Positions 1 through 64,000 of a stretch of DNA of 64,000 nucleotides are shown piece by piece; within the stretch, counting starts at the first letter, position 1, and every line of letters begins with the position of its first letter. A program made the translations under genes and the position numbers. Location of the stretch: the NCBI RefSeq assembly GCF_021631985.1, contig NZ_CP070225.1:1426001-1490000 (forward strand), given 5' to 3'. The notes under the pieces were generated by a model that had not been told where the DNA came from, made no database searches, and saw only the letters and a program-made list of their open reading frames with translations. The stretch is from Sandaracinus amylolyticus. GTDB taxonomy: Bacteria > Myxococcota_A > Polyangia > Polyangiales > Sandaracinaceae.

Positions 1-2
1 AG

Positions 3-335
3 CTCGACAAGCAGCCCACCGTGAAGCGCCTGCTCTACGTGATGCGGACCGCGCTGACGGGCACGCACCTGCTCGAGACCGGCACGCTGATCACCGATCT
101 CCCGACGCTGCTCGACGCGCACGATCAGCGCGACGCGGCGGTGCTCATCGAGCGCAAGCGCGCGGGGGAGCGCACGCCGCTCGACGACGCCGAGCGCACG
201 CGATGGCGGGCCCGCGTCGACGCGCTCTTCGCCGCGCTCGACGACGCGCTCGCGCGCTCGCCGCTCCCCGAAGAGCCGCCGAACGAAGCCGATCTCGACG
301 CGTTCTTGATCGAGACGCGCCGCGCGCGGCTCTAG
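3..335 (+). CDS. Nucleotidyltransferase-like protein, 3' end only
   Basis: The reading frame is open from base 3 to the TAG at 333-335, so only the last 110 residues are in the window and the true start lies upstream. The first visible codons continue into L-Y-V-M-R-T-A-L-T-G-T-H-L-L, a stretch I recall from C-terminal regions of COG3541-type predicted nucleotidyltransferases. The catalytic N-terminal part is outside the window, so activity cannot be judged. The C-terminus is charged and ends in an Arg-rich tail. A strong inverted repeat begins at the stop codon and probably separates this gene from the convergent acyltransferase. The family call rests on recall of one segment only. Confidence 0.5.
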   Translation, partial: LDKQPTVKRLLYVMRTALTGTHLLETGTLITDLPTLLDAHDQRDAAVLIERKRAGERTPLDDAERTRWRARVDALFAALDDALARSPLPEEPPNEADLDAFLIETRRARL

Positions 336-402
336 CAGCCCGTGGAACAACGCCGCGATCGGAGTGGAGCCGGCATCATCAGATGCCGTTTCCACGGGCT
401 GC
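335..402. repeat. Perfect 13-bp inverted repeat with nested hairpin between convergent genes
   Basis: GCAGCCCGTGGAA at 335-347 is exactly complementary to TTCCACGGGCTGC at 390-402. The 42-nt interior holds a second stem, CGGCAT (371-376) with ATGCCG (383-388). The element begins at the last base of the TAG stop codon. It may be a bidirectional terminator for the two convergent genes, although no T-tract follows, or a palindromic repeat unit. Confidence 0.6.
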
Positions 403-421
403 GACGAAGAATCACCGGCAG

Positions 422-1030
422 CTAGGCCGTCGCGAGCGGCGTCGGGACGCCGACCTCGCCGAGCGAGACCTCGCCCTGACGCTCGGGGTGCTTGCCCTTC
501 TTGTCCTGGTAGAAGTCGCGCAGCAGCTCGAAGTCGTGCGCGATGTCGCCGGTGGGGTGCATCAGATCGCCGAGCCCACCGCGCTTGCGCGAGAAGTCGA
601 GGAACCCGAGCACGATCGGCACCTCGGCCTCGACCGCGATCCAGTAGAAGCCGGTCTTCCACCGCTGCGCGACGCCGCGCGTGCCCTCGGGCGGGACGAT
701 GAGGAGGATGCGCTCGCTCTCCTTCACCACGTCCGCGATCGCCTTCACCGCGTCGTTCTTGGTGCGGCGATCGACGCCGATCCCCCCGAGCGTGCGCAGG
801 AACGGGCCCCACACCGGGAGCTCGAAGAGCGTGTGCTTGCCGACCCACTTCATGTCGAGGTCGAGCGACCACGCGATCGCGAGCGTGAACGGGAGATCCC
901 AGTTCGACGTGTGCGGCGCCGCGACGACGACCGCTTTCTCGACCGGCGGCGGACCGCCGGCGATCTCCCATCCGAACGCGCGCAGCCACGCGCGCCCGCA
1001 TGCGTTTCGCACCCGACGACGCAACTTCAT
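422..1030 (-). CDS. Lysophospholipid acyltransferase (PlsC-type) family protein
   Basis: Predicted 202-residue acyltransferase that would move an acyl chain from acyl-CoA or acyl-ACP to a glycerophospholipid or similar acceptor at the inner membrane. The HX4D catalytic motif is visible as H-T-S-N-W-D (residues 40-45). The second family block is P-P-E-G-T-R (113-118), which sits where the usual phosphate-binding F/P-E-G-T-R motif lies. The N-terminus is basic, and there is a single short hydrophobic stretch near residues 33-39. It is shorter than typical PlsC (about 240 residues). It is divergent from the glutathione transferase gene across 129 bp. The natural acceptor is unknown; an ornithine-lipid or lysophosphatidate acyltransferase are both possible. 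Confidence 0.8.
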   Translation of the reverse strand: MKLRRRVRNACGRAWLRAFGWEIAGGPPPVEKAVVVAAPHTSNWDLPFTLAIAWSLDLDMKWVGKHTLFELPVWGPFLRTLGGIGVDRRTKNDAVKAIADVVKESERILLIVPPEGTRGVAQRWKTGFYWIAVEAEVPIVLGFLDFSRKRGGLGDLMHPTGDIAHDFELLRDFYQDKKGKHPERQGEVSLGEVGVPTPLATA

Positions 1031-1159
1031 CGAGAGACGAATTTACGAGAGCCGCGTCCCGAGATCCGTCACGGAATGGTCATCACACCTCGCGGTGACG
1101 CGCGACGCATCGCGTCAGCCGCTACCGGTCCGGCCTGCTCGGCCCCAAGCACCGGGCCC

Positions 1160-1777
1160 ATGCGAGACACTCTCTACACCTGGGGCACACCGAACGGCCT
1201 CAAGCCGATCCTGATGCTCGAGGAGCTGGCCGCCGACTACGAGCTCGTGAAGGTCCACATCGGCAAGGGCGAGCAGAAGACCCCGGAGTTCCTCGGCCGG
1301 AACCTGAACGGCCGCATCCCCGTCCTCGACACGACCATCGACGGCACCCGTGTCTCGATCGCCGAGTCCGCCGCGATCCTCGTGCATCTCGCAGAGCGGG
1401 AGGGTCGCTTCCTGCCGACCAAGCCCGCGCCGCGCGCCCGCGCGATGCAGTGGGTGATGTTCCAGATGAGCGCGGTGGGCCCGATGTTCGGTCAGGCCGG
1501 GTTCTTCCTACGCCAGCGCGAGCGCAACGAGGGCGCGATCGAGCGCTACGTGAACGAGACCAAGCGCATCCTCGGCGTGCTCGACACCCAGCTCGGGCAG
1601 CACGCGCACCTCGCGGGCGACGAGTACACGATCGCCGACATGCTCACGCTCTTCTGGACGCGGAAGCCCGAGTACTTCGGGCTCACGCTCGAGGAGTGGC
1701 CGAACCTGCGGCGGTGGATCGCGCAGCTCGAGGAGCGCCCCGCGGTGCAGCGGACGCTCGCGATCACCTTCCCGTGA
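1160..1777 (+). CDS. Glutathione S-transferase, YfcG/Ure2-like
   Basis: 205-residue soluble protein with an N-terminal thioredoxin fold and an all-helical C-terminal domain. The N-terminus reads L-Y-T-W-G-T-P-N-G, similar to the T-P-N-G of YfcG/Ure2-type proteins, where Thr and Asn rather than Tyr or Cys contact glutathione. The cis-Pro motif G-R-I-P-V-L is at residues 51-56 and the glutathione gamma-Glu contact E-S at 69-70. The likely role is glutathione-dependent disulfide-bond reductase or peroxidase activity. The start is the ATG at 1160, where similarity to the fold begins; an upstream in-frame extension lacks family resemblance and is antisense to the acyltransferase. The aminotransferase follows after 34 bp and may be co-transcribed. 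Confidence 0.85.
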   Translation: MRDTLYTWGTPNGLKPILMLEELAADYELVKVHIGKGEQKTPEFLGRNLNGRIPVLDTTIDGTRVSIAESAAILVHLAEREGRFLPTKPAPRARAMQWVMFQMSAVGPMFGQAGFFLRQRERNEGAIERYVNETKRILGVLDTQLGQHAHLAGDEYTIADMLTLFWTRKPEYFGLTLEEWPNLRRWIAQLEERPAVQRTLAITFP

Positions 1778-1811
1778 TCGAGCGCGCGCGCTGACGTACG
1801 CTGCGCGCGCC

Positions 1812-2978
1812 ATGCCGCGCTTCCCGCAGGTCGCCGCCAGCTCCGACGGGCTCACCGATCGCGTCTTCTCGCGTCTCGCCGCGCGCGCCAAGGAGCGCGG
1901 CGGGCGCGTGCACCCGCTGCACGTGGGCGACACCTGGCTCGAGCCGCTCGACGTCGCGCGCGCCGAGGCGCAGCGCACCGAGAGCTTCCCGCGCCTGCAC
2001 AACTACGCGCCGGTGCAGGGCGAGCCCGCGCTGATCGACGCGATCCTCCGGCACGTCGATCGACGGGCAGGCGTGAAGCTCGATCGCGAGCTCGTGCAGG
2101 TGATGAGCGGCGCGACCGCGGCGCTCTCGGTGATCGCGGACGCGCTGATCGAGCCCGGCGAAGAGGTGCTGATCCCGGCGCCGTTCTGGCCGCTGATCCG
2201 GGGCACGGTGCGGCGCCGCGGCGGGCGCGCGATCGAGATCCCGTTCTTCGATCGGCTGAGCGATCCCGCGTTCGATCCCGAGGCGGCGCTCGAGGCCCGC
2301 GTCACACCGCGCACCATCGCGATCTACGTGAACACGCCGCACAACCCGACCGGCGCGATGCTGCCCGAGCGTGCGCTCGCGGCGATCGCGCGGGTCGCGA
2401 AGCGGCACGACCTCTGGATCCTCAGCGACGAGGTCTACGAGGATCTCTACTTCACGAGCGCGCCGCCCGAGCCCGCGTGGGCGCGGGAGGACTTCCGCGG
2501 TCGCACGATCGTCGTGCACTCGCTCTCGAAGGCGTACGGGCTCGCAGGCGCGCGCGTGGGGTTCGCGCACGGGCCCGCCGAGGCGATGCAGGCGATCCGC
2601 GGCGTGCAGACGTTCTCGACGTACTGCGCGCCCCGTCCGATGCAGCTCGGCGCGGCGCGGGCGCTCGACGAGGGCGCGGCGTGGCTCGCGAACGCGCGAG
2701 CGCTCTATCGCGACGCGGCGGAGCGCACCGCCGCGACCTTCGATCTGCCGGCGCCGATGGGCGGGACGTTCCTCTTCGCCGACGTGCGCCCGTACCGGCG
2801 CGAGGGCGAGGACACGATGGGCTTCCTCGAGCGCTGCCTCGACGAGGGCGTGCTGCTCACGCCGGGCAGCGCGTCGGGCACCGACTACGAGGGCTGGGCG
2901 CGCGTGTGCTTCACGTCGGTCCCGCCGGACGATCTGCGCGATGCGCTCGCGCGGCTGCGTCGCGTCCTCGGTCGCTGA
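1812..2978 (+). CDS. PLP-dependent aminotransferase, class I/II
   Basis: 388-residue fold-type I aminotransferase. The substrate-arm motif N-T-P-H-N-P-T-G is at residues 174-181. Asp206 and Tyr209 of S-D-E-V-Y-E should contact the pyridine N and 3'-OH of PLP. Lys240 in H-S-L-S-K-A-Y-G-L-A-G is the Schiff-base lysine, followed by the phosphate-binding Arg in G-A-R-V-G. It resembles the aspartate/aromatic/kynurenine-type group, and the amino-acid substrate cannot be decided from sequence. The last 68 bp overlap the 3' end of the convergent kinase gene. Confidence 0.85.
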   Translation: MPRFPQVAASSDGLTDRVFSRLAARAKERGGRVHPLHVGDTWLEPLDVARAEAQRTESFPRLHNYAPVQGEPALIDAILRHVDRRAGVKLDRELVQVMSGATAALSVIADALIEPGEEVLIPAPFWPLIRGTVRRRGGRAIEIPFFDRLSDPAFDPEAALEARVTPRTIAIYVNTPHNPTGAMLPERALAAIARVAKRHDLWILSDEVYEDLYFTSAPPEPAWAREDFRGRTIVVHSLSKAYGLAGARVGFAHGPAEAMQAIRGVQTFSTYCAPRPMQLGAARALDEGAAWLANARALYRDAAERTAATFDLPAPMGGTFLFADVRPYRREGEDTMGFLERCLDEGVLLTPGSASGTDYEGWARVCFTSVPPDDLRDALARLRRVLGR

Positions 2979-4803
2979 TCAGCGCGCGGGCGCGCGCGTG
3001 CTCGCGATAGGCGTGCACCAAGCACGCGAGGACCGTCGCGACGTACGCGAGCTGCGCGCTCTCGGGACGAATCGCGCCCATGACCGCGGCACACGACGCG
3101 AACGCCGCGATCATCGCGAGGCGCCGGAACGCGAGGAGCGTCGCGGTCGCGAGCAGCACCGCGAGCGCGGCGAGATCGAACGTGAAGATCGCGGGCAGCG
3201 CGAGGCCCTGTGCGACCCCGAGGCCGCGCACGAAGAGCGAGGTCGCGAAGATCCCGCCGAGCGTCGCGACCGCGCGCCGGTTCGCCTTGTTCGTGAGCAG
3301 CGCGCGGCGGAAGCGCGCGACGATCGCGGCGTACCCGAGCGCGAGCACGGCGGGGTTCACCAGCACCGGCCAGCGCGAGCCCGTCCCTTCGAGCGCGACG
3401 CGCATCACGACGCTGCTCACCGTCGCGATCGCGGCGAGCACGCCCAGCGCGAGCATGAGACGACCGCGCGGCATCGCGCCGGAGTCGAGGTCGAGCTCGT
3501 GCTCGATCGCGCGGCGCTCCGCGAGCTTCAGCTCGAGCGCGCGCACCAGCGCGTCCTCGTCGGTCGTGGTCGCGCCGAGCTCGCCGAGCTCCTGCAGCGC
3601 GACGCGCGCGGCCGCGGCCTGCTCGCGCGCCGCCTCGACGCGCACCGTCGCGCGCAGCGCGCGGGCGCGCAGCGCGGGGACCTCGGGATTGCGGGCCCAC
3701 AGGCGCTGCGCCTCGTCGAGGGCGATGCGCGCCTCGAGCATCGCGCGATCGACGCCTTCGCCCGCGGCCTCGATCGACGCGACGTGCGTGCGGGCGCGCG
3801 CGAGCAGCGCGTACGAGTCGCGATGGCGCAGCCACTCGCGCACCGCGTCGCGCATCTCGAGCGCGCTCGCGGGGCGATCCTCGGGGCGCGCGCTCGTCGC
3901 GCGGTTGCAGAGCGTCGCGAGCTCCTCGGGCACGTCGGGGCCGTAGGCGAAGGGCTCGACCAGCGCCGCGCCGCCGAGCGCCGCTTCGACGCTCACCGTG
4001 CTGTGCCGCGGCGATCCCACGAGCACGTGATGCAGCGTCGCGCCGAGCAGGAAGACGTCGGTGCGCTCGTCGATGTCGTGCTCGTCGCCGCGCACCATCT
4101 CGGGCGCGGAGTACGTCGGCGTGCCCGCGAAGGGCGCGTCGTCGCGCAGCGGTCCCTGGCGATCGAGCGCGACGCCCCAGTCGGTCAGATAGACCTCGCC
4201 GAGCCGGCCGACCATCACGTTCGCGGGCTTGATGTCGCGATGCACGATCCCGCGCTCGTGCGCGACCGCGACCGCGTTGCACACCGCGCCGAAGATCTCG
4301 AGGTGCGCGGCGAGGCGATCCTCGCTCCCGGGCACACGATCCCAGTGCGGGTGATCGGCCGCGCGCACGAGGTCGAGCCAGCGCACGCCCTCGATGCGCT
4401 TCATCACGAGGAAGGGCGCGCCCTCGCGCTGCGAGCGCGCCAACAGGTGCACGGGCACGACGTTCGGGTGCTCGAGCATCCCGATGATGCGCGCCTCGCG
4501 GACGAGGTCGTCCTGCATCGCGCGCGGGTCGTGCACCATCTTGATCGCGACGTCGCGCTTCAGCGAGCGCTGTCGCCCGAGGAGCACGCGGCCCATCCCA
4601 CCGACGCCGAGCACGCTCGTGACCGCGAGCTCGGCGCCCGACTCGTCGCTGCCGAACGAGCCGAGCGCCGAAGGTCCGTGGAGCGACACGATCGGGAGCT
4701 CGGGGCCCGCGGGCGCGCCCTCCGATGCACGTGCGCGCGGGCGCGCGGCGATCGTCTCCTCGGGCGCCCGCTTCGCGGCGCGCGTTCGCTCGTCGTCGCT
4801 CAT
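2911..4803 (-). CDS. Membrane-anchored Ser/Thr protein kinase
   Basis: 630 residues. A roughly 60-residue disordered N-terminus precedes a Hanks-type kinase domain: glycine loop G-V-G-G-M-G (66-71), ATP lysine 88, catalytic H-R-D-I-K-P-A-N (188-195). The metal-binding motif is D-W-G (208-210) instead of D-F-G, with the Asp kept. After the kinase domain come an Ala/Glu/Arg-rich helical linker (about 340-440) and a block of hydrophobic segments (about 450-600) predicted to span the membrane several times. The input signal and substrates are unknown. The start is the ATG at 4803. The 3' end runs 68 bp into the convergent aminotransferase, so the extreme Arg/Ala-rich C-terminus is the least certain part. 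Confidence 0.85.
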   Translation of the reverse strand: MSDDERTRAAKRAPEETIAARPRARASEGAPAGPELPIVSLHGPSALGSFGSDESGAELAVTSVLGVGGMGRVLLGRQRSLKRDVAIKMVHDPRAMQDDLVREARIIGMLEHPNVVPVHLLARSQREGAPFLVMKRIEGVRWLDLVRAADHPHWDRVPGSEDRLAAHLEIFGAVCNAVAVAHERGIVHRDIKPANVMVGRLGEVYLTDWGVALDRQGPLRDDAPFAGTPTYSAPEMVRGDEHDIDERTDVFLLGATLHHVLVGSPRHSTVSVEAALGGAALVEPFAYGPDVPEELATLCNRATSARPEDRPASALEMRDAVREWLRHRDSYALLARARTHVASIEAAGEGVDRAMLEARIALDEAQRLWARNPEVPALRARALRATVRVEAAREQAAAARVALQELGELGATTTDEDALVRALELKLAERRAIEHELDLDSGAMPRGRLMLALGVLAAIATVSSVVMRVALEGTGSRWPVLVNPAVLALGYAAIVARFRRALLTNKANRRAVATLGGIFATSLFVRGLGVAQGLALPAIFTFDLAALAVLLATATLLAFRRLAMIAAFASCAAVMGAIRPESAQLAYVATVLACLVHAYREHARARALISDRGRDAAARAHRADRPAGPT

Positions 4804-4834
4804 CGACGCGCCGAGGGTACCCTCGGCGCCGCGA

Positions 4835-5434
4835 TCACTGAGTCGAGATCGGCGGCAGGTCGTCGCCTCGGAACGGCGGCAGCGACGTGTTCACGACGAT
4901 GTCGTGCTGCGCGCTGCGCACGCTCTCGGCGCTCTCGCCGAAGCGCGCGCCGAGAGACAGATCGACGAACACGCGATAGCGCCCTCCGCCCTCGAGCGCG
5001 CACGGCGCGGGCAACGAGACGAAGAGCGATCCACCGGGCGCGACCCCGGCGGTGTCGGGCACCGCGACCGGCGCGCCGAGGCATCCCTCGATCGCCTCGC
5101 CGTTCGCGCGCTGGATGCGGGTGCGCGCCCACGACGACGCGACCACGAGGTCCTGACCGCTCGTGTTCTCCGCCTCGAGCACCACGCGGTAGGCCTCGAG
5201 CGCGTCCTGGTGCAGCGCGCCGATCGGCGTGGGCGACCACACGCGGAGCGCGATGCCGTCGCCGGGACGTCGCGCGCCTTCTCCGCCGACCGCGGCCGAC
5301 GCGGGGAACACCATCGCCTCGGCGCCGGCCGAGGGCTCGTCGGGCTTGCCTGCCACGACCTCTGCGTTCGCGCCGTCGTGCCCGCCGCACGCCGCCGCCA
5401 GCACCGCGAGCGTCAGGATCGTCTTCCGCATCAT
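4835..5434 (-). CDS. Predicted lipoprotein of unknown function
   Basis: 199 residues. The N-terminus M-M-R-K-T-I-L-T-L-A-V-L-A-A-A-C carries a short hydrophobic core and a lipobox with Cys16, so the mature protein should be lipid-anchored. The rest has alternating beta-like segments and two Cys residues that could form a disulfide; I recognise no family. The start at 5434 is supported by a good Shine-Dalgarno, AGGAGG, centred about 9 bases upstream. An in-frame extension upstream is possible but would bury the signal peptide. The gene lies 31 bp upstream of the kinase gene on the same strand and may be co-transcribed with it. Confidence 0.75.
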   Translation of the reverse strand: MMRKTILTLAVLAAACGGHDGANAEVVAGKPDEPSAGAEAMVFPASAAVGGEGARRPGDGIALRVWSPTPIGALHQDALEAYRVVLEAENTSGQDLVVASSWARTRIQRANGEAIEGCLGAPVAVPDTAGVAPGGSLFVSLPAPCALEGGGRYRVFVDLSLGARFGESAESVRSAQHDIVVNTSLPPFRGDDLPPISTQ

Positions 5435-5642
5435 CGAGCGCCTCCTGCTGCCAACGGGCGCGCGCGCGCCCACGTCAGGGCCTGTAGGAACGAGTGTGCG
5501 TGCTCCCAACGGGGCGAGATGCCGCGTGGGGGGCGGGCGCCCGGGGCGAGGGCTCGCGACCCCAGCCCGTGATGCGAATTCCGTAGTAAAATCGAGAGGC
5601 ACGAGCACTGCACGAGGTGGGGCAGGGCGATCAGGAGGTGCG

Positions 5643-6215
5643 ATGCAGTCGCTCGGTCAGCTCGACGGAGAGGTCGGTCGGTGGCTCGACACCTACGATC
5701 GCGACGTCCGCCGCGCGTTCGAAGAGTGTCGCCGGGGCGACTGGCTCGTGCGCATCGCGATGAGCGTCGGCGTCGCGCGCCCACTCGTCGTCATCGCCGC
5801 GGCCGACGCCGCGAGCATCGCGATCAAGCGGACACGTCCCTCCGATCTGCGGCCGGGGCGCGCGGTGTTGACCGCGACGAAGTGGGCACGCGGCGAGTGC
5901 GGCCCGGCCGACGCGTGGGCCGCCGCGTTCGCGGCGACGCAGGCGGCCGAGGACATCGCGAAGGAGTCGGTGCTGGTGTCCGAAGCGGCGCTCGCCGCGG
6001 CGGCGGCGTGCTTCGCGTGCGATCCGCGCGCCGACGACGCGTACTACGCGCAGCGCGCCTATGCGGCGCAGGCCCTCGATCACGCGGTGCGCGCGTTCGG
6101 GACCGAGGCGCACGTCGGTCGCCAGCGCTGCCTCGAAGCGACGCGCGAGCGGATCACGCTCGACGTGCTCGCGAGCGCGGTGTCGCGCGCGAGCGTGCTC
6201 CCGCCCGCGCGGTGA
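5643..6215 (+). CDS. Small Ala-rich helical protein, possibly Imm-5-like
   Basis: 190 residues, with no signal peptide or membrane segment. It is Ala-rich and helical, with repeated A-A-D-A-A and A-A-F-A-A-T-Q-A-A-E patterns and a central W-A-R-G-E motif. This layout resembles proteins annotated as putative immunity protein Imm-5, but the match is from memory and weak. There is no toxin gene next to it, so an immunity function is not supported by context. The ATG at 5643 is preceded by an excellent Shine-Dalgarno, AGGAGGTG, 5 bases away. The 93-bp tandem repeat begins directly after its TGA stop. Confidence 0.6.
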   Translation: MQSLGQLDGEVGRWLDTYDRDVRRAFEECRRGDWLVRIAMSVGVARPLVVIAAADAASIAIKRTRPSDLRPGRAVLTATKWARGECGPADAWAAAFAATQAAEDIAKESVLVSEAALAAAAACFACDPRADDAYYAQRAYAAQALDHAVRAFGTEAHVGRQRCLEATRERITLDVLASAVSRASVLPPAR

Positions 6216-6485
6216 GTCCCGACGGGAGTGCTCGTCCCGCCGGTCCCGGACGGGAACGCGCGAAGCGCGTGGACGGTAGGGACCGGCGGGCGAGCCGATG
6301 TTTCGATGGTCCTCACCGGAGTGCTCGTCCCGTCGGTCCCGGACGGGAGCGCGCGAAGCGCGCGGACGGTAGGGACCGGCGGGCGAGCCGATGTTTCGAC
6401 GGTCCCGACGGGAGTGCTCGTCCCGCCGGTCCCGGACGGGAACGCGCGAAGCGCGTGGACGGTAGGGACCGGCGGGTGAGCCGAT
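6216..6485 (+). repeat. 93-bp tandem repeat, 2.8 copies, each with a nested hairpin
   Basis: Three units start at 6225, 6318 and 6411 with an exact 93-bp period; the last is truncated at about 6485. In unit 1, CCGCCGGTCCC (6237-6247) pairs perfectly with GGGACCGGCGG (6279-6289), and an inner stem ACGCGC (6256-6261) pairs with GCGCGT (6265-6270). In unit 2 the inner stem is GCGCGC/GCGCGC, a compensatory A-T to G-C change that argues for a selected structure. The array sits between a TGA stop and the convergent aminopeptidase stop. Related single copies occur at about 19299 and 29738. No other gene is seen between 6216 and 6492. Confidence 0.8.
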
Positions 6486-6492
6486 CCTCGAT

Positions 6493-9198
<2,706 letters not shown>

Positions 9199-9329
9199 CC
9201 GCGGCGCTTTAGCGCGGCTCGCGCGCGCGTCGCAAGAGCGAGGACGCACGTCCTGCGAGGACGTGCGCACGACGCCTGCTCGAAACGACGGAGACCCTGT
9301 CCAGGTCGGCGGCAACCCTACCGAACGGC

Positions 9330-11588
9330 TTGACGCAAGGCGTCGCGAGCGACGACACTCGGTCGACCGATCCGATGGCGATCCCGCCTCCGAGCGCGCC
9401 GGACTCCTCCGGCACGCCCTGCCCGCATTGCGGAGAGCCGCACCCGACCTCGTACACGCACTGCCCGAAGACCGGCAAGGCGCTCACGGTCGGGCGTGCG
9501 CTCATCGGCCGTCTCATCGCGGGCAAGTACCGGGTGATCGGTCTGCTCGGCGAGGGCGGGATGGGCGCGGTGTACGTCGCCGAGCACACGCTCATCGGCC
9601 GCAAGGTCGCGATCAAGCGCCTCCATCCGGAGCTCGCGCAGGACGAGAAGGCGGTGCAGCGCTTCCAGCGCGAGGCGCGCGCCGCCGCGGCGACCGGCCA
9701 CGAGCACATCGTCGAGATCCTCGACCTCGGGTTCGCCGAGGACAACGCGCCGTACCTCGTGATGGAGTACCTGCGCGGACAGTCGCTCGCGGCGCTGCTG
9801 CGCAAGGAGCACCGGCTCGAGCCCAAGCGCGCGTGCGACGTCGTGGGTCAGGCGCTCGCAGGGCTCGACGCGGTGCACCGGCAGCACATCGTCCATCGCG
9901 ATCTCAAGCCGGACAACGTGTTCCTCACGCGGCGCGCGAACAACGCCGACTGGGTGAAGATCCTCGACTTCGGCATCTCGAAGGTGCGCCGCGAGGAAGG
10001 CGACGGGCTCGATCTCACGCGCACCGGCGTGATGATGGGCACGCCGTTCTACATGAGCCCCGAGCAGGCGCGCGGGATGAAGAACCTCGATCATCGCGTG
10101 GACCTCTACGCGGTGGGCGTGATCCTCTACGAGTGCATCACGGGGCGCGTTCCCTTCGAGGGCGAGAACTACCACCAGCTCCTGCAGTCGATCCTGCGCT
10201 CCGAGCCGCCGCGCCCGAGCCTGATGCGGCCCGATCTCGATCCCGCGCTCGAGGCGGTCGTGCTGCGCGCGATCGCGAAGGATCCGAAGTCGCGCTTCGA
10301 GAGCGCGGAGGCGATGCTCGCGGCGCTGATCCCGTTCGGCGCGGAGCCGCCGACGCCGCACGGCCTCGAGAGCATGGAGGGCTCGGCGCTGCCGATCCCG
10401 ACGATGATGCAGGCGACGACGCCGGTGTCGCCCGGAGGCCATGCGGATCGCATCGCCGTCATGCGCGACGCGCCGCCCGCTCCGATCGAGCCGGTGCTGC
10501 GCTCGCCGCCGTCGCGCCCCTCGCTCGAGCCTGCGCGTCCTTCGCTCGATCCCGGACGTCCGAGCCGAGGCGCGGCCGCGAGCGCGCTCTCGCAGCCGAC
10601 GATCGCGACCAGCACGCCGACGATCGCCGCGACCCCGGTGCCCGCCGGCGGTGCTCGCTACTTCTTCGCTGCGTCGGACGACTGGGACGAAGCCCGTGCG
10701 CGCGCCGCGATCGAGAGCGCGCATCGACCCACGCCTCCGCGCGAGATGCCGGTCGCGGTGCGCGAGCCCTCCGCGCCGTTCCCGCGCGAGCCGGTGAGCG
10801 GTGTGGTGAGCGCGGCGGGCGTACGCGAGCCCTCGGGCGCGACGCCGATCGGGCGGGACTCGCTCTCGTATCGCGAAGCGACGGGGCCTGCGCGCGAAGG
10901 CCCGCGGCTGCTCGCGCCGATCGATCCGGAGCCGCCGGCGTCGCGCGAGTCGTCGTTCGCGTCGGCGACTCCGCTGCCGGTCGATCCGTGGTCGGTGCTC
11001 ACGCCGTCGCGGAGCGGCTCGGGCAGCGCAGACGTCGAGATCAAGGGCTCGCTCGTGATCGCGACGCTCGATCATCTCGAGGCCGCGTACGGTGCCGCGG
11101 CGGTCGCGCAGATCCGCGAGCACCTCGATCGCGAGTCGCTCGCGCGGGTGTCCAGCGTGATCCTGCCGATGGCGTGGCTGCCGATGGCGCTCTTCGATCA
11201 GCTCGTGCGCGGCGCGGAGCGCGTGGTCGGCGCGAGCGACTGGGCGACGTCGACGGGCATCGGTCGCGCGATCGCGGATCGCGAGCTGCCGACGACGCAT
11301 CGCTTGTTCATGCAGACCGCGAGCCCGTCGGCGGCGACCGAGCGCATCCCGCAGCTCTTCCGGCTCTATCACTCGCGCGGGGACGCGAAGGTGCTCCCCA
11401 CGCCGGGCGGCGGTGTGCGCGTCGAGGTCGATCTCGCGGCGCCCGAGTCGCTGTCGTACGCGTGGGCGCTCGCGGGATTCTGGCAGCGCATGCTCGAGCT
11501 CACCGGCGCGCGCGAAGTGCGCGCCGCGGTGGTGAGCTGCCGAGGCCGTGGCGACGACCGCACCGCCGTCGCGTTGCGCTGGCGCTGA
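9330..11588 (+). CDS. Ser/Thr kinase with N-terminal zinc ribbon and C-terminal TIGR02265 (DUF2378) domain
   Basis: 752 residues. A short zinc-ribbon-like segment with Cys31, Cys34 and Cys45 leads into a complete kinase domain: G-E-G-G-M-G (74-79), Lys96, H-R-D-L-K-P-D-N (189-196), D-F-G (213-215) and the activation-loop end M-S-P-E-Q-A-R. Residues about 330-550 are a Pro/Ser/Ala-rich linker. The last 190 or so residues (from I-K-G-S-L-V-I) match the domain known as TIGR02265/DUF2378, which to my knowledge is largely confined to myxobacteria. No membrane segment is seen. The start could be 9330 or the ATG at 9375; both keep the whole ribbon. The stop lies inside a strong palindrome. Confidence 0.9.
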   Translation: MTQGVASDDTRSTDPMAIPPPSAPDSSGTPCPHCGEPHPTSYTHCPKTGKALTVGRALIGRLIAGKYRVIGLLGEGGMGAVYVAEHTLIGRKVAIKRLHPELAQDEKAVQRFQREARAAAATGHEHIVEILDLGFAEDNAPYLVMEYLRGQSLAALLRKEHRLEPKRACDVVGQALAGLDAVHRQHIVHRDLKPDNVFLTRRANNADWVKILDFGISKVRREEGDGLDLTRTGVMMGTPFYMSPEQARGMKNLDHRVDLYAVGVILYECITGRVPFEGENYHQLLQSILRSEPPRPSLMRPDLDPALEAVVLRAIAKDPKSRFESAEAMLAALIPFGAEPPTPHGLESMEGSALPIPTMMQATTPVSPGGHADRIAVMRDAPPAPIEPVLRSPPSRPSLEPARPSLDPGRPSRGAAASALSQPTIATSTPTIAATPVPAGGARYFFAASDDWDEARARAAIESAHRPTPPREMPVAVREPSAPFPREPVSGVVSAAGVREPSGATPIGRDSLSYREATGPAREGPRLLAPIDPEPPASRESSFASATPLPVDPWSVLTPSRSGSGSADVEIKGSLVIATLDHLEAAYGAAAVAQIREHLDRESLARVSSVILPMAWLPMALFDQLVRGAERVVGASDWATSTGIGRAIADRELPTTHRLFMQTASPSAATERIPQLFRLYHSRGDAKVLPTPGGGVRVEVDLAAPESLSYAWALAGFWQRMLELTGAREVRAAVVSCRGRGDDRTAVALRWR

Positions 11589-11670
11589 GAGCCCATTCGG
11601 GACGGGCACGTGACGCCGTTCTCACACGACGAGATCGGCGCCACGTTCCCATCCCGAACGGGCTCTCAGC
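11584..11670. repeat. 35-bp imperfect inverted repeat overlapping a stop codon
   Basis: The left arm 11584-11618 (beginning GCTGAGAGCCC) and the right arm 11636-11670 (ending GGGCTCTCAGC) are complementary at 31 of 35 positions around a 17-nt centre. The kinase TGA stop at 11586-11588 lies inside the left arm. No T-tract follows, so it is either a very strong mRNA 3' hairpin or a small palindromic mobile unit. Just downstream, GGGGGC-TCC-GCCCCC (about 11686-11700) and GCTACGG-AAT-CCGTAGC (about 11754-11770) are smaller palindromes. Confidence 0.7.
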
Positions 11671-11797
11671 TCGTCGTTTCCCCGGGGGCTCCGCCCCCTG
11701 TCGACCCCCGCGGGACGCGTGCCGCGGGTGCCGCGCCCGGAGCAGGAGGTCCCGCTACGGAATCCGTAGCGCTGGTGCAGCGCGCAGAGGCGCGCGC

Positions 11798-11998
11798 TCA
11801 GCCCTCTTCCTCTTCTTCGATGAAGCGGTAGAGAGCGGTCATGCCGATCGCGTGCGCACAGCGCTCGCAGAGCGGCGGCTCTTCGCGCTCGACGTGCTCT
11901 CCACGCGGGAAGAGCAGGAGCCCGCGTGCGGCAGGCTCGCCTTCGATCGGCGCGGAACAGGCATCACAAGCGGCCTTCGCAGGACGGCGCCTCTGCAT
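11798..11998 (-). CDS. Small CxxC-pair protein, hypothetical
   Basis: 66-residue protein with C-D-A-C near residue 11 and C-E-R-C near residue 44, spaced as in a small zinc ribbon. It ends in a run of Glu residues. The start is the ATG at 11998, the first Met before the Cys pair; the frame stays open upstream but with no recognisable content. It is convergent with the kinase upstream and divergent from the AgmX-like gene. Function unknown; a metal-binding role is inferred only from the four Cys. Confidence 0.55.
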   Translation of the reverse strand: MQRRRPAKAACDACSAPIEGEPAARGLLLFPRGEHVEREEPPLCERCAHAIGMTALYRFIEEEEEG

Positions 11999-12125
11999 GG
12001 CGGCGCCGAGGATAACTCGGGCGATCCGGGGTTGCACTCCAGAACTGAACGGCCGGCCGGATCTGTCCGTGTCTGCGGGTGTCCGGGGCGATCCCGATAT
12101 CCGCCCACACGCGCCGCGGGTCATC

Positions 12126-12980
12126 ATGCGGGCCATGAACCGCTTCGTCGTCTTCATGATCGCGTGTGCGCTCGCGACCGGCCTCGCGTCCTCGAGCGCC
12201 GACGCCCAGGAGATGGGCCAGGGCCACGCGCACATCACGACCCGCTCCGACGTGCGCATGTCCCTCGAGAGCGTCCCCGGCACCGGGGCCGCGCGCCTGG
12301 CCGCCCTCGGGCGCGCCGCGGGCGCCGGCATGGGCGCCATCCGCGAGTGCTACGGGCGCGTGGTCGAGGAGCGTCCGACCGTCACCGGCACCGTGCGCCT
12401 GCGCGTGTCGCTCCCCGAGCGCGGCCGGCCCGACGTGAACGTCGAGCAGGACGGCGCGCGCGACCGCGCGCTCGTCGACTGCGTGCGCGGGGTGCTGACG
12501 CGACAGTCGATGGACGGCATCGAGCGCCCCGCCGCGGCGATCGTGGTGCTCGAGTTCCAGAACACCGCGGCCGCAGGCGCCGCCGAGACCGCGCGCCGCG
12601 CCGACGAGGCCGACGAGGTCGCGGTCACCCGCGAGGGCGAGCGCGCGGTGGCGCGCGGTGACGCGCCGGGCATCCGCTTCCTGGTTCGCGGTCGCGAGGA
12701 CGCGCAGGTCGCCGAGGGCCTCCGCGTCGTGCGCTCGCAGATCGCGGGCATGCTCGACTGCCGTCGCCGCGCGTCGCGCCGCGGGATGGACCCGACCGGC
12801 ACCGTCGCGCTGACGATGCAGATGCGCGCGCGCCACGCGCCCGAGATGACGCCGGGCCGCAGCACGGTGCGCGACGAGCGCGCGCCGGTGTGCCTCGAGC
12901 GCGCGCTCGAGAGCGCGCCGCGGACCCCCGAAGCGGGCGCGCGGCTCGAGGTCGAGGTCGAGTTCCTGCCGGGCGAATGA
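12126..12980 (+). CDS. Secreted AgmX/PglI-like protein with two C-terminal-type repeats
   Basis: 284 residues with a signal peptide (M-R-A-M-N-R-F-V-V-F then a hydrophobic core ending S-S-S-A-D-A-Q, cleavage about residue 27). Two related blocks follow, at about 65-145 and 185-284. Each has a helix containing a conserved Cys (I-R-E-C-Y-G-R; I-A-G-M-L-D-C-R), then V-T-G-T-V-R-L-R-V / P-T-G-T-V-A-L-T-M beta strands, and a second Cys in V-D-C-V / V-C-L-E-R. This pattern matches the TonB-like AgmX/PglI C-terminal domain seen in myxobacterial motility and envelope proteins. It is probably periplasmic with paired disulfides. The start could also be the ATG at 12135. Confidence 0.65.
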   Translation: MRAMNRFVVFMIACALATGLASSSADAQEMGQGHAHITTRSDVRMSLESVPGTGAARLAALGRAAGAGMGAIRECYGRVVEERPTVTGTVRLRVSLPERGRPDVNVEQDGARDRALVDCVRGVLTRQSMDGIERPAAAIVVLEFQNTAAAGAAETARRADEADEVAVTREGERAVARGDAPGIRFLVRGREDAQVAEGLRVVRSQIAGMLDCRRRASRRGMDPTGTVALTMQMRARHAPEMTPGRSTVRDERAPVCLERALESAPRTPEAGARLEVEVEFLPGE

Positions 12981-12984
12981 GCCG

Positions 12985-13359
12985 ATGTTCACGACCTGGT
13001 ACGCGGCGAGCGACGAGCTCGTGGACGTCTTGCTCGAGGGCGTCGGCGAGGCCGAGCCCGCCTATCTCGACGGCATCGACGAGCTCGACCTGATCGAGCT
13101 CGGTGAGCTGCTCGACGCGCCCTATCAGCCCGCGCCGGTCCGCACCGACGGAGCGCTCGTGCTGCGCATCAACCCGCCGTTCCTCACCGCGCTCGCGCGC
13201 ATCGACGACCTCGACGCGCTCGCGACCCAGTGGCTCGAGCGCGCGCCGCAGCTCGCGAACCTCGAGATCGAGCAGCTCGTCGACACCCTCGGCGAGATGC
13301 AGCGCTCCGCGCGCGAAGGGCTCGCGGGGCCCGGCGTCCTCTCGATGCCCGCGGAGTGA
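12985..13359 (+). CDS. Hypothetical acidic protein
   Basis: 124 residues, strongly acidic and Leu-rich, with no signal peptide, membrane segment or recognised motif. It begins 4 bases after the stop of the AgmX/PglI-like gene and is almost certainly in the same transcript. Its stop at 13359 abuts the stop of the convergent acyltransferase at 13360 with no gap. The two halves (about 1-55 and 56-110) are both predicted helical. Function unknown. Confidence 0.6.
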   Translation: MFTTWYAASDELVDVLLEGVGEAEPAYLDGIDELDLIELGELLDAPYQPAPVRTDGALVLRINPPFLTALARIDDLDALATQWLERAPQLANLEIEQLVDTLGEMQRSAREGLAGPGVLSMPAE

Positions 13360-14529
13360 TCAGCCGCGCTTGAACGGGCCGCTCGCCGCGAGCTCTTCGA
13401 TCTCCTGTTGCACCGCGAACGCCTCGCGCGGCAGGTAGTCGTCGATCGCCGCGGCGAGCCGCGGGTGCCGGAGCCAGTGCGCGCTGTGGATCGGCGAGGG
13501 CATCAGGCCGCGCTTCAGCTTGTGCGTGCCCTGCGCGCCCGCCTCGAAGCGGCGCATCTTCTTCTCGATCGCGCGCTCGATGAGGCGGTAGTAGCAGACC
13601 TCGAAGTGGAGGAACTCGGTGTCCTCCACGCAGCCCCAGTAGCGGCCGTAGAGGTGCGCGCCCTTCTCGAAGTTGATCGAGCCCGCGATCGGCGCGCCTC
13701 CTCGATACGCGAGCACCGCGACGAGGCGCTCCGCGTTCGTCTCGCGGACGCGCTCGAAGAACTTCGGCGTGAGGTACGGATACGAGCCGTGCCGCGCGCA
13801 GTTCATCCGATAGAACGTGCCGAGCGCGCGCCACTCGTCGTCGTCGAGCTCGGGGCCGAGCTTCACGCGCACGTCGATGCCGCTCTCCGCGACCTCGCGT
13901 CGCTCTCGCCGCACCTGTTTGCGCGCGGGCGCGCGGAACGCGTCGAGGTACTCGTCGAAGCTCGACCAGCCCTCGTTGTGCCAGTGGAATTGGATCGACA
14001 AGCGCGGGCGCAGCTGCGCGATCTCGACGAGCTCGCGTCGCTCGTCGTCGTTCACGAAGAGCACGTGCAGCGACGACGCGCGGAGCTCCTCCGCTGCGCC
14101 GCGCGCCGCGTCGAAGAGCGCGCGGATCACCGCGGCGCGATCGACGCCCTCCGCGATCAACAAGCGCCGTCCGGTCGCCGGGGTGAACGGCACCATCGAC
14201 GTGAGCTTCGGGTAGTACGCGATGCGCGACTGCTGCGCGGCGCGCGCCCACTGGAAGTCGAAGATGAACTCGCCCCAGCTGTCGTCCTTCGCGTAGAGAG
14301 GCAACGCGCCGACGAGGCGCTCGCCCTCCCACGCCGTGACGTGCATCGGCAGCCAACCCGTGCCTTCGCCGACGCTGCCGCTCACCTCGAGCGCATCGAG
14401 GAACGCGTGCTCGACGAAAGGATCGTCGTCTCCGACGAGCGCGTTCCACGCGGTGGCCTCGACCTCCGCGACGCGCTCGATCACTCGGATCTCCACCGCG
14501 GAGAGGCTGGGCCGCGCATCCGGGGCCAT
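13360..14529 (-). CDS. COG3146-type N-acyltransferase (GNAT superfamily)
   Basis: 389 residues. The composition and motifs (F-V-E-H-A-F-L-D-A-L-E near the N-terminus, H-W-H-N-E-G-W-S-S-F-D-E-Y-L in the middle, F-E-A-G-A-Q-G-T-H-K-L-K-R-G near the C-terminus) match the family once annotated as peptidoglycan-biosynthesis-like N-acyltransferase (COG3146/DUF482). Members have two GNAT-like lobes, but the substrate is not established. The start is the ATG at 14529, where family similarity begins; a longer in-frame version to 14739 would add 70 low-complexity residues and run into the ilv leader region. Confidence 0.8.
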   Translation of the reverse strand: MAPDARPSLSAVEIRVIERVAEVEATAWNALVGDDDPFVEHAFLDALEVSGSVGEGTGWLPMHVTAWEGERLVGALPLYAKDDSWGEFIFDFQWARAAQQSRIAYYPKLTSMVPFTPATGRRLLIAEGVDRAAVIRALFDAARGAAEELRASSLHVLFVNDDERRELVEIAQLRPRLSIQFHWHNEGWSSFDEYLDAFRAPARKQVRRERREVAESGIDVRVKLGPELDDDEWRALGTFYRMNCARHGSYPYLTPKFFERVRETNAERLVAVLAYRGGAPIAGSINFEKGAHLYGRYWGCVEDTEFLHFEVCYYRLIERAIEKKMRRFEAGAQGTHKLKRGLMPSPIHSAHWLRHPRLAAAIDDYLPREAFAVQQEIEELAASGPFKRG

Positions 14530-14846
14530 CAAGTGAGCCCCACCCGATGGAGCAGGTCGGCGGGACTCCGAATCTCGAGGTCGATTGCCACGCTCGACCA
14601 CGAATTCGCTGACGAACGTGTTAGCGGGACTGACGCGCTCTGCCTCGGAGGCCCCTGTTCGCGGGACTTCTGAGGGTGCCGACATCGGCGCACGGTATCC
14701 GACCGAATTGACCGTGAGGAAGAACACGGAGCTTGACACCCTCCAGAAACCGAGGGAGAACGCGTCGCGTCATGGGCACTCACTCGCACTCGATGCGCGC
14801 GCGCCGGCTGAGCCGGACCGACGTGTGTGCGGTGCGTGAAGAGGCC
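14530..14846 (+). promoter_or_regulatory. Intergenic region with candidate ilv operon promoter
   Basis: This 317-bp gap separates the divergent acyltransferase from the leader ORF. No independent gene is supported. TTGACA at 14733-14738 is a perfect sigma-70-type -35 box; a weak -10 (GAGAAC, 14756-14761) lies 17 bases downstream. A transcript from there would start near 14768 and carry the whole leader ORF and hairpins before ilvD. The rest shows no repeat or operator that I can support. Confidence 0.35.
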
Positions 14847-15128
14847 ATGAAGAACGATCACGCGCGCGCTGCGTTCACGAAGAACGGCAAGCGCGTGCCG
14901 AGCTGGATGCCCGAGACGATGGGCACGGCTTCGGCGGCGGCGGTGGCAGCGGTGATGGTGATGAACGGCGTGGGCGCTCTGGCTCCCACGCCGTTCTTCT
15001 TTGCGGGCATCGGCGGCTTCTTCGCGGGCGGGATCGGCGGCATCGGGCTCCTCGGCGGGCTCGTCCTCCTCATTCTCGTCCTCGTCGTCCTCGTTCTCAT
15101 CGGCGACGACTGCGGGAGGCCGGCCTAG
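14847..15128 (+). CDS. Candidate ilv leader peptide or small membrane protein
   Basis: 93-residue frame whose residues 72-85 are fourteen consecutive branched-chain residues (7 Leu, 5 Val, 2 Ile; codons 15060-15101), followed by I-G-D-D-C-G-R-P-A and the stop at 15126-15128. The end resembles E. coli IlvL in having a Val/Leu/Ile run, then C-G, then a short tail before the stop. It lies 115 bp upstream of ilvD with two alternative hairpins in and after its end. I infer that it senses charged Leu/Val/Ile tRNA. The start at 14847 has an AAGAGG ribosome site; in-frame ATGs at 14772 and further down are alternatives. A small Gly-rich membrane protein (hydrophobic from about residue 30) is the competing reading. 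Confidence 0.6.
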
Positions 15129-15183
15129 CGATAGGCAAATCGAGGGAAGACGGCCCCCGCAGCCACGAGGCAGCGGGGGCCGT
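15110..15183 (+). promoter_or_regulatory. Candidate attenuator: antiterminator versus terminator hairpins before ilvD
   Basis: Terminator form: ACGGCCCCCGC (15150-15160) pairs perfectly with GCGGGGGCCGT (15173-15183), 11 bp with a 12-nt loop. Antiterminator form: CTGCGGG-A-GGCCG (15110-15122) pairs with CGGCCCCCGCAG (15151-15162), 12 bp with one bulged A. The two share the same central strand and cannot coexist. The upstream strand lies in the last codons of the leader ORF. A ribosome stalled in the Leu/Val/Ile run would leave it free, while one reaching the stop codon would cover it. The U-tract after the terminator is poor (TTGCGCTT), as is common at high GC. Confidence 0.6.
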
Positions 15184-15243
15184 TGCGCTTCTGCGCGCCC
15201 ACTTCGCGGAACGAGCGCGTCCCGAACCAACGCGAGCACGACC

Positions 15244-16941
15244 ATGAGCCACGACGACGACACGACGAAGACGAAGCACCGCTCGGACGCGATCAAGCGC
15301 GGCACCGAGCGCGCGCCTCACCGCGCGCTGCTGCGCGCGACCGGCGTGAAGGAAGAGGACTGGGGCAAGCCCTTCGTCGCCGTCGTCAACTCGTACGTCG
15401 ACATCGTGCCCGGCCACGTGCACCTGCAGCAGTTCGGTCGCGTGGTGAAGGAGGCGATCCGCGCCGCCGGCATGGTGCCCTTCGAGTTCAACACCATCGG
15501 TGTCGACGACGGCATCGCGATGGGCCACTCGGGCATGCGCTACTCGCTGCCGAGCCGCGAGCTGATCGCCGACTGCGTCGAGACGATGATCGAGGCGCAC
15601 CAGCTCGACGGCATGATCTGCATCCCCAACTGCGACAAGATCACGCCGGGGATGCTGATGGCGGCGGCGCGTCTCGACGTGCCGACCGTGTTCGTCAGCG
15701 GTGGCGCGATGCGCGCGGGACGCACGCCCGAGGGCGAGGCGATCAACCTCGCGACGGTGTTCGAGGGCGTCGCGCAGCTGAAGGCGGGCAAGACCTCGCT
15801 GCAGCGGCTGCAGATGCTCGAGGAGAGCGCGTGCCCCTCGTGCGGCTCGTGCAGCGGCATGTTCACCGCGAACTCGATGAACTGCATGAGCGAGGCGCTC
15901 GGTCTCGCGCTGCCGTTCAACGGCTCGGCGCTCGCGGGCACCGACGAGCGCAACGAGATCGCGAAGCGCGCCGCGTTCGCGCTGAAGGACGCGATCGAGC
16001 GCGGGCTCACGGCGCGCAAGGTGCTGACGCTCGAGGCGTTCGACGATGCGTTCGCGCTCGACGTCGCGATGGGCGGCAGCACGAACACGGTGCTGCACGG
16101 CCTCGCGATCGCGCGCGAAGCGGACGTCGACTTCGACCTCGCGCGCATCGACGCGATCTCGAAGCGCGTGCCCTATCTCTGCAAGGTCGCGCCGTCGGGC
16201 CGCTTCCACATGGAGGACGTGCACCGCGCCGGCGGAGTGCCCGCGATCCTCTCGGAGCTGCGTCGCCTCGGCGTGCTGCACCTCGATCGTCCGGTGGTCG
16301 GCGCGTCGAGCTTCGGCGCGACGATCGAGAGCGCGAAGATCCTCGACACCGAGGTCATTCGTCCGCTCGAGAACCCCTACACGAAGCAGGGCGGGCTCGC
16401 GGTGCTCTACGGCAACCTCGCGCCCGAGGGCAGCGTCGTGAAGACCGGCGGCATCGAGCCCTCGATGCGCAAGCACGAGGGCCCGGCGCGCGTGTTCGAC
16501 GGGCACGACGAGGCGATCGCCGCGATCCACGCGGGCGAGATCGTCGCGGGCGACGTCGTCGTGATCCGCTACGAGGGCCCCGCGGGTGGGCCCGGCATGC
16601 GCGAGCAGCTCGAGCCGACGAGCGCGATCAGCGGTCGTGGCCTCGGTGGCTCGGTCGCGCTGATCACCGATGGTCGCTTCAGCGGCGCGACGCGCGGCGC
16701 GTGCATCGGTCACGTCGCGCCCGAGGCCGCAGCGGGTGGCCCGATCGCGGCGGTGCGCGACGGCGATCGCATCGCGATCGACGTCGAGGCGCGGACGATC
16801 GAGCTGAAGGTGGATGCGGCGGAGATCGCGGCGCGCCTGCGCGCGCTCGCGCCGCGCGAGAAGAACGTGAGCAGTCGCTGGCTGCGTCGCTACGCGAAGC
16901 TCGTGCAGAGCGCGAGCCGCGGCGCGGTGATGGGCGATTGA
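15244..16941 (+). CDS. ilvD: Dihydroxy-acid dehydratase
   Basis: 565 residues. It dehydrates 2,3-dihydroxy-isovalerate and 2,3-dihydroxy-3-methylvalerate to the 2-oxo acids, the third common step of Val and Ile synthesis. The iron-sulfur Cys motifs are intact: [12 protein letters not shown] (about residues 122-133) and [15 protein letters not shown]. The signatures [10 protein letters not shown] and [10 protein letters not shown] are also present. The arrangement is like E. coli IlvD ([13 protein letters not shown] block) but about 50 residues shorter. The start is the ATG at 15244, 61 bases after the candidate terminator. It is the first structural gene of the ilv-leu operon. Confidence 0.97.
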
Positions 16942-16960
16942 GGGCGGAGGGAGAACGGCG

Positions 16961-18705
16961 ATGGACGGTTCCGATCCGAGCACCGAAGTGAAGCGCGGCG
17001 CCGAGGCCATGTGGGAGGCGCTCGTCGCGGAAGGCGTCGAGGTCGTCTTCGGCTATCCCGGCGGCTGCATCATGCCGGCGTACGACGTGATGCCGCGCTA
17101 CCCGGTGCGCCACATCCTCTGCCGTCACGAGCAGGGCGCGGCGCACATGGCCGATGGCTACGCGCGCGTCAGCGGCAAAGTCGGCGTCGCGATCGCGACG
17201 TCGGGCCCGGGCGCGACCAACCTCGTCACCGGCATCGCCACCGCGATGCTCGACTCGATCCCCGTCGTCTTCATCACGGGTCAGGTCCCCTCGAAGTTCA
17301 TCGGGACCGACGCGTTCCAGGAGACCGACATCACGGGCGTGACGATCCCGATCACGAAGCACAACTACCTCGTCACGCGCGCGGAGGAGGTCTATCCGAT
17401 CCTCCGCGAGGCGTTCGAGCTCGCGCGCTCGGGTCGTCCGGGTCCGGTCGTCGTCGACATCACGAAGGACGCGCTGCAGAACGTCTGCGCGCCGGTCGCG
17501 CCGAAGCCCGCGACGAGCAGCAAGCGCCCCTCGCGCGCGAAGCGCGGGCTCGCGCCGAGCAAGCCGATCTCGGAGCACGATCTCGATCGCGCCGCGGCGC
17601 TGATCGCGAGCGCGCAGCGCCCGGTGATCCTCGCGGGCCACGGCATCGTGCGCTCGGGGTCGACCGAGCTCGTCACGCAGCTCGTCGAGAAGTGCGACAT
17701 CCCCGTGGGCCTCACGCTGCTCGGCCTCGGCGGCTTCCCCGCGACGCACCCGCACGCGCTCGGGATGATGGGCATGCACGGCGAGGCGTGGGTGAACCAG
17801 GCGATCCAGGAGGCGGACCTCCTGATCGCGCTGGGCATGCGCTTCGACGATCGCGTGACCGGCAACCTCGCCACGTACGCGAAGAACGCGAAGAAGATCC
17901 ACGTCGAGATCGACCCCGCCGAGGTCGACAAGAACGTGCGCGTCGACGTCGCGCTGATCGGCGACCTGAAGGAGGTGCTCGAGCGCCTGCTGCCGCGCGT
18001 CGCGGACAAGAAGCACGCGGCGTGGAACGCGGCGCTCGGCGCGAAGCGCGCCGAGGTCGCGCCGATCGACATCGTGAACACGCCGCACGACGGGCGTCTC
18101 TTCGCCGCGCACGTGATGCACGACCTCTATCGCCTCACCGAGGGCAAGGCCGTGGTCGTGACCGACGTCGGCCAGCATCAGATGTGGGAGGCGCAGTACT
18201 ACAAGCACGATCACCCGCGCGGGCTCGTGACCTCGGGCGGCCTCGGCACGATGGGCTTCGCGCTGCCCGCCGGCATCGGCGCGGCGTTCGCGGCGAAGGA
18301 GAAGGAAGTCTGGATCATCGCCGGCGACGGCGGCTTCCAGATGACCGCGGCCGAGCTCAGCACCTGCGTGCAGGACGGCATCAAGGTCAACGTCGCGATC
18401 ATCAACAACGGCTACCTCGGCATGGTCCGACAGTGGCAGGAGCTCTTCTACGGCGGGCGCTACGTCGCGACGCCGATCGTGAGCCCCGACTTCGTGAAGC
18501 TCGCCGATGCGCACGGCCTTCCCGGCATGCGCGTGACGAAGCGCGAAGAGATCCCGGCGGCCGTCGCCGCGGCGCGCGCGACCGACAAGACGTTCGTCGT
18601 CGAGTTCCGCGTGGAGGCCGAGGACGCGGTCTATCCGATGGTCCCGGCCGGCGCGGATCTGCACGACATGATCCGCCGTCCCAGCAAGAACAACGGAGGC
18701 GCGAA

Positions 18706-18709
<4 letters not shown>
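16961..18709 (+). CDS. ilvB: Acetolactate synthase, large (catalytic) subunit
   Basis: 582 residues. TPP- and FAD-dependent condensation of two pyruvates to 2-acetolactate, or of pyruvate and 2-oxobutyrate to acetohydroxybutyrate. The catalytic Glu is in C-R-H-E-Q-G-A-A-H-M-A (about residues 52-62). The FAD/central domain follows, and the TPP-binding motif G-D-G-G-F-Q-M...N-N lies at about residues 451-478, with N-N-G-Y-L-G-M-V-R-Q-W marking it as an acetohydroxyacid synthase rather than a pyruvate oxidase. The gene starts 20 bases after ilvD with GGAGGGAG upstream. Its TGA overlaps the GTG start of ilvN, so the two subunits are translationally coupled. Confidence 0.96.
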
Positions 18710-20434
<1,725 letters not shown>

Positions 20435-20435
<1 letters not shown>

Positions 20436-22045
20436 TGTCGGCGGTGGAGGGGAACGACTACGTTCGCATCTTCGACACGACGCTGCGGGACGGCGAGCAG
20501 TCGCCGGGCGCGTCGATGACGAGCGAGGAGAAGCTCGAGATCGCGCGTGCGCTCTCGCGCCTCGGCGTGGACGTCATCGAGGCGGGCTTCCCCGCGTCGT
20601 CGCCCGACGACTTCGCCGCGGTGCGTGCGATCGCGGATCGGATCGGTCGCGATCCGGTGCCGGGTCGCCCGCAGGCGGAGCCGCCGATCGTGTGCGGCCT
20701 CGCGCGCGCGACGAAGAACGACATCGAGCGTGCGTACGAAGCCGTGAAGGTCGCGATGCGCCCGCGCATCCACACCTTCCTCTCCACCAGCCCGATCCAC
20801 CGCGAGCACAAGCTCCGGATGACCAAGGAGCAGGTGATCGAGCGCGTGCGCGAGATGGTCGCGCGCGCGCGCGAGCTCTGCGAGGACGTCGAGTTCAGCG
20901 CGGAGGACGCGGGACGCACCGAGCCCGAGTACCTGTGGGAGGTCGCGTCGGTCGCGATCGCCGCGGGCGCGACGACGATCAACCTGCCGGACACGGTCGG
21001 CTATCTGACGCCGTTCGAGCTGCACGCGATGATCGCGGGCGTGAAGAAGAACGCGGTCGGCGTGGACCGCGTGATCCTGAGCGTGCACTGCCACGACGAT
21101 CTCGGGCTCGGCGTGGCGAACACGCTCGCCGGGCTCGAGGCGGGCGCGCGTCAGGCCGAGCTGACGATCAACGGCATCGGCGAGCGCGCGGGCAATGCGG
21201 CGCTCGAAGAGGTCGTGATGGCGCTCTCGGTGCGTCGTGATCGCATGAATCTGCGCACCGGGATCGACCCGACGCAGATCACGCGCACGAGCCGCCTGGT
21301 CTCGGCGCACACCGGCATGCTGGTGCCGCCGAACAAGGCGATCGTCGGCGCGAACGCGTTCGCGCACGAGTCGGGCATCCACCAGGACGGCCTGCTCAAG
21401 CACGAGAAGACGTACGAGATCCTGAAGGCCGAGGACGTCGGCGCGAGCGGCACGCGCCTGGTGCTCGGCAAGCACTCGGGGCGTCACGCGCTGGAGAAGC
21501 GCCTCGCCGAGCTCGGCGTCGCGCTCGACCAGGCGGGTCTCGACGCGGCGTTCAGCGCGATGAAGGCGCTCGCGGATCGCAAGAAGCACGTGACCGACGC
21601 GGACCTGCTCGCGCTGGTCTCGTCGGAGCGTCGCGAGGAGCTCGGCGGGTGGCGCCTCGAGGCGCTGCAGATCTCGGCGGGCACCCAGGGCATGCCGACC
21701 GCGACGGTTCGTCTGCGCGGCGAGGACGGTCGCGACGTGACGCAGGCGGCGGTGGGCACCGGCCCGGTGCACGCGTGCTTCCGCGCGATCGACGCGGTGG
21801 TGGATCTGCCGGTCGAGCTGCTCGAGTACACGGTGCACGCGGTGACCGAGGGCATCGACGCGCTCGGCGAGGTGAGCGTGCGGGTGCGTGATGCGTCGGG
21901 CGGTCTGCACGCCGGATACGGCGCGGACACCGACGTGCTCGTCGCGAGCGCGAAGGCGTACCTCGCGGCGCTCGATCGGGTTCTCAAGGAGCGGGTGGTG
22001 GCGAAGGCCAGCGAGCAGGCGGCTCGTCTGAAGGAGAGTGCGTGA
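20435..22045 (+). CDS. leuA: 2-Isopropylmalate synthase
   Basis: 536 residues. It condenses acetyl-CoA with 2-oxoisovalerate, the first committed step of Leu synthesis. The DRE-TIM-barrel metallolyase signature is [12 protein letters not shown] (about 14-25), and the metal-binding H-C-H-D-D-L-G motif and G-E-R-A-G-N-A are present. The C-terminal regulatory LeuA dimer domain (about 395-525) carries the usual Leu feedback site region. The start is the ATG at 20435, which shares its first base with the ilvC stop; an in-frame GTG one codon earlier is possible. A paralogous citramalate synthase lies three genes downstream; this one has the classical LeuA domain order. Confidence 0.95.
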
Positions 22046-23484
22046 TGAGCGCGGCGGCGGATCGTCCTCGGACGATGTTCGACAAGATCTGGGAGTCGCA
22101 CGTGGTCGCGGAGCACCCGAAGCGACCCGCGGTGCTCTACATCGATCTGCACCTCGTCCACGAGGTGACCTCGCCCCAGGCGTTCTCGACGCTGCGCGAG
22201 CGCAACATGAAGGTGCGCCGCCCCGATCGGACGCTCGCGACGATGGATCACTCGACACCGACGCGTCCCGGTGGTCTCGCGGTCGTCGACTCCGAGGGGC
22301 GCCGTCAGCTCGAGCAGCTGATGCGCAACTGCGCGGACAACAACATCGAGCTCTACTCGCTCGGCACGCCGCGCAACGGCATCGTGCACGTGGTCGGTCC
22401 GGAGATGGGCCGCACCCAGCCGGGCATGACGATCGTGTGCGGCGACAGCCACACGTCGACGCACGGTGCATTCGGCGCGCTCGCGTTCGGCATCGGCACG
22501 AGCGAGGTCGCGCACGTGCTCGCGACGCAGTGCCTCCTGCAGCGTCGCCCCGAGCCGGTCGAGGTGCTCTTCGGCGGGCGCGCGCCCGAGGGTGTGACCG
22601 CGAAGGATCTCGTGCTCGCGCTGATCGCGCAGATCGGCGTCGACGGCGGCACCGGATGCGTCTTCGAGTACCGCGGTGAAGCGGTGCGCCAGCTCTCGAT
22701 GGAAGGGCGCATGACGCTCTGCAACATGTCGATCGAGGCGGGCGCGCGCGCCGGTCTCGTCGCGCCGGACGACACGACGTACCAGTACCTGCACGGTCGT
22801 CCCGGCGTGCCGAAGGGCGAGGGCTGGGATCGTGCGCTCGCGCGCTGGCGCGCGCTGCCGACCGACGAGGGCGCGCGCTTCGCGAAGACGATCACGATCG
22901 ACGTCTCGCGCCTCGCGCCGATGATCACGTGGGGCACCAACCCCGCGATGGCGATCCCGATCGACGCGCCGGTGCCGCGCCCCGAGGACGCGCCCGACAG
23001 CGCCGAGCGCGCCGCACGCCAGCGCGCGATCGAGTACACGGGCCTCGAGCCCGGCAAGCCGCTGCTCGGCAAGAAGATCGACGTGGTCTTCATCGGCTCG
23101 TGCACCAACTCGCGCCTCAGCGATCTGCGCGAGGCCGCGGCGGTGCTCGCGGGCCGCAAGGTGAAGGAAGGCGTGCGCGCGATGGTCGTGCCGGGCTCGC
23201 ACGACGTGAAGAAGGCGGCCGAGGCCGAGGGGCTGCACGAGATCTTCAAGGCCGCGGGCGCGGAGTGGCGCGAGCCCGGCTGCTCGATGTGCATCGCGAT
23301 GAACGAGGATCGACTGACGCCCGGCCAGTACGCGGTGTCGACGTCGAACCGCAACTTCGAGGGCCGTCAGGGCCCGGGCAGCCGCACGTTCCTCGCGTCG
23401 CCGCGCACCGCCGCGGCCTGCGCGATCGCCGGTGTCGTCGTCGATCCCCGCAAGCTCCCGTTCGTTCCGGAGGTGGCCGCATGA
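22045..23484 (+). CDS. leuC: 3-Isopropylmalate dehydratase, large subunit
   Basis: 479 residues. With LeuD it isomerises 2- to 3-isopropylmalate, and it would also serve citramalate in the CimA route to Ile. The aconitase-type 4Fe-4S ligands are in G-S-C-T-N-S-R and G-C-S-M-C-I-A-M-N near the C-terminus, and [17 protein letters not shown] are intact. The ATG at 22045 overlaps the leuA TGA; an in-frame GTG at 22042 is an alternative start. The stop overlaps the leuD start (ATGA). Confidence 0.96.
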
Positions 23485-24083
23485 AGCCCTTCGAGAAGCT
23501 GAAGTCGCACGCGCTCCCGCTGCTCGCGGACGACGTCGACACCGATCAGATCATCCCTGCGCGCTTCCTCAAGACGATCGACAAGGCGGGCCTCGCCGAG
23601 GGTCTCTTCGCGGAGTGGCGCAAGAACCCGGGCTTCGTGCTCCACAAGCCCGAGCACGCCGGCGCGCAGATCCTGATCGCGGGGCGCAACTTCGGGTGCG
23701 GCAGCTCGCGCGAGCACGCGCCGTGGGCGCTCGAGGCGGGCGGCTTCCGCGCGGTGATCGCGCTCGGCTTCGCCGACATCTTCCGAGGCAACGCGACGCG
23801 CAACGGCGTGCTCCCGGTCGCGCTCGCGCCCGAGCCGCACGCGGCGCTCATCGCGGCGGTGCAGGCGAACCCGAAGATCGAGATCGAGATCGATCTCGAG
23901 AACGAGCGCGTGAAGTGGAACGGCTGCACCGCGACGTTCCCGATCGACGAGTTCGCGAAGCACTGCCTGGTGCAGGGCATCGACGAGCTCGGGTACCTCG
24001 TCGCGTACGCCGATCGGATCCGCGCGTTCGAGCGTCGCCACGACCTCGAGAGCCTCGCGGGCGGTGTGGAGGCGACGTCGTGA
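23481..24083 (+). CDS. leuD: 3-Isopropylmalate dehydratase, small subunit
   Basis: 200 residues, the swivelling domain partner of LeuC. The motif [15 protein letters not shown] (17-31) and the substrate-binding loop [13 protein letters not shown] (about 68-80) are complete. The ATG at 23481 lies in an ATGA overlap with leuC. Its own stop overlaps the GTG start of cimA, so leuC, leuD and cimA are coupled in a row, consistent with the dehydratase serving both isopropylmalate and citramalate. Confidence 0.96.
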
Positions 24084-25702
24084 GCAACGAAGGGGGCGCC
24101 GACGTCGTGGACGCGCTTCGCGTCCGCATCTACGACACCACGCTGCGCGACGGCACGCAGCGCGAGGGGCTGAGCCTCACCTGCGAGGACAAGCTGCGCA
24201 TCGCCGATCGCCTCGATCGGCTCGGCGTGAGCTGGATCGAAGCGGGCTGGCCCGGCTCGAACCCGAAGGACGCCGAGCTCTTCGCGCGGGCGCGCGATCA
24301 CAAGCTGACGCATGCGAAGTGGGCGGCGTTCGGCGCGACGCGGCGCGCGCACGTGCGTCCCGAGCACGACCCCCAGGTCGAGGCGCTGCTCGAGGCGGGC
24401 ACCGAGGTCGTCACGATCTTCGGCAAGAGCTCGCGCCTGCACGTGACCGAGGTGCTGCGCGTCACGCTCGACGAGAACCTCAAGATGATCGAGCAGACCG
24501 TCGCGCTGCTCGTGAAGGAAGGGCGCACCGTCGTCTACGACGCGGAGCACTTCTTCGACGGCTGGCGCGAGGACGAGTCGTACGCGCTCGAGTCGCTCAC
24601 CGCGGCGCGCAACGGCGGCGCGAGCGAGCTCGTGCTCTGCGACACGAACGGCGGGAGCCTTCCGTGGGACGTGGAGACGATCGTGGGCCGCATGGTCCGC
24701 GCGTTCTCGTGCCCGGTCGGCATCCACGCGCACGACGACGGTGGTCTCGCGGTCGCGAACTCGCTCGCTGCGGTGCGTGCGGGCGCGCGCCACGTGCAGG
24801 GCACGTTCAACGGGTGGGGCGAGCGCTGCGGCAACGCGGATCTCTGCACCATCATCCCGGACCTCGAGCTGAAGCTCGGCGCGCGCTGTCTTCCCGAAGG
24901 AAGGCTCGCGGAGCTCACCGAGACCGCGCGCGAGCTCGCGGAGCTCGCGAACCTCACGCCCGATCCCCACAAGCCCTACGTCGGGCGCAGCGCCTTCGCG
25001 CACAAGGGCGGCGTCCACGTCGCGGCGGTGCGGCGCAGCAAGCGCAGCTACGAGCACGTCGATCCCGAGCGCGTCGGCAACAAGTCGCGCGTGGTGGTCA
25101 GCGAGCTCGCGGGGCAGGGCAACGTGCACGCGCACGCCGAGCAGATTGGTCTATCGCTCGAGGAGGAAGAGGCGCGTAGCGTCGTGCGTGCGATCAAGGC
25201 CGACGAGGCGCGCGGCTACTCGTTCGACGCCGCGGAAGCGAGCGTCGCGATGCGCATCGAGCGCGCCCGTCCGGGTTACGTCGCGCCCTTCCGCGTGCTC
25301 GACTACCGCGTGATCGTGGGCCGTGATCGCGAAGGGCAGCCGACCGCCGAGGCGACGGTGAAGGTCGCGATCGGCGATCAGGTCGTGCACACCGCGGGCG
25401 AGCACCAGGGCCCGGTGGCGGCGCTCGATCGTGCGCTGCGCGCGGCGCTCGAGCCCTCGCTGCCGCGCGTCACGGCGCTGCGTCTGGTGGACTTCAAGGT
25501 GCGCATCCTCGACGGGCGCCTCGCGACCGATGCGGTCACGCGCGTGCTCGTCGACACGAGCGACGGCGACGACACGTGGAGCACGGTCGGCGCGTCGTCG
25601 AGCGTCGTCGAGGCGAGCCTCGAGGCGCTGGTGGACGGAATCGAGCACGGCCTCGCGCGCCACGCGCGTGCGAGCGTGCCCCCGCAGGAGAAGGTCGGAT
25701 GA
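24080..25702 (+). CDS. cimA: (R)-citramalate synthase
   Basis: 540 residues. It condenses pyruvate and acetyl-CoA to citramalate, giving 2-oxobutyrate for Ile without threonine deaminase. The DRE-TIM signature is D-T-T-L-R-D-G-T-Q-R-E-G (about 16-27). The T-Q-R-E-G variant, G-W-P-G-S-N-P-K-D, H-A-H-D-D-G-G-L-A-V-A-N, F-N-G-W-G-E-R-C-G-N and the S-A-F-A-H-K-G-G-V-H motif separate CimA from LeuA. The C-terminal regulatory domain is present (about 410-525). The GTG start at 24080 overlaps the leuD stop. No ilvA is in the window, which fits Ile made by this route. Homocitrate synthase is a less likely alternative. Confidence 0.9.
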   Translation: MSNEGGADVVDALRVRIYDTTLRDGTQREGLSLTCEDKLRIADRLDRLGVSWIEAGWPGSNPKDAELFARARDHKLTHAKWAAFGATRRAHVRPEHDPQVEALLEAGTEVVTIFGKSSRLHVTEVLRVTLDENLKMIEQTVALLVKEGRTVVYDAEHFFDGWREDESYALESLTAARNGGASELVLCDTNGGSLPWDVETIVGRMVRAFSCPVGIHAHDDGGLAVANSLAAVRAGARHVQGTFNGWGERCGNADLCTIIPDLELKLGARCLPEGRLAELTETARELAELANLTPDPHKPYVGRSAFAHKGGVHVAAVRRSKRSYEHVDPERVGNKSRVVVSELAGQGNVHAHAEQIGLSLEEEEARSVVRAIKADEARGYSFDAAEASVAMRIERARPGYVAPFRVLDYRVIVGRDREGQPTAEATVKVAIGDQVVHTAGEHQGPVAALDRALRAALEPSLPRVTALRLVDFKVRILDGRLATDAVTRVLVDTSDGDDTWSTVGASSSVVEASLEALVDGIEHGLARHARASVPPQEKVG

Positions 25703-26775
25703 CGAGCGCTCGGATCGTGGTGTTGGGCGGAGACGGCATCGGCCCCGAGGTGACGGAGGCCGCGCTCCACGTGCTCGGCGTGGCGGCGAAGCGCGGCGGC
25801 AAGTCGTTCGAGACGCGCGACGAGCTGCTCGGCGGCATCGCGATCGACGCGACCGGCGAGGCGATGCCCGAGCGCACGCGCGAGGCGTGCGTCGCGGCGG
25901 ATGCCGTGCTGCTCGGCGCGGTCGGCGGGCCGAAGTGGGACGATCCGCGCGCGAAGACGCGCCCCGAGGCGGGCCTGCTCGGGCTGCGCAAGGCGATGGG
26001 CGTGTTCGCGAACCTGCGCCCGGTGCGCCTGCACGCCGCGCTCGCGGACGCGTCGCCGCTGCGCCGCGATCGCATCGAGGGCGCGGACATGGTGTTCGTG
26101 CGCGAGCTGACCGGTGGTCTCTACTTCGGCACGCCGAAGGGACGCGCGGTGGAGAACGGCGTCGAGCGTGCATTCGACACGCTCGTGTACGACCAGAAGG
26201 AGATCGAGCGCGTCGTCGATCTCGCGTTCCGCCTCGCGGCGCCGCGCAAGAAGAAGGTCACGAGCGTCGACAAGGCGAACGTGCTCGAGAGCTCGCGCCT
26301 GTGGCGCGAGGTCGCGGTGAAGGTCGCATCGCGCCACGCGGGCATTGCGCTGGAGCACCAGCTGGTGGACTCCTGCGCGATGAAGCTGCTGACGCACGCC
26401 AAGGACTTCGACGTGATCGTCACCGAGAACATGTTCGGTGACATCCTCACCGACGAAGCCGCCGCGCTCGCGGGATCGCTGGGCCTGCTCCCGAGCGCGT
26501 CGCTCGGCGAGGGCCCGCGCGGGCTCTACGAGCCGATCCACGGCTCGGCGCCGGACATCGCGGGCAAGGGCCTCGCGAACCCGGTCGGCGCGATCCTGAG
26601 CGCCGCGATGCTGGCGCGTCACTCGCTCGGCTGGACCGACGAAGCGGCCGCGATCGAGCGCGGTGTGGACGCCGCGATCGCAAAGGGCGCGCGCACGCGC
26701 GATCTCGGTGGCACGCTCGGGACCCGCGAGATGACCAACGCGGTCGTGGATGCGATGCAGGGAGGCGGAGCGTGA
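25699..26775 (+). CDS. leuB: 3-Isopropylmalate dehydrogenase
   Basis: 358 residues. NAD-dependent oxidative decarboxylation of 3-isopropylmalate; it probably acts on 3-methylmalate in the citramalate pathway too. The N-terminus G-G-D-G-I-G-P-E-V (10-18), L-R-P-V-R-L (99-104), the substrate-binding R-E-L-T-G-G-L-Y-F-G, D-K-A-N-V-L, and the metal-binding D-I-L-T-D-E-A-A are intact. G-S-A-P-D-I-A-G and the NAD-specific loop L-G-T-R-E-M-T-N-A-V are present. The ATG at 25699 is in an ATGA overlap with cimA, and the stop overlaps the GTG of the malic enzyme gene. Confidence 0.96.
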   Translation: MTSARIVVLGGDGIGPEVTEAALHVLGVAAKRGGKSFETRDELLGGIAIDATGEAMPERTREACVAADAVLLGAVGGPKWDDPRAKTRPEAGLLGLRKAMGVFANLRPVRLHAALADASPLRRDRIEGADMVFVRELTGGLYFGTPKGRAVENGVERAFDTLVYDQKEIERVVDLAFRLAAPRKKKVTSVDKANVLESSRLWREVAVKVASRHAGIALEHQLVDSCAMKLLTHAKDFDVIVTENMFGDILTDEAAALAGSLGLLPSASLGEGPRGLYEPIHGSAPDIAGKGLANPVGAILSAAMLARHSLGWTDEAAAIERGVDAAIAKGARTRDLGGTLGTREMTNAVVDAMQGGGA

Positions 26776-28580
26776 CCCAGGGGACGACGACGGATACGGA
26801 GCGTGGGGGCCGGGTGACCGGCGTCGTCTCCAGAGCTTCGGGCGCGGCGCGCGAGGTGGAGATCCGATACGACGCGCAGGGCGCGCCGTACCTCGCGACC
26901 ACGCTGCGCGGCGCGCAGCTGCTGCGTCATCCGCTGACGAACAAGGGCGCGGCGTTCGATCGCGAGGAGCGCCGCGCGCTCGGCCTCGAGGGGCTGCTGC
27001 CGCCCGCGATCACGACACTCGAGCAGCAGGTCGAGCGCGCGTACGCGGGCTTCGGGCTGCAGACGACGGCGCTCGGTCGCAACCTCTACCTGCGCGGCAT
27101 CCAGGATCGCAGCGACGTGATCTTCCAGGCGCTGCTCGCCGCGCACCTCGAGGAGCTGCTGCCCTACGTCTACACGCCGACCGTCGCCGAGGCGATCGAG
27201 CGCTTCGATCACGTGCACCAGGAGCCCAAGGGGCTGGTGATCACGTATGACGACATCGAGCGCATCGACGCGCTGCTCGCGGCGTGGCCCGCGGACGACG
27301 TGCGCGTGGTGGTCGCGACCGACGCGTCGGCGATCCTCGGCATCGGCGATCGCGGTCACGGCGGCATCGGCATCTCGATCGGCAAGCTCTCGCTCTACGG
27401 CGCTGCGGGCGTCGATCCCGCGCGCACGATGCCGGTGCTGCTCGACGCGGGCACCGATCGCGACTCGCTGCGCGAAGATCCGCTCTACCAGGGCGTGCGT
27501 CGCGAGCGTGCGCGCGGTCAGGCGTATCTCTCGCTGGTCGACGCGTTCGTCGGCGCGCTCGCGCGTCGTTATCCGCGCGCGCTGCTGCAGTGGGAGGACC
27601 TCGCGAAGGACGCGGCGATCGACGTGCTGCATCGTCATCGCCGCTCGATGCCGTCGTTCAACGACGACGTGCAGGGCACGGGCGCGGTCGCGCTCGCGGG
27701 CCTGCTCGCGGCGTGCGCCGGCAAGGGTGAGCGGCTGCGCGACCAGCGTGTCGTGATCCACGGCGCGGGGGCGGGTGGCGCGGGCGTCGCGATGGCGATC
27801 CAGGCGGGCATGCGCCGCGAGGGGCTGAGCGACGAAGAGGCGCGCGCGCGTGTGCTCGTGCTCGACTCGCGCGGCCTGCTGGTCGAAGGCGCGAAGATGG
27901 AGGCCTACAAGGGGCCGCTCGCGCAGCGTCGCGCCGCGATCGAGAGCTGGCCTTCGTTCTCTGGGCGCAACGGCGGCGCAGTCACCGGTGAGCGCCCCGA
28001 TCTGCTCGAGACCGTGCGCGAGGGTCGTGCGACCGTGCTGATCGGCCTGAGCGGTCAGGCCGGCGCGTTCGACGAGACGATCGTGAAGCAGCTCGCGTCG
28101 CAGTGCGCGCGCCCGATCGTGCTCGCGCTCTCGAACCCGATCACGTCGTGCGAGGCGCGTCCCGCCGACGTGCTCGCGTGGACCGAGGGGCGCGCGATCG
28201 TCGCGACGGGCTCGCCCTTCGCGCCGGTCGAGCTCGGTGGCAAGCGCTTCGTGATCGGCCAGGGCAACAACGCGTTCGTGTTCCCCGGCATCGGCCTGGG
28301 CGCGATGCTCTCGGGCTCGTCCGAGATCACCGACCAGATGGTGCTCGAGGCCGCGTACGCGCTCGCCGACTACGTGCAGGAGCGCCACCTCTCGAGCGGC
28401 GCGATCTACCCGCCGATCCGCGAGCTCCGCGAGGTCTCGGCGCACGTCGCCGCGCGCGTGATGCGTCGCGCGGTCGACGACGGAGTCGGCACCTGGCCCG
28501 AGGGCGCGGATCCCGATCCCGTCGCGTTCGTGCGCGCGCGCTCGTGGGCTCCGCGCCACCTCCCGGTGAGGCCCGCGTGA
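26772..28580 (+). CDS. NAD(P)-dependent malic enzyme (SfcA/MaeA-type)
   Basis: 602 residues, the long form of malic enzyme. It decarboxylates malate to pyruvate with reduction of NAD or NADP. Motifs: Y-T-P-T-V-A-E-A, the metal/substrate block F-N-D-D-V-Q-G-T-G-A (about 296-305), the dinucleotide fold G-A-G-A-G-G-A-G-V-A, S-N-P-I-T-S-C-E-A, A-T-G-S-P-F-A-P-V and the closing Q-G-N-N-A-F-V-F-P-G-I-G. Coenzyme specificity is not clear. It is joined to leuB and pheA by GTGA overlaps. I infer it feeds pyruvate (used twice by IlvB and once by CimA) and possibly NADPH for IlvC; malic enzyme is not a usual member of ilv-leu operons. Confidence 0.93.
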   Translation: MTQGTTTDTERGGRVTGVVSRASGAAREVEIRYDAQGAPYLATTLRGAQLLRHPLTNKGAAFDREERRALGLEGLLPPAITTLEQQVERAYAGFGLQTTALGRNLYLRGIQDRSDVIFQALLAAHLEELLPYVYTPTVAEAIERFDHVHQEPKGLVITYDDIERIDALLAAWPADDVRVVVATDASAILGIGDRGHGGIGISIGKLSLYGAAGVDPARTMPVLLDAGTDRDSLREDPLYQGVRRERARGQAYLSLVDAFVGALARRYPRALLQWEDLAKDAAIDVLHRHRRSMPSFNDDVQGTGAVALAGLLAACAGKGERLRDQRVVIHGAGAGGAGVAMAIQAGMRREGLSDEEARARVLVLDSRGLLVEGAKMEAYKGPLAQRRAAIESWPSFSGRNGGAVTGERPDLLETVREGRATVLIGLSGQAGAFDETIVKQLASQCARPIVLALSNPITSCEARPADVLAWTEGRAIVATGSPFAPVELGGKRFVIGQGNNAFVFPGIGLGAMLSGSSEITDQMVLEAAYALADYVQERHLSSGAIYPPIRELREVSAHVAARVMRRAVDDGVGTWPEGADPDPVAFVRARSWAPRHLPVRPA

Positions 28581-29737
28581 GCGACGACCCGCGCGCCTCG
28601 ACCGAGTCGCTCATCACGCCGCTGCCGACGCCGGAGAACGGCGTGCCCGTGCCCGATCTCGCGCTCGCGCGGCAGCGCATCGACTCGATCGACGATCGCA
28701 TCCTCGACCTCCTCGCCGAGCGCGCGGAGGTCGTGGGCGCGGTGCGTCGTGCGAAGCAGGCGAGCGGCGCGCCCGCGCTCGATCCCGAGCGCGAGAAGGC
28801 GCTGCTCGAGCGTTTGCTCGAGCGCGGCGCGGGTCGCTTCCCAAAGCCGGCGATCCTCGCGGTGTTCCGCGAGATCCTGAGCGGCTGCGTGTCGCTCCAG
28901 GCGCGCGTGACCGTCGCGTATCTCGGTCCGCAGGGCACGTACTCGCACGCGGCGGCGCGGGCGCTCTTCGGCTACGCGCCGCAGTACATCGAGGAAGCGA
29001 CGATCGACGGAGTGTTCGAGTCGGTGCGTCGCGGTCGCGCGGTCTACGGCGTGGTGCCGATCGAGAACTCGACCGAGGGATCGGTCGCGGGCGCGATCGA
29101 CGCGCTGATCGAAGGTGGCTGTCGCATCCGTCGCGAGCTGGTGCTGCCGATCAAGCACTGCCTGCTCTCGAACGTCGAGTCGCTCTCCGAGGTGCGCCGC
29201 GTCTACTCGCACCCGCAGGCGCTCGCGCAGTGCCGCAAGTACCTCGCGAACAACCTGCCGCAGGCGCAGATCGTCCACACCGCGTCGACCGCGCTCGCGG
29301 TGCGCGAGGCCGGTGGCGACGCGAGCGGCGCGGCGATCGGAAGCTCGCTCGCGGGCGAGATCATGGGCGTGCCGGTGCTCCGCGAGGGCATCCAGGACAT
29401 CGCGTTCAACGCGACGCGCTTCGTGATGATCGGCAAGGACGACGCGAAGCCGACCGGCCGTGATCGCACGACGTTCACGTTCATCATCGCCGACGAGACC
29501 GAGCGCGGCGCGCTGCGGCGCACGCTCGGGGTGCTCGAGGACAACGGCGTGAACATGACGCGCATCGAGTCGCGGCCGAGCCGTGATCGTGCATGGCGCT
29601 ACGTGTTCGTGATCGACGTCGAGGGGCACCGCGAGGACGAGAACGTCGCGGCCGCGCTCGCCGCGCTCGAGACGCGCGTGCAGGCGCTGACGGTGCTCGG
29701 CAGCTACCCGCGCTACCCGGACGTCGAGACGAAGTGA
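28577..29737 (+). CDS. pheA: Bifunctional chorismate mutase / prephenate dehydratase (P-protein)
   Basis: 386 residues. It converts chorismate to prephenate and then phenylpyruvate, the start of the Phe branch. An AroQ-type chorismate mutase helix domain (about 27-112: L-A-L-A-R-Q-R-I-D-S-I-D-D-R-I) is followed by prephenate dehydratase (G-P-Q-G-T-Y-S-H-A-A, E-N-S-T-E-G-S-V, and the catalytic T-R-F region). A C-terminal ACT domain (about 300-375, G-V-L-E-D-N-G-V-N-M-T-R-I-E-S-R-P) should bind Phe for feedback. The GTG start at 28577 overlaps the malic enzyme stop. It is the last gene of the operon. Confidence 0.95.
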   Translation: MSDDPRASTESLITPLPTPENGVPVPDLALARQRIDSIDDRILDLLAERAEVVGAVRRAKQASGAPALDPEREKALLERLLERGAGRFPKPAILAVFREILSGCVSLQARVTVAYLGPQGTYSHAAARALFGYAPQYIEEATIDGVFESVRRGRAVYGVVPIENSTEGSVAGAIDALIEGGCRIRRELVLPIKHCLLSNVESLSEVRRVYSHPQALAQCRKYLANNLPQAQIVHTASTALAVREAGGDASGAAIGSSLAGEIMGVPVLREGIQDIAFNATRFVMIGKDDAKPTGRDRTTFTFIIADETERGALRRTLGVLEDNGVNMTRIESRPSRDRAWRYVFVIDVEGHREDENVAAALAALETRVQALTVLGSYPRYPDVETK

Positions 29738-29768
29738 GTCCCTACCGGGGTGCTCGTCCCGGACGGTC
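29738..29768 (+). repeat. Truncated copy of the dispersed 93-bp repeat after pheA
   Basis: Directly after the pheA TGA the sequence GAGTCCC-TACCGGGGTGCTCGTCCCGGACGGTC matches the beginning of the repeat at 6214-6255, lacking an internal GCCGGTCCC. It fills the 31-bp gap between the convergent pheA and PEGA-like genes. No terminator hairpin is left in this copy. Confidence 0.5.
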
Positions 29769-30691
29769 TCACGGCGTCGTCAACGTGACGACGACGCCGT
29801 AGATCGGATCCGAGACTGGCGCTTCTTCCTGCGTCACCGTGAGCGGCACCGCGATCCCGACGATCGCGCTGGCCACGGCGAGCGCGATGCCCGACCACAG
29901 CCACGGGCTCTCGACGATCGGCGTGCCCGCGCTCGGCCCCGCGAGCACGACGCGCATGAGCTCGCCGCTGTCGACGCGCGCCGTGGTCTCGCGCCGTCCC
30001 GCGCCGTCCGCGACCGCGATCCGGTACTCGCCCGGCGGGAGGTCGCGTCGGATCGATCCTGCGCCGCGCACGACGCCGAGGATCTCGACGATCGCCTCGG
30101 GGGTCGGGCTCTCGACCACGAGCGTTCCGGGAAGCGTCGAGCCGAGCTCGGCGCGGATCGTCCGGCGTGCGCCGCGCTCGACGACGATGCGCTCCTCGTA
30201 GCTGGTGCGGCGCGGCGCGGATGCGGTGACGACGTGCTCACCGGGATCCACCGCGGTCTCGACGACGTCGCCGTCGGGCGCGGTCGCGACGAGCACTCCG
30301 TCGATGCGCAGCTCGATCGCATCGGCACCGATCACGCGCACCGAGAGATGTCCGAGCTCGCGCTGCGAGCGCGCGAGGAACGACTCGACCTCGCGTCGCT
30401 GCTCCGGCGAGAGCGCGCCGTAGCGCTCGGCGAGGAGCGCCTCGAACGTCTCGATCGCACGCTGGACCTCGCCGGTGCCGCGCAGCGCGATCGCGAGGTT
30501 GAACGCCGATCCGACGTTCGACGCGAGCGCGAGCGAGCGCACGAGGAGATCACGCGCGGTCGCGAAGTCGCCTGCGCTCAGCGCTTCTCGCGCCTGCTCG
30601 AAGAGGGCACGCGCGTCGTCGCGTTGAGCGCGCACCGACGCGGGCGCGATCAGCGCGAGCACGAGCAGCACGAAGAGGGCGCGGAGGAGGC

Positions 30692-30695
<4 letters not shown>
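29769..30695 (-). CDS. Secreted TPR/PEGA-like protein with C-terminal membrane anchor
   Basis: 308 residues. A signal peptide (V-S-L-L-R-A-L-F-V-L-L-V-L-A-L-I-A-P-A-S) is cut near A-R-A-Q. Residues about 25-110 form TPR-like helices (A-R-A-L-F-E-Q-A-R-E-A-L-S-A-G-D). Two beta-rich PEGA-type segments follow (about 120-195 and 200-265). A hydrophobic helix (W-S-G-I-A-L-A-V-A-S-A-I-V-G-I-A) lies near the C-terminus. Such proteins are common partners of myxobacterial kinases; the role is not known. The GTG start at 30695 is in a GTGA overlap with the upstream kinase, so the pair is co-translated. Confidence 0.75.
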
Positions 30696-31990
<1,295 letters not shown>

Positions 31991-32026
31991 CGGGCGCCAT
32001 TGTATCCTCGCCCCGAGCGCCGACAA

Positions 32027-33526
32027 ATGCCCGTGCACGCCCACCTCGAGGCCGATCGCGCCGCGATCGCTGCGGCGCTCTCCGGAGATCGCGCTGCGTG
32101 CGACGCGCACGTCGCGTCGATGTCGCCGTCGCGTCTCCGGAGCGCCGACGACGTGGATCGCGCATCGGCGGTGCGGGTGCTCGCGGCGAGCGCACGACAT
32201 GCCGCGCTCGCGCTCGATGCGGCGCGGGTCGCGGAGCTCGACGATCGGATCGCCGAAGCACGGCCCACCTCGACCGACGTCGCGGCCGAGCTGGTCGCGG
32301 CGTGGCGCGCGCTGCTCTCGGGCGCGCACGCGCTCGCGTCGGAGCTCGCGGGCACTTGTGGCGCGCGCGCGTCGGAGCTCCGTCAGCCCGATCTCGTCGT
32401 CGACGCCGCATCGCTGGCGGCGCTCGCGCGTCTCGCGTCGGGCGACCTCGCGTCGGGCGTGAAGGCCGCGCGCCGCGCGTCGCGCATGGCGCGCACCGAA
32501 GGGATCCCCCTCTGCGAGGCGCTCGCGCACCTGGTCCTCGCGCGCGCACGGCGCGCGAGCGGGCACGCGCACCTCGCGCTGCGGATCACACGCGCGCTCG
32601 CCGCGCTGCCGGTCACGTCGCACCGCGCATGGCTCGCGTTCGAGCACGCGCTCGCCGGAGGCAGCGCATCGGTCGACGACGGCCGCTCGCTCGCATCGGC
32701 GCTCCACGCCTGGTGCGACGCCGCCGAGTCGGGGTCGCGCGCGCGCTTCGACGACGCGACGCGCGCGCTCCACACGAGCGCGGCGAGCGCGCCCGCGTTC
32801 CTGCGCGACGACGTGGAGACGCTCGTGCTCGCGTGTGATCCCGATCGTGATCCGCGCGGCACCTCGCTCGAGGGGTTCTTGCTCGGCGCGACCTCGGAGA
32901 TGCCGCCTGCGCTCCACGGCGTCGCGACGACGCGGGGCCTCGTGACCGAGCCGGCGATTCTCTACGCGCTCCAGCGACGTGGGTCACCGCCGCGTCGTGT
33001 GGTGCGCCTCGGTCGCGGGCTCGCCGGCGACGACCTGCCCGCGCTGCAGCAGTCGCGGCGCCACCAAGGGCGCGCCGAGACCGTCGTCGCGACGCTGCTC
33101 CTCGCAGGTCCTCGAGGGCTCGACGAGGGGGAGTGCTTCCGCGCGGTCTACGGCTTCGAGTTCGTGCCCGAGATCCATCGCGGCGCGCTCGACGTTGCCC
33201 TGCATCGCGCGCGCGAGTGGCTCGGCGGCATCGCACGGCTCGAGCGACAGGGCAGCCACGTGCGCCTCGACGCGGAGCGCGGCCTCGTGTGTCCCGATCC
33301 GCGCGCCGGCCGCTCGCTCGCCGACAAGATCCTCGCTGCGCTCGCCGAGGATCGCGGACGCAGCGCGAAGGAGCTCGCGGAGGCGGTCGGCGCGCCGCTG
33401 CGCGCGGCCCAGGCGGCGCTCGCCACGCTCGTCGAGGACGGCGCGTGCGAGGCACGGCGCGCCGGCCGCGTGCTCGAGTACCACCTCGAAGACACGACGT
33501 TCAGCGAGCCGACGTACGTTCGCTGA
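32027..33526 (+). CDS. Helical-repeat protein with C-terminal winged-helix-like domains
   Basis: 499 residues, Ala/Arg/Leu-rich. Residues 1-290 are TPR-like helices with no signal peptide. About 350-430 resembles a DNA-binding winged helix of the OmpR/BTAD type (V-A-T-L-L-L-A-G-P-R-G-L-D-E-G-E-C-F...L-H-R-A-R-E-W-L). About 435-490 looks like a second winged helix (L-A-E-D-R-G-R-S-A-K-E-L-A-E-A-V-G-A). It may be a transcription regulator or scaffold linked to the divergent kinase. I do not recognise a named family. The start is the ATG at 32027. Confidence 0.65.
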   Translation: MPVHAHLEADRAAIAAALSGDRAACDAHVASMSPSRLRSADDVDRASAVRVLAASARHAALALDAARVAELDDRIAEARPTSTDVAAELVAAWRALLSGAHALASELAGTCGARASELRQPDLVVDAASLAALARLASGDLASGVKAARRASRMARTEGIPLCEALAHLVLARARRASGHAHLALRITRALAALPVTSHRAWLAFEHALAGGSASVDDGRSLASALHAWCDAAESGSRARFDDATRALHTSAASAPAFLRDDVETLVLACDPDRDPRGTSLEGFLLGATSEMPPALHGVATTRGLVTEPAILYALQRRGSPPRRVVRLGRGLAGDDLPALQQSRRHQGRAETVVATLLLAGPRGLDEGECFRAVYGFEFVPEIHRGALDVALHRAREWLGGIARLERQGSHVRLDAERGLVCPDPRAGRSLADKILAALAEDRGRSAKELAEAVGAPLRAAQAALATLVEDGACEARRAGRVLEYHLEDTTFSEPTYVR

Positions 33527-35191
33527 TCACGGCGGCAGGAAGCACACGCGTCGGGGCGTGGTCACGCGATCCCCCTCGACCTCACCGAGGCCGAGCTGAT
33601 CCTCGGTGTTCCTCCCCCAGCACCAGAGCGTCTCGTCGGTGCGGATCGCGCACGTGTGATCGCGCCCGAGCCCGAGCGCACGGAACCCGCCGCGCCCCGG
33701 CACGACCACCGACGCGGGGCGGTTGATCTGATCGGTGCTCCCGACACCGATCTGCCCGAAATCGTTGCGACCCCAGCACGCGAGCGCACCGCTCGACGTG
33801 ATCGCGCAGGTGTGCGAGCCGCCGCCCGCCGCGAGCGCGTACGGGCCTCCTTCGATCGGACCGACGGGCGTCGCGACGTTCGCGAGCAGCATCGGCCCGG
33901 TGCCGAGCTGTCCGTTCTGTCCGCCGCCCCAGCACCACAGCTCGCCCTCGCCGCGGATCGCGCAGCTGTGGAAGTCGCCCGCGGCGATCGACGTCCAGCC
34001 GTCGCACTCGCCGTCGATGCAGCCGACCTCGGTCGGCGCGGTGCGATCGAGGAAATCGCCCGTCCCGACCTCGCCCGACTCGTTGAGGCCCCAGCACAGG
34101 ATGCGGCCATCGGTGCGCAGCGCGCAGTCGTGGAACCCGCCGGTCGCGATCTGCAGGAAGCGATCGTCGGGCGCGAGCAAGCGCGGGGTCGCCACGCCCC
34201 CGCCGATGTCCTGCTCGCCGACCTCGCCGTTGCGATTGCCGCCCCAGCAGTAGAGCCGACCGTCCTCGCCGATCCCGCACGTGTGATTCCAACCGGAGTC
34301 GATCAGATCGAGCGCGGGCTCGAGCGTCTCGGTCGGGCCCACCACCTCTTCACGCATCGTCCCGTCGCCGATCTGCCCGGCGTCGTTCCATCCCCAACAC
34401 TGCCGCTCGCCGAACACACCGAGCACGCACGTGAAGTCGGTGCCGCACGATCCCACGGACCACAGGTTCGCCGCGAGCCGCGTCGGCACCGCGCGCTGCT
34501 CGCCGATCGACGTCTGCCCCGCGCGATCGCTGCCCCAGCAATAGAGCCCATCGGGCGCGGTCGTCGCGCACGTGTGGAGCTCGCCCGCGAACACGTTCTG
34601 CACGCGCACCGCGGCCCGGCACGCGCCGTCCTCGCACACGTCGCCCTCGCACCCGCACGACGAGCCGTCGCGACGTGGCGCGCACACGCCGCTCGTGCAG
34701 GTCTCGCACTCGCCGCAGAGCGGTTGCGAGCGAGCGGTCGCGCCGACCGGGCTCGGCTCGAAGCACTCGCCGGTGCACACGCCGAGCTGACACGTGCGTC
34801 CGTCGTCGCACGGCTCGATCCCGACGCACTCTCGGTCGAGCCAGAGGTGCAGCTCGCGTCGCTCGTGGGTCACGTACCCGGCGACCGCGGAGACCTCGAC
34901 CAACACCTCGCCGCTCGCATCGAGCAGCGCGCCCTCGACGCGGAAGCGACGGCTTGCATCCCCGTCGCGCGGCACCAGCGGCACGCGCGCGAGGTGCGTC
35001 ACGCCCTCGCGCGAGAGCGCATCGGTCCGATCGAGCGCGTTGCCCTCGTCGGTGTCCACGCGCACGCGGATCGACGCCGCCTCCGCGGCGAGATCGTCCT
35101 CCGCGTGGAAGAAGACGAGCACCTGCGTCGCCGGCACGGTGCGACAGCCGAGCGCCAGGGCTGCGAGGCCGGCGAGGAGCCACGCGCGCAT
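33527..35191 (-). CDS. RCC1-repeat lipoprotein with Cys-rich segment
   Basis: 554 residues. The lipobox is in M-R-A-W-L-L-A-G-L-A-A-L-A-L-G-C (Cys16). A beta-rich N-terminal region follows, then a Cys-rich segment (about 125-190, C-D-D-G-R-T-C-Q-L-G-V-C-T-G-E-C) like those in many myxobacterial surface lipoproteins. From about 195 to the end there are about seven RCC1-type propeller blades with the recurring H-T-C-A / L-x-C-W-G pattern and N-x-x-G-Q-x-G. It is probably displayed on the outer membrane as a binding propeller. The ligand is unknown. It lies divergent from the DUF1592 gene. Confidence 0.88.
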   Translation of the reverse strand: MRAWLLAGLAALALGCRTVPATQVLVFFHAEDDLAAEAASIRVRVDTDEGNALDRTDALSREGVTHLARVPLVPRDGDASRRFRVEGALLDASGEVLVEVSAVAGYVTHERRELHLWLDRECVGIEPCDDGRTCQLGVCTGECFEPSPVGATARSQPLCGECETCTSGVCAPRRDGSSCGCEGDVCEDGACRAAVRVQNVFAGELHTCATTAPDGLYCWGSDRAGQTSIGEQRAVPTRLAANLWSVGSCGTDFTCVLGVFGERQCWGWNDAGQIGDGTMREEVVGPTETLEPALDLIDSGWNHTCGIGEDGRLYCWGGNRNGEVGEQDIGGGVATPRLLAPDDRFLQIATGGFHDCALRTDGRILCWGLNESGEVGTGDFLDRTAPTEVGCIDGECDGWTSIAAGDFHSCAIRGEGELWCWGGGQNGQLGTGPMLLANVATPVGPIEGGPYALAAGGGSHTCAITSSGALACWGRNDFGQIGVGSTDQINRPASVVVPGRGGFRALGLGRDHTCAIRTDETLWCWGRNTEDQLGLGEVEGDRVTTPRRVCFLPP

Positions 35192-35283
35192 CGCACCTTG
35201 TCTACCACGGTCGCCATCCCCCGCGGTGTCAGCGCGATCGAACCGTAAGTGATCGCGCCGCGGGGTTCGCGCACGCTGTCCTC

Positions 35284-36957
35284 ATGAGCGCCGCGCTTCG
35301 ACGTCCATCGCTCTTCTTCGCGGCCGCGCTCTTGAGCGCGTGCACCGGCGATCTCGGCGGGGGACCGGCGGGTCCCAGCGGCTCGAGCCCTCGACCTGGC
35401 CCGGGCGGGCCCGGTGATCCCGTCGCGTGCGACACCGGGATCCCGCAGGTCGCGCCCGCACCGCTGCGTCGCCTGTCGCCGCTGCAGTACCGCAACACGG
35501 TGCGCGATCTGCTCGGCGATCCTGGCTACACACCGAACGTCGACGACGCCGCGTCGGTGATCACCGAGCGCGGCGTGCGACAGCTCCGCGACGCGGCGGA
35601 GCTCGCGATCGCGCGTCGCTCGAGCTGGTCGCGCGAGATCTTCCCGTGCGACACGAGCGGCGCCGCGGACGAAGCGTGCGCGTCGTCGTTCATCGAGTCG
35701 TTCGGTGCGCGTGCGTTCCGCCGCCCGCTCGACGACGACGATCGCTCGGCGCTGCTCGACGCGTATCGCAACGCGCTCGCGAACGATCTCACGTTCGGCG
35801 AGGCGATGGAGATCGTGCTCGAGGTGATCCTGCAGTCGCCCGAGGTCGTGTACTTCGAGGAGCGCGGCGCGCCCGGCGCGACCGACGCGATCCGCCCGCT
35901 CTCGCAGTACGAGGTCGCCTCGCGGCTCTCGTACTTCCTGTGGAACACGACGCCCGACGACGCGCTCACCACCGCGGCGCGCGACGGCGCGCTCGACGCC
36001 GCGGGGCTGCGCGCGCAGGCCGAGCGCCTGCTCGACGATCCACGCGCCGAGGAGACGCTGCAGTCGTTCTTCTGGGAGTGGCTCCAGCTCGGCGGCGGAC
36101 GCCTGCACCACGCGCTCGAGTCGACCTCGAAGGACGCGACGCTCTATCCCGAGTACGACGCGGATCTCCAGGCGGCGATGCGCACCGAGCTCGAGGCGCT
36201 GGTGCGCGACAGCTTCACGCGCGGCGGCAGCTTCGAGGATCTGCTCACCACGCGGCGTGCGTACGTGAACGGTCCGCTCGCCGCGCTCTATGGCGTCGAG
36301 GGACCGAGCTCTGCCGACGAGTGGGCGTGGGTCGATCTCGATCCCACCCAGCGCGCCGGGCTGCTCACGCGTGCCGCGTTCCTCACCGTGTTCTCGAGCG
36401 CGACCGTGCAGTCGCCGATCCGCCGCGGCGTGTTCGTCGTCGAAGAGGTGTTCTGCGTCGAGCTCGGCACCCCGCCGCCCAACGCGAGCGACGTGGTCGT
36501 CGACGGCGGTGACGACGGAGACGGTCTGCGCACCGTGCGCCAGGACGTGACCGCGCGGACGACGAGCGGCACGTGCGCGAGCTGCCACGCGATCATCAAC
36601 CCCGTCGGCTTCGCGTTCGAGCACTACGACGGCATCGGACGACACCGCACCGACGAGCTCACGACCGGCCTCCCGCTCGATGCGAGCGGCGTGGTCGCGG
36701 GCACCGACGTCGACGGCGAGGTGCGCGACGCGGTCGAGCTCAGCACGCGCATCGCGACGAGCGCGCGAGCGCGTACGTGCTTCTCGAATCGCTGGCTCGA
36801 GCGCGCGCTCGGTCGCGTGCCGGCGCGCCTCGACACCTGCTCGGTGGACCGCATCGCCGAGCGCTTCCGAGAGTCCGGCAGCATGCGCGAGCTCCTGCTC
36901 GCGATCGTCGAGAGCGACGCGTTCCGATACGTGAACGTCCAGGAGGTGGCGCCGTGA
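35284..36957 (+). CDS. DUF1592/DUF1588-family lipoprotein
   Basis: 557 residues. The signal sequence ends with lipobox A-L-L-S-A-C (Cys20), followed by a Gly/Pro-rich spacer. R-R-L-S-P-L-Q-Y-R-N-T-V-R-D-L-L-G-D is the typical start of DUF1587-like domains. Then come the DUF1592 core (S-R-L-S-Y-F-L-W-N-T-x-P-D) and the DUF1588 block with T-C-A-S-C-H-A-I-I-N-P-V-G-F-A-F-E, whose C-x-x-C-H looks like a haem-c site, and a C-terminal DUF1585 part. The family is frequent in Planctomycetes and Myxococcota, with unproven function, possibly extracellular degradation. It is coupled to DUF1552 by a GTGA overlap. Confidence 0.88.
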   Translation: MSAALRRPSLFFAAALLSACTGDLGGGPAGPSGSSPRPGPGGPGDPVACDTGIPQVAPAPLRRLSPLQYRNTVRDLLGDPGYTPNVDDAASVITERGVRQLRDAAELAIARRSSWSREIFPCDTSGAADEACASSFIESFGARAFRRPLDDDDRSALLDAYRNALANDLTFGEAMEIVLEVILQSPEVVYFEERGAPGATDAIRPLSQYEVASRLSYFLWNTTPDDALTTAARDGALDAAGLRAQAERLLDDPRAEETLQSFFWEWLQLGGGRLHHALESTSKDATLYPEYDADLQAAMRTELEALVRDSFTRGGSFEDLLTTRRAYVNGPLAALYGVEGPSSADEWAWVDLDPTQRAGLLTRAAFLTVFSSATVQSPIRRGVFVVEEVFCVELGTPPPNASDVVVDGGDDGDGLRTVRQDVTARTTSGTCASCHAIINPVGFAFEHYDGIGRHRTDELTTGLPLDASGVVAGTDVDGEVRDAVELSTRIATSARARTCFSNRWLERALGRVPARLDTCSVDRIAERFRESGSMRELLLAIVESDAFRYVNVQEVAP

Positions 36958-38402
36958 ACGATCTGCACTCGGGCCGTCGCGCCTTCCTCGTGGGCCTCGG
37001 AGGCGCGATCATCTCGCTGCCGCTCCTCGAGCACACCCACGGCCGCGCCTTCGCGCAGGGCCCTGCGCCCAAGCGCTTCCTCACCGTGTTCGAGCACGGC
37101 GGGACGATCTCGAACATGTACCGCGGCTGGCCCAACGGGGACGGCGGTTGGCGCGCCGACGGTCGCGGCGAAGGGCACGGGCTCGACTACTGGGCGCCGG
37201 CGAGCACCAGCGAGACGCTCGCGCTCGGTCCGATCCACCAGGACCTCGCGCCGTGGGCGTCGAAGCTCCTCGTGCTCCAGGGCGTCGACAACCGCGCGGG
37301 CATCCTCCAGAGCGAGTACGCCGACGGCGGGCACGGCACCGCGAACGTCACCGCGCTCACCGCGGCGGACATCTCGGACCCCGGCGACGACGCGGTCTCG
37401 CGCGGTCCCTCGATCGATCACGTCCTCGCCGAGCGGCTCGCCGCGATCCAGCCCGCGCGCTTCTCGCGCATCCACCTCGACGTGTCGGGCCATCACTACG
37501 GCTCGCCGTACTTCCGCGCGGCTGGTGAGCGCGTCGAGGGCGAGCCCGATCCGCGCGCCGCGTTCGACTCGATCTTCGAGGGCGTCACCGGCGACGGCGC
37601 ACCCGATCCCGCGCTCCTCCGTCGCATCCGACGCCGCCGCAGCGTGCTCGACGGAGCGCTCGATCAGCTCGCGCGGTTCCGCTCACGCGTGAGCGCGAGC
37701 GATCGCGCGGCGGTCGACGCGCATCTCGAGCACCTGCGCGCGCTCGAGCGCGAGCTCGACGCGCTCGAGACTCCGCCGATGTGCGCACCGCCCGACGAGA
37801 TCGCCGAGGCCTCTCGCGCCGAGGTGATCGGCCCGCTGCACGTGCGCATCATCGTCGCCGCGCTGCGCTGCGGGCTCACCAACGTCGCGAACCTCGAGAT
37901 CGCCGACATCATCACGCCCTGGGTCGGCGGGACCGACTGGGGCTACGAGATCGGGCACTCGCTGCACCACTACGCGCGCGAGATCGGCCCCGAGGGCCCC
38001 TCGGCGGGCCAGCACGACCAGTGGGTCTCGGAGATGCTCGCGAACCGTCGCTGGCGCATGAGCCTGGTGCGCCAGCTGATCGAAGGGCTCGACGACCCGA
38101 CGTTCCTCGAGGGCGATCGCACGCTGCTCGACAACAGCCTCGTGCTCTGCACGAGCGAGTTCTCGAACGGCGCGGTCCACGTCGCCTACAACGTGCCGGT
38201 GCTGCTCGCGGGGAGCGCGGGCGGGTACTTCCGCACCGGGCGCAACATCGACTACGACACCGCGCCCGGCGCGCTCGAGTACACGTCGCGCGAGTCGACG
38301 CACAACCTCTTCACGTCGATCCTCCAAGCGTTCGGCGGAGACGACGCGCACTTCGGGAGCGAGCACGCGGTCCACCAGGGCCCGCTCCCCGAGCTCACTT
38401 GA
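36954..38402 (+). CDS. DUF1552-family secreted protein (Tat-type signal)
   Basis: 482 residues. The N-terminus S-G-R-R-A-F-L-V-G-L-G-G-A-I-I-S-L-P has a twin Arg and a weakly hydrophobic core, so Tat export is likely; cleavage is near A-F-A-Q (about residue 35). The body matches DUF1552 (F-E-H-G-G-T-I-S-N-M; D-N-R-A-G...H-G-T-A-N; C-T-S-E-F-S-N-G), a group with an alkaline-phosphatase/sulfatase-like fold related to DUF1501. The GTG start at 36954 overlaps the DUF1592 stop and has AGGAGG 8 bases upstream. The 3' end overlaps the convergent SDR gene by 8 bp. Confidence 0.87.
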   Translation: MNDLHSGRRAFLVGLGGAIISLPLLEHTHGRAFAQGPAPKRFLTVFEHGGTISNMYRGWPNGDGGWRADGRGEGHGLDYWAPASTSETLALGPIHQDLAPWASKLLVLQGVDNRAGILQSEYADGGHGTANVTALTAADISDPGDDAVSRGPSIDHVLAERLAAIQPARFSRIHLDVSGHHYGSPYFRAAGERVEGEPDPRAAFDSIFEGVTGDGAPDPALLRRIRRRRSVLDGALDQLARFRSRVSASDRAAVDAHLEHLRALERELDALETPPMCAPPDEIAEASRAEVIGPLHVRIIVAALRCGLTNVANLEIADIITPWVGGTDWGYEIGHSLHHYAREIGPEGPSAGQHDQWVSEMLANRRWRMSLVRQLIEGLDDPTFLEGDRTLLDNSLVLCTSEFSNGAVHVAYNVPVLLAGSAGGYFRTGRNIDYDTAPGALEYTSRESTHNLFTSILQAFGGDDAHFGSEHAVHQGPLPELT

Positions 38403-39288
38403 TCTCGAAGGGCGGGATCACGCGACCGTCGACGTCGGTGAAGCCGTACTCCGGCGCGAGATCGCCGACGCACAGCACGCGCCCGCTCTTCGCCATCACG
38501 CCGGTGTCCGCCGCGAGCGCGGCGACCGCGCGCCCCAGATATCGCGGCGATTCCGTCGACGCGAGCTCGGGGCGCTCGCGCCATCGCTCCTCGGTCGTGT
38601 GGTGCCCCGCGAGCACCAGCTCGGTGCGCATCCAGCCCGGCGACACCGCGACGGATGCGACGCCGTGCGGCCGCAGCTCCTCCGCGAGGTCGAACGCGAG
38701 GCGATTGAACGACGCCTTCGCGAGGTCGTAGAAGAGATTGCCGCGCAGATAACGATCACGATCCCAGAACGTCGTCGTGACGATCAGCCCGCGCTTCTGC
38801 TCGACGAAGATCGGCGCCGCGACGTGGCTCGCGATCAGATGGCTGCGCAGACCGCCCTCGAACATGCCGTTCCAGTGCGCGAGCGGCTGCTCCCAGAACG
38901 GCGCGGAGAGCGACTCCTTGGTGAACGTCTCGTGTCCGCCCCACACGTTGTTCACGAGCAGATCGAGCCGCCCTTGCTCGCGCATCACGCGCGCGAAGAG
39001 CGCGCGCACCTCGCCCTCGTCGCGATGATCGCAGCGCACCGCGATGCCGCGCCCGCCCTCGCGCGTGACGTCGTCCGCGGTGTCCTCGATCGTCCCCGGC
39101 ATCCGCGAGATGCCGCTCAGCTCCATGATCCCGCGGTACGCGTCGGGCGCCGACTCGCGCGTGCTCCGACCGGTCACGTAGACCGTCGCGCCGGCCGCGC
39201 CCAGCTCGAGCGCGATGCCGCGCCCCGCGCCGCGGCTCGCCCCGGTCACGATCGCCACCCGACCTCGCAGTGTTCGTTCGTTCGTCAT
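38395..39288 (-). CDS. Short-chain dehydrogenase/reductase
   Basis: 297 residues. The nucleotide motif T-G-A-S-R-G-A-G-R-G (15-24) and N-N-V-W mark a classical SDR similar to DHRS1-like proteins. The active-site Y-x-x-x-K is present as Y-D-L-A-K. The usual catalytic Ser, about 13 residues before Tyr, is replaced by Thr within V-T-T-T-F-W, so activity may be altered. Arg after the Gly motif suggests NADP(H). The substrate is unknown. The gene is separated by 16 bp from the AraC-type regulator stop, with the same orientation, and could be its transcription partner. Confidence 0.85.
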   Translation of the reverse strand: MTNERTLRGRVAIVTGASRGAGRGIALELGAAGATVYVTGRSTRESAPDAYRGIMELSGISRMPGTIEDTADDVTREGGRGIAVRCDHRDEGEVRALFARVMREQGRLDLLVNNVWGGHETFTKESLSAPFWEQPLAHWNGMFEGGLRSHLIASHVAAPIFVEQKRGLIVTTTFWDRDRYLRGNLFYDLAKASFNRLAFDLAEELRPHGVASVAVSPGWMRTELVLAGHHTTEERWRERPELASTESPRYLGRAVAALAADTGVMAKSGRVLCVGDLAPEYGFTDVDGRVIPPFEIK

Positions 39289-39304
39289 GATCGTGCTCGT
39301 ACGT

Positions 39305-40165
39305 TCATGCGCCCGACGCGGCTTGGAGAAACCCGAACTCGCGACGCAGCGCGCTCGGCGTGAGCCCGGTGAACGCCCGCACGTCGTGCACGAGGTGCGA
39401 CTGATCGACGTACCCGCACGCGATCACCACGTCGGACCACGCGCTCCCCCGACGCACCATCGCCAGCGCCGCGCGGAACCGCGCGAGGCGACACGCGGCC
39501 TTCGGCGAGAGCCCGACGTGCTGGTGGAAGAGCTGCTCGAGCCGTCGCTCTCCGACGCCGACGTGCGCCGCGACGTCGCGCACCCGCTCGCGACCGCCGT
39601 GCTCCGCGATGCGCCGCATCGCCGCGAGCGCCGCGCGATGCGGGGCCGCGTCCACGCCGCGCAGTCGCTCGCGGAGGATCGCCTCCATCGTCGCCACCCG
39701 CGCGCGTCCGTGCGGCGCCGACGCGAGCCGCTCGCGCGCCTCCTGCGCCGCGCGTCCCCAGAGCGCGTCGAGCGACACACGCGCGCCCGCGATCTCTCCC
39801 GCCGGCACACCGAGCTGGTGCCCGATCGCGCCCGCGCGCAGGTGCACGCCGACCTGCTCGATGCGGCCCGCCATCCGGATGATCACCGGCGCGACGCTCG
39901 CGCCGTGCACCTCGGCCTCGAGCGCGTCGTCGCCGCGCGGGCCGGGCACAGGATCGCCCAGCGTGAACGCGACGTGCACCGTTCCGTCGGGCAGCACGCG
40001 CTCCACGATCTCCTCGCCCCTCGCGATCGGCTCGAGGCACAGGTGGATCCGCGTCACGTACGCGCGCAGCGCGAGCGAAGGCGCCCATGCGGAGTAGGGC
40101 GCGTCTTCGAGCGGCGGCGGCAGCGCCGCGAGCGGATCTTCGGAGACGAAGATCCGCTCGGTCAC
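39305..40165 (-). CDS. AraC-family transcriptional regulator, coupled to a kinase
   Basis: 286 residues. The N-terminal half (about 1-140) is a beta-rich sensor of the DUF6597 type (V-L-P-D-G-T-V-H-V-A-F-T-L-G-D). The C-terminal half has a double helix-turn-helix: V-R-D-V-A-A-H-V-G-V-G-E-R-R-L-E-Q-L-F-H (first HTH) and V-V-I-A-C-G-Y-V-D-Q-S-H-L (second HTH), then the AraC signature F-T-G-L-T-P-S-A-L-R-R. The GTG start at 40165 is in a GTGA overlap with the kinase stop. A kinase co-translated with an AraC factor suggests the kinase may modify it. The adjacent SDR gene is a plausible target. Confidence 0.88.
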   Translation of the reverse strand: MTERIFVSEDPLAALPPPLEDAPYSAWAPSLALRAYVTRIHLCLEPIARGEEIVERVLPDGTVHVAFTLGDPVPGPRGDDALEAEVHGASVAPVIIRMAGRIEQVGVHLRAGAIGHQLGVPAGEIAGARVSLDALWGRAAQEARERLASAPHGRARVATMEAILRERLRGVDAAPHRAALAAMRRIAEHGGRERVRDVAAHVGVGERRLEQLFHQHVGLSPKAACRLARFRAALAMVRRGSAWSDVVIACGYVDQSHLVHDVRAFTGLTPSALRREFGFLQAASGA

Positions 40166-41703
40166 GCGCGCTTCCGCGCCATCATCGCGACCACGACGCC
40201 GACCCCGAGCGCGATCACCACGCGCGCCGCGGACCACAGCGGATCCCAGTGACCGGGGCGCAGAAGCGCGACCACCGACCACACGCGCGACGCGATCTCC
40301 ATCGCGCCGTACGTGAACACGCCCGCGCCGAGCGCGGTCCACGCACGCGCGCCCACCGCCTCGATCGCCGGCGCGCTGCGCCATGCACCGCGAAGCGCGC
40401 GCGTGCTGCCCGCGAGCGCCGCCGCGAGCGCGACGAGCGCACCGAGCACCACGAGCACCAGCTCCGCGTCGTGGATCTGCGCGCCCTCGCGCAAGCCGTC
40501 GACGAGCAGCGCGAGGAACGTGCCCACACCGAGCCCCACGCCGAGCGACGCGCTCACCGCGCCGCCGATCGCGAGGGGCCGCGCCCACTTCGCGCGCCGG
40601 TTGATCGACTTCGTGCGCGCCGCGCTGATCGGGCGCACGTCGTCGGTGATCACGGTGCTCGTGCCGCCGGCGTCGAACACGGCGATCGCGTGCTCCATCT
40701 CGTCGATGCTCGCGAAGCGCGCCTCGGGATCGCGCGCCATCGCGCGCTCGATCACCGCCTCGACGCCCTCGGGGATCGCGGGCTCGATCGTGCGCGCGCG
40801 CTCGGGCGATTCCTCGAGCAGCTTCACCAGCGTGACGCTCGCGTCGGCCGAGCCGTAGGGCGCGCGACCGGTGAGCATCCGATAGAGCAGGGCGCCCGCC
40901 GAGTACACGTCGCTGCGCGCGTCGACGTTCGCCGATCCGCGCGCCTGCTCCGGCGACATGTACGCGGGCGTCCCGACGATCGCGCCGGTGCCCGTGAGCT
41001 CCGCGTCGCCGCCGATCTTCGCGACGCCGAAGTCGAGGATCTTCAGCGTCACGCCGCCCGCGGGATCGCGCGCGAGGAAGAGGTTCGACGGCTTCAGATC
41101 GCGATGCACCACGCCGCGCGCGTGGGCCGCCGCGAGGCCGCGGCACACCTGCCGGAACAAGCGGATCGCCCGCGGCGCCGAGAGCTTCGTCTCGCGCGCG
41201 AGGTGCTGCTCGAGATCCTCGCCCTCGAGCTTCTCCGCGACGATGCACGGACGACCATCGGGCGTGCGCAGCACGTCGACGACGTCGACCACGTGATCGC
41301 TGCGCACCTGGCTCATCGCGCGCGCCTCGCGATCGAAGCGCGCGAGCAGATCCTCGCGCCACGCGAAGCCGTGGTGGATCACCTTGACCGCGTAGCGCCG
41401 CTCGAGCCGCAGGTGCTCGGCCTCGTACACGAGGCCCATGCCTCCCTCGCCGAGCCGCGATCGCACCCGGAAGGTGCCCGCGAGCACCGCGCCGAGCATG
41501 GGATCCTCGACGCCCGGTGGCAGGCTGCCGAGCGGGGTGCCGTCGCTGGGGCACACCCGATAGCTGGTGGGGTGCGTCGCGCCGCACGTCGCGCATCGCA
41601 GCTCCCCGGGCGAGGTGCTGGCGCTGCCGAGCGCATTGGGCTTGGCGAGCACCGTGGCGTCGTTCGACGCACCCGTCGCAGTCAACGCAGCGCCTCCTCG
41701 CAC
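40162..41703 (-). CDS. Ser/Thr kinase with N-terminal zinc ribbon and four membrane helices
   Basis: 513 residues. A zinc-ribbon-like segment (Cys37, Cys40, Cys51; C-A-T-C-G-A-T-H-P-T-S-Y) resembles that of the kinase at 9330. The kinase domain follows: G-E-G-G-M-G (85-90), Lys107, H-R-D-L-K-P-S-N, D-F-G, M-S-P-E-Q-A-R-G. Residues about 375-510 hold about four hydrophobic helices. The GTG at 41703 is the longest start. A TTG at 41685 has GGAGG in good position and may be the true one (about 507 residues). Its stop overlaps the AraC gene. Confidence 0.88.
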   Translation of the reverse strand: MRGGAALTATGASNDATVLAKPNALGSASTSPGELRCATCGATHPTSYRVCPSDGTPLGSLPPGVEDPMLGAVLAGTFRVRSRLGEGGMGLVYEAEHLRLERRYAVKVIHHGFAWREDLLARFDREARAMSQVRSDHVVDVVDVLRTPDGRPCIVAEKLEGEDLEQHLARETKLSAPRAIRLFRQVCRGLAAAHARGVVHRDLKPSNLFLARDPAGGVTLKILDFGVAKIGGDAELTGTGAIVGTPAYMSPEQARGSANVDARSDVYSAGALLYRMLTGRAPYGSADASVTLVKLLEESPERARTIEPAIPEGVEAVIERAMARDPEARFASIDEMEHAIAVFDAGGTSTVITDDVRPISAARTKSINRRAKWARPLAIGGAVSASLGVGLGVGTFLALLVDGLREGAQIHDAELVLVVLGALVALAAALAGSTRALRGAWRSAPAIEAVGARAWTALGAGVFTYGAMEIASRVWSVVALLRPGHWDPLWSAARVVIALGVGVVVAMMARKRA

Positions 41704-41881
41704 ACGCGGCGATGTAGGCGCCGATCGTCTACCTTCGACGTCGCACGCGCCTCACCACGCAGGAGCCTCCGACAACGCCTCTTGAGCACCGCGGGCACGT
41801 CCACAGTCTAGCGCGACGAGCGCCTCGCGAACGTGTCTTGGTGTCTCTCTGCAACGCTTCGGTGCGAGCGGACGTGATGCC

Positions 41882-42964
41882 TCACTGCTTCTTGCGGCTG
41901 AGCTCGAGCGGGATCGCCCCGCTCGCGTCGAGCTCGTCCGAGGACGCCCCGAAGAGCGCCGCGCGAACGCGCTTCGCCTGCTCCACGTCGAGCGACGAGA
42001 CGCTGCGACGCCCGGTCCCGAGCCCGAGCCGCTCGCGCGCCTCGCGCACGTCGTTCGCGATCGCGTGCATGTCCGGCGGCTCGTCGAGGTGATCGCGCAG
42101 CACGCGGCGAAGCGCGACGCCCATCGAGCGCACGTCGGGGAAGCGACTCGCCGGGTCGCGCGCGAGCGCGGTGTGGACGATCTCGGCGAGCGCGGTCGGC
42201 ACGTCGGGACGGATCGCCATGATCGGCGGCACGCTCGCGCGGGCCACCTTCTGCAGGATCTCGACGTCGCTCGCGCCCTCGAACAGTCGCTCTCCCGCGA
42301 GCGTCTCCCAGAGCACGATGCCCACGCCGAAGAGATCGGTGAGCGCCGACGGCGGATGATCGAGCGTGAGCTCCGGCGCGAGGTAGCCGAGCTTGCCCTT
42401 CACCGTGCCGGGGTTCGTCACGCGCGCGCGATCGGTCGCCCGCGCGAGGCCGAAGTCGGTGATCTTCACCGCGCCGTTCACCGCGAGCATCACGTTCTGC
42501 GGCGTCACGTCGCGGTGGAAGATCGGCGCAGCATCGCCGTCGGGCGTCTCGCGGGTGTGCGCCGCGTGCAGCCCGCGCAGCACTTCCACCACGATCGCCA
42601 CCGCGGTCGGCCACGCGACCTGCTCCTCCACGAGCGCGTGCGCGTGCACGAGGCGGCGCAGGTCGAGCCCCTCGACCCACTCCATCACGAGGTAGTGGCC
42701 GTGCTCGTCGCTCCCGAAGTCGTGGATGTGCACGATGTTCGGGTGGTCGAGCGTGGCGTTCACGCGCGCTTCCTCGACGAACATCGCGACGAACTGTGGG
42801 TCCACGGCCAGCGCCGGGTGCGCGCGCTTGAGGGCCACCGGGCGCTCGAAGCCCTCGGCGCCGAGCGTGATCGCACGCCAGACGGTCGCCATCCCGCCCT
42901 CGCCGGCGCGCTCGACGAGCTCGTACTTCCCGGCGATCCGCCGCCCCGGTTGGTCCCGCCCCAC
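41882..42964 (-). CDS. Ser/Thr protein kinase, soluble
   Basis: 360 residues, with no membrane helix. The kinase domain starts at once: G-K-Y-E-L-V-E-R-A-G-E-G-G-M-A-T-V, ATP lysine 46, catalytic H-R-D-V-T-P-Q-N (Thr instead of the catalytic-loop Lys), D-F-G, K-G-K-L-G-Y-L-A-P-E. A charged, Ser-containing C-terminal tail of about 75 residues follows. The GTG start is at 42964. It is divergent from a close paralogue across about 116 bp; the two share the order and wording of most kinase motifs, so they probably arose by duplication. Confidence 0.88.
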   Translation of the reverse strand: MGRDQPGRRIAGKYELVERAGEGGMATVWRAITLGAEGFERPVALKRAHPALAVDPQFVAMFVEEARVNATLDHPNIVHIHDFGSDEHGHYLVMEWVEGLDLRRLVHAHALVEEQVAWPTAVAIVVEVLRGLHAAHTRETPDGDAAPIFHRDVTPQNVMLAVNGAVKITDFGLARATDRARVTNPGTVKGKLGYLAPELTLDHPPSALTDLFGVGIVLWETLAGERLFEGASDVEILQKVARASVPPIMAIRPDVPTALAEIVHTALARDPASRFPDVRSMGVALRRVLRDHLDEPPDMHAIANDVREARERLGLGTGRRSVSSLDVEQAKRVRAALFGASSDELDASGAIPLELSRKKQ

Positions 42965-43080
42965 GACGAGCGAGGATACCAGCCTCGTGAGCCCGCGCAG
43001 TCGATGATCCCCCGGCCATTTCGTTCATCGCTGAAATGCCGCCGCGGATCAGGTACGCTGGCGCTCGCAGGCTGGAGCGG

Positions 43081-44319
43081 ATGGCGGTCGACGCGCCGGG
43101 CAGGATCATCGCGGGGAAGTACGAGCTCGTCTCTCCCGCAGGCGAAGGCGGCATGGCCGTCGTGTGGAAGGCGCTGGCGCGCGGCGCCGGGAGCTTCCAG
43201 CGTCCCGTCGCGATCAAGCGCATCCAGCACGCGAAGCACGCGGACCCGAGCTTCGTGCGGATGTTCGAGGAGGAAGCCCGCGTCGGCTCCGAGCTCCATC
43301 ACCCGAACGTCGTGCAGATCCTCGACTTCGGCATGGACGAGGAGGGCGGCTACTACCTCGTGATGGAGTGGATCGAGGGCCTGGACATGTTCCAGTGGGT
43401 CCGCTCGTTCCCGAAGGGTCTGCGCGAGACCCCATGGCCGCTGGTCGCCGCGATCGGCATCGAGGTGTGCCGCGCCCTCGCTGCGGCGCACGAGCGCGTC
43501 GACGCGCGCGGGCAGATCGTGCCGGTCTACCACCGCGACGTGTCGCCCTCGAACGTGCTGCTCGGCGTGAGCGGCGTCGTGAAGCTCACGGACTTCGGCC
43601 TCGCGCGGGCGATGGATCGCGCGAGCATGACGCGGCCCAACGTCATCAAGGGCAAGCTCGCGTACTGCGCGCCCGAGCTGATCAGCGGCGCGAAGCCGAG
43701 CGCGCAGTCGGATCTGTTCGCGCTCGGCGTGGTGCTCTGGGAGGCGCTCGCGCAGAAGCGTCTCTTCACCGGGAAGAACGATCTCGAGGTGCTGCTCGCG
43801 GTGCGCAAGGGCGACGTGCCGCGGCTCTCGGATTTGCGGCCCGACCTGCCGCACTCGCTCGCGCTCGCGGTGCACACGGCGCTCGAGACGCAGCCCGACA
43901 CGCGGTTCGAGAACGCGAAGTCGATGGCGCGCGCGCTCGCCGCGGTGCTGCGTGCGGAGGCGGAGCACGCGGATGCCGAGCCGCTCGGCGCGAGCGTGCG
44001 CGCGGCGCGTGTGAGGCTGGGCAAGGACGCGCCCGAGGGCGCACCGCAGCCGGTGCTCGAGGCGCCGACGCCGAAGCTCGGCGCGCCCGCGCTCACGCCG
44101 GTGTCGGAGCCGAGCGCGCAGGAGATCTCGCTCACCGAGCTCGAGGCGGTCGAGACGCCGACCGTGCTGCCCGCGGAGAGCGCGAGCATGTCGGTCGAGA
44201 AGGCACCGAACAAGACGGTCCCGGGATCGCCCGCGGTGCTGTCGCCGGCGCCCAGGGGGTTGTGGCAGAGCGATGATCGAAGCGTCGCGGAGCCGCTGCC
44301 CCTCGTGAAGAAGAAGTAG
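43081..44319 (+). CDS. Ser/Thr protein kinase, soluble, paralogue of the divergent kinase
   Basis: 412 residues. The kinase domain is at about 12-280: G-K-Y-E-L-V-S-P-A-G-E-G-G-M-A-V-V, Lys46, H-R-D-V-S-P-S-N (no catalytic-loop Lys), D-F-G-L-A-R-A, K-G-K-L-A-Y-C-A-P-E. A Pro/Ala/Glu-rich disordered tail (about 300-412) ends in three Lys. No membrane segment. The start is the ATG at 43081, with GGAG 5-8 bases upstream; an in-frame extension to 43036 would run through the promoter region. A 9-bp hairpin (44359-44386) lies 40 bases after the stop. Confidence 0.88.
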   Translation: MAVDAPGRIIAGKYELVSPAGEGGMAVVWKALARGAGSFQRPVAIKRIQHAKHADPSFVRMFEEEARVGSELHHPNVVQILDFGMDEEGGYYLVMEWIEGLDMFQWVRSFPKGLRETPWPLVAAIGIEVCRALAAAHERVDARGQIVPVYHRDVSPSNVLLGVSGVVKLTDFGLARAMDRASMTRPNVIKGKLAYCAPELISGAKPSAQSDLFALGVVLWEALAQKRLFTGKNDLEVLLAVRKGDVPRLSDLRPDLPHSLALAVHTALETQPDTRFENAKSMARALAAVLRAEAEHADAEPLGASVRAARVRLGKDAPEGAPQPVLEAPTPKLGAPALTPVSEPSAQEISLTELEAVETPTVLPAESASMSVEKAPNKTVPGSPAVLSPAPRGLWQSDDRSVAEPLPLVKKK

Positions 44320-44358
44320 CTCGTCGGGGCAACGGCCGAGCACGCGCAGGCGGCACGA

Positions 44359-44386
44359 GGGACGTGCACGGGCACGAGCACGTCCC
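44359..44386 (+). terminator. Possible terminator hairpin after kinase gene
   Basis: GGGACGTGC (44359-44367) pairs perfectly with GCACGTCCC (44378-44386) around a 10-nt loop, 40 bases after the kinase stop. No T-tract follows. The rest of the 213-bp gap 44320-44532 shows no gene. Confidence 0.35.
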
Positions 44387-44532
44387 GATCGTGTGCGCGA
44401 TCGAGTCGGTGACGTCGCGAGCGAGCTCTCGGAGGGTCGCGCCGGTCCATCGTGACCTCGCCTGGCTGCGATCGATGCATCCGGCTGGCGGCCACTGTCG
44501 GGACGCGTCGCGTTCGATCATGATCCGGCCTC

Positions 44533-45753
44533 ATGGCACCAGCCGTCGCCCGAGCCGCGTTGGATCCGTCGTCGCGTAGGATCGCTTCCCTCGCGAGAAC
44601 GCTGCTCGTCGGGTCGCTGACACTCGCGGGCTGCGAGTGCGGCGCCCGCACCGGCGTCCTCATCCCCGACGCCACCTACCCCGACGCGTCGTTCGTCGAC
44701 GCAGCGGCGGCCGCGTGCGGGCCCGAGCACCCCGACGTCGCGTGCGTGCCCGGCGGGGCGTTCGAACTCGCGCGCTATTGGTGGTACGGCGAGCAGCCCG
44801 CTCCGTCGGAGATCGAGCCGTCGCCGGTCGCTCCGGCGATCCTTCCGACGTTCTGGCTCGATCGCACCGAGGTCACCGCGGACGCGTACGAAGCTGCGGT
44901 GCGCGCCGGGGTCGTGCCCGCGCCGCCCGACGACTGCGGGGTGCGCTTCGTGCTCGGCGTCGACCCCGACACCGGTGTCGTCGACAGCGTGCCGGAGTCG
45001 TCCGGATGGCACGCTGGCGTCCCCGGCGACGCGCGCCGCGACCAGCCCGTCGTGTGCGTCACGCGCGAAGAGGCTCAGGCGTTCTGCGAGAGCGAGGGAG
45101 GACGCTTGCCGCTCGCGCCCGAGCTCATGAAAGCAGCGCGCGGCGTCGGACCCGCGCCGCGGCGGTTTCCCTGGGGCGACGCGGCGCCCACGCGCGATCA
45201 CGGGTGGGCGCTCCCCGACGGCGGCGAGCGATGGTGGATCGAGCACGCGATCGTGGGGCTCTGGTGGGGCGAGCCGGATCCCGTGCGCGAGACCCGCGCA
45301 GTCGGCGCCGCGCCGCTCGGGGTGAGCCCGTACGGCGCGCTCGACCTGAGCGGGAACGTGAGCGAGCACCTCTTCGACTGTGTCGTCGATCTCGAGACCT
45401 CGTATGGCCGGTCCACCGAGCTCGTCGAGATCACACATCCCGTGTGGCGCGCCGAATGTCCGCCGTCGCGCGGGCGTCCGACGCTCCTCGTCGCGGGAAG
45501 CAATTGGGCCTCGACCACGGTCGGCGCGCTGTCGTTCGGCGTGATCCAGCTCGTGCGGCTGCCGAACGAGGTCCACGAGCTCAGCAACGTCGGTGCGAGC
45601 GTTCCGCTCCAGTATCCAGGCCTGCAGTTCGCCGGCTCGTTCGTTCCGGCGGAGATGCCCGCGGACCCGAGCGATGTGCCGTCCGAGGCCGCGCGCCGCT
45701 CCTGGTTCGTCGGGTTCCGCTGCGCGTACGACGTCGCGCCCGCGTCGCGCTGA
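44533..45753 (+). CDS. Lipoprotein with formylglycine-generating-enzyme-like (SUMF1) fold
   Basis: 406 residues. An N-terminal basic, hydrophobic signal leads to L-T-L-A-G-C (Cys33), a lipobox. The body has the FGE-sulfatase layout: V-P-G-G-A-F-E-L, F-W-L-D-R-T-E-V-T-A-D-A-Y, the cluster G-R-L-P-L-A-P-E-L-M-K-A-A, F-P-W-G-D, D-L-S-G-N-V-S-E and the final G-F-R-C-A-Y. The catalytic Cys pair of true FGE is not visible near the C-terminus, so it is probably a binding or structural relative, as in many myxobacterial lipoproteins. Convergent with cydB at a 1-bp gap. Confidence 0.8.
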   Translation: MAPAVARAALDPSSRRIASLARTLLVGSLTLAGCECGARTGVLIPDATYPDASFVDAAAAACGPEHPDVACVPGGAFELARYWWYGEQPAPSEIEPSPVAPAILPTFWLDRTEVTADAYEAAVRAGVVPAPPDDCGVRFVLGVDPDTGVVDSVPESSGWHAGVPGDARRDQPVVCVTREEAQAFCESEGGRLPLAPELMKAARGVGPAPRRFPWGDAAPTRDHGWALPDGGERWWIEHAIVGLWWGEPDPVRETRAVGAAPLGVSPYGALDLSGNVSEHLFDCVVDLETSYGRSTELVEITHPVWRAECPPSRGRPTLLVAGSNWASTTVGALSFGVIQLVRLPNEVHELSNVGASVPLQYPGLQFAGSFVPAEMPADPSDVPSEAARRSWFVGFRCAYDVAPASR

Positions 45754-45754
45754 C

Positions 45755-46777
45755 TCAGTAGCTGTTCTCTCCGAGCCGCACTTTCCCGCGGAAGATCCAG
45801 TAGACGATCCCCGTGTAGCTCGCGACGAGCGGCATCCCGAGCAGCGCGACGATCTGCATGATCCCGAGCGTCCTCTGGCTCGACGCGGCCTCCCACACGT
45901 CGATGCCGCGCGTCGGGTCGCTGCTCGCGAACGCGAAGTACGGGAACATCGCGATGCCGAACAAGAAGCAGAGCGCGGCGATCGTGCAGCACGACGACAC
46001 GAACGCGTAGAACGGGCGCGCCTGATGGATCGCGCGCGGGATGTTCGCGACCGCGAGCACGTGCAGCCCGACGATCACCCACGCGATCGGCCAGCGCGCG
46101 AAGTTGCGCGTCACGTGCGGCGCGAGCACGAGCGTCGCGATCGTCACGCCCACCCACGCGACGAGGAAGACGCCGAACGCGCGCCACATCCAACCGTGCA
46201 CGCGCGCCTGCATCTCGCCCTCGGTCTTGAGATACAGGTAGATCGCGCCGTGCATCGCCGCGCCCGCGACCGCGAGCACGCCGACCGCGACGGGGTAGGG
46301 CGTGAACAGGGAGACGAGCGGCGCGTGGATCACCTCGCGCTCGTCGATCGGCAGTCCGACGATCAGATTGCCCGCGAGCAATCCGAACAAGAACGTCGTC
46401 AGCGTGCTCGCCGCGCAGAACGAGAAGTCCCAATAGGCACGCCACCAACGCTCTTTGCGCTTGCTCCGGAACTCGATCGACACCGCACGTCCGATCAAGA
46501 AGAAGAGCAGCAGATAGAACGGGAAATAGAACGCGCTGAGGATCGACGCGTACGCCTCGGGGAACGCCGCGAACAGCGCGCCTCCGAAGGTCACGAGCCA
46601 GACCTCGTTGCCGTCCCACAGCGGTCCGATGCTGTTGATCGAGAAGCGTCGCTCCAGATCGCCGCGCGCGAAGAGGTGCAGAGTCCCGACACCGAGATCG
46701 AATCCGTCGAGCACCGCATAGACGGTGATCAACACGCCGAGCAGCAGATACCAGAAGACCTCGAGAGGCAGAGTCAC
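45755..46777 (-). CDS. cydB: Cytochrome bd-type quinol oxidase, subunit II
   Basis: 340 residues with about eight or nine hydrophobic helices. The start F-W-Y-L-L-L-G-V-L-I-T-V-Y-A-V-L-D-G-F-D-L-G-V-G is split by the well-known D-G-F-D-L-G motif of CydB, followed by N-S-I-G-P-L-W-D-G-N-E-V-W-L. It makes the terminal oxidase heterodimer with CydA that reduces O2 to water using quinol, with high affinity and cyanide resistance. The GTG start at 46777 overlaps the cydA stop (GTGA), so the subunits are coupled. No cydDC or cydX is adjacent. Confidence 0.96.
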   Translation of the reverse strand: MTLPLEVFWYLLLGVLITVYAVLDGFDLGVGTLHLFARGDLERRFSINSIGPLWDGNEVWLVTFGGALFAAFPEAYASILSAFYFPFYLLLFFLIGRAVSIEFRSKRKERWWRAYWDFSFCAASTLTTFLFGLLAGNLIVGLPIDEREVIHAPLVSLFTPYPVAVGVLAVAGAAMHGAIYLYLKTEGEMQARVHGWMWRAFGVFLVAWVGVTIATLVLAPHVTRNFARWPIAWVIVGLHVLAVANIPRAIHQARPFYAFVSSCCTIAALCFLFGIAMFPYFAFASSDPTRGIDVWEAASSQRTLGIMQIVALLGMPLVASYTGIVYWIFRGKVRLGENSY

Positions 46778-48141
46778 AGCGCCTCCGCTTCGATCGCTGC
46801 GGGATGTGCTTCGGGCGCGTCGGGGCCGTGCTGGATCTTCTCGTTCATCACGAAGACCCAGATCGCGCCGAGCCCGATGTACACGAGCGAGAAGAGGATG
46901 GTCGAGCCGAGCACCTGATCACCCACGATCGTCGGCGACACCGCGTCGCGCGTGCGGAGCAGGCCGTAGACGACCCAGGGCTGACGGCCGACCTCCGCCG
47001 CGACCCACCCCGCTTGGTTCGCGACGTAGGGCCCGATCACCGACACCACGAAGAGCCAGAGCACGCGTCGGTTCGTCCACAACGTGCCGCGCCACCGCAG
47101 CCACAGGCCCCAGAGCGTCAGCACGAGGAAGTACGTGCCGAGCCCGATCATCAGGTGATAGGCGGCGAAGGGCACGACGACGGGCGGTCGATCCTCTTCG
47201 GGGAACGTGTCGAGCGCGCGCACCGGGCGATCGGGATCGCCGTACACGAGCACGCTCAGCATCGCCGGGATCGCGACGCCACCGACGACCTCGCCGCGCG
47301 CTTCGTCGGGATAGCCGACGAGATAGAGCGCAGTGCCGCCCTCTTCGGAGTGGAAGTGCCCTTCGAACGCAGCGAGCTTCGCGGGCTGGTGGGTCGCGAC
47401 CATCTGCGCGTTCGAGTGCCCGGAGAGGAACATCGCGATCGACGTGAGCGCGCCGGTGATCAGCGCGACGCCGAATGCGCGCTTCGCGAGCGACTCGTGC
47501 TCTCGGCGCAGGAGCCACCACGCACAGACGCTCATCACGAAGAACGCGCCGAGGATCAGCGCGCCGAGCAGCGTGTGAGTGAGTCGATCGGCCGAGGACG
47601 GATTGAGCACCATCGCCCAGAAGTCGGTGATCCGCGCGCGCGCCGACTCGCCCTCTCCGACGACGTGGAATCCCGCGGGTGTCTGTTGCCACGAGTTCGC
47701 GACGACGATCCAGACCGCGCTGAAGCACGAGCCGAGGAACACGAGGATCGTCGCGAGGAAGTGCACCGGTGGCGTCACGCGATCCCAGCCGAACACGAGG
47801 ATCGCGAGGAAGCCCGACTCGAGGAAGAACGCGAAGATCCCTTCGGCCGCGAGGGCGGATCCGAACACGTCGCCGACGAAGCGCGAGTAGGTCGCCCAGT
47901 TCGTGCCGAACTCGAACTCCATCACGATGCCGGTCGCGACTCCGACCGCGAAGTTCACCGCGAAGAGGCGCGTGAAGAAGCGCGCTGCGCGCTCCCAGTC
48001 GCGCTCCTTCGTCCAGAGGTAGAGCCCCTCGAGCAGCACGAGCTGCAGGCCGAGCCCGATCGACAGCGGTGGGAACAGGTAGTGGAACATGATCGTCAGC
48101 GCGAACTGCGCGCGCGACAGGGCGACGGGATCGAGCTCCAT
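46774..48141 (-). CDS. cydA: Cytochrome bd-type quinol oxidase, subunit I
   Basis: 455 residues, the short-Q-loop class. Haem ligand His20 (M-F-H-Y-L-F-P-P), haem b558 ligand His189 (D-R-L-T-H-T-L-L-G), and the conserved Glu100/Glu108 pair ([12 protein letters not shown]) agree with the E. coli residues H19, H186, E99 and E107. G-H-S-N-A-Q-M and the Q-P-A-K motif follow. About nine membrane helices. It is first in the cydAB operon; the 164-bp upstream gap is shared with the divergent lipoprotein, where I see no clear FNR- or ArcA-type site. Confidence 0.96.
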
Positions 48142-48305
48142 GCGTCGGTTCTAGAGGTGCTGAATAGCCCCGACGAGGGACCACTCGGGCGAAATCCCTC
48201 GGTGCAGGCGCGTTGTTGTCGGCGCCACGCCGGTACCTAGCTCTCTGGTCATCAACCGACTTCCTTCGAGCGGCCCATTGCCGCCGATACGGGGAGGAGA
48301 AATCG

Positions 48306-48830
48306 ATGTCGAGTGGGATGGGCGCGCGAGCGTGGCTCGCGGTCGTCGCCGCGCTCTTCGCGGTGGCTTGTGGTGACAACGGCGGTGGCGACGTTCCAGC
48401 GGCCGACGGTGGTGGGCTGGGGAGCGAGAGCGACTCGGGCCCCGTGTCGTGCGTCGCGGAGATGGCGAACGCTGCGTCGACGGCGGGCTGCAACGGCGGC
48501 TTCCAGGGCGAGCCCGCGGAGAACGAGCCGGGCGGGCGCTGCACGCCGGGCACGGACGCGATGCCCGCAGGCACGTGCACGACCGAGATGTCGATCTGCA
48601 TGGGTGACCTCACGGGCAGCGGTCAGGGCTGGTGCGTCAACACCTGCGCTCCGCCGGAGACGCTGATCGACATGCAGACCTGCCCCAGCGGATATCGATG
48701 CTTCCGCATGGGCACCGGAGAGGACGCGTTCGGCCTCTGTTATCGCGACTGCGATGCAGAGCATCCGTGTCAGGAAGGCTGGACGTGCAATCCGGAGCTC
48801 GGGCGCTGCGAAGAGACGCCGCCCTCGTGA
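48306..48830 (+). CDS. Cys-rich lipoprotein, paralogue A
   Basis: 174 residues. The signal peptide ends in the lipobox F-A-V-A-C (Cys22), followed by a G/D-rich spacer. The mature part has twelve or so Cys in a pattern shared with the next gene: G-C-N-G, N-E-P-G-G-x-C-T-P-G, C-P-S-G-x-R-C-F, G-x-G-E-D-A, R-D-C-D-A. Probably a surface lipoprotein stabilised by disulfides. The ATG at 48306 has GGGAGGAG 7 bases upstream. A hairpin (48886-48921) follows. Function unknown. Confidence 0.8.
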   Translation: MSSGMGARAWLAVVAALFAVACGDNGGGDVPAADGGGLGSESDSGPVSCVAEMANAASTAGCNGGFQGEPAENEPGGRCTPGTDAMPAGTCTTEMSICMGDLTGSGQGWCVNTCAPPETLIDMQTCPSGYRCFRMGTGEDAFGLCYRDCDAEHPCQEGWTCNPELGRCEETPPS

Positions 48831-48885
48831 ACTGAGCTCTCCAGCGTGCGATCCGGGCCGTGCTCGGGTCGAGCGATGGAATCGA

Positions 48886-48921
48886 GAGGCCGCCGCCGGA
48901 TGAACGTCCGGTGGCGGCCTC
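48886..48921 (+). terminator. Terminator hairpin after lipoprotein A
   Basis: GAGGCCGCCGCCGGA (48886-48900) pairs with TCCGGTGGCGGCCTC (48907-48921), 15 bp with one G-T wobble and a 6-nt loop. It is followed by TTCACGTCTT. It lies 55 bases after the stop codon and resembles the terminator after the paralogue. Confidence 0.65.
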
Positions 48922-49057
48922 TTCACGTCTTCCGTCCGAGCGTGCCAGTCGACGATCCTCACAGTGTCAGTTGCGAGCCCCTCATCGGGCGCTATTTTCG
49001 CGCCTTTTTCGCGATCGAGTTGGAGGGAGCTCGCTCGTTCGCGCGGAGGATGAGGAC

Positions 49058-49675
49058 GTGGCTCGGATTTCAGCAGTGGTTCTTCTCGCGCTCGCGCTCG
49101 TCGCGTGTGGTGACGACGACGGCGCGGACGGCGTCGACGCGGGCGGTGGCACCGACGCGGGCGCGATCGACGCGGGCCCGCGTCCCGACTCGGGTGGCGG
49201 CTCGGGCGATTCGTGCGCGGAGGACGAAGATCCGGTGGCGACGGTCGGCTGCAATGGGTGGGCGAGCGGCACGCCGGCGGCGAACGAGCCGGGCGGGACG
49301 TGCACGCCGGGCGGCGAGTCCGATCCAGGCGGCAGCTGCACGTCGGCGACGGGGTTCTGCGCGGCCGAGGACGGCGCGACCGAGGGCACCTGCCTCGCGG
49401 TCTGCACGCCGGCGGCGACGTACGTGTCGCGCGGCGAGTGTCCCTCGGGCCACCGCTGCTTCACGCTCGGCGAGGGCGAGGACGCGATCGGCATCTGCTT
49501 CCGCGACTGCGACGCGACGCACGCGTGCCCGACCGGTCAGGAGTGCGACGACGAGGGCTCGTGCGTCGACATCGAGACCGATGGCGGCGTCGAGATGACC
49601 GATGCAGGCGTCGAGATGAGCGATGCAGGCGTCGAGGCCGACGCGGGCACGGACGCGGGCACCACGACCGAGTGA
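49058..49675 (+). CDS. Cys-rich lipoprotein, paralogue B
   Basis: 205 residues. The signal ends in lipobox A-L-V-A-C (Cys16), followed by acidic D-D-D-G-A-D and D-A-G repeats. The Cys pattern (G-C-N-G-W, N-E-P-G-G-T-C-T-P-G, C-P-S-G-H-R-C-F, G-E-G-E-D-A-I-G-I-C-F-R-D-C-D-A-T-H split at Cys) matches paralogue A. It has an extra C-terminal tail of D-A-G-V-E-M type repeats. The GTG start at 49058 has AGGATGAGG just upstream; a longer frame start lacks a signal. It is followed by a strong terminator. The 227-bp gap before it holds only the hairpin at 48886. Confidence 0.75.
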   Translation: MARISAVVLLALALVACGDDDGADGVDAGGGTDAGAIDAGPRPDSGGGSGDSCAEDEDPVATVGCNGWASGTPAANEPGGTCTPGGESDPGGSCTSATGFCAAEDGATEGTCLAVCTPAATYVSRGECPSGHRCFTLGEGEDAIGICFRDCDATHACPTGQECDDEGSCVDIETDGGVEMTDAGVEMSDAGVEADAGTDAGTTTE

Positions 49676-49700
49676 TCGCGGTCGAGTGACCGAAAACGAA

Positions 49701-49740
49701 GAGGCCGCATCGGAGTGATCCGATGCGGCCTCTTTCCTTT
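49701..49740 (+). terminator. Strong rho-independent terminator
   Basis: GAGGCCGCATCGGA (49701-49714) pairs perfectly with TCCGATGCGGCCTC (49719-49732), with a GTGA loop and TTTCCTTT at 49733-49740. It serves lipoprotein B and, with AAAACGAA on the other side, could also terminate the convergent biotin carboxylase transcript. Confidence 0.85.
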
Positions 49741-49748
49741 GGTCGAGC

Positions 49749-51272
<1,524 letters not shown>

Positions 51273-51346
51273 CTCGGTGCGTCCTCCGTCCGGAAAAGCG
51301 CGCGGAGCATGCAGGACGGAGCGTGGTGGCACAACCGCGCGAACGA

Positions 51347-53701
51347 TCAGCTCGCCTCGGGCGGCACCGGCGCGGGCCCGGGCAGGGTCAGCTCCGCGTC
51401 GTTCGTGCGCGCGGGAGGCGGCGTGAGCGAGGGCGCGCGCTCCGCGCCGAGCACGTGGTAGTGCGCGCGCTTCGGGTCCCACTCGAAGAGCTCGACCGCG
51501 CCGAGATCGTAGAACCATGCGTGGAGCTGGAGCTCGCCCTTCGCCACGCGCTCTCGCACCAGCGGGTACGTCATGAGGTGCTCGAGCTGTCGCACCGCGA
51601 CCTCGCGCGCGGCCTCGTCGGCGTCGGTGAACGTCGAGAGATCGCCCGCGACCTGCGTCGCGTGCTTCGCCCAGCGCCCGAGCGTCTCGAGCTCCGGGGG
51701 CACCTTGCCCTTCTTGAGCGCGCTGACCGCGCCGCACTTGCTGTGGCCGCACACGACGATGTGCCGCACGCCGAGCACGCCCACGCCGTACTCGACCGCC
51801 GCGCCCTCCTGCGGCATCGCCTCGCTCGTCGCGGGCGGCACCAGCGCGCCGATGCAGCGCACGATGAAGAGGTCGCCCGGGTGCGCGTTCATCAGCAGGC
51901 CCGGCGAGACGCGGCTGTCGGCGCAGGTGACGAACATCGTGTGCGGGGCCTGGCCGTCCGCGAGGTGCGCGAACAGCGAGTCGTAGTGCGGCTTCATCTC
52001 CTCGCGGAAGCGCTCCACGCCCGCGATGAGGTGCGGGCGCGCGAGGAACGAGCGCGCCTTGCCGAGGATCGCGTCGACGTCGCGCTCGGTGGGCGCGATC
52101 GCCGCGTCGACGTCCGCGCGCTCTCCTTCGTTCGCGCGACGTCCGGTGAGCGCAGCCGCGGCGCTGAGCCGCTCGCGCACGACCATCGAAGGGCCGAGCA
52201 GCGCGACGCGCCCGCCGCGCGCGTGCACGTCGTCGAGCGTCGCGATCAGCGCGTCGGCGCCGGTGCCGTCGATCGCCACCACGCTGCGCAGATCGATGAG
52301 CACACCGTTCGACGCGGGGAGCTTCGCGAGCTCCGCGCGCAGCCGCGCGAGCTCGAGCGCGGCGAGGAACGTGAGCGGCCCGCTGAAGCTCACCTGGTGC
52401 GGCACCTCGGGATCGCGGCTGCGATGCACCAGCGCGCGGGTGCGCGCCATGCGCAGCGTCGCCGCGACCAGCGCGATCGCGACGCCCGCCTGCACGCCCG
52501 CGACGAGCCCCGCGAACGCGATCACGATCGCGGTGGTCACGCCGAGCGCGCCTTCGAAGCGCGAGACGCGCCCGATGTCGCGCAGCGGTCGCGGGTCGAG
52601 CAACGGCAGCGCGACCGCGAGCGCGATGCCGGTGAGCGCCGCGGTCGGCACGAAGCGCATCACCGGCCACGCGACGAGCCCGACCACGAGCACCACGAGC
52701 GCCTGCACCAGCGACGCACGACGGCGCGTCACGCCGAGGCGCACCGCGATCGCGGAGCGCGCGACGAGCTGCGTCGCGGGCAGGCCGCCGAGGAACGCGA
52801 GCACGACGGTCGCGAGCCCGTTCGCGATCAGCTCCTGATCGGGATCCGCGGCGTGACGATCGACGCGCTCGAGCGCGGCGGTCGACACCGCGGTGCAGAG
52901 CGTCGCGGTGATCCACAGCGCGAAGGCGCTGCCCGCGAGCTGCGCGATGCGCGTCGACGGGAATTGCGGGACGTGCGGCGCCGGGAGGTGCGCCGACTCC
53001 GCGACGCGCGGCACGTCGAGATCGAGGATCGCGACGGCGAGCGCGGAGAGCACGATCGCGAGGAGCGGTCCCGGAATGCGCCGGTGCACGAACGTCGTGA
53101 GCCCGAGCAGCGCGCTCGCGAGCGTGATCACGAGCACCGCGCCGCTCGTGCGCGGAAGGTGCGCGCCCATGTGATCGAGCCGCGCGAGCGAGCTCGCGTC
53201 GGGGTCGACGCTCGCGCCGATCATGTGCGGCAGCTGCGCGAGCAGGATCGCCGCGCCGATGCCGATCAGCGCGCCGCGGATCACCGCGAGCGGCACGAGG
53301 CGCACGAAGCGTCCGATCCCCAGCGCGCCCATCACGACCTGGAGCGCGCCCGCGATCACCATCGCGATCCCGAGCTCGCCGAGCCCGTGGCGCGCCGCGA
53401 TCGACGAGACCACGAGCGAGCTCGCGAGGCCCGGCCCCGACACCGCGCTGCGCGTGCCTCCGAGCGCGACCGCGAACGCGCTGCCGACCGCGGCGGAGAC
53501 GATCCCCGACCATGCGGTCGCGCCCGAGAACGTCGCGATCAGCATCGCGAGCGGGAGCGTCTGCGCGGCGAGCAGGAGGCCCTGCTCGAGATCCTCGGTG
53601 AGCCCCTTTCGCGCGAAGAGCGCGCGCCACTCGGACGAGAGCGCGCGCACACCGAGGTCGGGGCGAGGGCGGAGCAGACCGAGGGTTCGTTCCGACGCCA
53701 T
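51347..53701 (-). CDS. SulP transporter / STAS / beta-carbonic anhydrase fusion
   Basis: 784 residues. Residues about 30-430 form a SulP-type anion transporter with 10-12 hydrophobic helices (S-G-P-G-L-A-S-S motif). About 440-545 is a STAS domain (V-L-I-D-L-R-S-V-V-A-I-D-G-T-G-A-D-A-L). About 560-750 is a complete beta-carbonic anhydrase with zinc ligands Cys593, His653 and Cys656 and the Asp595/Arg597 dyad (C-A-D-S-R, G-H-S-K-C-G-A). Fusions of this kind are known and suggest coupled bicarbonate uptake and CO2 interconversion. The start is the ATG at 53701, with GGGAGAG immediately before it. Divergent from the FHA-ABC gene by 43 bp. Confidence 0.92.
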   Translation of the reverse strand: MASERTLGLLRPRPDLGVRALSSEWRALFARKGLTEDLEQGLLLAAQTLPLAMLIATFSGATAWSGIVSAAVGSAFAVALGGTRSAVSGPGLASSLVVSSIAARHGLGELGIAMVIAGALQVVMGALGIGRFVRLVPLAVIRGALIGIGAAILLAQLPHMIGASVDPDASSLARLDHMGAHLPRTSGAVLVITLASALLGLTTFVHRRIPGPLLAIVLSALAVAILDLDVPRVAESAHLPAPHVPQFPSTRIAQLAGSAFALWITATLCTAVSTAALERVDRHAADPDQELIANGLATVVLAFLGGLPATQLVARSAIAVRLGVTRRRASLVQALVVLVVGLVAWPVMRFVPTAALTGIALAVALPLLDPRPLRDIGRVSRFEGALGVTTAIVIAFAGLVAGVQAGVAIALVAATLRMARTRALVHRSRDPEVPHQVSFSGPLTFLAALELARLRAELAKLPASNGVLIDLRSVVAIDGTGADALIATLDDVHARGGRVALLGPSMVVRERLSAAAALTGRRANEGERADVDAAIAPTERDVDAILGKARSFLARPHLIAGVERFREEMKPHYDSLFAHLADGQAPHTMFVTCADSRVSPGLLMNAHPGDLFIVRCIGALVPPATSEAMPQEGAAVEYGVGVLGVRHIVVCGHSKCGAVSALKKGKVPPELETLGRWAKHATQVAGDLSTFTDADEAAREVAVRQLEHLMTYPLVRERVAKGELQLHAWFYDLGAVELFEWDPKRAHYHVLGAERAPSLTPPPARTNDAELTLPGPAPVPPEAS

Positions 53702-53744
53702 CTCTCCCTTGTACACCGGGTTCCGGTATTCTCCGCGCGCTCGC

Positions 53745-56700
53745 ATGATCACCTGCCCGCGCTGCCGAGCGCAGAACCCACTCAACGCTCAGTTCTGCGC
53801 GTCGTGCGGGCTCCGATTCTCCACCGGCGCAGAGGGCGCGCCGATGACGCGGGTCGGCGAGTCGGTGCCGATGCCCGCACCGTCGACGGTGCCTTCGCCC
53901 GCGCCGCGCATGTCGGTGCCGGGCGGGAACGTCGGGTCGGCGCCGGGCGTGATCGCGCCGCGTCCCTCCGCGGTCGCACCGCCGCAGCAAGCCGCGCCGC
54001 CGCGCACGATGGCGCTCGATCAGGTGAGCGCGCTCGGGCTCGCGCCGGGCACGCCGCCTCCGGCCACCGAGATCACCCTCGGTCGCGATCCCGCGTGCTC
54101 GATCGTGATCGACAACTCGGTCGTCTCGGCGCGCCACGCGCGCATCACCAAGACCCAGCCCGCAGGTCTGCTGATCGACGACCTCGGATCGACCAACGGC
54201 ACGTACGTCAACGGCGTGCGGGTGATGCGCCAGGCGATCACGTTCCGCGACGACGTGCGCCTCGGCTCCGCGCCGGTGCCGCTCTCCGATCCGCGCATCG
54301 CGAACCTGCTCCTGCGCGTCGTGCGCCGTCCCGCGAAGGGCCAGCCGATCGTGCTCGGCAGCGCGGCGTCGAGCGACGTGACGATCGAGTACCCCGACGT
54401 CGCGCCCCAGCACGCACAGATCGTGGAGACGCCCGATGGCGCGATCATCGTGCGCGACCTCGGGGCGCCCGCGGGCACGTTCATCGACGGGCCGCACTTC
54501 CGCGTCACCGAGGCGCGGCTGCAGCCGAATTCGCTGCTGCTCCTCGGTGGATTCCCGCTGCCGGTGCCGCTGCTCGATCGCCTGCTGAGCGAGGCCGAGT
54601 CGGGCGGCTCGGCGCTCGCTGCCGCGGTCCAGAACGTCAACCTCGATCGCCCGGTGCTGCACGTCGGGCGCGGGGCCGAGAACGACCTCGTGCTCCCGCA
54701 TCCAACGGTGAGCACGCGCCACGCGCGCCTCACGCGCGGCAACGACGGCACGGTGCGCGTCGAGGACCTCGGCTCGACGAACGGCACCTACGTCGATGGA
54801 GAGCGCGTCGGATCGCGCGGCGCGATCGCACGACCCGGACAGCGCGTCGTGGTCGGCGCCGTCGCGCTGACCATCGGCCAGGGCGGCCGCATCGCGGGCG
54901 CGCAGCGCGCGAAGGTGCGCCTCGATCTCGTGCAGGTCGGGCTCACCGTGCCCGATCGCGGCAGCGGCAAGCCCCGCACGCTGCTCGACCACGTCTCGAT
55001 GTCGATCTTCCCCGGCGAGCTCGTCGGCATGCTGGGCCCGAGCGGCGCGGGAAAGAGCACGCTCTTGATGAGCGTGCTCGGGCTCTACCGTCCGACGCAC
55101 GGCGGCGTGCTGCTCAACGGGCGCCCGCTCTTCCAGCAGTACGAGTCGTTCCGCACGAACGTCGGCTACGTGCCGCAGGACGACATCGTCCATCCGCAGC
55201 TCACCGTGCGCGAGGCGCTCTGGTACGCGTGCAAGCTCCGCTTGCCCAGCGGCACCAGCAAGAAGGATCTCGACGACGCGATCGAGCAGACGCTCAAGCA
55301 GGTCGGGCTCTGGGAGCAGCGCGATCTGCAGATCGGCAGCGCCGAGGAGAAGGTGCTCTCCGGCGGTCAGCGCCGCCGCGTGAACCTCGCGGTCGAGCTC
55401 GTCACCGATCCTTCGCTGCTCATCCTCGACGAGCCGACGAGCGGCCTCTCGTGGACCGACGCCGCCGACGTGGTCGCGACGCTGCGACGCCTCGCCGACG
55501 GCGGCCGCACGATCGTCCTCACGATCCATCAGCCCGACTACCAGGAGTACGAGAAGTTCGACACCGTCGCGATCCTCGGGCGCGGCGGCAAGATGCTCTT
55601 CTACGGCCCGCCTTCGCCCGACTCGTACGAGTTCTTCGGCGCCGCGCCGAGCAAGCCGCGCGAGATGTTCGACCACGTCGAGCAGATGCCCGCCGACGAG
55701 TGGCGCGGTCGCTTCCAGAAGACGCAGACGTTCCAGCGCTTCGTCACCCAGCGCGCGCCCGGCACCGACGCCGCGACCCAGGGCCCGCCACCCAAGCCGC
55801 GCAGTCGCTCGTCGCTCCGCCAGTTCCCGGTGCTGCTCGCGCGCTCGCTCAAGCTCACGCTGCGCAACAAGACCGCGCTCTTGTTGCTGCTCTTGCAGGC
55901 GCCATTGCTCGGGCTCCTGATCGGTCTCACCACCGCGGGCTCGACCACGTTCGCCGCGGGCTCGTTCGGGTGTCGCGACACCACCGGCCCCGACACCGTC
56001 GATCAATGCGCAGGCGAGGACGACTCCATCGCGTGCGATCCCGACACCGTGCAGAGCGCGGTGCAGGCGCGCGTGACGCGCGGTGAGCCGCCGTTCAGCG
56101 ACTCGATGCAGCGATGGCGCGACGCGCGCATCCGCGATCCCCGCACCGGCCTGCTCGCGATCCTGATGGCGCTCTTCCTACCGATGATCATCGCGAGCTC
56201 GAACGTGCTCGTCGCGGAGCGCACGATCTACGAGCGAGAGCGGCTCGCCGGGCTCAACATCATTCCGTACGTGCTCGCGCGCTTCCTCGTGCTGGCGGGG
56301 CTCGGCGCGATCGTCGCGACGCTCAACCTCACGGTCGCGCTGCCGCTGCTCGAGCTGCGCGGCAATCCGTTCTGGTACTGGCTGGTCGGCGTCATGGTGA
56401 CCAGCTGCGCGAGCGCGATGGGCCTCGCGCTCTCCGCCGCGGTGCGCAACCCGGTGTCGGCGCTCTGGGGCATCAACTTCCTCGTCATCCCGCAGCTGCT
56501 CTTCGCGGGATCGATCACGCGCCTCACCGGCTTCACGTGGCTCGTGAGCTGGTTCACCACCACGCGCTACGCGCTCGAGGCGCTGAGCAACATCGATCTG
56601 CGCGCGCGCGGTCACCTGCACCTCTGTCAGATCGAGCGCTACATGGAGAATTTCCCGGGGTTCATCCCCTCGCTCCACCTGCCGATCGTCTACGCCGCGA

Positions 56701-56780
56701 CGGGCATCGGCACGCTCACGTTCGGCTGCGTGGTCCTCACGATGTTGCTCCTGCGCCTCAAGGACAAACGCGTGGGATGA
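53745..56780 (+). CDS. ABC transporter with zinc ribbon, three FHA domains and fused permease (ABCG-like)
   Basis: 1011 residues. A zinc ribbon (C-P-R-C...C-A-S-C, about 4-22) and a Pro-rich linker come first. Three FHA domains follow: FHA1 about 100-170 (G-R-D-P...S-A-R-H-A-R-I, G-S-T-N-G-T-Y-V-N-G), a degenerate FHA2 about 190-265 (no S-x-x-H, A-P-A-G-T-F-I-D-G), and FHA3 about 300-375. The ATPase has Walker A G-P-S-G-A-G-K-S-T (from 431), the signature L-S-G-G-Q-R-R-R and L-L-I-L-D-E-P-T-S-G-L. The last 330 residues have about six membrane helices (ABC2 type). FHA domains bind phospho-Thr, so a link to the kinases is likely. The ATG at 53745 was chosen at the ribbon. Confidence 0.93.
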   Translation: MITCPRCRAQNPLNAQFCASCGLRFSTGAEGAPMTRVGESVPMPAPSTVPSPAPRMSVPGGNVGSAPGVIAPRPSAVAPPQQAAPPRTMALDQVSALGLAPGTPPPATEITLGRDPACSIVIDNSVVSARHARITKTQPAGLLIDDLGSTNGTYVNGVRVMRQAITFRDDVRLGSAPVPLSDPRIANLLLRVVRRPAKGQPIVLGSAASSDVTIEYPDVAPQHAQIVETPDGAIIVRDLGAPAGTFIDGPHFRVTEARLQPNSLLLLGGFPLPVPLLDRLLSEAESGGSALAAAVQNVNLDRPVLHVGRGAENDLVLPHPTVSTRHARLTRGNDGTVRVEDLGSTNGTYVDGERVGSRGAIARPGQRVVVGAVALTIGQGGRIAGAQRAKVRLDLVQVGLTVPDRGSGKPRTLLDHVSMSIFPGELVGMLGPSGAGKSTLLMSVLGLYRPTHGGVLLNGRPLFQQYESFRTNVGYVPQDDIVHPQLTVREALWYACKLRLPSGTSKKDLDDAIEQTLKQVGLWEQRDLQIGSAEEKVLSGGQRRRVNLAVELVTDPSLLILDEPTSGLSWTDAADVVATLRRLADGGRTIVLTIHQPDYQEYEKFDTVAILGRGGKMLFYGPPSPDSYEFFGAAPSKPREMFDHVEQMPADEWRGRFQKTQTFQRFVTQRAPGTDAATQGPPPKPRSRSSLRQFPVLLARSLKLTLRNKTALLLLLLQAPLLGLLIGLTTAGSTTFAAGSFGCRDTTGPDTVDQCAGEDDSIACDPDTVQSAVQARVTRGEPPFSDSMQRWRDARIRDPRTGLLAILMALFLPMIIASSNVLVAERTIYERERLAGLNIIPYVLARFLVLAGLGAIVATLNLTVALPLLELRGNPFWYWLVGVMVTSCASAMGLALSAAVRNPVSALWGINFLVIPQLLFAGSITRLTGFTWLVSWFTTTRYALEALSNIDLRARGHLHLCQIERYMENFPGFIPSLHLPIVYAATGIGTLTFGCVVLTMLLLRLKDKRVG

Positions 56781-57160
56781 AGCACCTGATGATCGCGATC
56801 GTGCTCTCCGCGTGCACCGAGCGCGCACCCGAGGATCCGACGCCGCCGCGTGTCGAGGAGCGGTCCGAGCCGATCGCGATCCGACGCGGCGGGCGCGAGG
56901 TGCGCGTGCGGTGTGCCCTGACGTGCGAGGGCGCACGCGACGAGCTCGGCCGACAGCAGCGCGCGTGCGTGGGCGATCCCACGAGCACGCCGCATCACGT
57001 GAGCGATCGTGCCGCGATGATCGCGCTCGGCTGCTGCAGCGAGGCCGAGGGCGCGTACGCCGAGGCCTGCGGCATGGAAGGGCTCGAGGCGTGCGCCTCG
57101 CGCTGGAGCGCGGAGTGCGCGTCGGGGAGGCTGCAGCCCCGAGGAGACGGAGCAGAGTGA
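56777..57160 (+). CDS. Small Cys-rich lipoprotein in ABC transporter operon
   Basis: 127 residues. A short signal M-K-H-L-M-I-A-I-V-L-S-A-C gives a lipobox with Cys13. The mature part has paired Cys (C-A-L-T-C, G-C-C-S, A-C-G-M, A-C-A-S, E-C-A-S) and no known domain. The ATG at 56777 overlaps the FHA-ABC stop (ATGA) and its own stop overlaps the GTG of the next ATPase gene. It is therefore co-translated between two ABC systems and may be an accessory of either. Confidence 0.75.
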   Translation: MKHLMIAIVLSACTERAPEDPTPPRVEERSEPIAIRRGGREVRVRCALTCEGARDELGRQQRACVGDPTSTPHHVSDRAAMIALGCCSEAEGAYAEACGMEGLEACASRWSAECASGRLQPRGDGAE

Positions 57161-58080
57161 TCCGCGCCGAGAACCTCGGTCGTCGCTTCGGCGACTTCGT
57201 CGCGCTCGAAGGGCTCGATCTCGAGATCGCCCAGGGCGAGGTGTTCGGCCTGCTCGGCCCCAACGGCGCGGGCAAGACCACCACCGTGCGACTTCTGACC
57301 GCGGTCATTTCTCCGACCACCGGTCGCGCCACCGTCGCGGGCTTCGACGTCGCGACGCACCCCGAGCAGGTGCGCGCGAACGTCGGGATCCTCACCGAGA
57401 CGCCGGGCATCTACGTGCGCCTCGACGCGGTCGAGAACCTGCGTTTCTTCGCCGACATCCACGGCCTGCGCGATCCCGACGCGCGCATCCGCGCGGTGCT
57501 CGAGCGCCTCGATCTCTGGGCGCGTCGCAAGGAGCCGGTCGGCGGCTGGAGCAAGGGCATGCGGCAGCGCCTCGCGATCGCGCGCGCCGTGCTGCACGAG
57601 CCCAAGGTCGTCTTCCTCGACGAGCCGACGAGCGCGCTCGATCCCGCGGCCGCGCGCACCGTGCGCGAGCTCGTCACCGATCTGCGCAGGGAAGGGCGCA
57701 CGATCATCCTCTGCACGCACAACCTCGACGAGGCCGAGCGACTCTGCGATCGCATCGGCGTGCTCCGCACCCGCCTGCTCCGGGTCGACACGCCGGCGCG
57801 CCTGTGCCGCGACCTCGAGCGTGCGTCCACCATCGTGCGTCTGGTCGCGCCCGACGCCGCGCTGCTCGACGTCGCGCGCGCGCTCCCCTTCGTGCGCGAC
57901 GCCGCGCTCGCAGGCGACACGATGCGCATCGCGCTCGACGATCCCGAGGCGCACAACCCCGCGCTGGTGCGCGCGCTGGTCGAGGCGGGCGCGGAGATCC
58001 GCACGGTCAGCGAAGAGGTGCGCACGCTCGAGCAGGTCTATCTCGAGCTCGTCGGTGCCTCGCCGGAGGCACGCGCATGA
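57157..58080 (+). CDS. ABC transporter ATP-binding protein
   Basis: 307 residues. Walker A G-P-N-G-A-G-K-T-T (about 35-43), signature W-S-K-G-M-R-Q-R-L-A-I-A-R-A (variant of LSGGQ), Walker B V-V-F-L-D-E-P-T-S-A-L-D, and His switch T-H-N-L. It belongs to the CcmA/NatA-type exporter group (COG1131). The extra 80-residue C-terminal domain is typical of drug or lipid exporters. GTG start at 57157 in a GTGA overlap, with GAGGAG upstream. It pairs with the permease that follows. Confidence 0.9.
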   Translation: MIRAENLGRRFGDFVALEGLDLEIAQGEVFGLLGPNGAGKTTTVRLLTAVISPTTGRATVAGFDVATHPEQVRANVGILTETPGIYVRLDAVENLRFFADIHGLRDPDARIRAVLERLDLWARRKEPVGGWSKGMRQRLAIARAVLHEPKVVFLDEPTSALDPAAARTVRELVTDLRREGRTIILCTHNLDEAERLCDRIGVLRTRLLRVDTPARLCRDLERASTIVRLVAPDAALLDVARALPFVRDAALAGDTMRIALDDPEAHNPALVRALVEAGAEIRTVSEEVRTLEQVYLELVGASPEARA

Positions 58081-58868
58081 ACCTCCATCACGTGCGCGCG
58101 GTGATGCGCCGCGAGTGGATCGAGCTGCGCCGCAATCGGCTCGTGATGCTCACGATGGCGATCCTCCCGATGGCGCTCGTCGGCGCGGCGATCTCCACCA
58201 CCGCGTTCCTCGCGCGGGTGCCCGACGCCGAGTTCCGCGGCGATGTCCCCACCGGGCTCGCGCCGCAGCTCCAGGCGCTCGGTCGTGGCCGCGACGCGCT
58301 GCTCGCGCTGGTCGCGGATCAGTACCTCTCGATGCTGCTCCTGATCGCGCTCGCGCTGCCCTCGACCATCGCGGCCCACGCGATCGTCGGCGAGAAGGTC
58401 GAGCGCACGCTCGAGCCGCTCCTCGCCACACCGATCGCGACCGGCGATCTCCTGCTCGGCAAGTGCCTCGCCGCGGTCGTGCCCGCGACCCTGATCACCC
58501 AGCTCGCGTACGGCATCACGCTCGCGGGCTTCCACCAGACCTGCCCGCCCGCGGTGTTCGCGCTCGCGGTGCGTCCGGTGTGGCCCGCCGCGTTCCTCGC
58601 GGTGACGCCGGTGCTCGCGCTGCTCAGCGCGCTCGCCGCGATCGTCGCGTCGTCGCGCGTGAACGATCCGCGCACCGCCCAGGGGCTCGTCGGCTTCCTC
58701 GTGATCCCGGTGATCGTGATGGGGATCTCGACGGTGATGGGCGAGCTCTTCCTCGACGTGCGCCTCTTGCTCTGGGGCGCCGCGATGCTGCTCGGCATCG
58801 ACGCGCTCGCGCTCTGGGTCGCGGTGCGTCTCTTCTCGCGCGAGGCGATCCTCACGCGCTGGAAGTGA
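58077..58868 (+). CDS. ABC-2 type permease
   Basis: 263 residues with about six hydrophobic helices. The N-terminal R-R-E-W-I-E-L-R-R-N-R-L and the later E-K-V-E-R-T-L-E-P-L-L-A-T-P motif are typical of ABC-2 exporters (NatB-like), as is the loop after helix 1. It overlaps the ATPase gene by 4 bp (ATGA), so the two proteins form one complex. The substrate is unknown; Na+, lipid or peptide export are possible. Confidence 0.87.
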   Translation: MNLHHVRAVMRREWIELRRNRLVMLTMAILPMALVGAAISTTAFLARVPDAEFRGDVPTGLAPQLQALGRGRDALLALVADQYLSMLLLIALALPSTIAAHAIVGEKVERTLEPLLATPIATGDLLLGKCLAAVVPATLITQLAYGITLAGFHQTCPPAVFALAVRPVWPAAFLAVTPVLALLSALAAIVASSRVNDPRTAQGLVGFLVIPVIVMGISTVMGELFLDVRLLLWGAAMLLGIDALALWVAVRLFSREAILTRWK

Positions 58869-58881
58869 TCCTCGTCGATGA

Positions 58882-59301
58882 TCACTGCACCTGCGGCTGC
58901 TCCATCACCATGAGCCGCGCGGCGCAGCGACCTTCCTGGCACAGGCAGCCACCGCCGCAGTCCATCGTGCCGGAGCGGCAGTCCATCGTGCACATCGCAT
59001 CGCCGCAGCTCGGCGCGTTCGCGCGCGCGACGCACGCCGCGGCGTGACAGCAGGACGCCGGCACGCAGTCCGCGTCGGTCGTGCACGCGTCGGTGCCGAC
59101 CACGATCTCGCCGCCACCGCTGGTCTCACCACCGCCGGTCTCACCGCTGCCGGTCTCGCCGCCCTGCTCGTTGCCGGTGCTGCTCTCGGAGCCGCTCGTC
59201 TCGTCGCTCGGCGCGCTCTCCTGCTCGCGCGGCGCGCACGCGTGCAGCGTGATCACGAGTGAGAGCACCGAGAACGCTTGGATCATCGTGTTTCGACGCA
59301 T
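58882..59301 (-). CDS. Small lipoprotein with E-T-G-S-G repeats and Cys-rich end
   Basis: 139 residues. The signal M-R-R-N-T-M-I-Q-A-F-S-V-L-S-L-V-I-T-L split by a hydrophobic core ends at L-H-A-C (Cys22). A Ser/Gly/Glu low-complexity spacer with G-G-E-T-x-S-G-G units follows, then about 60 residues with twelve Cys (C-T-T-D-A-D-C-V-P-A-S-C-C-H). The start could also be the ATG at 59286. Convergent with the permease by 13 bp. Function unknown; a surface lipoprotein. Confidence 0.72.
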   Translation of the reverse strand: MRRNTMIQAFSVLSLVITLHACAPREQESAPSDETSGSESSTGNEQGGETGSGETGGGETSGGGEIVVGTDACTTDADCVPASCCHAAACVARANAPSCGDAMCTMDCRSGTMDCGGGCLCQEGRCAARLMVMEQPQVQ

Positions 59302-59351
59302 GCGCGCGAGCGTAGTTCCAGCGAGCGTCACGTCGAGTATCATCGCTGCGC

Positions 59352-60713
59352 GTGTCCGATTCTTCCGACGACACCAAGACCGAGTCCGAGGTCCGCGTCC
59401 CCGAGGCGCGCGGCTCGACGCCTCCGCGCGCGCCGAGCTCGTCCGGCACGCTGCGCGCCGCGCTGCCGCCGCTCCGGTCCGCGCTGCCACCGCTCGCTTC
59501 CTCGCCGCGCACCGCATCGAGCGCGAGCCCGTCGATCGCGCCCACCGCGCTCACGCCGAGCGCGATCGCGCGCACCGGCACGAGCCCGTCGGCGCGACCT
59601 CCGCAGCTCCACGCGCGACCGAGCGCGCCGCCTCCGCCGAAGCGACCGTCGACCGTCCCGCCCTCGCTGGCTCGACCGTCGACGCCGCCTCCCGGGAGCT
59701 CGCCGGACTTCCTCATCCCGCGACCTCCGAGCGCGCCCTCGCTCGCCACCGCGGCGCGTGTCTCCACCGCGCCCGACGCGTCCCTCGATCCCTGGCGCGA
59801 GCGCATCGCCCAGCTCGAGATCCAGCTCTCCGCGGCGCGCGCCGCGGCCAGCCGCGCCCAGCAGGACGCCGTCACGAGCCGCGACCGCGCCGAGGCGCTG
59901 AGCGCGCGGCTCGATCGCATCGAGAGCGAGCTCGGTGCCGCGCTCGAGCGCGCCGAGTCCACCGCCCGCGACGCGATCGCGCGCGCGGAGCGACCGCTCC
60001 CGCTCGAGGCGCTCGACGCCCGCACCACCGAGGTCGAGACGCTCGCGCAGAGCGCGCGCGCCGGCGTGAGCGCGTTCCGCTCCGAGCTCGCGGAGAACCG
60101 CAGGCTCGACGAGGCCCGCGCGGTGCGGCTCGCGAGCATCGAGGATCGCGTCGCGCGCATCGAGGCCGATCCCCGCTCGGACGAGCTGCGTCTCGCGATC
60201 GATCGCATCGAGGCGCGTATGCTCGGGATCGAGCGCGAGCAGGCCGCGATGCGCGCCCACGTCGATGCGCTCCTCGACGAGATGCGCACCGAGCGCGCGA
60301 AGATGTCGAGCGCGATCGAGAGCGCCGAGAAGGCGTTCGCGCGCATCGAAGAGCTCGCGGAGGCGCAGGACGAGCTGCGCACGGCCTCGAGCGTCGACGC
60401 GCTGCTGCCGCGCATGGCGGATCTCGAGTCGCTGGTGATCGAGAACGGTCGCAACGACGCGCGGCTCGAGAAGGAAGTGGAGTCCCTCCGCGCGCTCCTC
60501 GACGCGGCGCCCGCGAAGCCGCTTTCGGCTCCCGCGAGCCTCCGCACGATCACCGGCATCGGCCCGAAGATCGAAGCGAAGCTGCACGCGCTCGGCATCG
60601 CCGATCGCGCCGCGCTCGCCGCGCTCGACGACGACGCGATCACCCGCATCGCGTCCGAGCTCGCGATCAAGCGCGACAAGCTCGCCGCGTGGTGCGACGC
60701 GGCGCGAGCCTAA
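59352..60713 (+). CDS. Pro-rich coiled-coil protein with C-terminal helix-hairpin-helix
   Basis: 453 residues, no signal or membrane segment. Residues 1-140 are Pro/Ser/Ala-rich and disordered. About 145-385 is a long Ala/Glu/Arg coiled coil (R-I-A-Q-L-E-I-Q-L, I-E-S-E-L-G-A-A-L-E-R-A, I-D-R-I-E-A-R-M-L-G-I-E). The C-terminal 60 residues (L-R-T-I-T-G-I-G-P-K-I-E-A-K-L-H-A-L-G-I) are a helix-hairpin-helix of the DUF4332/flap-endonuclease-like type that may bind DNA. A structural or chromosome-associated role is possible. GTG start at 59352. The stop overlaps the convergent crtY stop by 4 bp. Confidence 0.75.
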   Translation: MSDSSDDTKTESEVRVPEARGSTPPRAPSSSGTLRAALPPLRSALPPLASSPRTASSASPSIAPTALTPSAIARTGTSPSARPPQLHARPSAPPPPKRPSTVPPSLARPSTPPPGSSPDFLIPRPPSAPSLATAARVSTAPDASLDPWRERIAQLEIQLSAARAAASRAQQDAVTSRDRAEALSARLDRIESELGAALERAESTARDAIARAERPLPLEALDARTTEVETLAQSARAGVSAFRSELAENRRLDEARAVRLASIEDRVARIEADPRSDELRLAIDRIEARMLGIEREQAAMRAHVDALLDEMRTERAKMSSAIESAEKAFARIEELAEAQDELRTASSVDALLPRMADLESLVIENGRNDARLEKEVESLRALLDAAPAKPLSAPASLRTITGIGPKIEAKLHALGIADRAALAALDDDAITRIASELAIKRDKLAAWCDAARA

Positions 60714-61873
60714 CGGCCCAGCCAGAGCGCGCGCGACCGCGCGATCTCCGCCATCACGCCGAGGCGCGGCACTGCGTTCATCACCGCGAGGTGATCGGTG
60801 ACGCCGCCTTCTTCCGACAGGAAGCGCACGATGCGCTCCGGGCTCGTGCGCGCGAAGAGCGAGCCGAACACCTCGGGCGCGCGCGTCGGGTTCCGCCGCA
60901 GATAGGCCAGGAACACGCGATCGTAGAACGTCGTGATCGGCGATCGCACCGAGACCTCGGGCGGAACCGTGTCGCCGCGATCGACGCGCGCCGCGATCGC
61001 CTCCACGTGGCGCTGGATGAACGCGAATGCGTATCCGCTCGACGGCTTCGCGCTCCCGGCGCGCAGGCCGATCGGCACCACGCGCGCATCGCGACGCGGC
61101 GCGACCTGCGCCGTGCTCATCGGCAGCTGCCCGCGCTCGCGCCGCACGATCTCGACCGCGCCCGCGTGGTGCGCATCGAGCCACTCGCGCAGCCCACGCT
61201 CGTACTCCGCGACCGCGAGCGGCACGTCGCCGAAGTACGTGTCCTCGACGAGCGCTTCGTTCGCCGCGTAGGGCAGCACGTACACGAAGTGCGGCCCGCG
61301 CGCCTGCGACACCGAGAAGTCCATCAGCGTCGCGATCCCCGGCTCGAAGATCGCGCGCTCGGTGCGCACCACCCATCCGACGAAGTGCTGCACCCAGCGC
61401 ACGTCGTCCTCGCGCGGCCGCTCGTCGGGCCCTCCTCCGCGCGCGTCCCACGCGATGCGCGCGCGCAGCGTCCCGCGATCGGTCTCGATGCGGACCCGCT
61501 CGCCCTCGTCGACGATCGCGCTCGCGCTCACGCCGCGCTCGAGCCGCACGCCCTCGCTCGCGTCGATGCGCGCGATCGCCTCCTCGAAGAAGCGCGTCGA
61601 GTCGACGTGCTCGTAGGGTCGCCCCGGCACGCTCCGCTCGATCACACGCCCGCCCGCGATCACGCGCCATCGATCCCAGCGATGGGTGATCGCGCGCTCG
61701 AAAGGATGGGGCGCGCCGCGGAACATGCACCACGTGCGATCGCCGCCGAGCTCCTGCCGCGGATCGATCAGCAGCACGCGCCCGCGCTCGCGTGGCGTGC
61801 GCATCCCCAGCCGCACCGCGAGCGAGAGCCCCGCGCAGCCCGCGCCGACGATCACGTGCTCGGCGTCGATCAT
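60710..61873 (-). CDS. crtY: Lycopene beta-cyclase
   Basis: 387 residues. FAD/NAD(P)-dependent cyclisation of both ends of lycopene to beta-carotene. The N-terminus H-V-I-V-G-A-G-C-A-G-L-S-L-A carries the dinucleotide fold (GxGxxG), followed by D-R-T-W-C-M-F, which corresponds to the D-x-T-W-x-F motif of the CrtY family. P-S-S-G-Y-A-F near the end matches the family's P-x-T-G-Y motif region, and F-Y-D-R-V-F-L is typical of CrtY C-terminal ends. The ATG at 61873 overlaps the crtU TGA (TGATG); a GTG at 61894 would give 7 more residues. The pairing with crtU supports the call. Confidence 0.87.
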   Translation of the reverse strand: MIDAEHVIVGAGCAGLSLAVRLGMRTPRERGRVLLIDPRQELGGDRTWCMFRGAPHPFERAITHRWDRWRVIAGGRVIERSVPGRPYEHVDSTRFFEEAIARIDASEGVRLERGVSASAIVDEGERVRIETDRGTLRARIAWDARGGGPDERPREDDVRWVQHFVGWVVRTERAIFEPGIATLMDFSVSQARGPHFVYVLPYAANEALVEDTYFGDVPLAVAEYERGLREWLDAHHAGAVEIVRRERGQLPMSTAQVAPRRDARVVPIGLRAGSAKPSSGYAFAFIQRHVEAIAARVDRGDTVPPEVSVRSPITTFYDRVFLAYLRRNPTRAPEVFGSLFARTSPERIVRFLSEEGGVTDHLAVMNAVPRLGVMAEIARSRALWLGR

Positions 61874-63369
61874 CACGCGCTGCGCGTCATCCACGGGGCG
61901 AGCACCCCGCGAGGCGGCACCGTGCGGATCGGCTCTTCCGCGACGCCGAGCGAGGCCGCGATGCCGCTCGCCGCGCGGAACCCCGACGCGACCGCGCGCT
62001 CCATCAGCGCGCTGGGGAAGGGCAGCTTCACGAAGTCGCCCGCGAGCCAGAGCCCCGGCACCGGCGTCTCCACGCCCGGCCGCGTCGCGTGCGATCCCGG
62101 CGCGAACGAGGGGCAGTCACGACGCACGAGGTAACGCTCGTCGAGCACCTTCACGTCGCGCGCCTCGGGGTAGATCTCGTAGAGCCCGTCCATCAGCCCT
62201 CGACGGATTTCGGCCTCGTCCATCCACTCGTCGACCGCGTACGCGTGCAGCTCGACGATCGATCCGCCGGTGCGTCGCGCCCACGCCGCGCTCTCGCCCT
62301 CGAGCTTCTCGTAGATCGACACGTTGTCGAGGATGCCGAGCCCGGTCGTGCCCGCGAACGGCGCGCGATCCGCGCGCAGCGGGCGATCGATCCACAGCCT
62401 CCACACGACGAACGGCAACGTCACCTCGAGCGACGCCACGTCGCGCTTCCACGCGTCCACCCGCGCCGACGATCCGTTCGCCTCCTCGCGCAGCGAAGGC
62501 GACGCATCGATCAGCGCGCGCAGCGCGGGCACCGTCACCGCGAGCACCAGCGCGTCGCCCTCTTCGCTCCCGCTCGAGTGCTCGACCGTGAGGCGCGCGC
62601 CCCGACGCACGACGCGCGAGACCTCGCTCTCCATCACGAAGCGCACGCCGCGCGCCTCGAGGTACGCGCGCAGCGGCTTCCACAGCGCGGTGGAGAACGG
62701 CTCGCGCAGCACGTCGAACACGAGGCCCTCGGGGTTCCCGAGGAAGTAGAAGTGGAACATCGCGAGCAGCTCGGCCGCCGAGTACTCGTGCTCCGGATTG
62801 AAGAACGAGTGCGCGAAGACATCGAACAGCATCTGCCGCGCGCGCGTCGGGAACCCCAGCGAGTCGAGGTACTCGCGCGCCGTCACGTGATCCCACTTCG
62901 TGTAGGTCGCGCTCGGATCGAACGCGACCATCTCGGTCGCGGGCCGCACGTCGATGCGCGGCAGATCACGCAGGCGAAGCGACGGAGTGCGCCACACCAG
63001 CGCGAGCAGGTTGAGCGGCACGCGACGCGGCAGCCCCGAGAACGACTCGCTCCATCCGCGCGGTCCGAGCAGCGGATAGTCCTCGAGCGGCCGCAGGCAC
63101 GAGAGCGTCGGATCGATGCGCCGGAGCAGCGCGCGCACGCTGTAGTACTGCCGGAAGAACGCGTGGAACCCGCGCTCCATCTCGAAGCGCGTTCCATCCG
63201 CGAGCTGGTCCTCCCACGCGCCGACGCGCCCGCCGAGGTAGCGCTCCTTCTCGATCACCGTCACGCGCACGCCGCGCTCCGCGAGCACCGTCGCGGCCGC
63301 ACACCCCGCGAGCCCCCCGCCCACGATCACGACGTGCGCACGCTCGGCACCTGGACCCCTCGTCGTCAT
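61873..63369 (-). CDS. crtU: Isorenieratene synthase-like carotenoid desaturase/methyltransferase
   Basis: 498 residues. The FAD motif G-G-G-L-A-G-C-A-A-A (17-26), the E-K-E-R-Y-L-G-G-R-V-G-A-W segment and R-G-F-H-A-F-F-R-Q-Y-Y are those I recall from CrtU of Streptomyces. Others shared are P-L-E-D-Y-P-L-L-G-P, F-D-V-F-A-H-S-F-F-N-P, F-H-F-Y-F-L-G-N-P-E-G-L and the C-terminal A-G-D-F-V-K-L-P-F-P-S-A-L-M-E-R-A-V. In Streptomyces this enzyme converts the beta-rings of beta-carotene to aromatic phi rings. It is placed directly upstream of crtY, as in actinobacterial crtYTUV loci. A generic FAD carotene desaturase is the alternative. The ATG at 63369 has GGGTGGGG just before. Confidence 0.82.
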   Translation of the reverse strand: MTTRGPGAERAHVVIVGGGLAGCAAATVLAERGVRVTVIEKERYLGGRVGAWEDQLADGTRFEMERGFHAFFRQYYSVRALLRRIDPTLSCLRPLEDYPLLGPRGWSESFSGLPRRVPLNLLALVWRTPSLRLRDLPRIDVRPATEMVAFDPSATYTKWDHVTAREYLDSLGFPTRARQMLFDVFAHSFFNPEHEYSAAELLAMFHFYFLGNPEGLVFDVLREPFSTALWKPLRAYLEARGVRFVMESEVSRVVRRGARLTVEHSSGSEEGDALVLAVTVPALRALIDASPSLREEANGSSARVDAWKRDVASLEVTLPFVVWRLWIDRPLRADRAPFAGTTGLGILDNVSIYEKLEGESAAWARRTGGSIVELHAYAVDEWMDEAEIRRGLMDGLYEIYPEARDVKVLDERYLVRRDCPSFAPGSHATRPGVETPVPGLWLAGDFVKLPFPSALMERAVASGFRAASGIAASLGVAEEPIRTVPPRGVLAPWMTRSA

Positions 63370-63475
63370 CCCCACCCTTTCGCGAGACCCGCTCACATGG
63401 GCACGCTCGCGCGCGCCGTCGAGACCACGCGCGCCGCTACTTACCACGCCGCGAGACCTGCTAGGTTCCGCGCGG

Positions 63476-63922
63476 ATGCGTCGCGCGCTCGGCTCGTTCG
63501 TGATCGCGATCGTGCTCGCCGCGTGCGGCGGAGTCGACCCCGGCACCGCGTGCAGCGCCGACGGCGAGTGCGGCGGTCGCATGATCTGCGTCACGATCGA
63601 CGAGATGCGATCCGCGTGCATGCTGCCCTGCAGCGACACGACGTGGGTCTGTCAGGACGGCAGCGTGTGCCTCCCGTCGCCGTCGAACGGTCGCGTGTGT
63701 TGGTACGGCGGCGGCATCCCCTTCGGCGCCGAGTGCGCCGAGGAGCTCGACTGCGAGCCCGGCGCGATCTGCCAGTCCGCGGTCTGCACGCAGTCGTGCC
63801 AGCTCACGCGCCCCGACTATCTCGACCCCGAAGATCCGTTCGTTCCCGAGTCGGTGTGCGACGAAGGACAGACCTGTCAGGGGCTCGCGTGGGACGGCAG
63901 CACCGGCTTCTGCACGCCCTAG
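63476..63922 (+). CDS. Cys-rich lipoprotein
   Basis: 148 residues. The signal M-R-R-A-L-G-S-F-V-I-A-I-V-L-A-A-C gives lipobox Cys17, followed by G-G-V-D-P-G. The mature protein has about fourteen Cys in short loops (A-C-S-A-D-G-E-C-G-G; C-A-E-E-L-D-C; C-D-E-G-Q-T-C-Q), a pattern like the small Dickkopf-type repeats of many myxobacterial surface lipoproteins. Divergent from crtU by 106 bp. Function unknown. Confidence 0.78.
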   Translation: MRRALGSFVIAIVLAACGGVDPGTACSADGECGGRMICVTIDEMRSACMLPCSDTTWVCQDGSVCLPSPSNGRVCWYGGGIPFGAECAEELDCEPGAICQSAVCTQSCQLTRPDYLDPEDPFVPESVCDEGQTCQGLAWDGSTGFCTP

Positions 63923-63924
63923 GA

Positions 63925-63999
63925 TCACACGATCGAGATCGTCACGCGCCGCAGGTGCGACGCGCTGCGGTGCTCCCACAGGTACACGCCCTGCCACGT
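63925..63999 (-). CDS. YjbQ-family protein, C-terminal end only
   Basis: The complement of the window end reads T-W-Q-G-V-Y-L-W-E-H-R-S-A-S-H-L-R-R-V-T then I-S-I-V and stop (TGA at 63925-63927). The T-W-Q-G-x-Y-L-W-E-H-R motif is the C-terminal signature of the YjbQ/UPF0047 family (COG0432; members with secondary thiamine-phosphate synthase activity). The motif keeps the family's conserved Glu-His. Only 24 residues are visible; the gene continues beyond the window. Convergent with the lipoprotein by 2 bp. Confidence 0.75.
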   Translation of the reverse strand, partial: TWQGVYLWEHRSASHLRRVTISIV

Positions 64000-64000
64000 G

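Follow-up and report, generated by a model that had tools for sequence, protein, structure and literature searches.

A palindromic repeat family directly behind stop codons in Sandaracinus, probably a non-autonomous mobile element

What kind of sequence is the series of head-to-tail hairpins that directly follows the stop codon of a gene in Sandaracinus amylolyticus, and what put it there? The array lies in a stretch of 64 kb (64,000 nucleotides, hereafter the window) of the source genome. It was originally predicted, from the letters alone, that it could be a palindromic mobile unit or a stabiliser of RNA 3' ends. Below we describe the array and its relatives, the position of the family with respect to genes, the alleles of a sister species, and the explanations that may account for them.

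The array and its relatives in the window

Tandem-repeat analysis returned a period of 93 for window positions 6216-6485, with 2.9 head-to-tail copies and a match of 92%. The host gene on the plus strand (5643..6215, on the basis of the coding-score gene call and the sequence), to which no Pfam family could be assigned, ends in the TGA at 6213-6215 directly before the array, and a convergent gene called on the minus strand (6493..9198) has its stop, TCA on the plus strand, at 6493-6495, just past it. Copy 1 (6216..6308, plus strand) comprises a leader (6216-6229), two outer arms (6230-6247, including one bulged T, and 6279-6295), an inner stem (6256-6261/6265-6270) and a T-rich tail after GCCGA. 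It is followed on the same strand by copy 2 (6309..6401) and copy 3 (6402..6491), the latter ending in CCTCGA, the conserved right end of the family (consensus GCCGATTTTTCGACAGTCTTCGA). Each copy folds into an outer stem of 5 + 12 pairs with one bulged T, inside which two middle pairs and then a 6-bp inner stem are found, with z-scores of -4.5, -3.4 and -4.3 for copies 1, 2 and 3 against dinucleotide shuffles. Copies 1 and 3 share the inner stem ACGCGC/GCGCGT, in place of which copy 2 has GCGCGC/GCGCGC, so that both sides differ. The original prediction of 93-bp tandem copies with hairpin stems and a compensatory change in the inner one is confirmed by these data. No Rfam match above the gathering threshold was obtained within the 64 kb.

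Two related copies had also been claimed in the window, and all three loci had been placed right after a TGA. One relative is real: a diverged single copy (19290..19374, plus strand; 79.8 bits with the covariance model) lies between two genes that we take to be ilvH-like (stop at 19282-19284) and ilvC-like. Its outer stem is poor (fold z-score +1.3), and its core begins 14 nt, not 9, after the upstream stop. The other (29738..29764, plus strand) is, judging from the sequence, a 5' remnant only, which the covariance model does not list at E-values up to 1, but it does directly follow a TGA (29735-29737). Elsewhere in the window, at 49563-49636, a 21-bp unit (GACCGATGCAGGCGTCGAGAT) occurs in about three copies.

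Copy number, distribution and position at stop codons

The family was sought in the source genome (10.96 Mb, two contigs, C1 and C2), in a sister Sandaracinus species (one contig of 10,327,335 bp) and in a fragmented 6-Mb genome of the same genus. A genome-wide search for the consensus, as had been proposed for the array, brought up hundreds of copies: full-length units with both ends exact numbered at least 273 in the source genome and 122 in the sister species, against 0 with a reversed-pattern control. A 14-base motif (GGAGTGCTCGTCCC, at most one mismatch) occurred 269 times in the source genome, against 13 times for the reversed pattern. The covariance model reported at least 150 copies in each of the two species, and none in the fragmented genome or in six members of the same family. 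In a BLAST search of 56 genomes, strong matches were likewise confined to the source genome and the sister species. The exact two-arm pattern retrieved nothing from 84,980 named genomes, a set from which near records were possibly left out, and a relaxed pattern matched four stretches in the same set. One of these (L197), from a metagenome-assembled genome (MAG) labelled Nannocystis, contains one true copy, directly behind a TGA; the contig is 67-84% identical, in matching pieces, to Sandaracinus genomes. The planctomycete and betaproteobacterial matches (L198-L200), as well as weak matches in other families of the order, were judged to be chance or unrelated hairpins. Outside the two carrier species the repeat family is nearly absent. 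As a separate observation, two planctomycete MAGs (L198:1289-1350 and L199:5909-5968) share a hairpin, GGAGTGCTCGCC...GGCGAGCCGATTTTTTT, which is present once per genome, in both cases some 60 bases downstream of the same gene, and forms a terminator-like stem that resembles the Sandaracinus repeat.

To specify the position relative to genes, we used 1.66 Mb of the source genome, namely four 400-kb blocks and the window, chosen irrespective of copies, with genes called by a six-frame dicodon model trained on the genome. The covariance model identified 65 loci in this sample, which were divided into subfamilies on the basis of short motifs, some loci being mixed. In the main subfamily (F1), characterized by TCCC...GGGA arms and GGACGG, the stop codon ends exactly 9 bases before GGAG in 26 of 38 loci and 8 bases before it in 4. 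Thirty of the 38 are therefore within 1 base of the common distance on the same strand, compared to a null of 0.5%, the share of noncoding positions that near a same-strand stop. In a set of left ends from all the sequence examined, which overlaps the loci of the 1.66-Mb sample, the nearest TGA was found exactly 9 nt away in 51 of 70 cases in the source genome and in 7 of 14 in the sister species. The bias towards stop codons suspected from the window is thereby strongly supported. That the adjoining stops are mostly TGA is as expected, given that TGA makes up 88% of the stops in the genome. As a plain target motif TGA was ruled out: outside coding sequence there are 2983 non-stop TGAs versus 1088 stop TGAs, and about three F1 copies at most are located at a non-stop TGA.

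In the second subfamily (F2; CAGCTGGAGTGCTCGCT..., CGCACGG, inner stem CGTGC/GCACG), the right end adjoins the stop of a convergent gene, so that the orientation is opposite to that of F1, and the copies often have a TCAG repeat on both sides. Considering this reverse orientation, the exact abutment is not bound to one strand of the hairpin. The genes with copies behind them are of ordinary kinds (RuvB, AroK-AroB, Lon, ClpB-like, LysR, MoxR), which argues that the repeat was not spread by gene duplication. No clear replication-strand bias was observed (23+/24- and 30+/26- in the genome halves).

The paired changes that had been expected were found across subfamilies and almost never within one. 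Within a single subfamily, where the sequence is too uniform for a test, one pair showed a two-sided change. In an alignment across subfamilies (36 sequences), 93% of the cells pair, and two-sided changes affect 10 of 23 pairs in 52 cells, values reached by 0 of 500 shuffles; kinship inflates the two-sided counts, yet slid structures, a control that retains kinship, fall far short of the observed pairing. The palindrome has thus been maintained across subfamilies, whether as DNA or as RNA. As a measure of selection on the RNA strand, the ratio of G.U to A.C was not significant in F1 (36 to 23, p 0.12), and the ratio in F2 (43 to 11) was driven by two inherited positions.

Alleles in the sister species

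The two Sandaracinus genomes show synteny in inverted order, with flanks that are 81-98% identical, and alleles could be compared at 28 of the 65 loci, being those for which both flanks were found in the sister sequence examined. At about 12 F1 loci the repeat is absent from the sister species and the gene ends there in the same stop codon. Clean insertions relative to the sister allele were observed at C1:2143100, 4889826 and 5068638. At some other sites the sequence is replaced instead, as at window position 6216, where the sister species lacks the array, shows in its place a hairpin of some 31 bp that is unrelated to it, and resumes at TTCAGCTCG. The repeat is present in both species at 2165602, 2378602 and 4866198, and some copies found in the sister species are missing or shortened in the source genome. 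Since the empty sites keep the same stop, the repeat was gained or lost as a unit beside a stop codon that already existed, and the possibility that it supplies its own stop, as some GTAG REP ends do (PMC3733652), was ruled out for most sites. Gain and loss of the whole repeat are recurrent and occur in both lineages; site by site, a precise loss in the sister species and a gain in the source genome are indistinguishable. In the gap between the ilvH- and ilvC-like genes, window 19285-19400 and its counterpart at C1:6057676 of the sister species hold unrelated hairpins between conserved flanks; an attenuator or an exchange of one hairpin for another could lie behind this.

The unit measures 84-105 bp and has GGAGT at the foot of its hairpin. 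Arrays of two to five units are common, some of them consisting of identical units. Arrays with a period of 41 bp and differing sequence were noted as well, one per species (L097:19119-19470, C1 ~2.339 Mb of the source genome, and L181:1348-1575, ~5.201 Mb of the sister species).

Origin and possible role of the repeat

We consider it likely that the family is a mobile palindrome of about 100 bp, non-autonomous and restricted to the genus, that is placed 3' of stop codons and then multiplied locally. Single copies would insert immediately downstream of the stop of a gene already in place, and inserted copies would multiply into head-to-tail arrays. In the transcript every copy would form the beginning of the 3' UTR, its hairpin foot lying 14 nt behind the stop and a short T-run following. 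The presence of hundreds of copies at unrelated genes and of empty orthologous sites supports the mobile unit of the original prediction and suggests spread by transposition. Several points count against this explanation: a search for mobilising enzymes found none, F1 has no consistent target-site duplication, gain and precise loss look alike at single sites, and the TGA motif does not account for the position immediately at the stop, so that a targeting step without a known mechanism has to be assumed.

A mobilising enzyme was found in neither carrier. The Y1 family (PF01797; RAYT, IS200/IS605) gave no hit over the cut-off in any of the three Sandaracinus genomes, and the same search did detect it in control genomes and in another member of the same bacterial family (G007), which has the Y1 gene and lacks the repeat. 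The association with a RAYT-like gene that had been suggested as a check is therefore not supported in either carrier genome. The Y2 family (IS91, PF04986) occurs once in the source genome, as an IS91-type transposase at C2:208463-209062, close to the end of this second contig, which is probably a plasmid, and not in the sister species. An IS91-type mobiliser was rejected, as PF04986 is not present in all carriers.

Among the alternatives, it is unlikely that the repeat is a miniature element (MITE) of a DDE transposase that makes 8-9 bp target duplications and prefers gene ends. Like a MITE, the Sandaracinus repeat is short, non-autonomous and dispersed and has empty alleles, and a few copies are flanked by direct repeats of 8-9 bp: C1:72529 (TCAGTCGG), 9281659 (TCGCTCAG), and 268289 and 5090126 (GTCGATGG). 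These four are three F2 copies and one F1 copy at a non-stop site, whereas F1 shows no consistent target-site duplication. Most F1 loci have none, and at least 7 bases are common across the element at 14 loci versus 8.3 by chance. Moreover, apart from the hairpin there is no evident terminal inverted repeat, and the position is locked to stop codons.

Rather improbable, too, is a REP/REPIN family of the classical type, mobilised by a RAYT (Y1 HUH) transposase. REP units measure 20-40 bp, often form inverted pairs and carry an unpaired GTAG or CGTC tag at the foot of the hairpin. The Sandaracinus repeat resembles REPs in distribution, and the likeness extends to the palindrome, the high copy number, the preference for gene 3' ends and the compensatory changes between subfamilies (for REPs see PMC2817692 and PMC3733652). 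RAYT genes, however, are described as obligately associated with REPs (PMC2817692), and the Y1 results given above speak against a RAYT in the carriers. Considering the lack of a Y1 transposase and of a tag, the longer head-to-tail unit with its inner hairpin, and the exact abutment on a stop that is kept in the empty allele, we have not filed the repeat as REP/RAYT.

Equally doubtful is the view that no mobile element is involved and that selection maintains what are simply intrinsic terminators or mRNA 3' stabilisers, spread by recombination. The hairpin foot 14 nt behind the stop fits this view, as do the sense hairpin and subsequent short T-run of F1 (in many copies 3-5 T after a 3-nt spacer) and the unrelated hairpins that the sister species has in the same place at both window loci. 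In E. coli, REPs that follow a stop codon by no more than 15 nt were reported to affect translation, acting on terminating ribosomes (PMC12306157); the hairpin distance is comparable, although the sequences are unrelated. Near-identical sequences at unrelated genes and the empty alleles argue against it, as does F2, which is antisense to the stop that it adjoins. In addition, a terminator scan, which required a GC-rich hairpin with 5 or more T among the next 8 bases, found none at the window array, the G.U/A.C test was not significant in F1, and the copy between the co-directional ilvH- and ilvC-like genes counts against strong termination. A function as RNA 3' stabiliser or terminator is possible. 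For the mobile repeat proposed above, protection of the 3' end or weak termination would be plausible, and any effect on the mRNA may include effects on terminating ribosomes.

It is also rather unlikely that termination codons themselves, irrespective of orientation, are the target of insertion and that the responsible process detects where a reading frame ends, for instance via the mRNA or the terminating ribosome, and not a DNA motif. Integron attC sites are likewise imperfect palindromes directly behind a stop codon, but a cassette structure is absent and the Sandaracinus hosts are core genes in conserved synteny; to our knowledge the repeat contains no recognisable attC core motif. Finally, a translated repeat that lengthens proteins at the C terminus, suggested by the open frame and the window period divisible by three, is most improbable, since the repeat sits behind stop codons, its changes preserve pairing and just 19 of 48 array periods (72-100 bp) are multiples of three, which makes the open frame incidental, as had been surmised.

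We found no published description of the Sandaracinus repeat in the open literature, and a search for myxobacteria and REP returned nothing relevant. By a term search of the S. amylolyticus genome paper, the only scans mentioned are those with CRISPRfinder and ISfinder (PMC5010890). Closeness to gene ends is usual for short palindromic repeats; in this family the placement is precise to a single base, the empty allele has the same stop, and neither carrier contains the enzyme known to act on repeats of this kind. The family therefore allows a concrete test of targeting to stop codons. With matched empty alleles available in a sister species, its hundreds of naturally occurring 3'-UTR hairpins could also be used to measure what they do to the mRNA.

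Follow-up and report, generated by a model that had tools for sequence, protein, structure and literature searches.

The closest described counterpart of the locus reported here is the PknK–VirS–mymA locus of Mycobacterium tuberculosis, in which a Ser/Thr kinase gene adjoins the gene of an AraC-family regulator beside oxidoreductase-type genes (PMC4601284, PMC9045387, PMC10272862, PMC13234193). PknK phosphorylates VirS, the regulator encoded adjacent to it (PMC4601284, PMC10272862), and this phosphorylation raised the DNA affinity of VirS about 2.5-fold (PMC4601284). VirS in addition has a ligand domain that binds a small molecule (PMC13234193); ligand and phosphorylation inputs are thus not mutually exclusive. 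A second set of relatives is known at the level of structure: the ligand-sensing regulators ToxT (fatty-acid bound), Rns, AraC and the lactose sensor BgaR all combine a cupin-like N-terminal domain with a two-HTH C-terminal domain.

Here, we analyse a stretch of 64,000 nucleotides from Sandaracinus amylolyticus (the window), in which a kinase gene likewise adjoins an AraC-type gene, followed by a gene for a short-chain dehydrogenase/reductase (SDR). VirS has a ligand-binding domain, and the window regulator carries a DUF6597 domain that is a candidate ligand sensor. Three differences from the mycobacterial system can be named. The first concerns the kinase: PknK is soluble and has a STAND domain (PMC4601284, PMC9045387), whereas Pfam finds only a kinase domain in the window protein, which has hydrophobic C-terminal stretches and no STAND match. 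The second is the target, as VirS acts on a neighbouring operon starting with a monooxygenase gene and the candidate target here is the SDR gene. The third is that phosphorylation has been demonstrated for PknK and VirS, whereas the window pair is known from its genes. We consider it probable that an older AraC–SDR module lies behind a Hanks-type kinase in this genus, with a ligand-responsive regulator and an SDR that share the transcript and translation of the kinase.

Genes, domains and the overlap

Four genes follow one another on the minus strand, namely two kinase genes, the AraC gene and the SDR gene (Table 1).

Table 1. Features of the kinase–AraC–SDR locus, in window coordinates
Feature	Position	Strand	Remarks
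Further kinase gene, upstream	41882-42964	minus	178 bp before window kinase; same order in congener G001
Hanks-type Ser/Thr kinase gene (window kinase)	40162-41703	minus	513 aa, GTG start; alternative start 41652
N-terminal three-Cys motif C-x2-C-x10-C-P-S-D-G, zinc-ribbon-like	41539-41595	minus	from translation
Kinase domain, residues 79-337	40693-41469	minus	Pfam; HRDLKPSN and DFG present in alignment
GTGA overlap, kinase stop/AraC start	40162-40165	minus	4 bp; TGA and GTG share GTGA
14-bp perfect inverted repeat, TCTC loop	40129-40160	minus	starts at base 6 of AraC gene
AraC-type regulator gene	39305-40165	minus	286 aa; HTH_18, HTH_AraC and DUF6597 over cut-off
DUF6597 N-terminal domain, residues 28-130	39776-40084	minus	Pfam; cupin-like barrel in model
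AraC DNA-binding domain, HTH_18, residues 199-275	39341-39571	minus	Pfam
SDR oxidoreductase gene	38395-39288	minus	297 aa; 16 bp after AraC gene

The window kinase scores 154 bits against Pfam Pkinase (cut-off 31.7, E 6.6e-45) and has the domain and both catalytic motifs of a Hanks-type kinase; beyond its kinase-type matches the Pfam scan gave no further domain. The preliminary description had called it a zinc-ribbon membrane Ser/Thr kinase. The kinase assignment stands, but the putative ribbon has three Cys rather than four, and this motif is missing from an aligned kinase relative of 54-55% identity in G004. Membrane attachment is a candidate property: a simple hydropathy scan, which is not a topology predictor, picked out three such hydrophobic segments, near residues 381, 408 and 487. 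The upstream kinase gene lies back to back with a further kinase gene on the plus strand (43036-44319), with about 70-115 bp between the starts, and the same arrangement is seen in the congener G001.

The regulator matches HTH_18 (60.7 bits, cut-off 33.6), HTH_AraC (45.7 bits, cut-off 26.6) and DUF6597 (46.2 bits). An AlphaFold2 model built from 42 sequences (pLDDT 89.6) pairs a cupin-like N-terminal domain with an AraC DNA-binding domain; the latter has the two HTH units of the AraC/XylS family and matches 3oio with a Z score of 14.8 (rmsd 1.7 over 107 residues). ToxT and Rns are whole-chain matches that share the architecture, although they are 6-12% identical to the window protein over the whole chain and differ in domain arrangement (rmsd 5.5-7 Å over ~200 residues). 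The N-terminal part also matches the sensor domains of BgaR and AraC, weakly (Z 6-7). The layout of the model is that of ligand-controlled regulators, and ligand binding is predicted. It had been remarked that kinase control of an AraC factor would be unusual; the remark needs qualifying in the light of PknK–VirS (PMC4601284, PMC10272862).

The SDR scores 93.3 bits against adh_short and 95.7 bits against adh_short_C2, and its nearest solved relatives are 7bsx (E 1e-66) and the human-type DHRS1 structure 2qq5 (E 6e-45), which makes it a DHRS1-like SDR. It contains a YxxxK stretch (Y187 and K191); ahead of this stretch, in the TTTFWDRD region, a catalytic Ser of the kind usual in SDRs is not evident.

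The overlap of the kinase TGA with the GTG of the regulator gene had been placed correctly, in both position and strand. The GTG start is sound, because AraC homologues begin with M-x-E-R-[LI]-[FY] at the same residue. The congener G001 has the identical GTGA overlap (kinase 7289-8830, AraC 8827-9687 of L039), retained at a synonymous divergence of about 0.23-0.27. Overlaps of exactly 4 bp are common and ordinary in this genome, occurring in 19 of the 88 codirectional neighbour pairs that our simple gene caller found in 12 stretches. The overlap suggests translational coupling from the kinase to the regulator, and together with the 16-bp gap before the SDR gene it is compatible with a single transcript. 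A promoter upstream of the SDR gene, which had been suggested as something to look for, did not emerge: the AraC–SDR gap is just 16 bp, and a consensus scan for sigma-70 sites found none on either strand.

The inverted repeat just inside the AraC gene has a core that is single-copy in the 11-Mb genome. In G001 the 3' arm differs at four of its 14 positions with no matching change in the other arm, so that three pairs are lost and one is now G-U; the fold z-score is -3.9 in the window genome and -1.0 in G001. We rejected the hairpin as a coupling device on these grounds; because it is partly decayed in the congener, it is not relied on and its function is doubtful.

The kinase and the regulator as neighbours

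The preliminary description proposed a signal unit of the PknK–VirS kind, in which the kinase phosphorylates the AraC protein and this then switches the SDR gene. We regard this as possible but unlikely. In its favour, the adjacent, overlapping genes have been retained in two species, the catalytic motifs are in place, and the kinase is under purifying selection; a kinase gene adjacent to that of its AraC-family substrate also has its precedent in PknK and VirS (PMC4601284, PMC10272862). Between the window genome (G000) and G001 the kinase is 94% identical with a dN/dS of 0.14, and all of the other genes are likewise under purifying selection (upstream kinase 0.15; SDR 0.19; AraC 0.26 at 89% identity). 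Against it, Pfam shows no additional domain in the kinase that could recruit a substrate. Ser/Thr sites special to the G000 and G001 regulators, for example S8, T62 and S131, were considered as kinase-specific sites and dropped, as two close congeners cannot separate such sites from drift.

Conservation also argues against a unit. Among 56 genomes, the window genome included, the AraC protein has orthologue-level matches only in G000 (100%) and G001 (89%), and the next match, in the same-order genome G053, is at 37%; the kinase has a match at E <= 1e-60 in 55 of the 56. Only two of the genomes, G000 and its congener G001, were found to have the kinase–AraC pair itself; their gene order here is near-identical, and they share the whole neighbourhood at 90-94% protein identity. 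A third congener, G002, is fragmented into 820 contigs; with the thresholds applied it gave neither an AraC nor an SDR match, and no AraC gene adjoins its best kinase match (45%). No AraC gene adjoins the 45-55% identical kinase relatives whose flanks were inspected in G002, G003, G004, G005, G007 and G009, nor the kinase paralogues in G000 and G001. One kinase paralogue (L060 7176-8666; also L057, L058, L059 and L061) has beside it, on the opposite strand, a pair of genes of about 111 and 350 aa that is conserved across the family. A kinase–AraC signal unit beyond adjacency is not supported.

The remaining point in favour of phosphorylation is a mild excess of kinase-to-AraC neighbours in the window genome, which has at least 153 Pkinase and at least 59 HTH_18 matches. 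The count used 147 of the 153 kinase matches and 58 AraC genes, one AraC gene and three kinases on contig C2 and three unlisted kinases having been dropped. Within 4 kb on the same strand there are seven pairs, involving five distinct AraC genes of the 58, against 1.6 expected (P 0.003), and at a 1.5-kb cut-off two against 0.6 expected (P 0.14); three distance cut-offs were tried, the P values are uncorrected, and the random placement behind them ignores gene structure. Each of two comparison families has a single kinase pair (TetR, 52 genes; LysR, 58 genes). In G053, read by eye, the corresponding figure is 0 of 27. Since the excess comes from five distinct AraC genes, varies with the cut-off and has no counterpart in G053, it is suggestive only, and we do not accept a general kinase-to-AraC linkage.

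Only three of the five AraC genes stand in possible operons, those of the window, L062 and L063. L063 (4087-6616) has a kinase gene, a 220-bp gap and an AraC gene, and L062 (4905-8493) has a kinase gene, a 230-aa gene, a 196-aa gene, presumably DJ-1-like, and an AraC gene. A different arrangement, an AraC gene followed directly by a kinase gene on the same strand, occurs at L066 (4114-7041) in the window genome and at L165 (4481-6826) in G053, with the AraC proteins 29% and the kinases 34% identical. These two loci may be a conserved pair in reverse order, with paralogy as an alternative.

Conservation of the AraC–SDR pair without the kinase

A scan of named genomes with an SDR alignment gave 80 loci, at which an upstream AraC gene was counted if it ended less than 700 bp upstream on the same strand. 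Such a gene lies directly upstream of the SDR in 65 of the 80, mostly in Burkholderiales and also in Myxococcota, Gemmatimonadota and Rhodanobacteraceae; the gap is 9-214 bp (median 53) in the 55 pairs with both genes called. All three of the paired AraC proteins scanned against Pfam carry DUF6597 and HTH_18, as the window regulator does. The window, with its DUF6597 regulator directly upstream of the SDR on the same strand, thus belongs with the pairs of Variovorax, Rhizobacter, Hydrogenophaga, Minicystis and others, which have the same AraC architecture, order, strand and short gap and SDRs of 65-72% identity. For six of the 15 SDRs without AraC, the upstream neighbours were identified in Pfam and are other genes: a racemase (twice), a Rieske oxygenase, a methyltransferase, an M28 peptidase and, on the opposite strand, a SprT-like/DUF2786 protein.

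Unlike the window, the pairs of Variovorax, Rhizobacter, Hydrogenophaga and Minicystis have no adjoining kinase. One of the 80 loci, L084, has a match to the window kinase, which runs on the opposite strand and comes within ~2.4 kb of the SDR on the upstream side; some of the loci, L132 for example, have little upstream sequence. Burkholderiales are expected to have few such kinases, and the absence of a kinase from loci dominated by this order therefore says little. The informative cases, kinase-rich and with AraC, are four Myxococcota loci. The AraC–SDR pair stands there without an adjacent kinase in Minicystis (L085; AraC 52%, SDR 72%) and in the Kofleriaceae (L084 and L160); in G053 (L161) the genes that match best, at 38% for AraC and 65% for the SDR, stand directly one after the other with AraC first, and the 17-kb stretch L040 of that genome contains no kinase. 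Retention of the pair elsewhere without the kinase argues against the phosphorylation unit. The simplest account of it is a self-contained regulator–enzyme module that lies behind the kinase in this genus.

A phylum-wide SDR search, with six candidates scored per genome, found matches at E <= 1e-85 in at least 3 of 377 genomes. The SDR tree comprised 37 rows, with at most 26 AraC-linked pairs hand-picked from 57, eight unlinked SDRs and three outgroup rows; as two of the latter (L078 and L080) are evidently wrong-strand, with branch lengths of 7 and 10, its root is meaningless, and only groupings among the 34 close relatives were used. The window SDR groups with those of Minicystis (L085), L084 and L097 (support 99/97), and the eight Myxococcota rows split into seven in the group of the window (97/94) and L161 apart. 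By phmmer score the best match to the window AraC is also in L085 (228 bits). Both genes thus lead to the same relatives, in keeping with joint inheritance. The earlier suggestion that the SDR gene is a candidate target of the regulator is strengthened by this conservation (65 of 80 relatives, and a kinase-free pair in G053), which points to the SDR as its likely partner or target. A literature search, with subscription papers mostly outside its scope, found neither a description of the AraC–SDR pair nor a paper naming DUF6597 in this context.

A probable regulator–enzyme module behind a kinase

In the reading that we favour, the AraC-type regulator would respond to a ligand through its DUF6597 sensor and act through its DNA-binding domain, most likely on the SDR gene. 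Regulator and SDR would be read from the kinase transcript, and the regulator would be translated partly by termination–reinitiation at GTGA, in addition to the output of any promoter within the kinase gene. The regulator would not have to be phosphorylated directly. The arrangement is, overall, fairly ordinary, because the steady partner of the regulator is the reductase gene and the kinase is its neighbour in only two closely related genomes.

That the genes are unrelated neighbours, with a separate promoter for the AraC–SDR pair within the kinase gene and an overlap that reflects only genome compaction, seems to us improbable. The frequency of 4-bp overlaps, the abundance of kinases (153 Pkinase matches) and the nearest kinase relatives without AraC are all as such an account would have them, but the overlap has been retained despite the synonymous divergence of the two congeners, and a promoter for the pair has room only inside the kinase gene, where the scan, limited to sigma-70, found none. 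Less probable still is that in this genus the kinase captured the older ligand-sensing module and gave it two inputs, ligand and Ser/Thr phosphorylation, with supply tied to kinase synthesis through GTGA and a hairpin favouring reinitiation.

If the kinase does act on the AraC protein, the locus would join PknK–VirS as another example of a Hanks kinase that targets an AraC factor, here in a lineage whose genomes each hold about 150 kinases or more. More modest but firmer is the conserved AraC–SDR pair, a clean regulator–enzyme module; Variovorax would be a place to look for its ligand and substrate.
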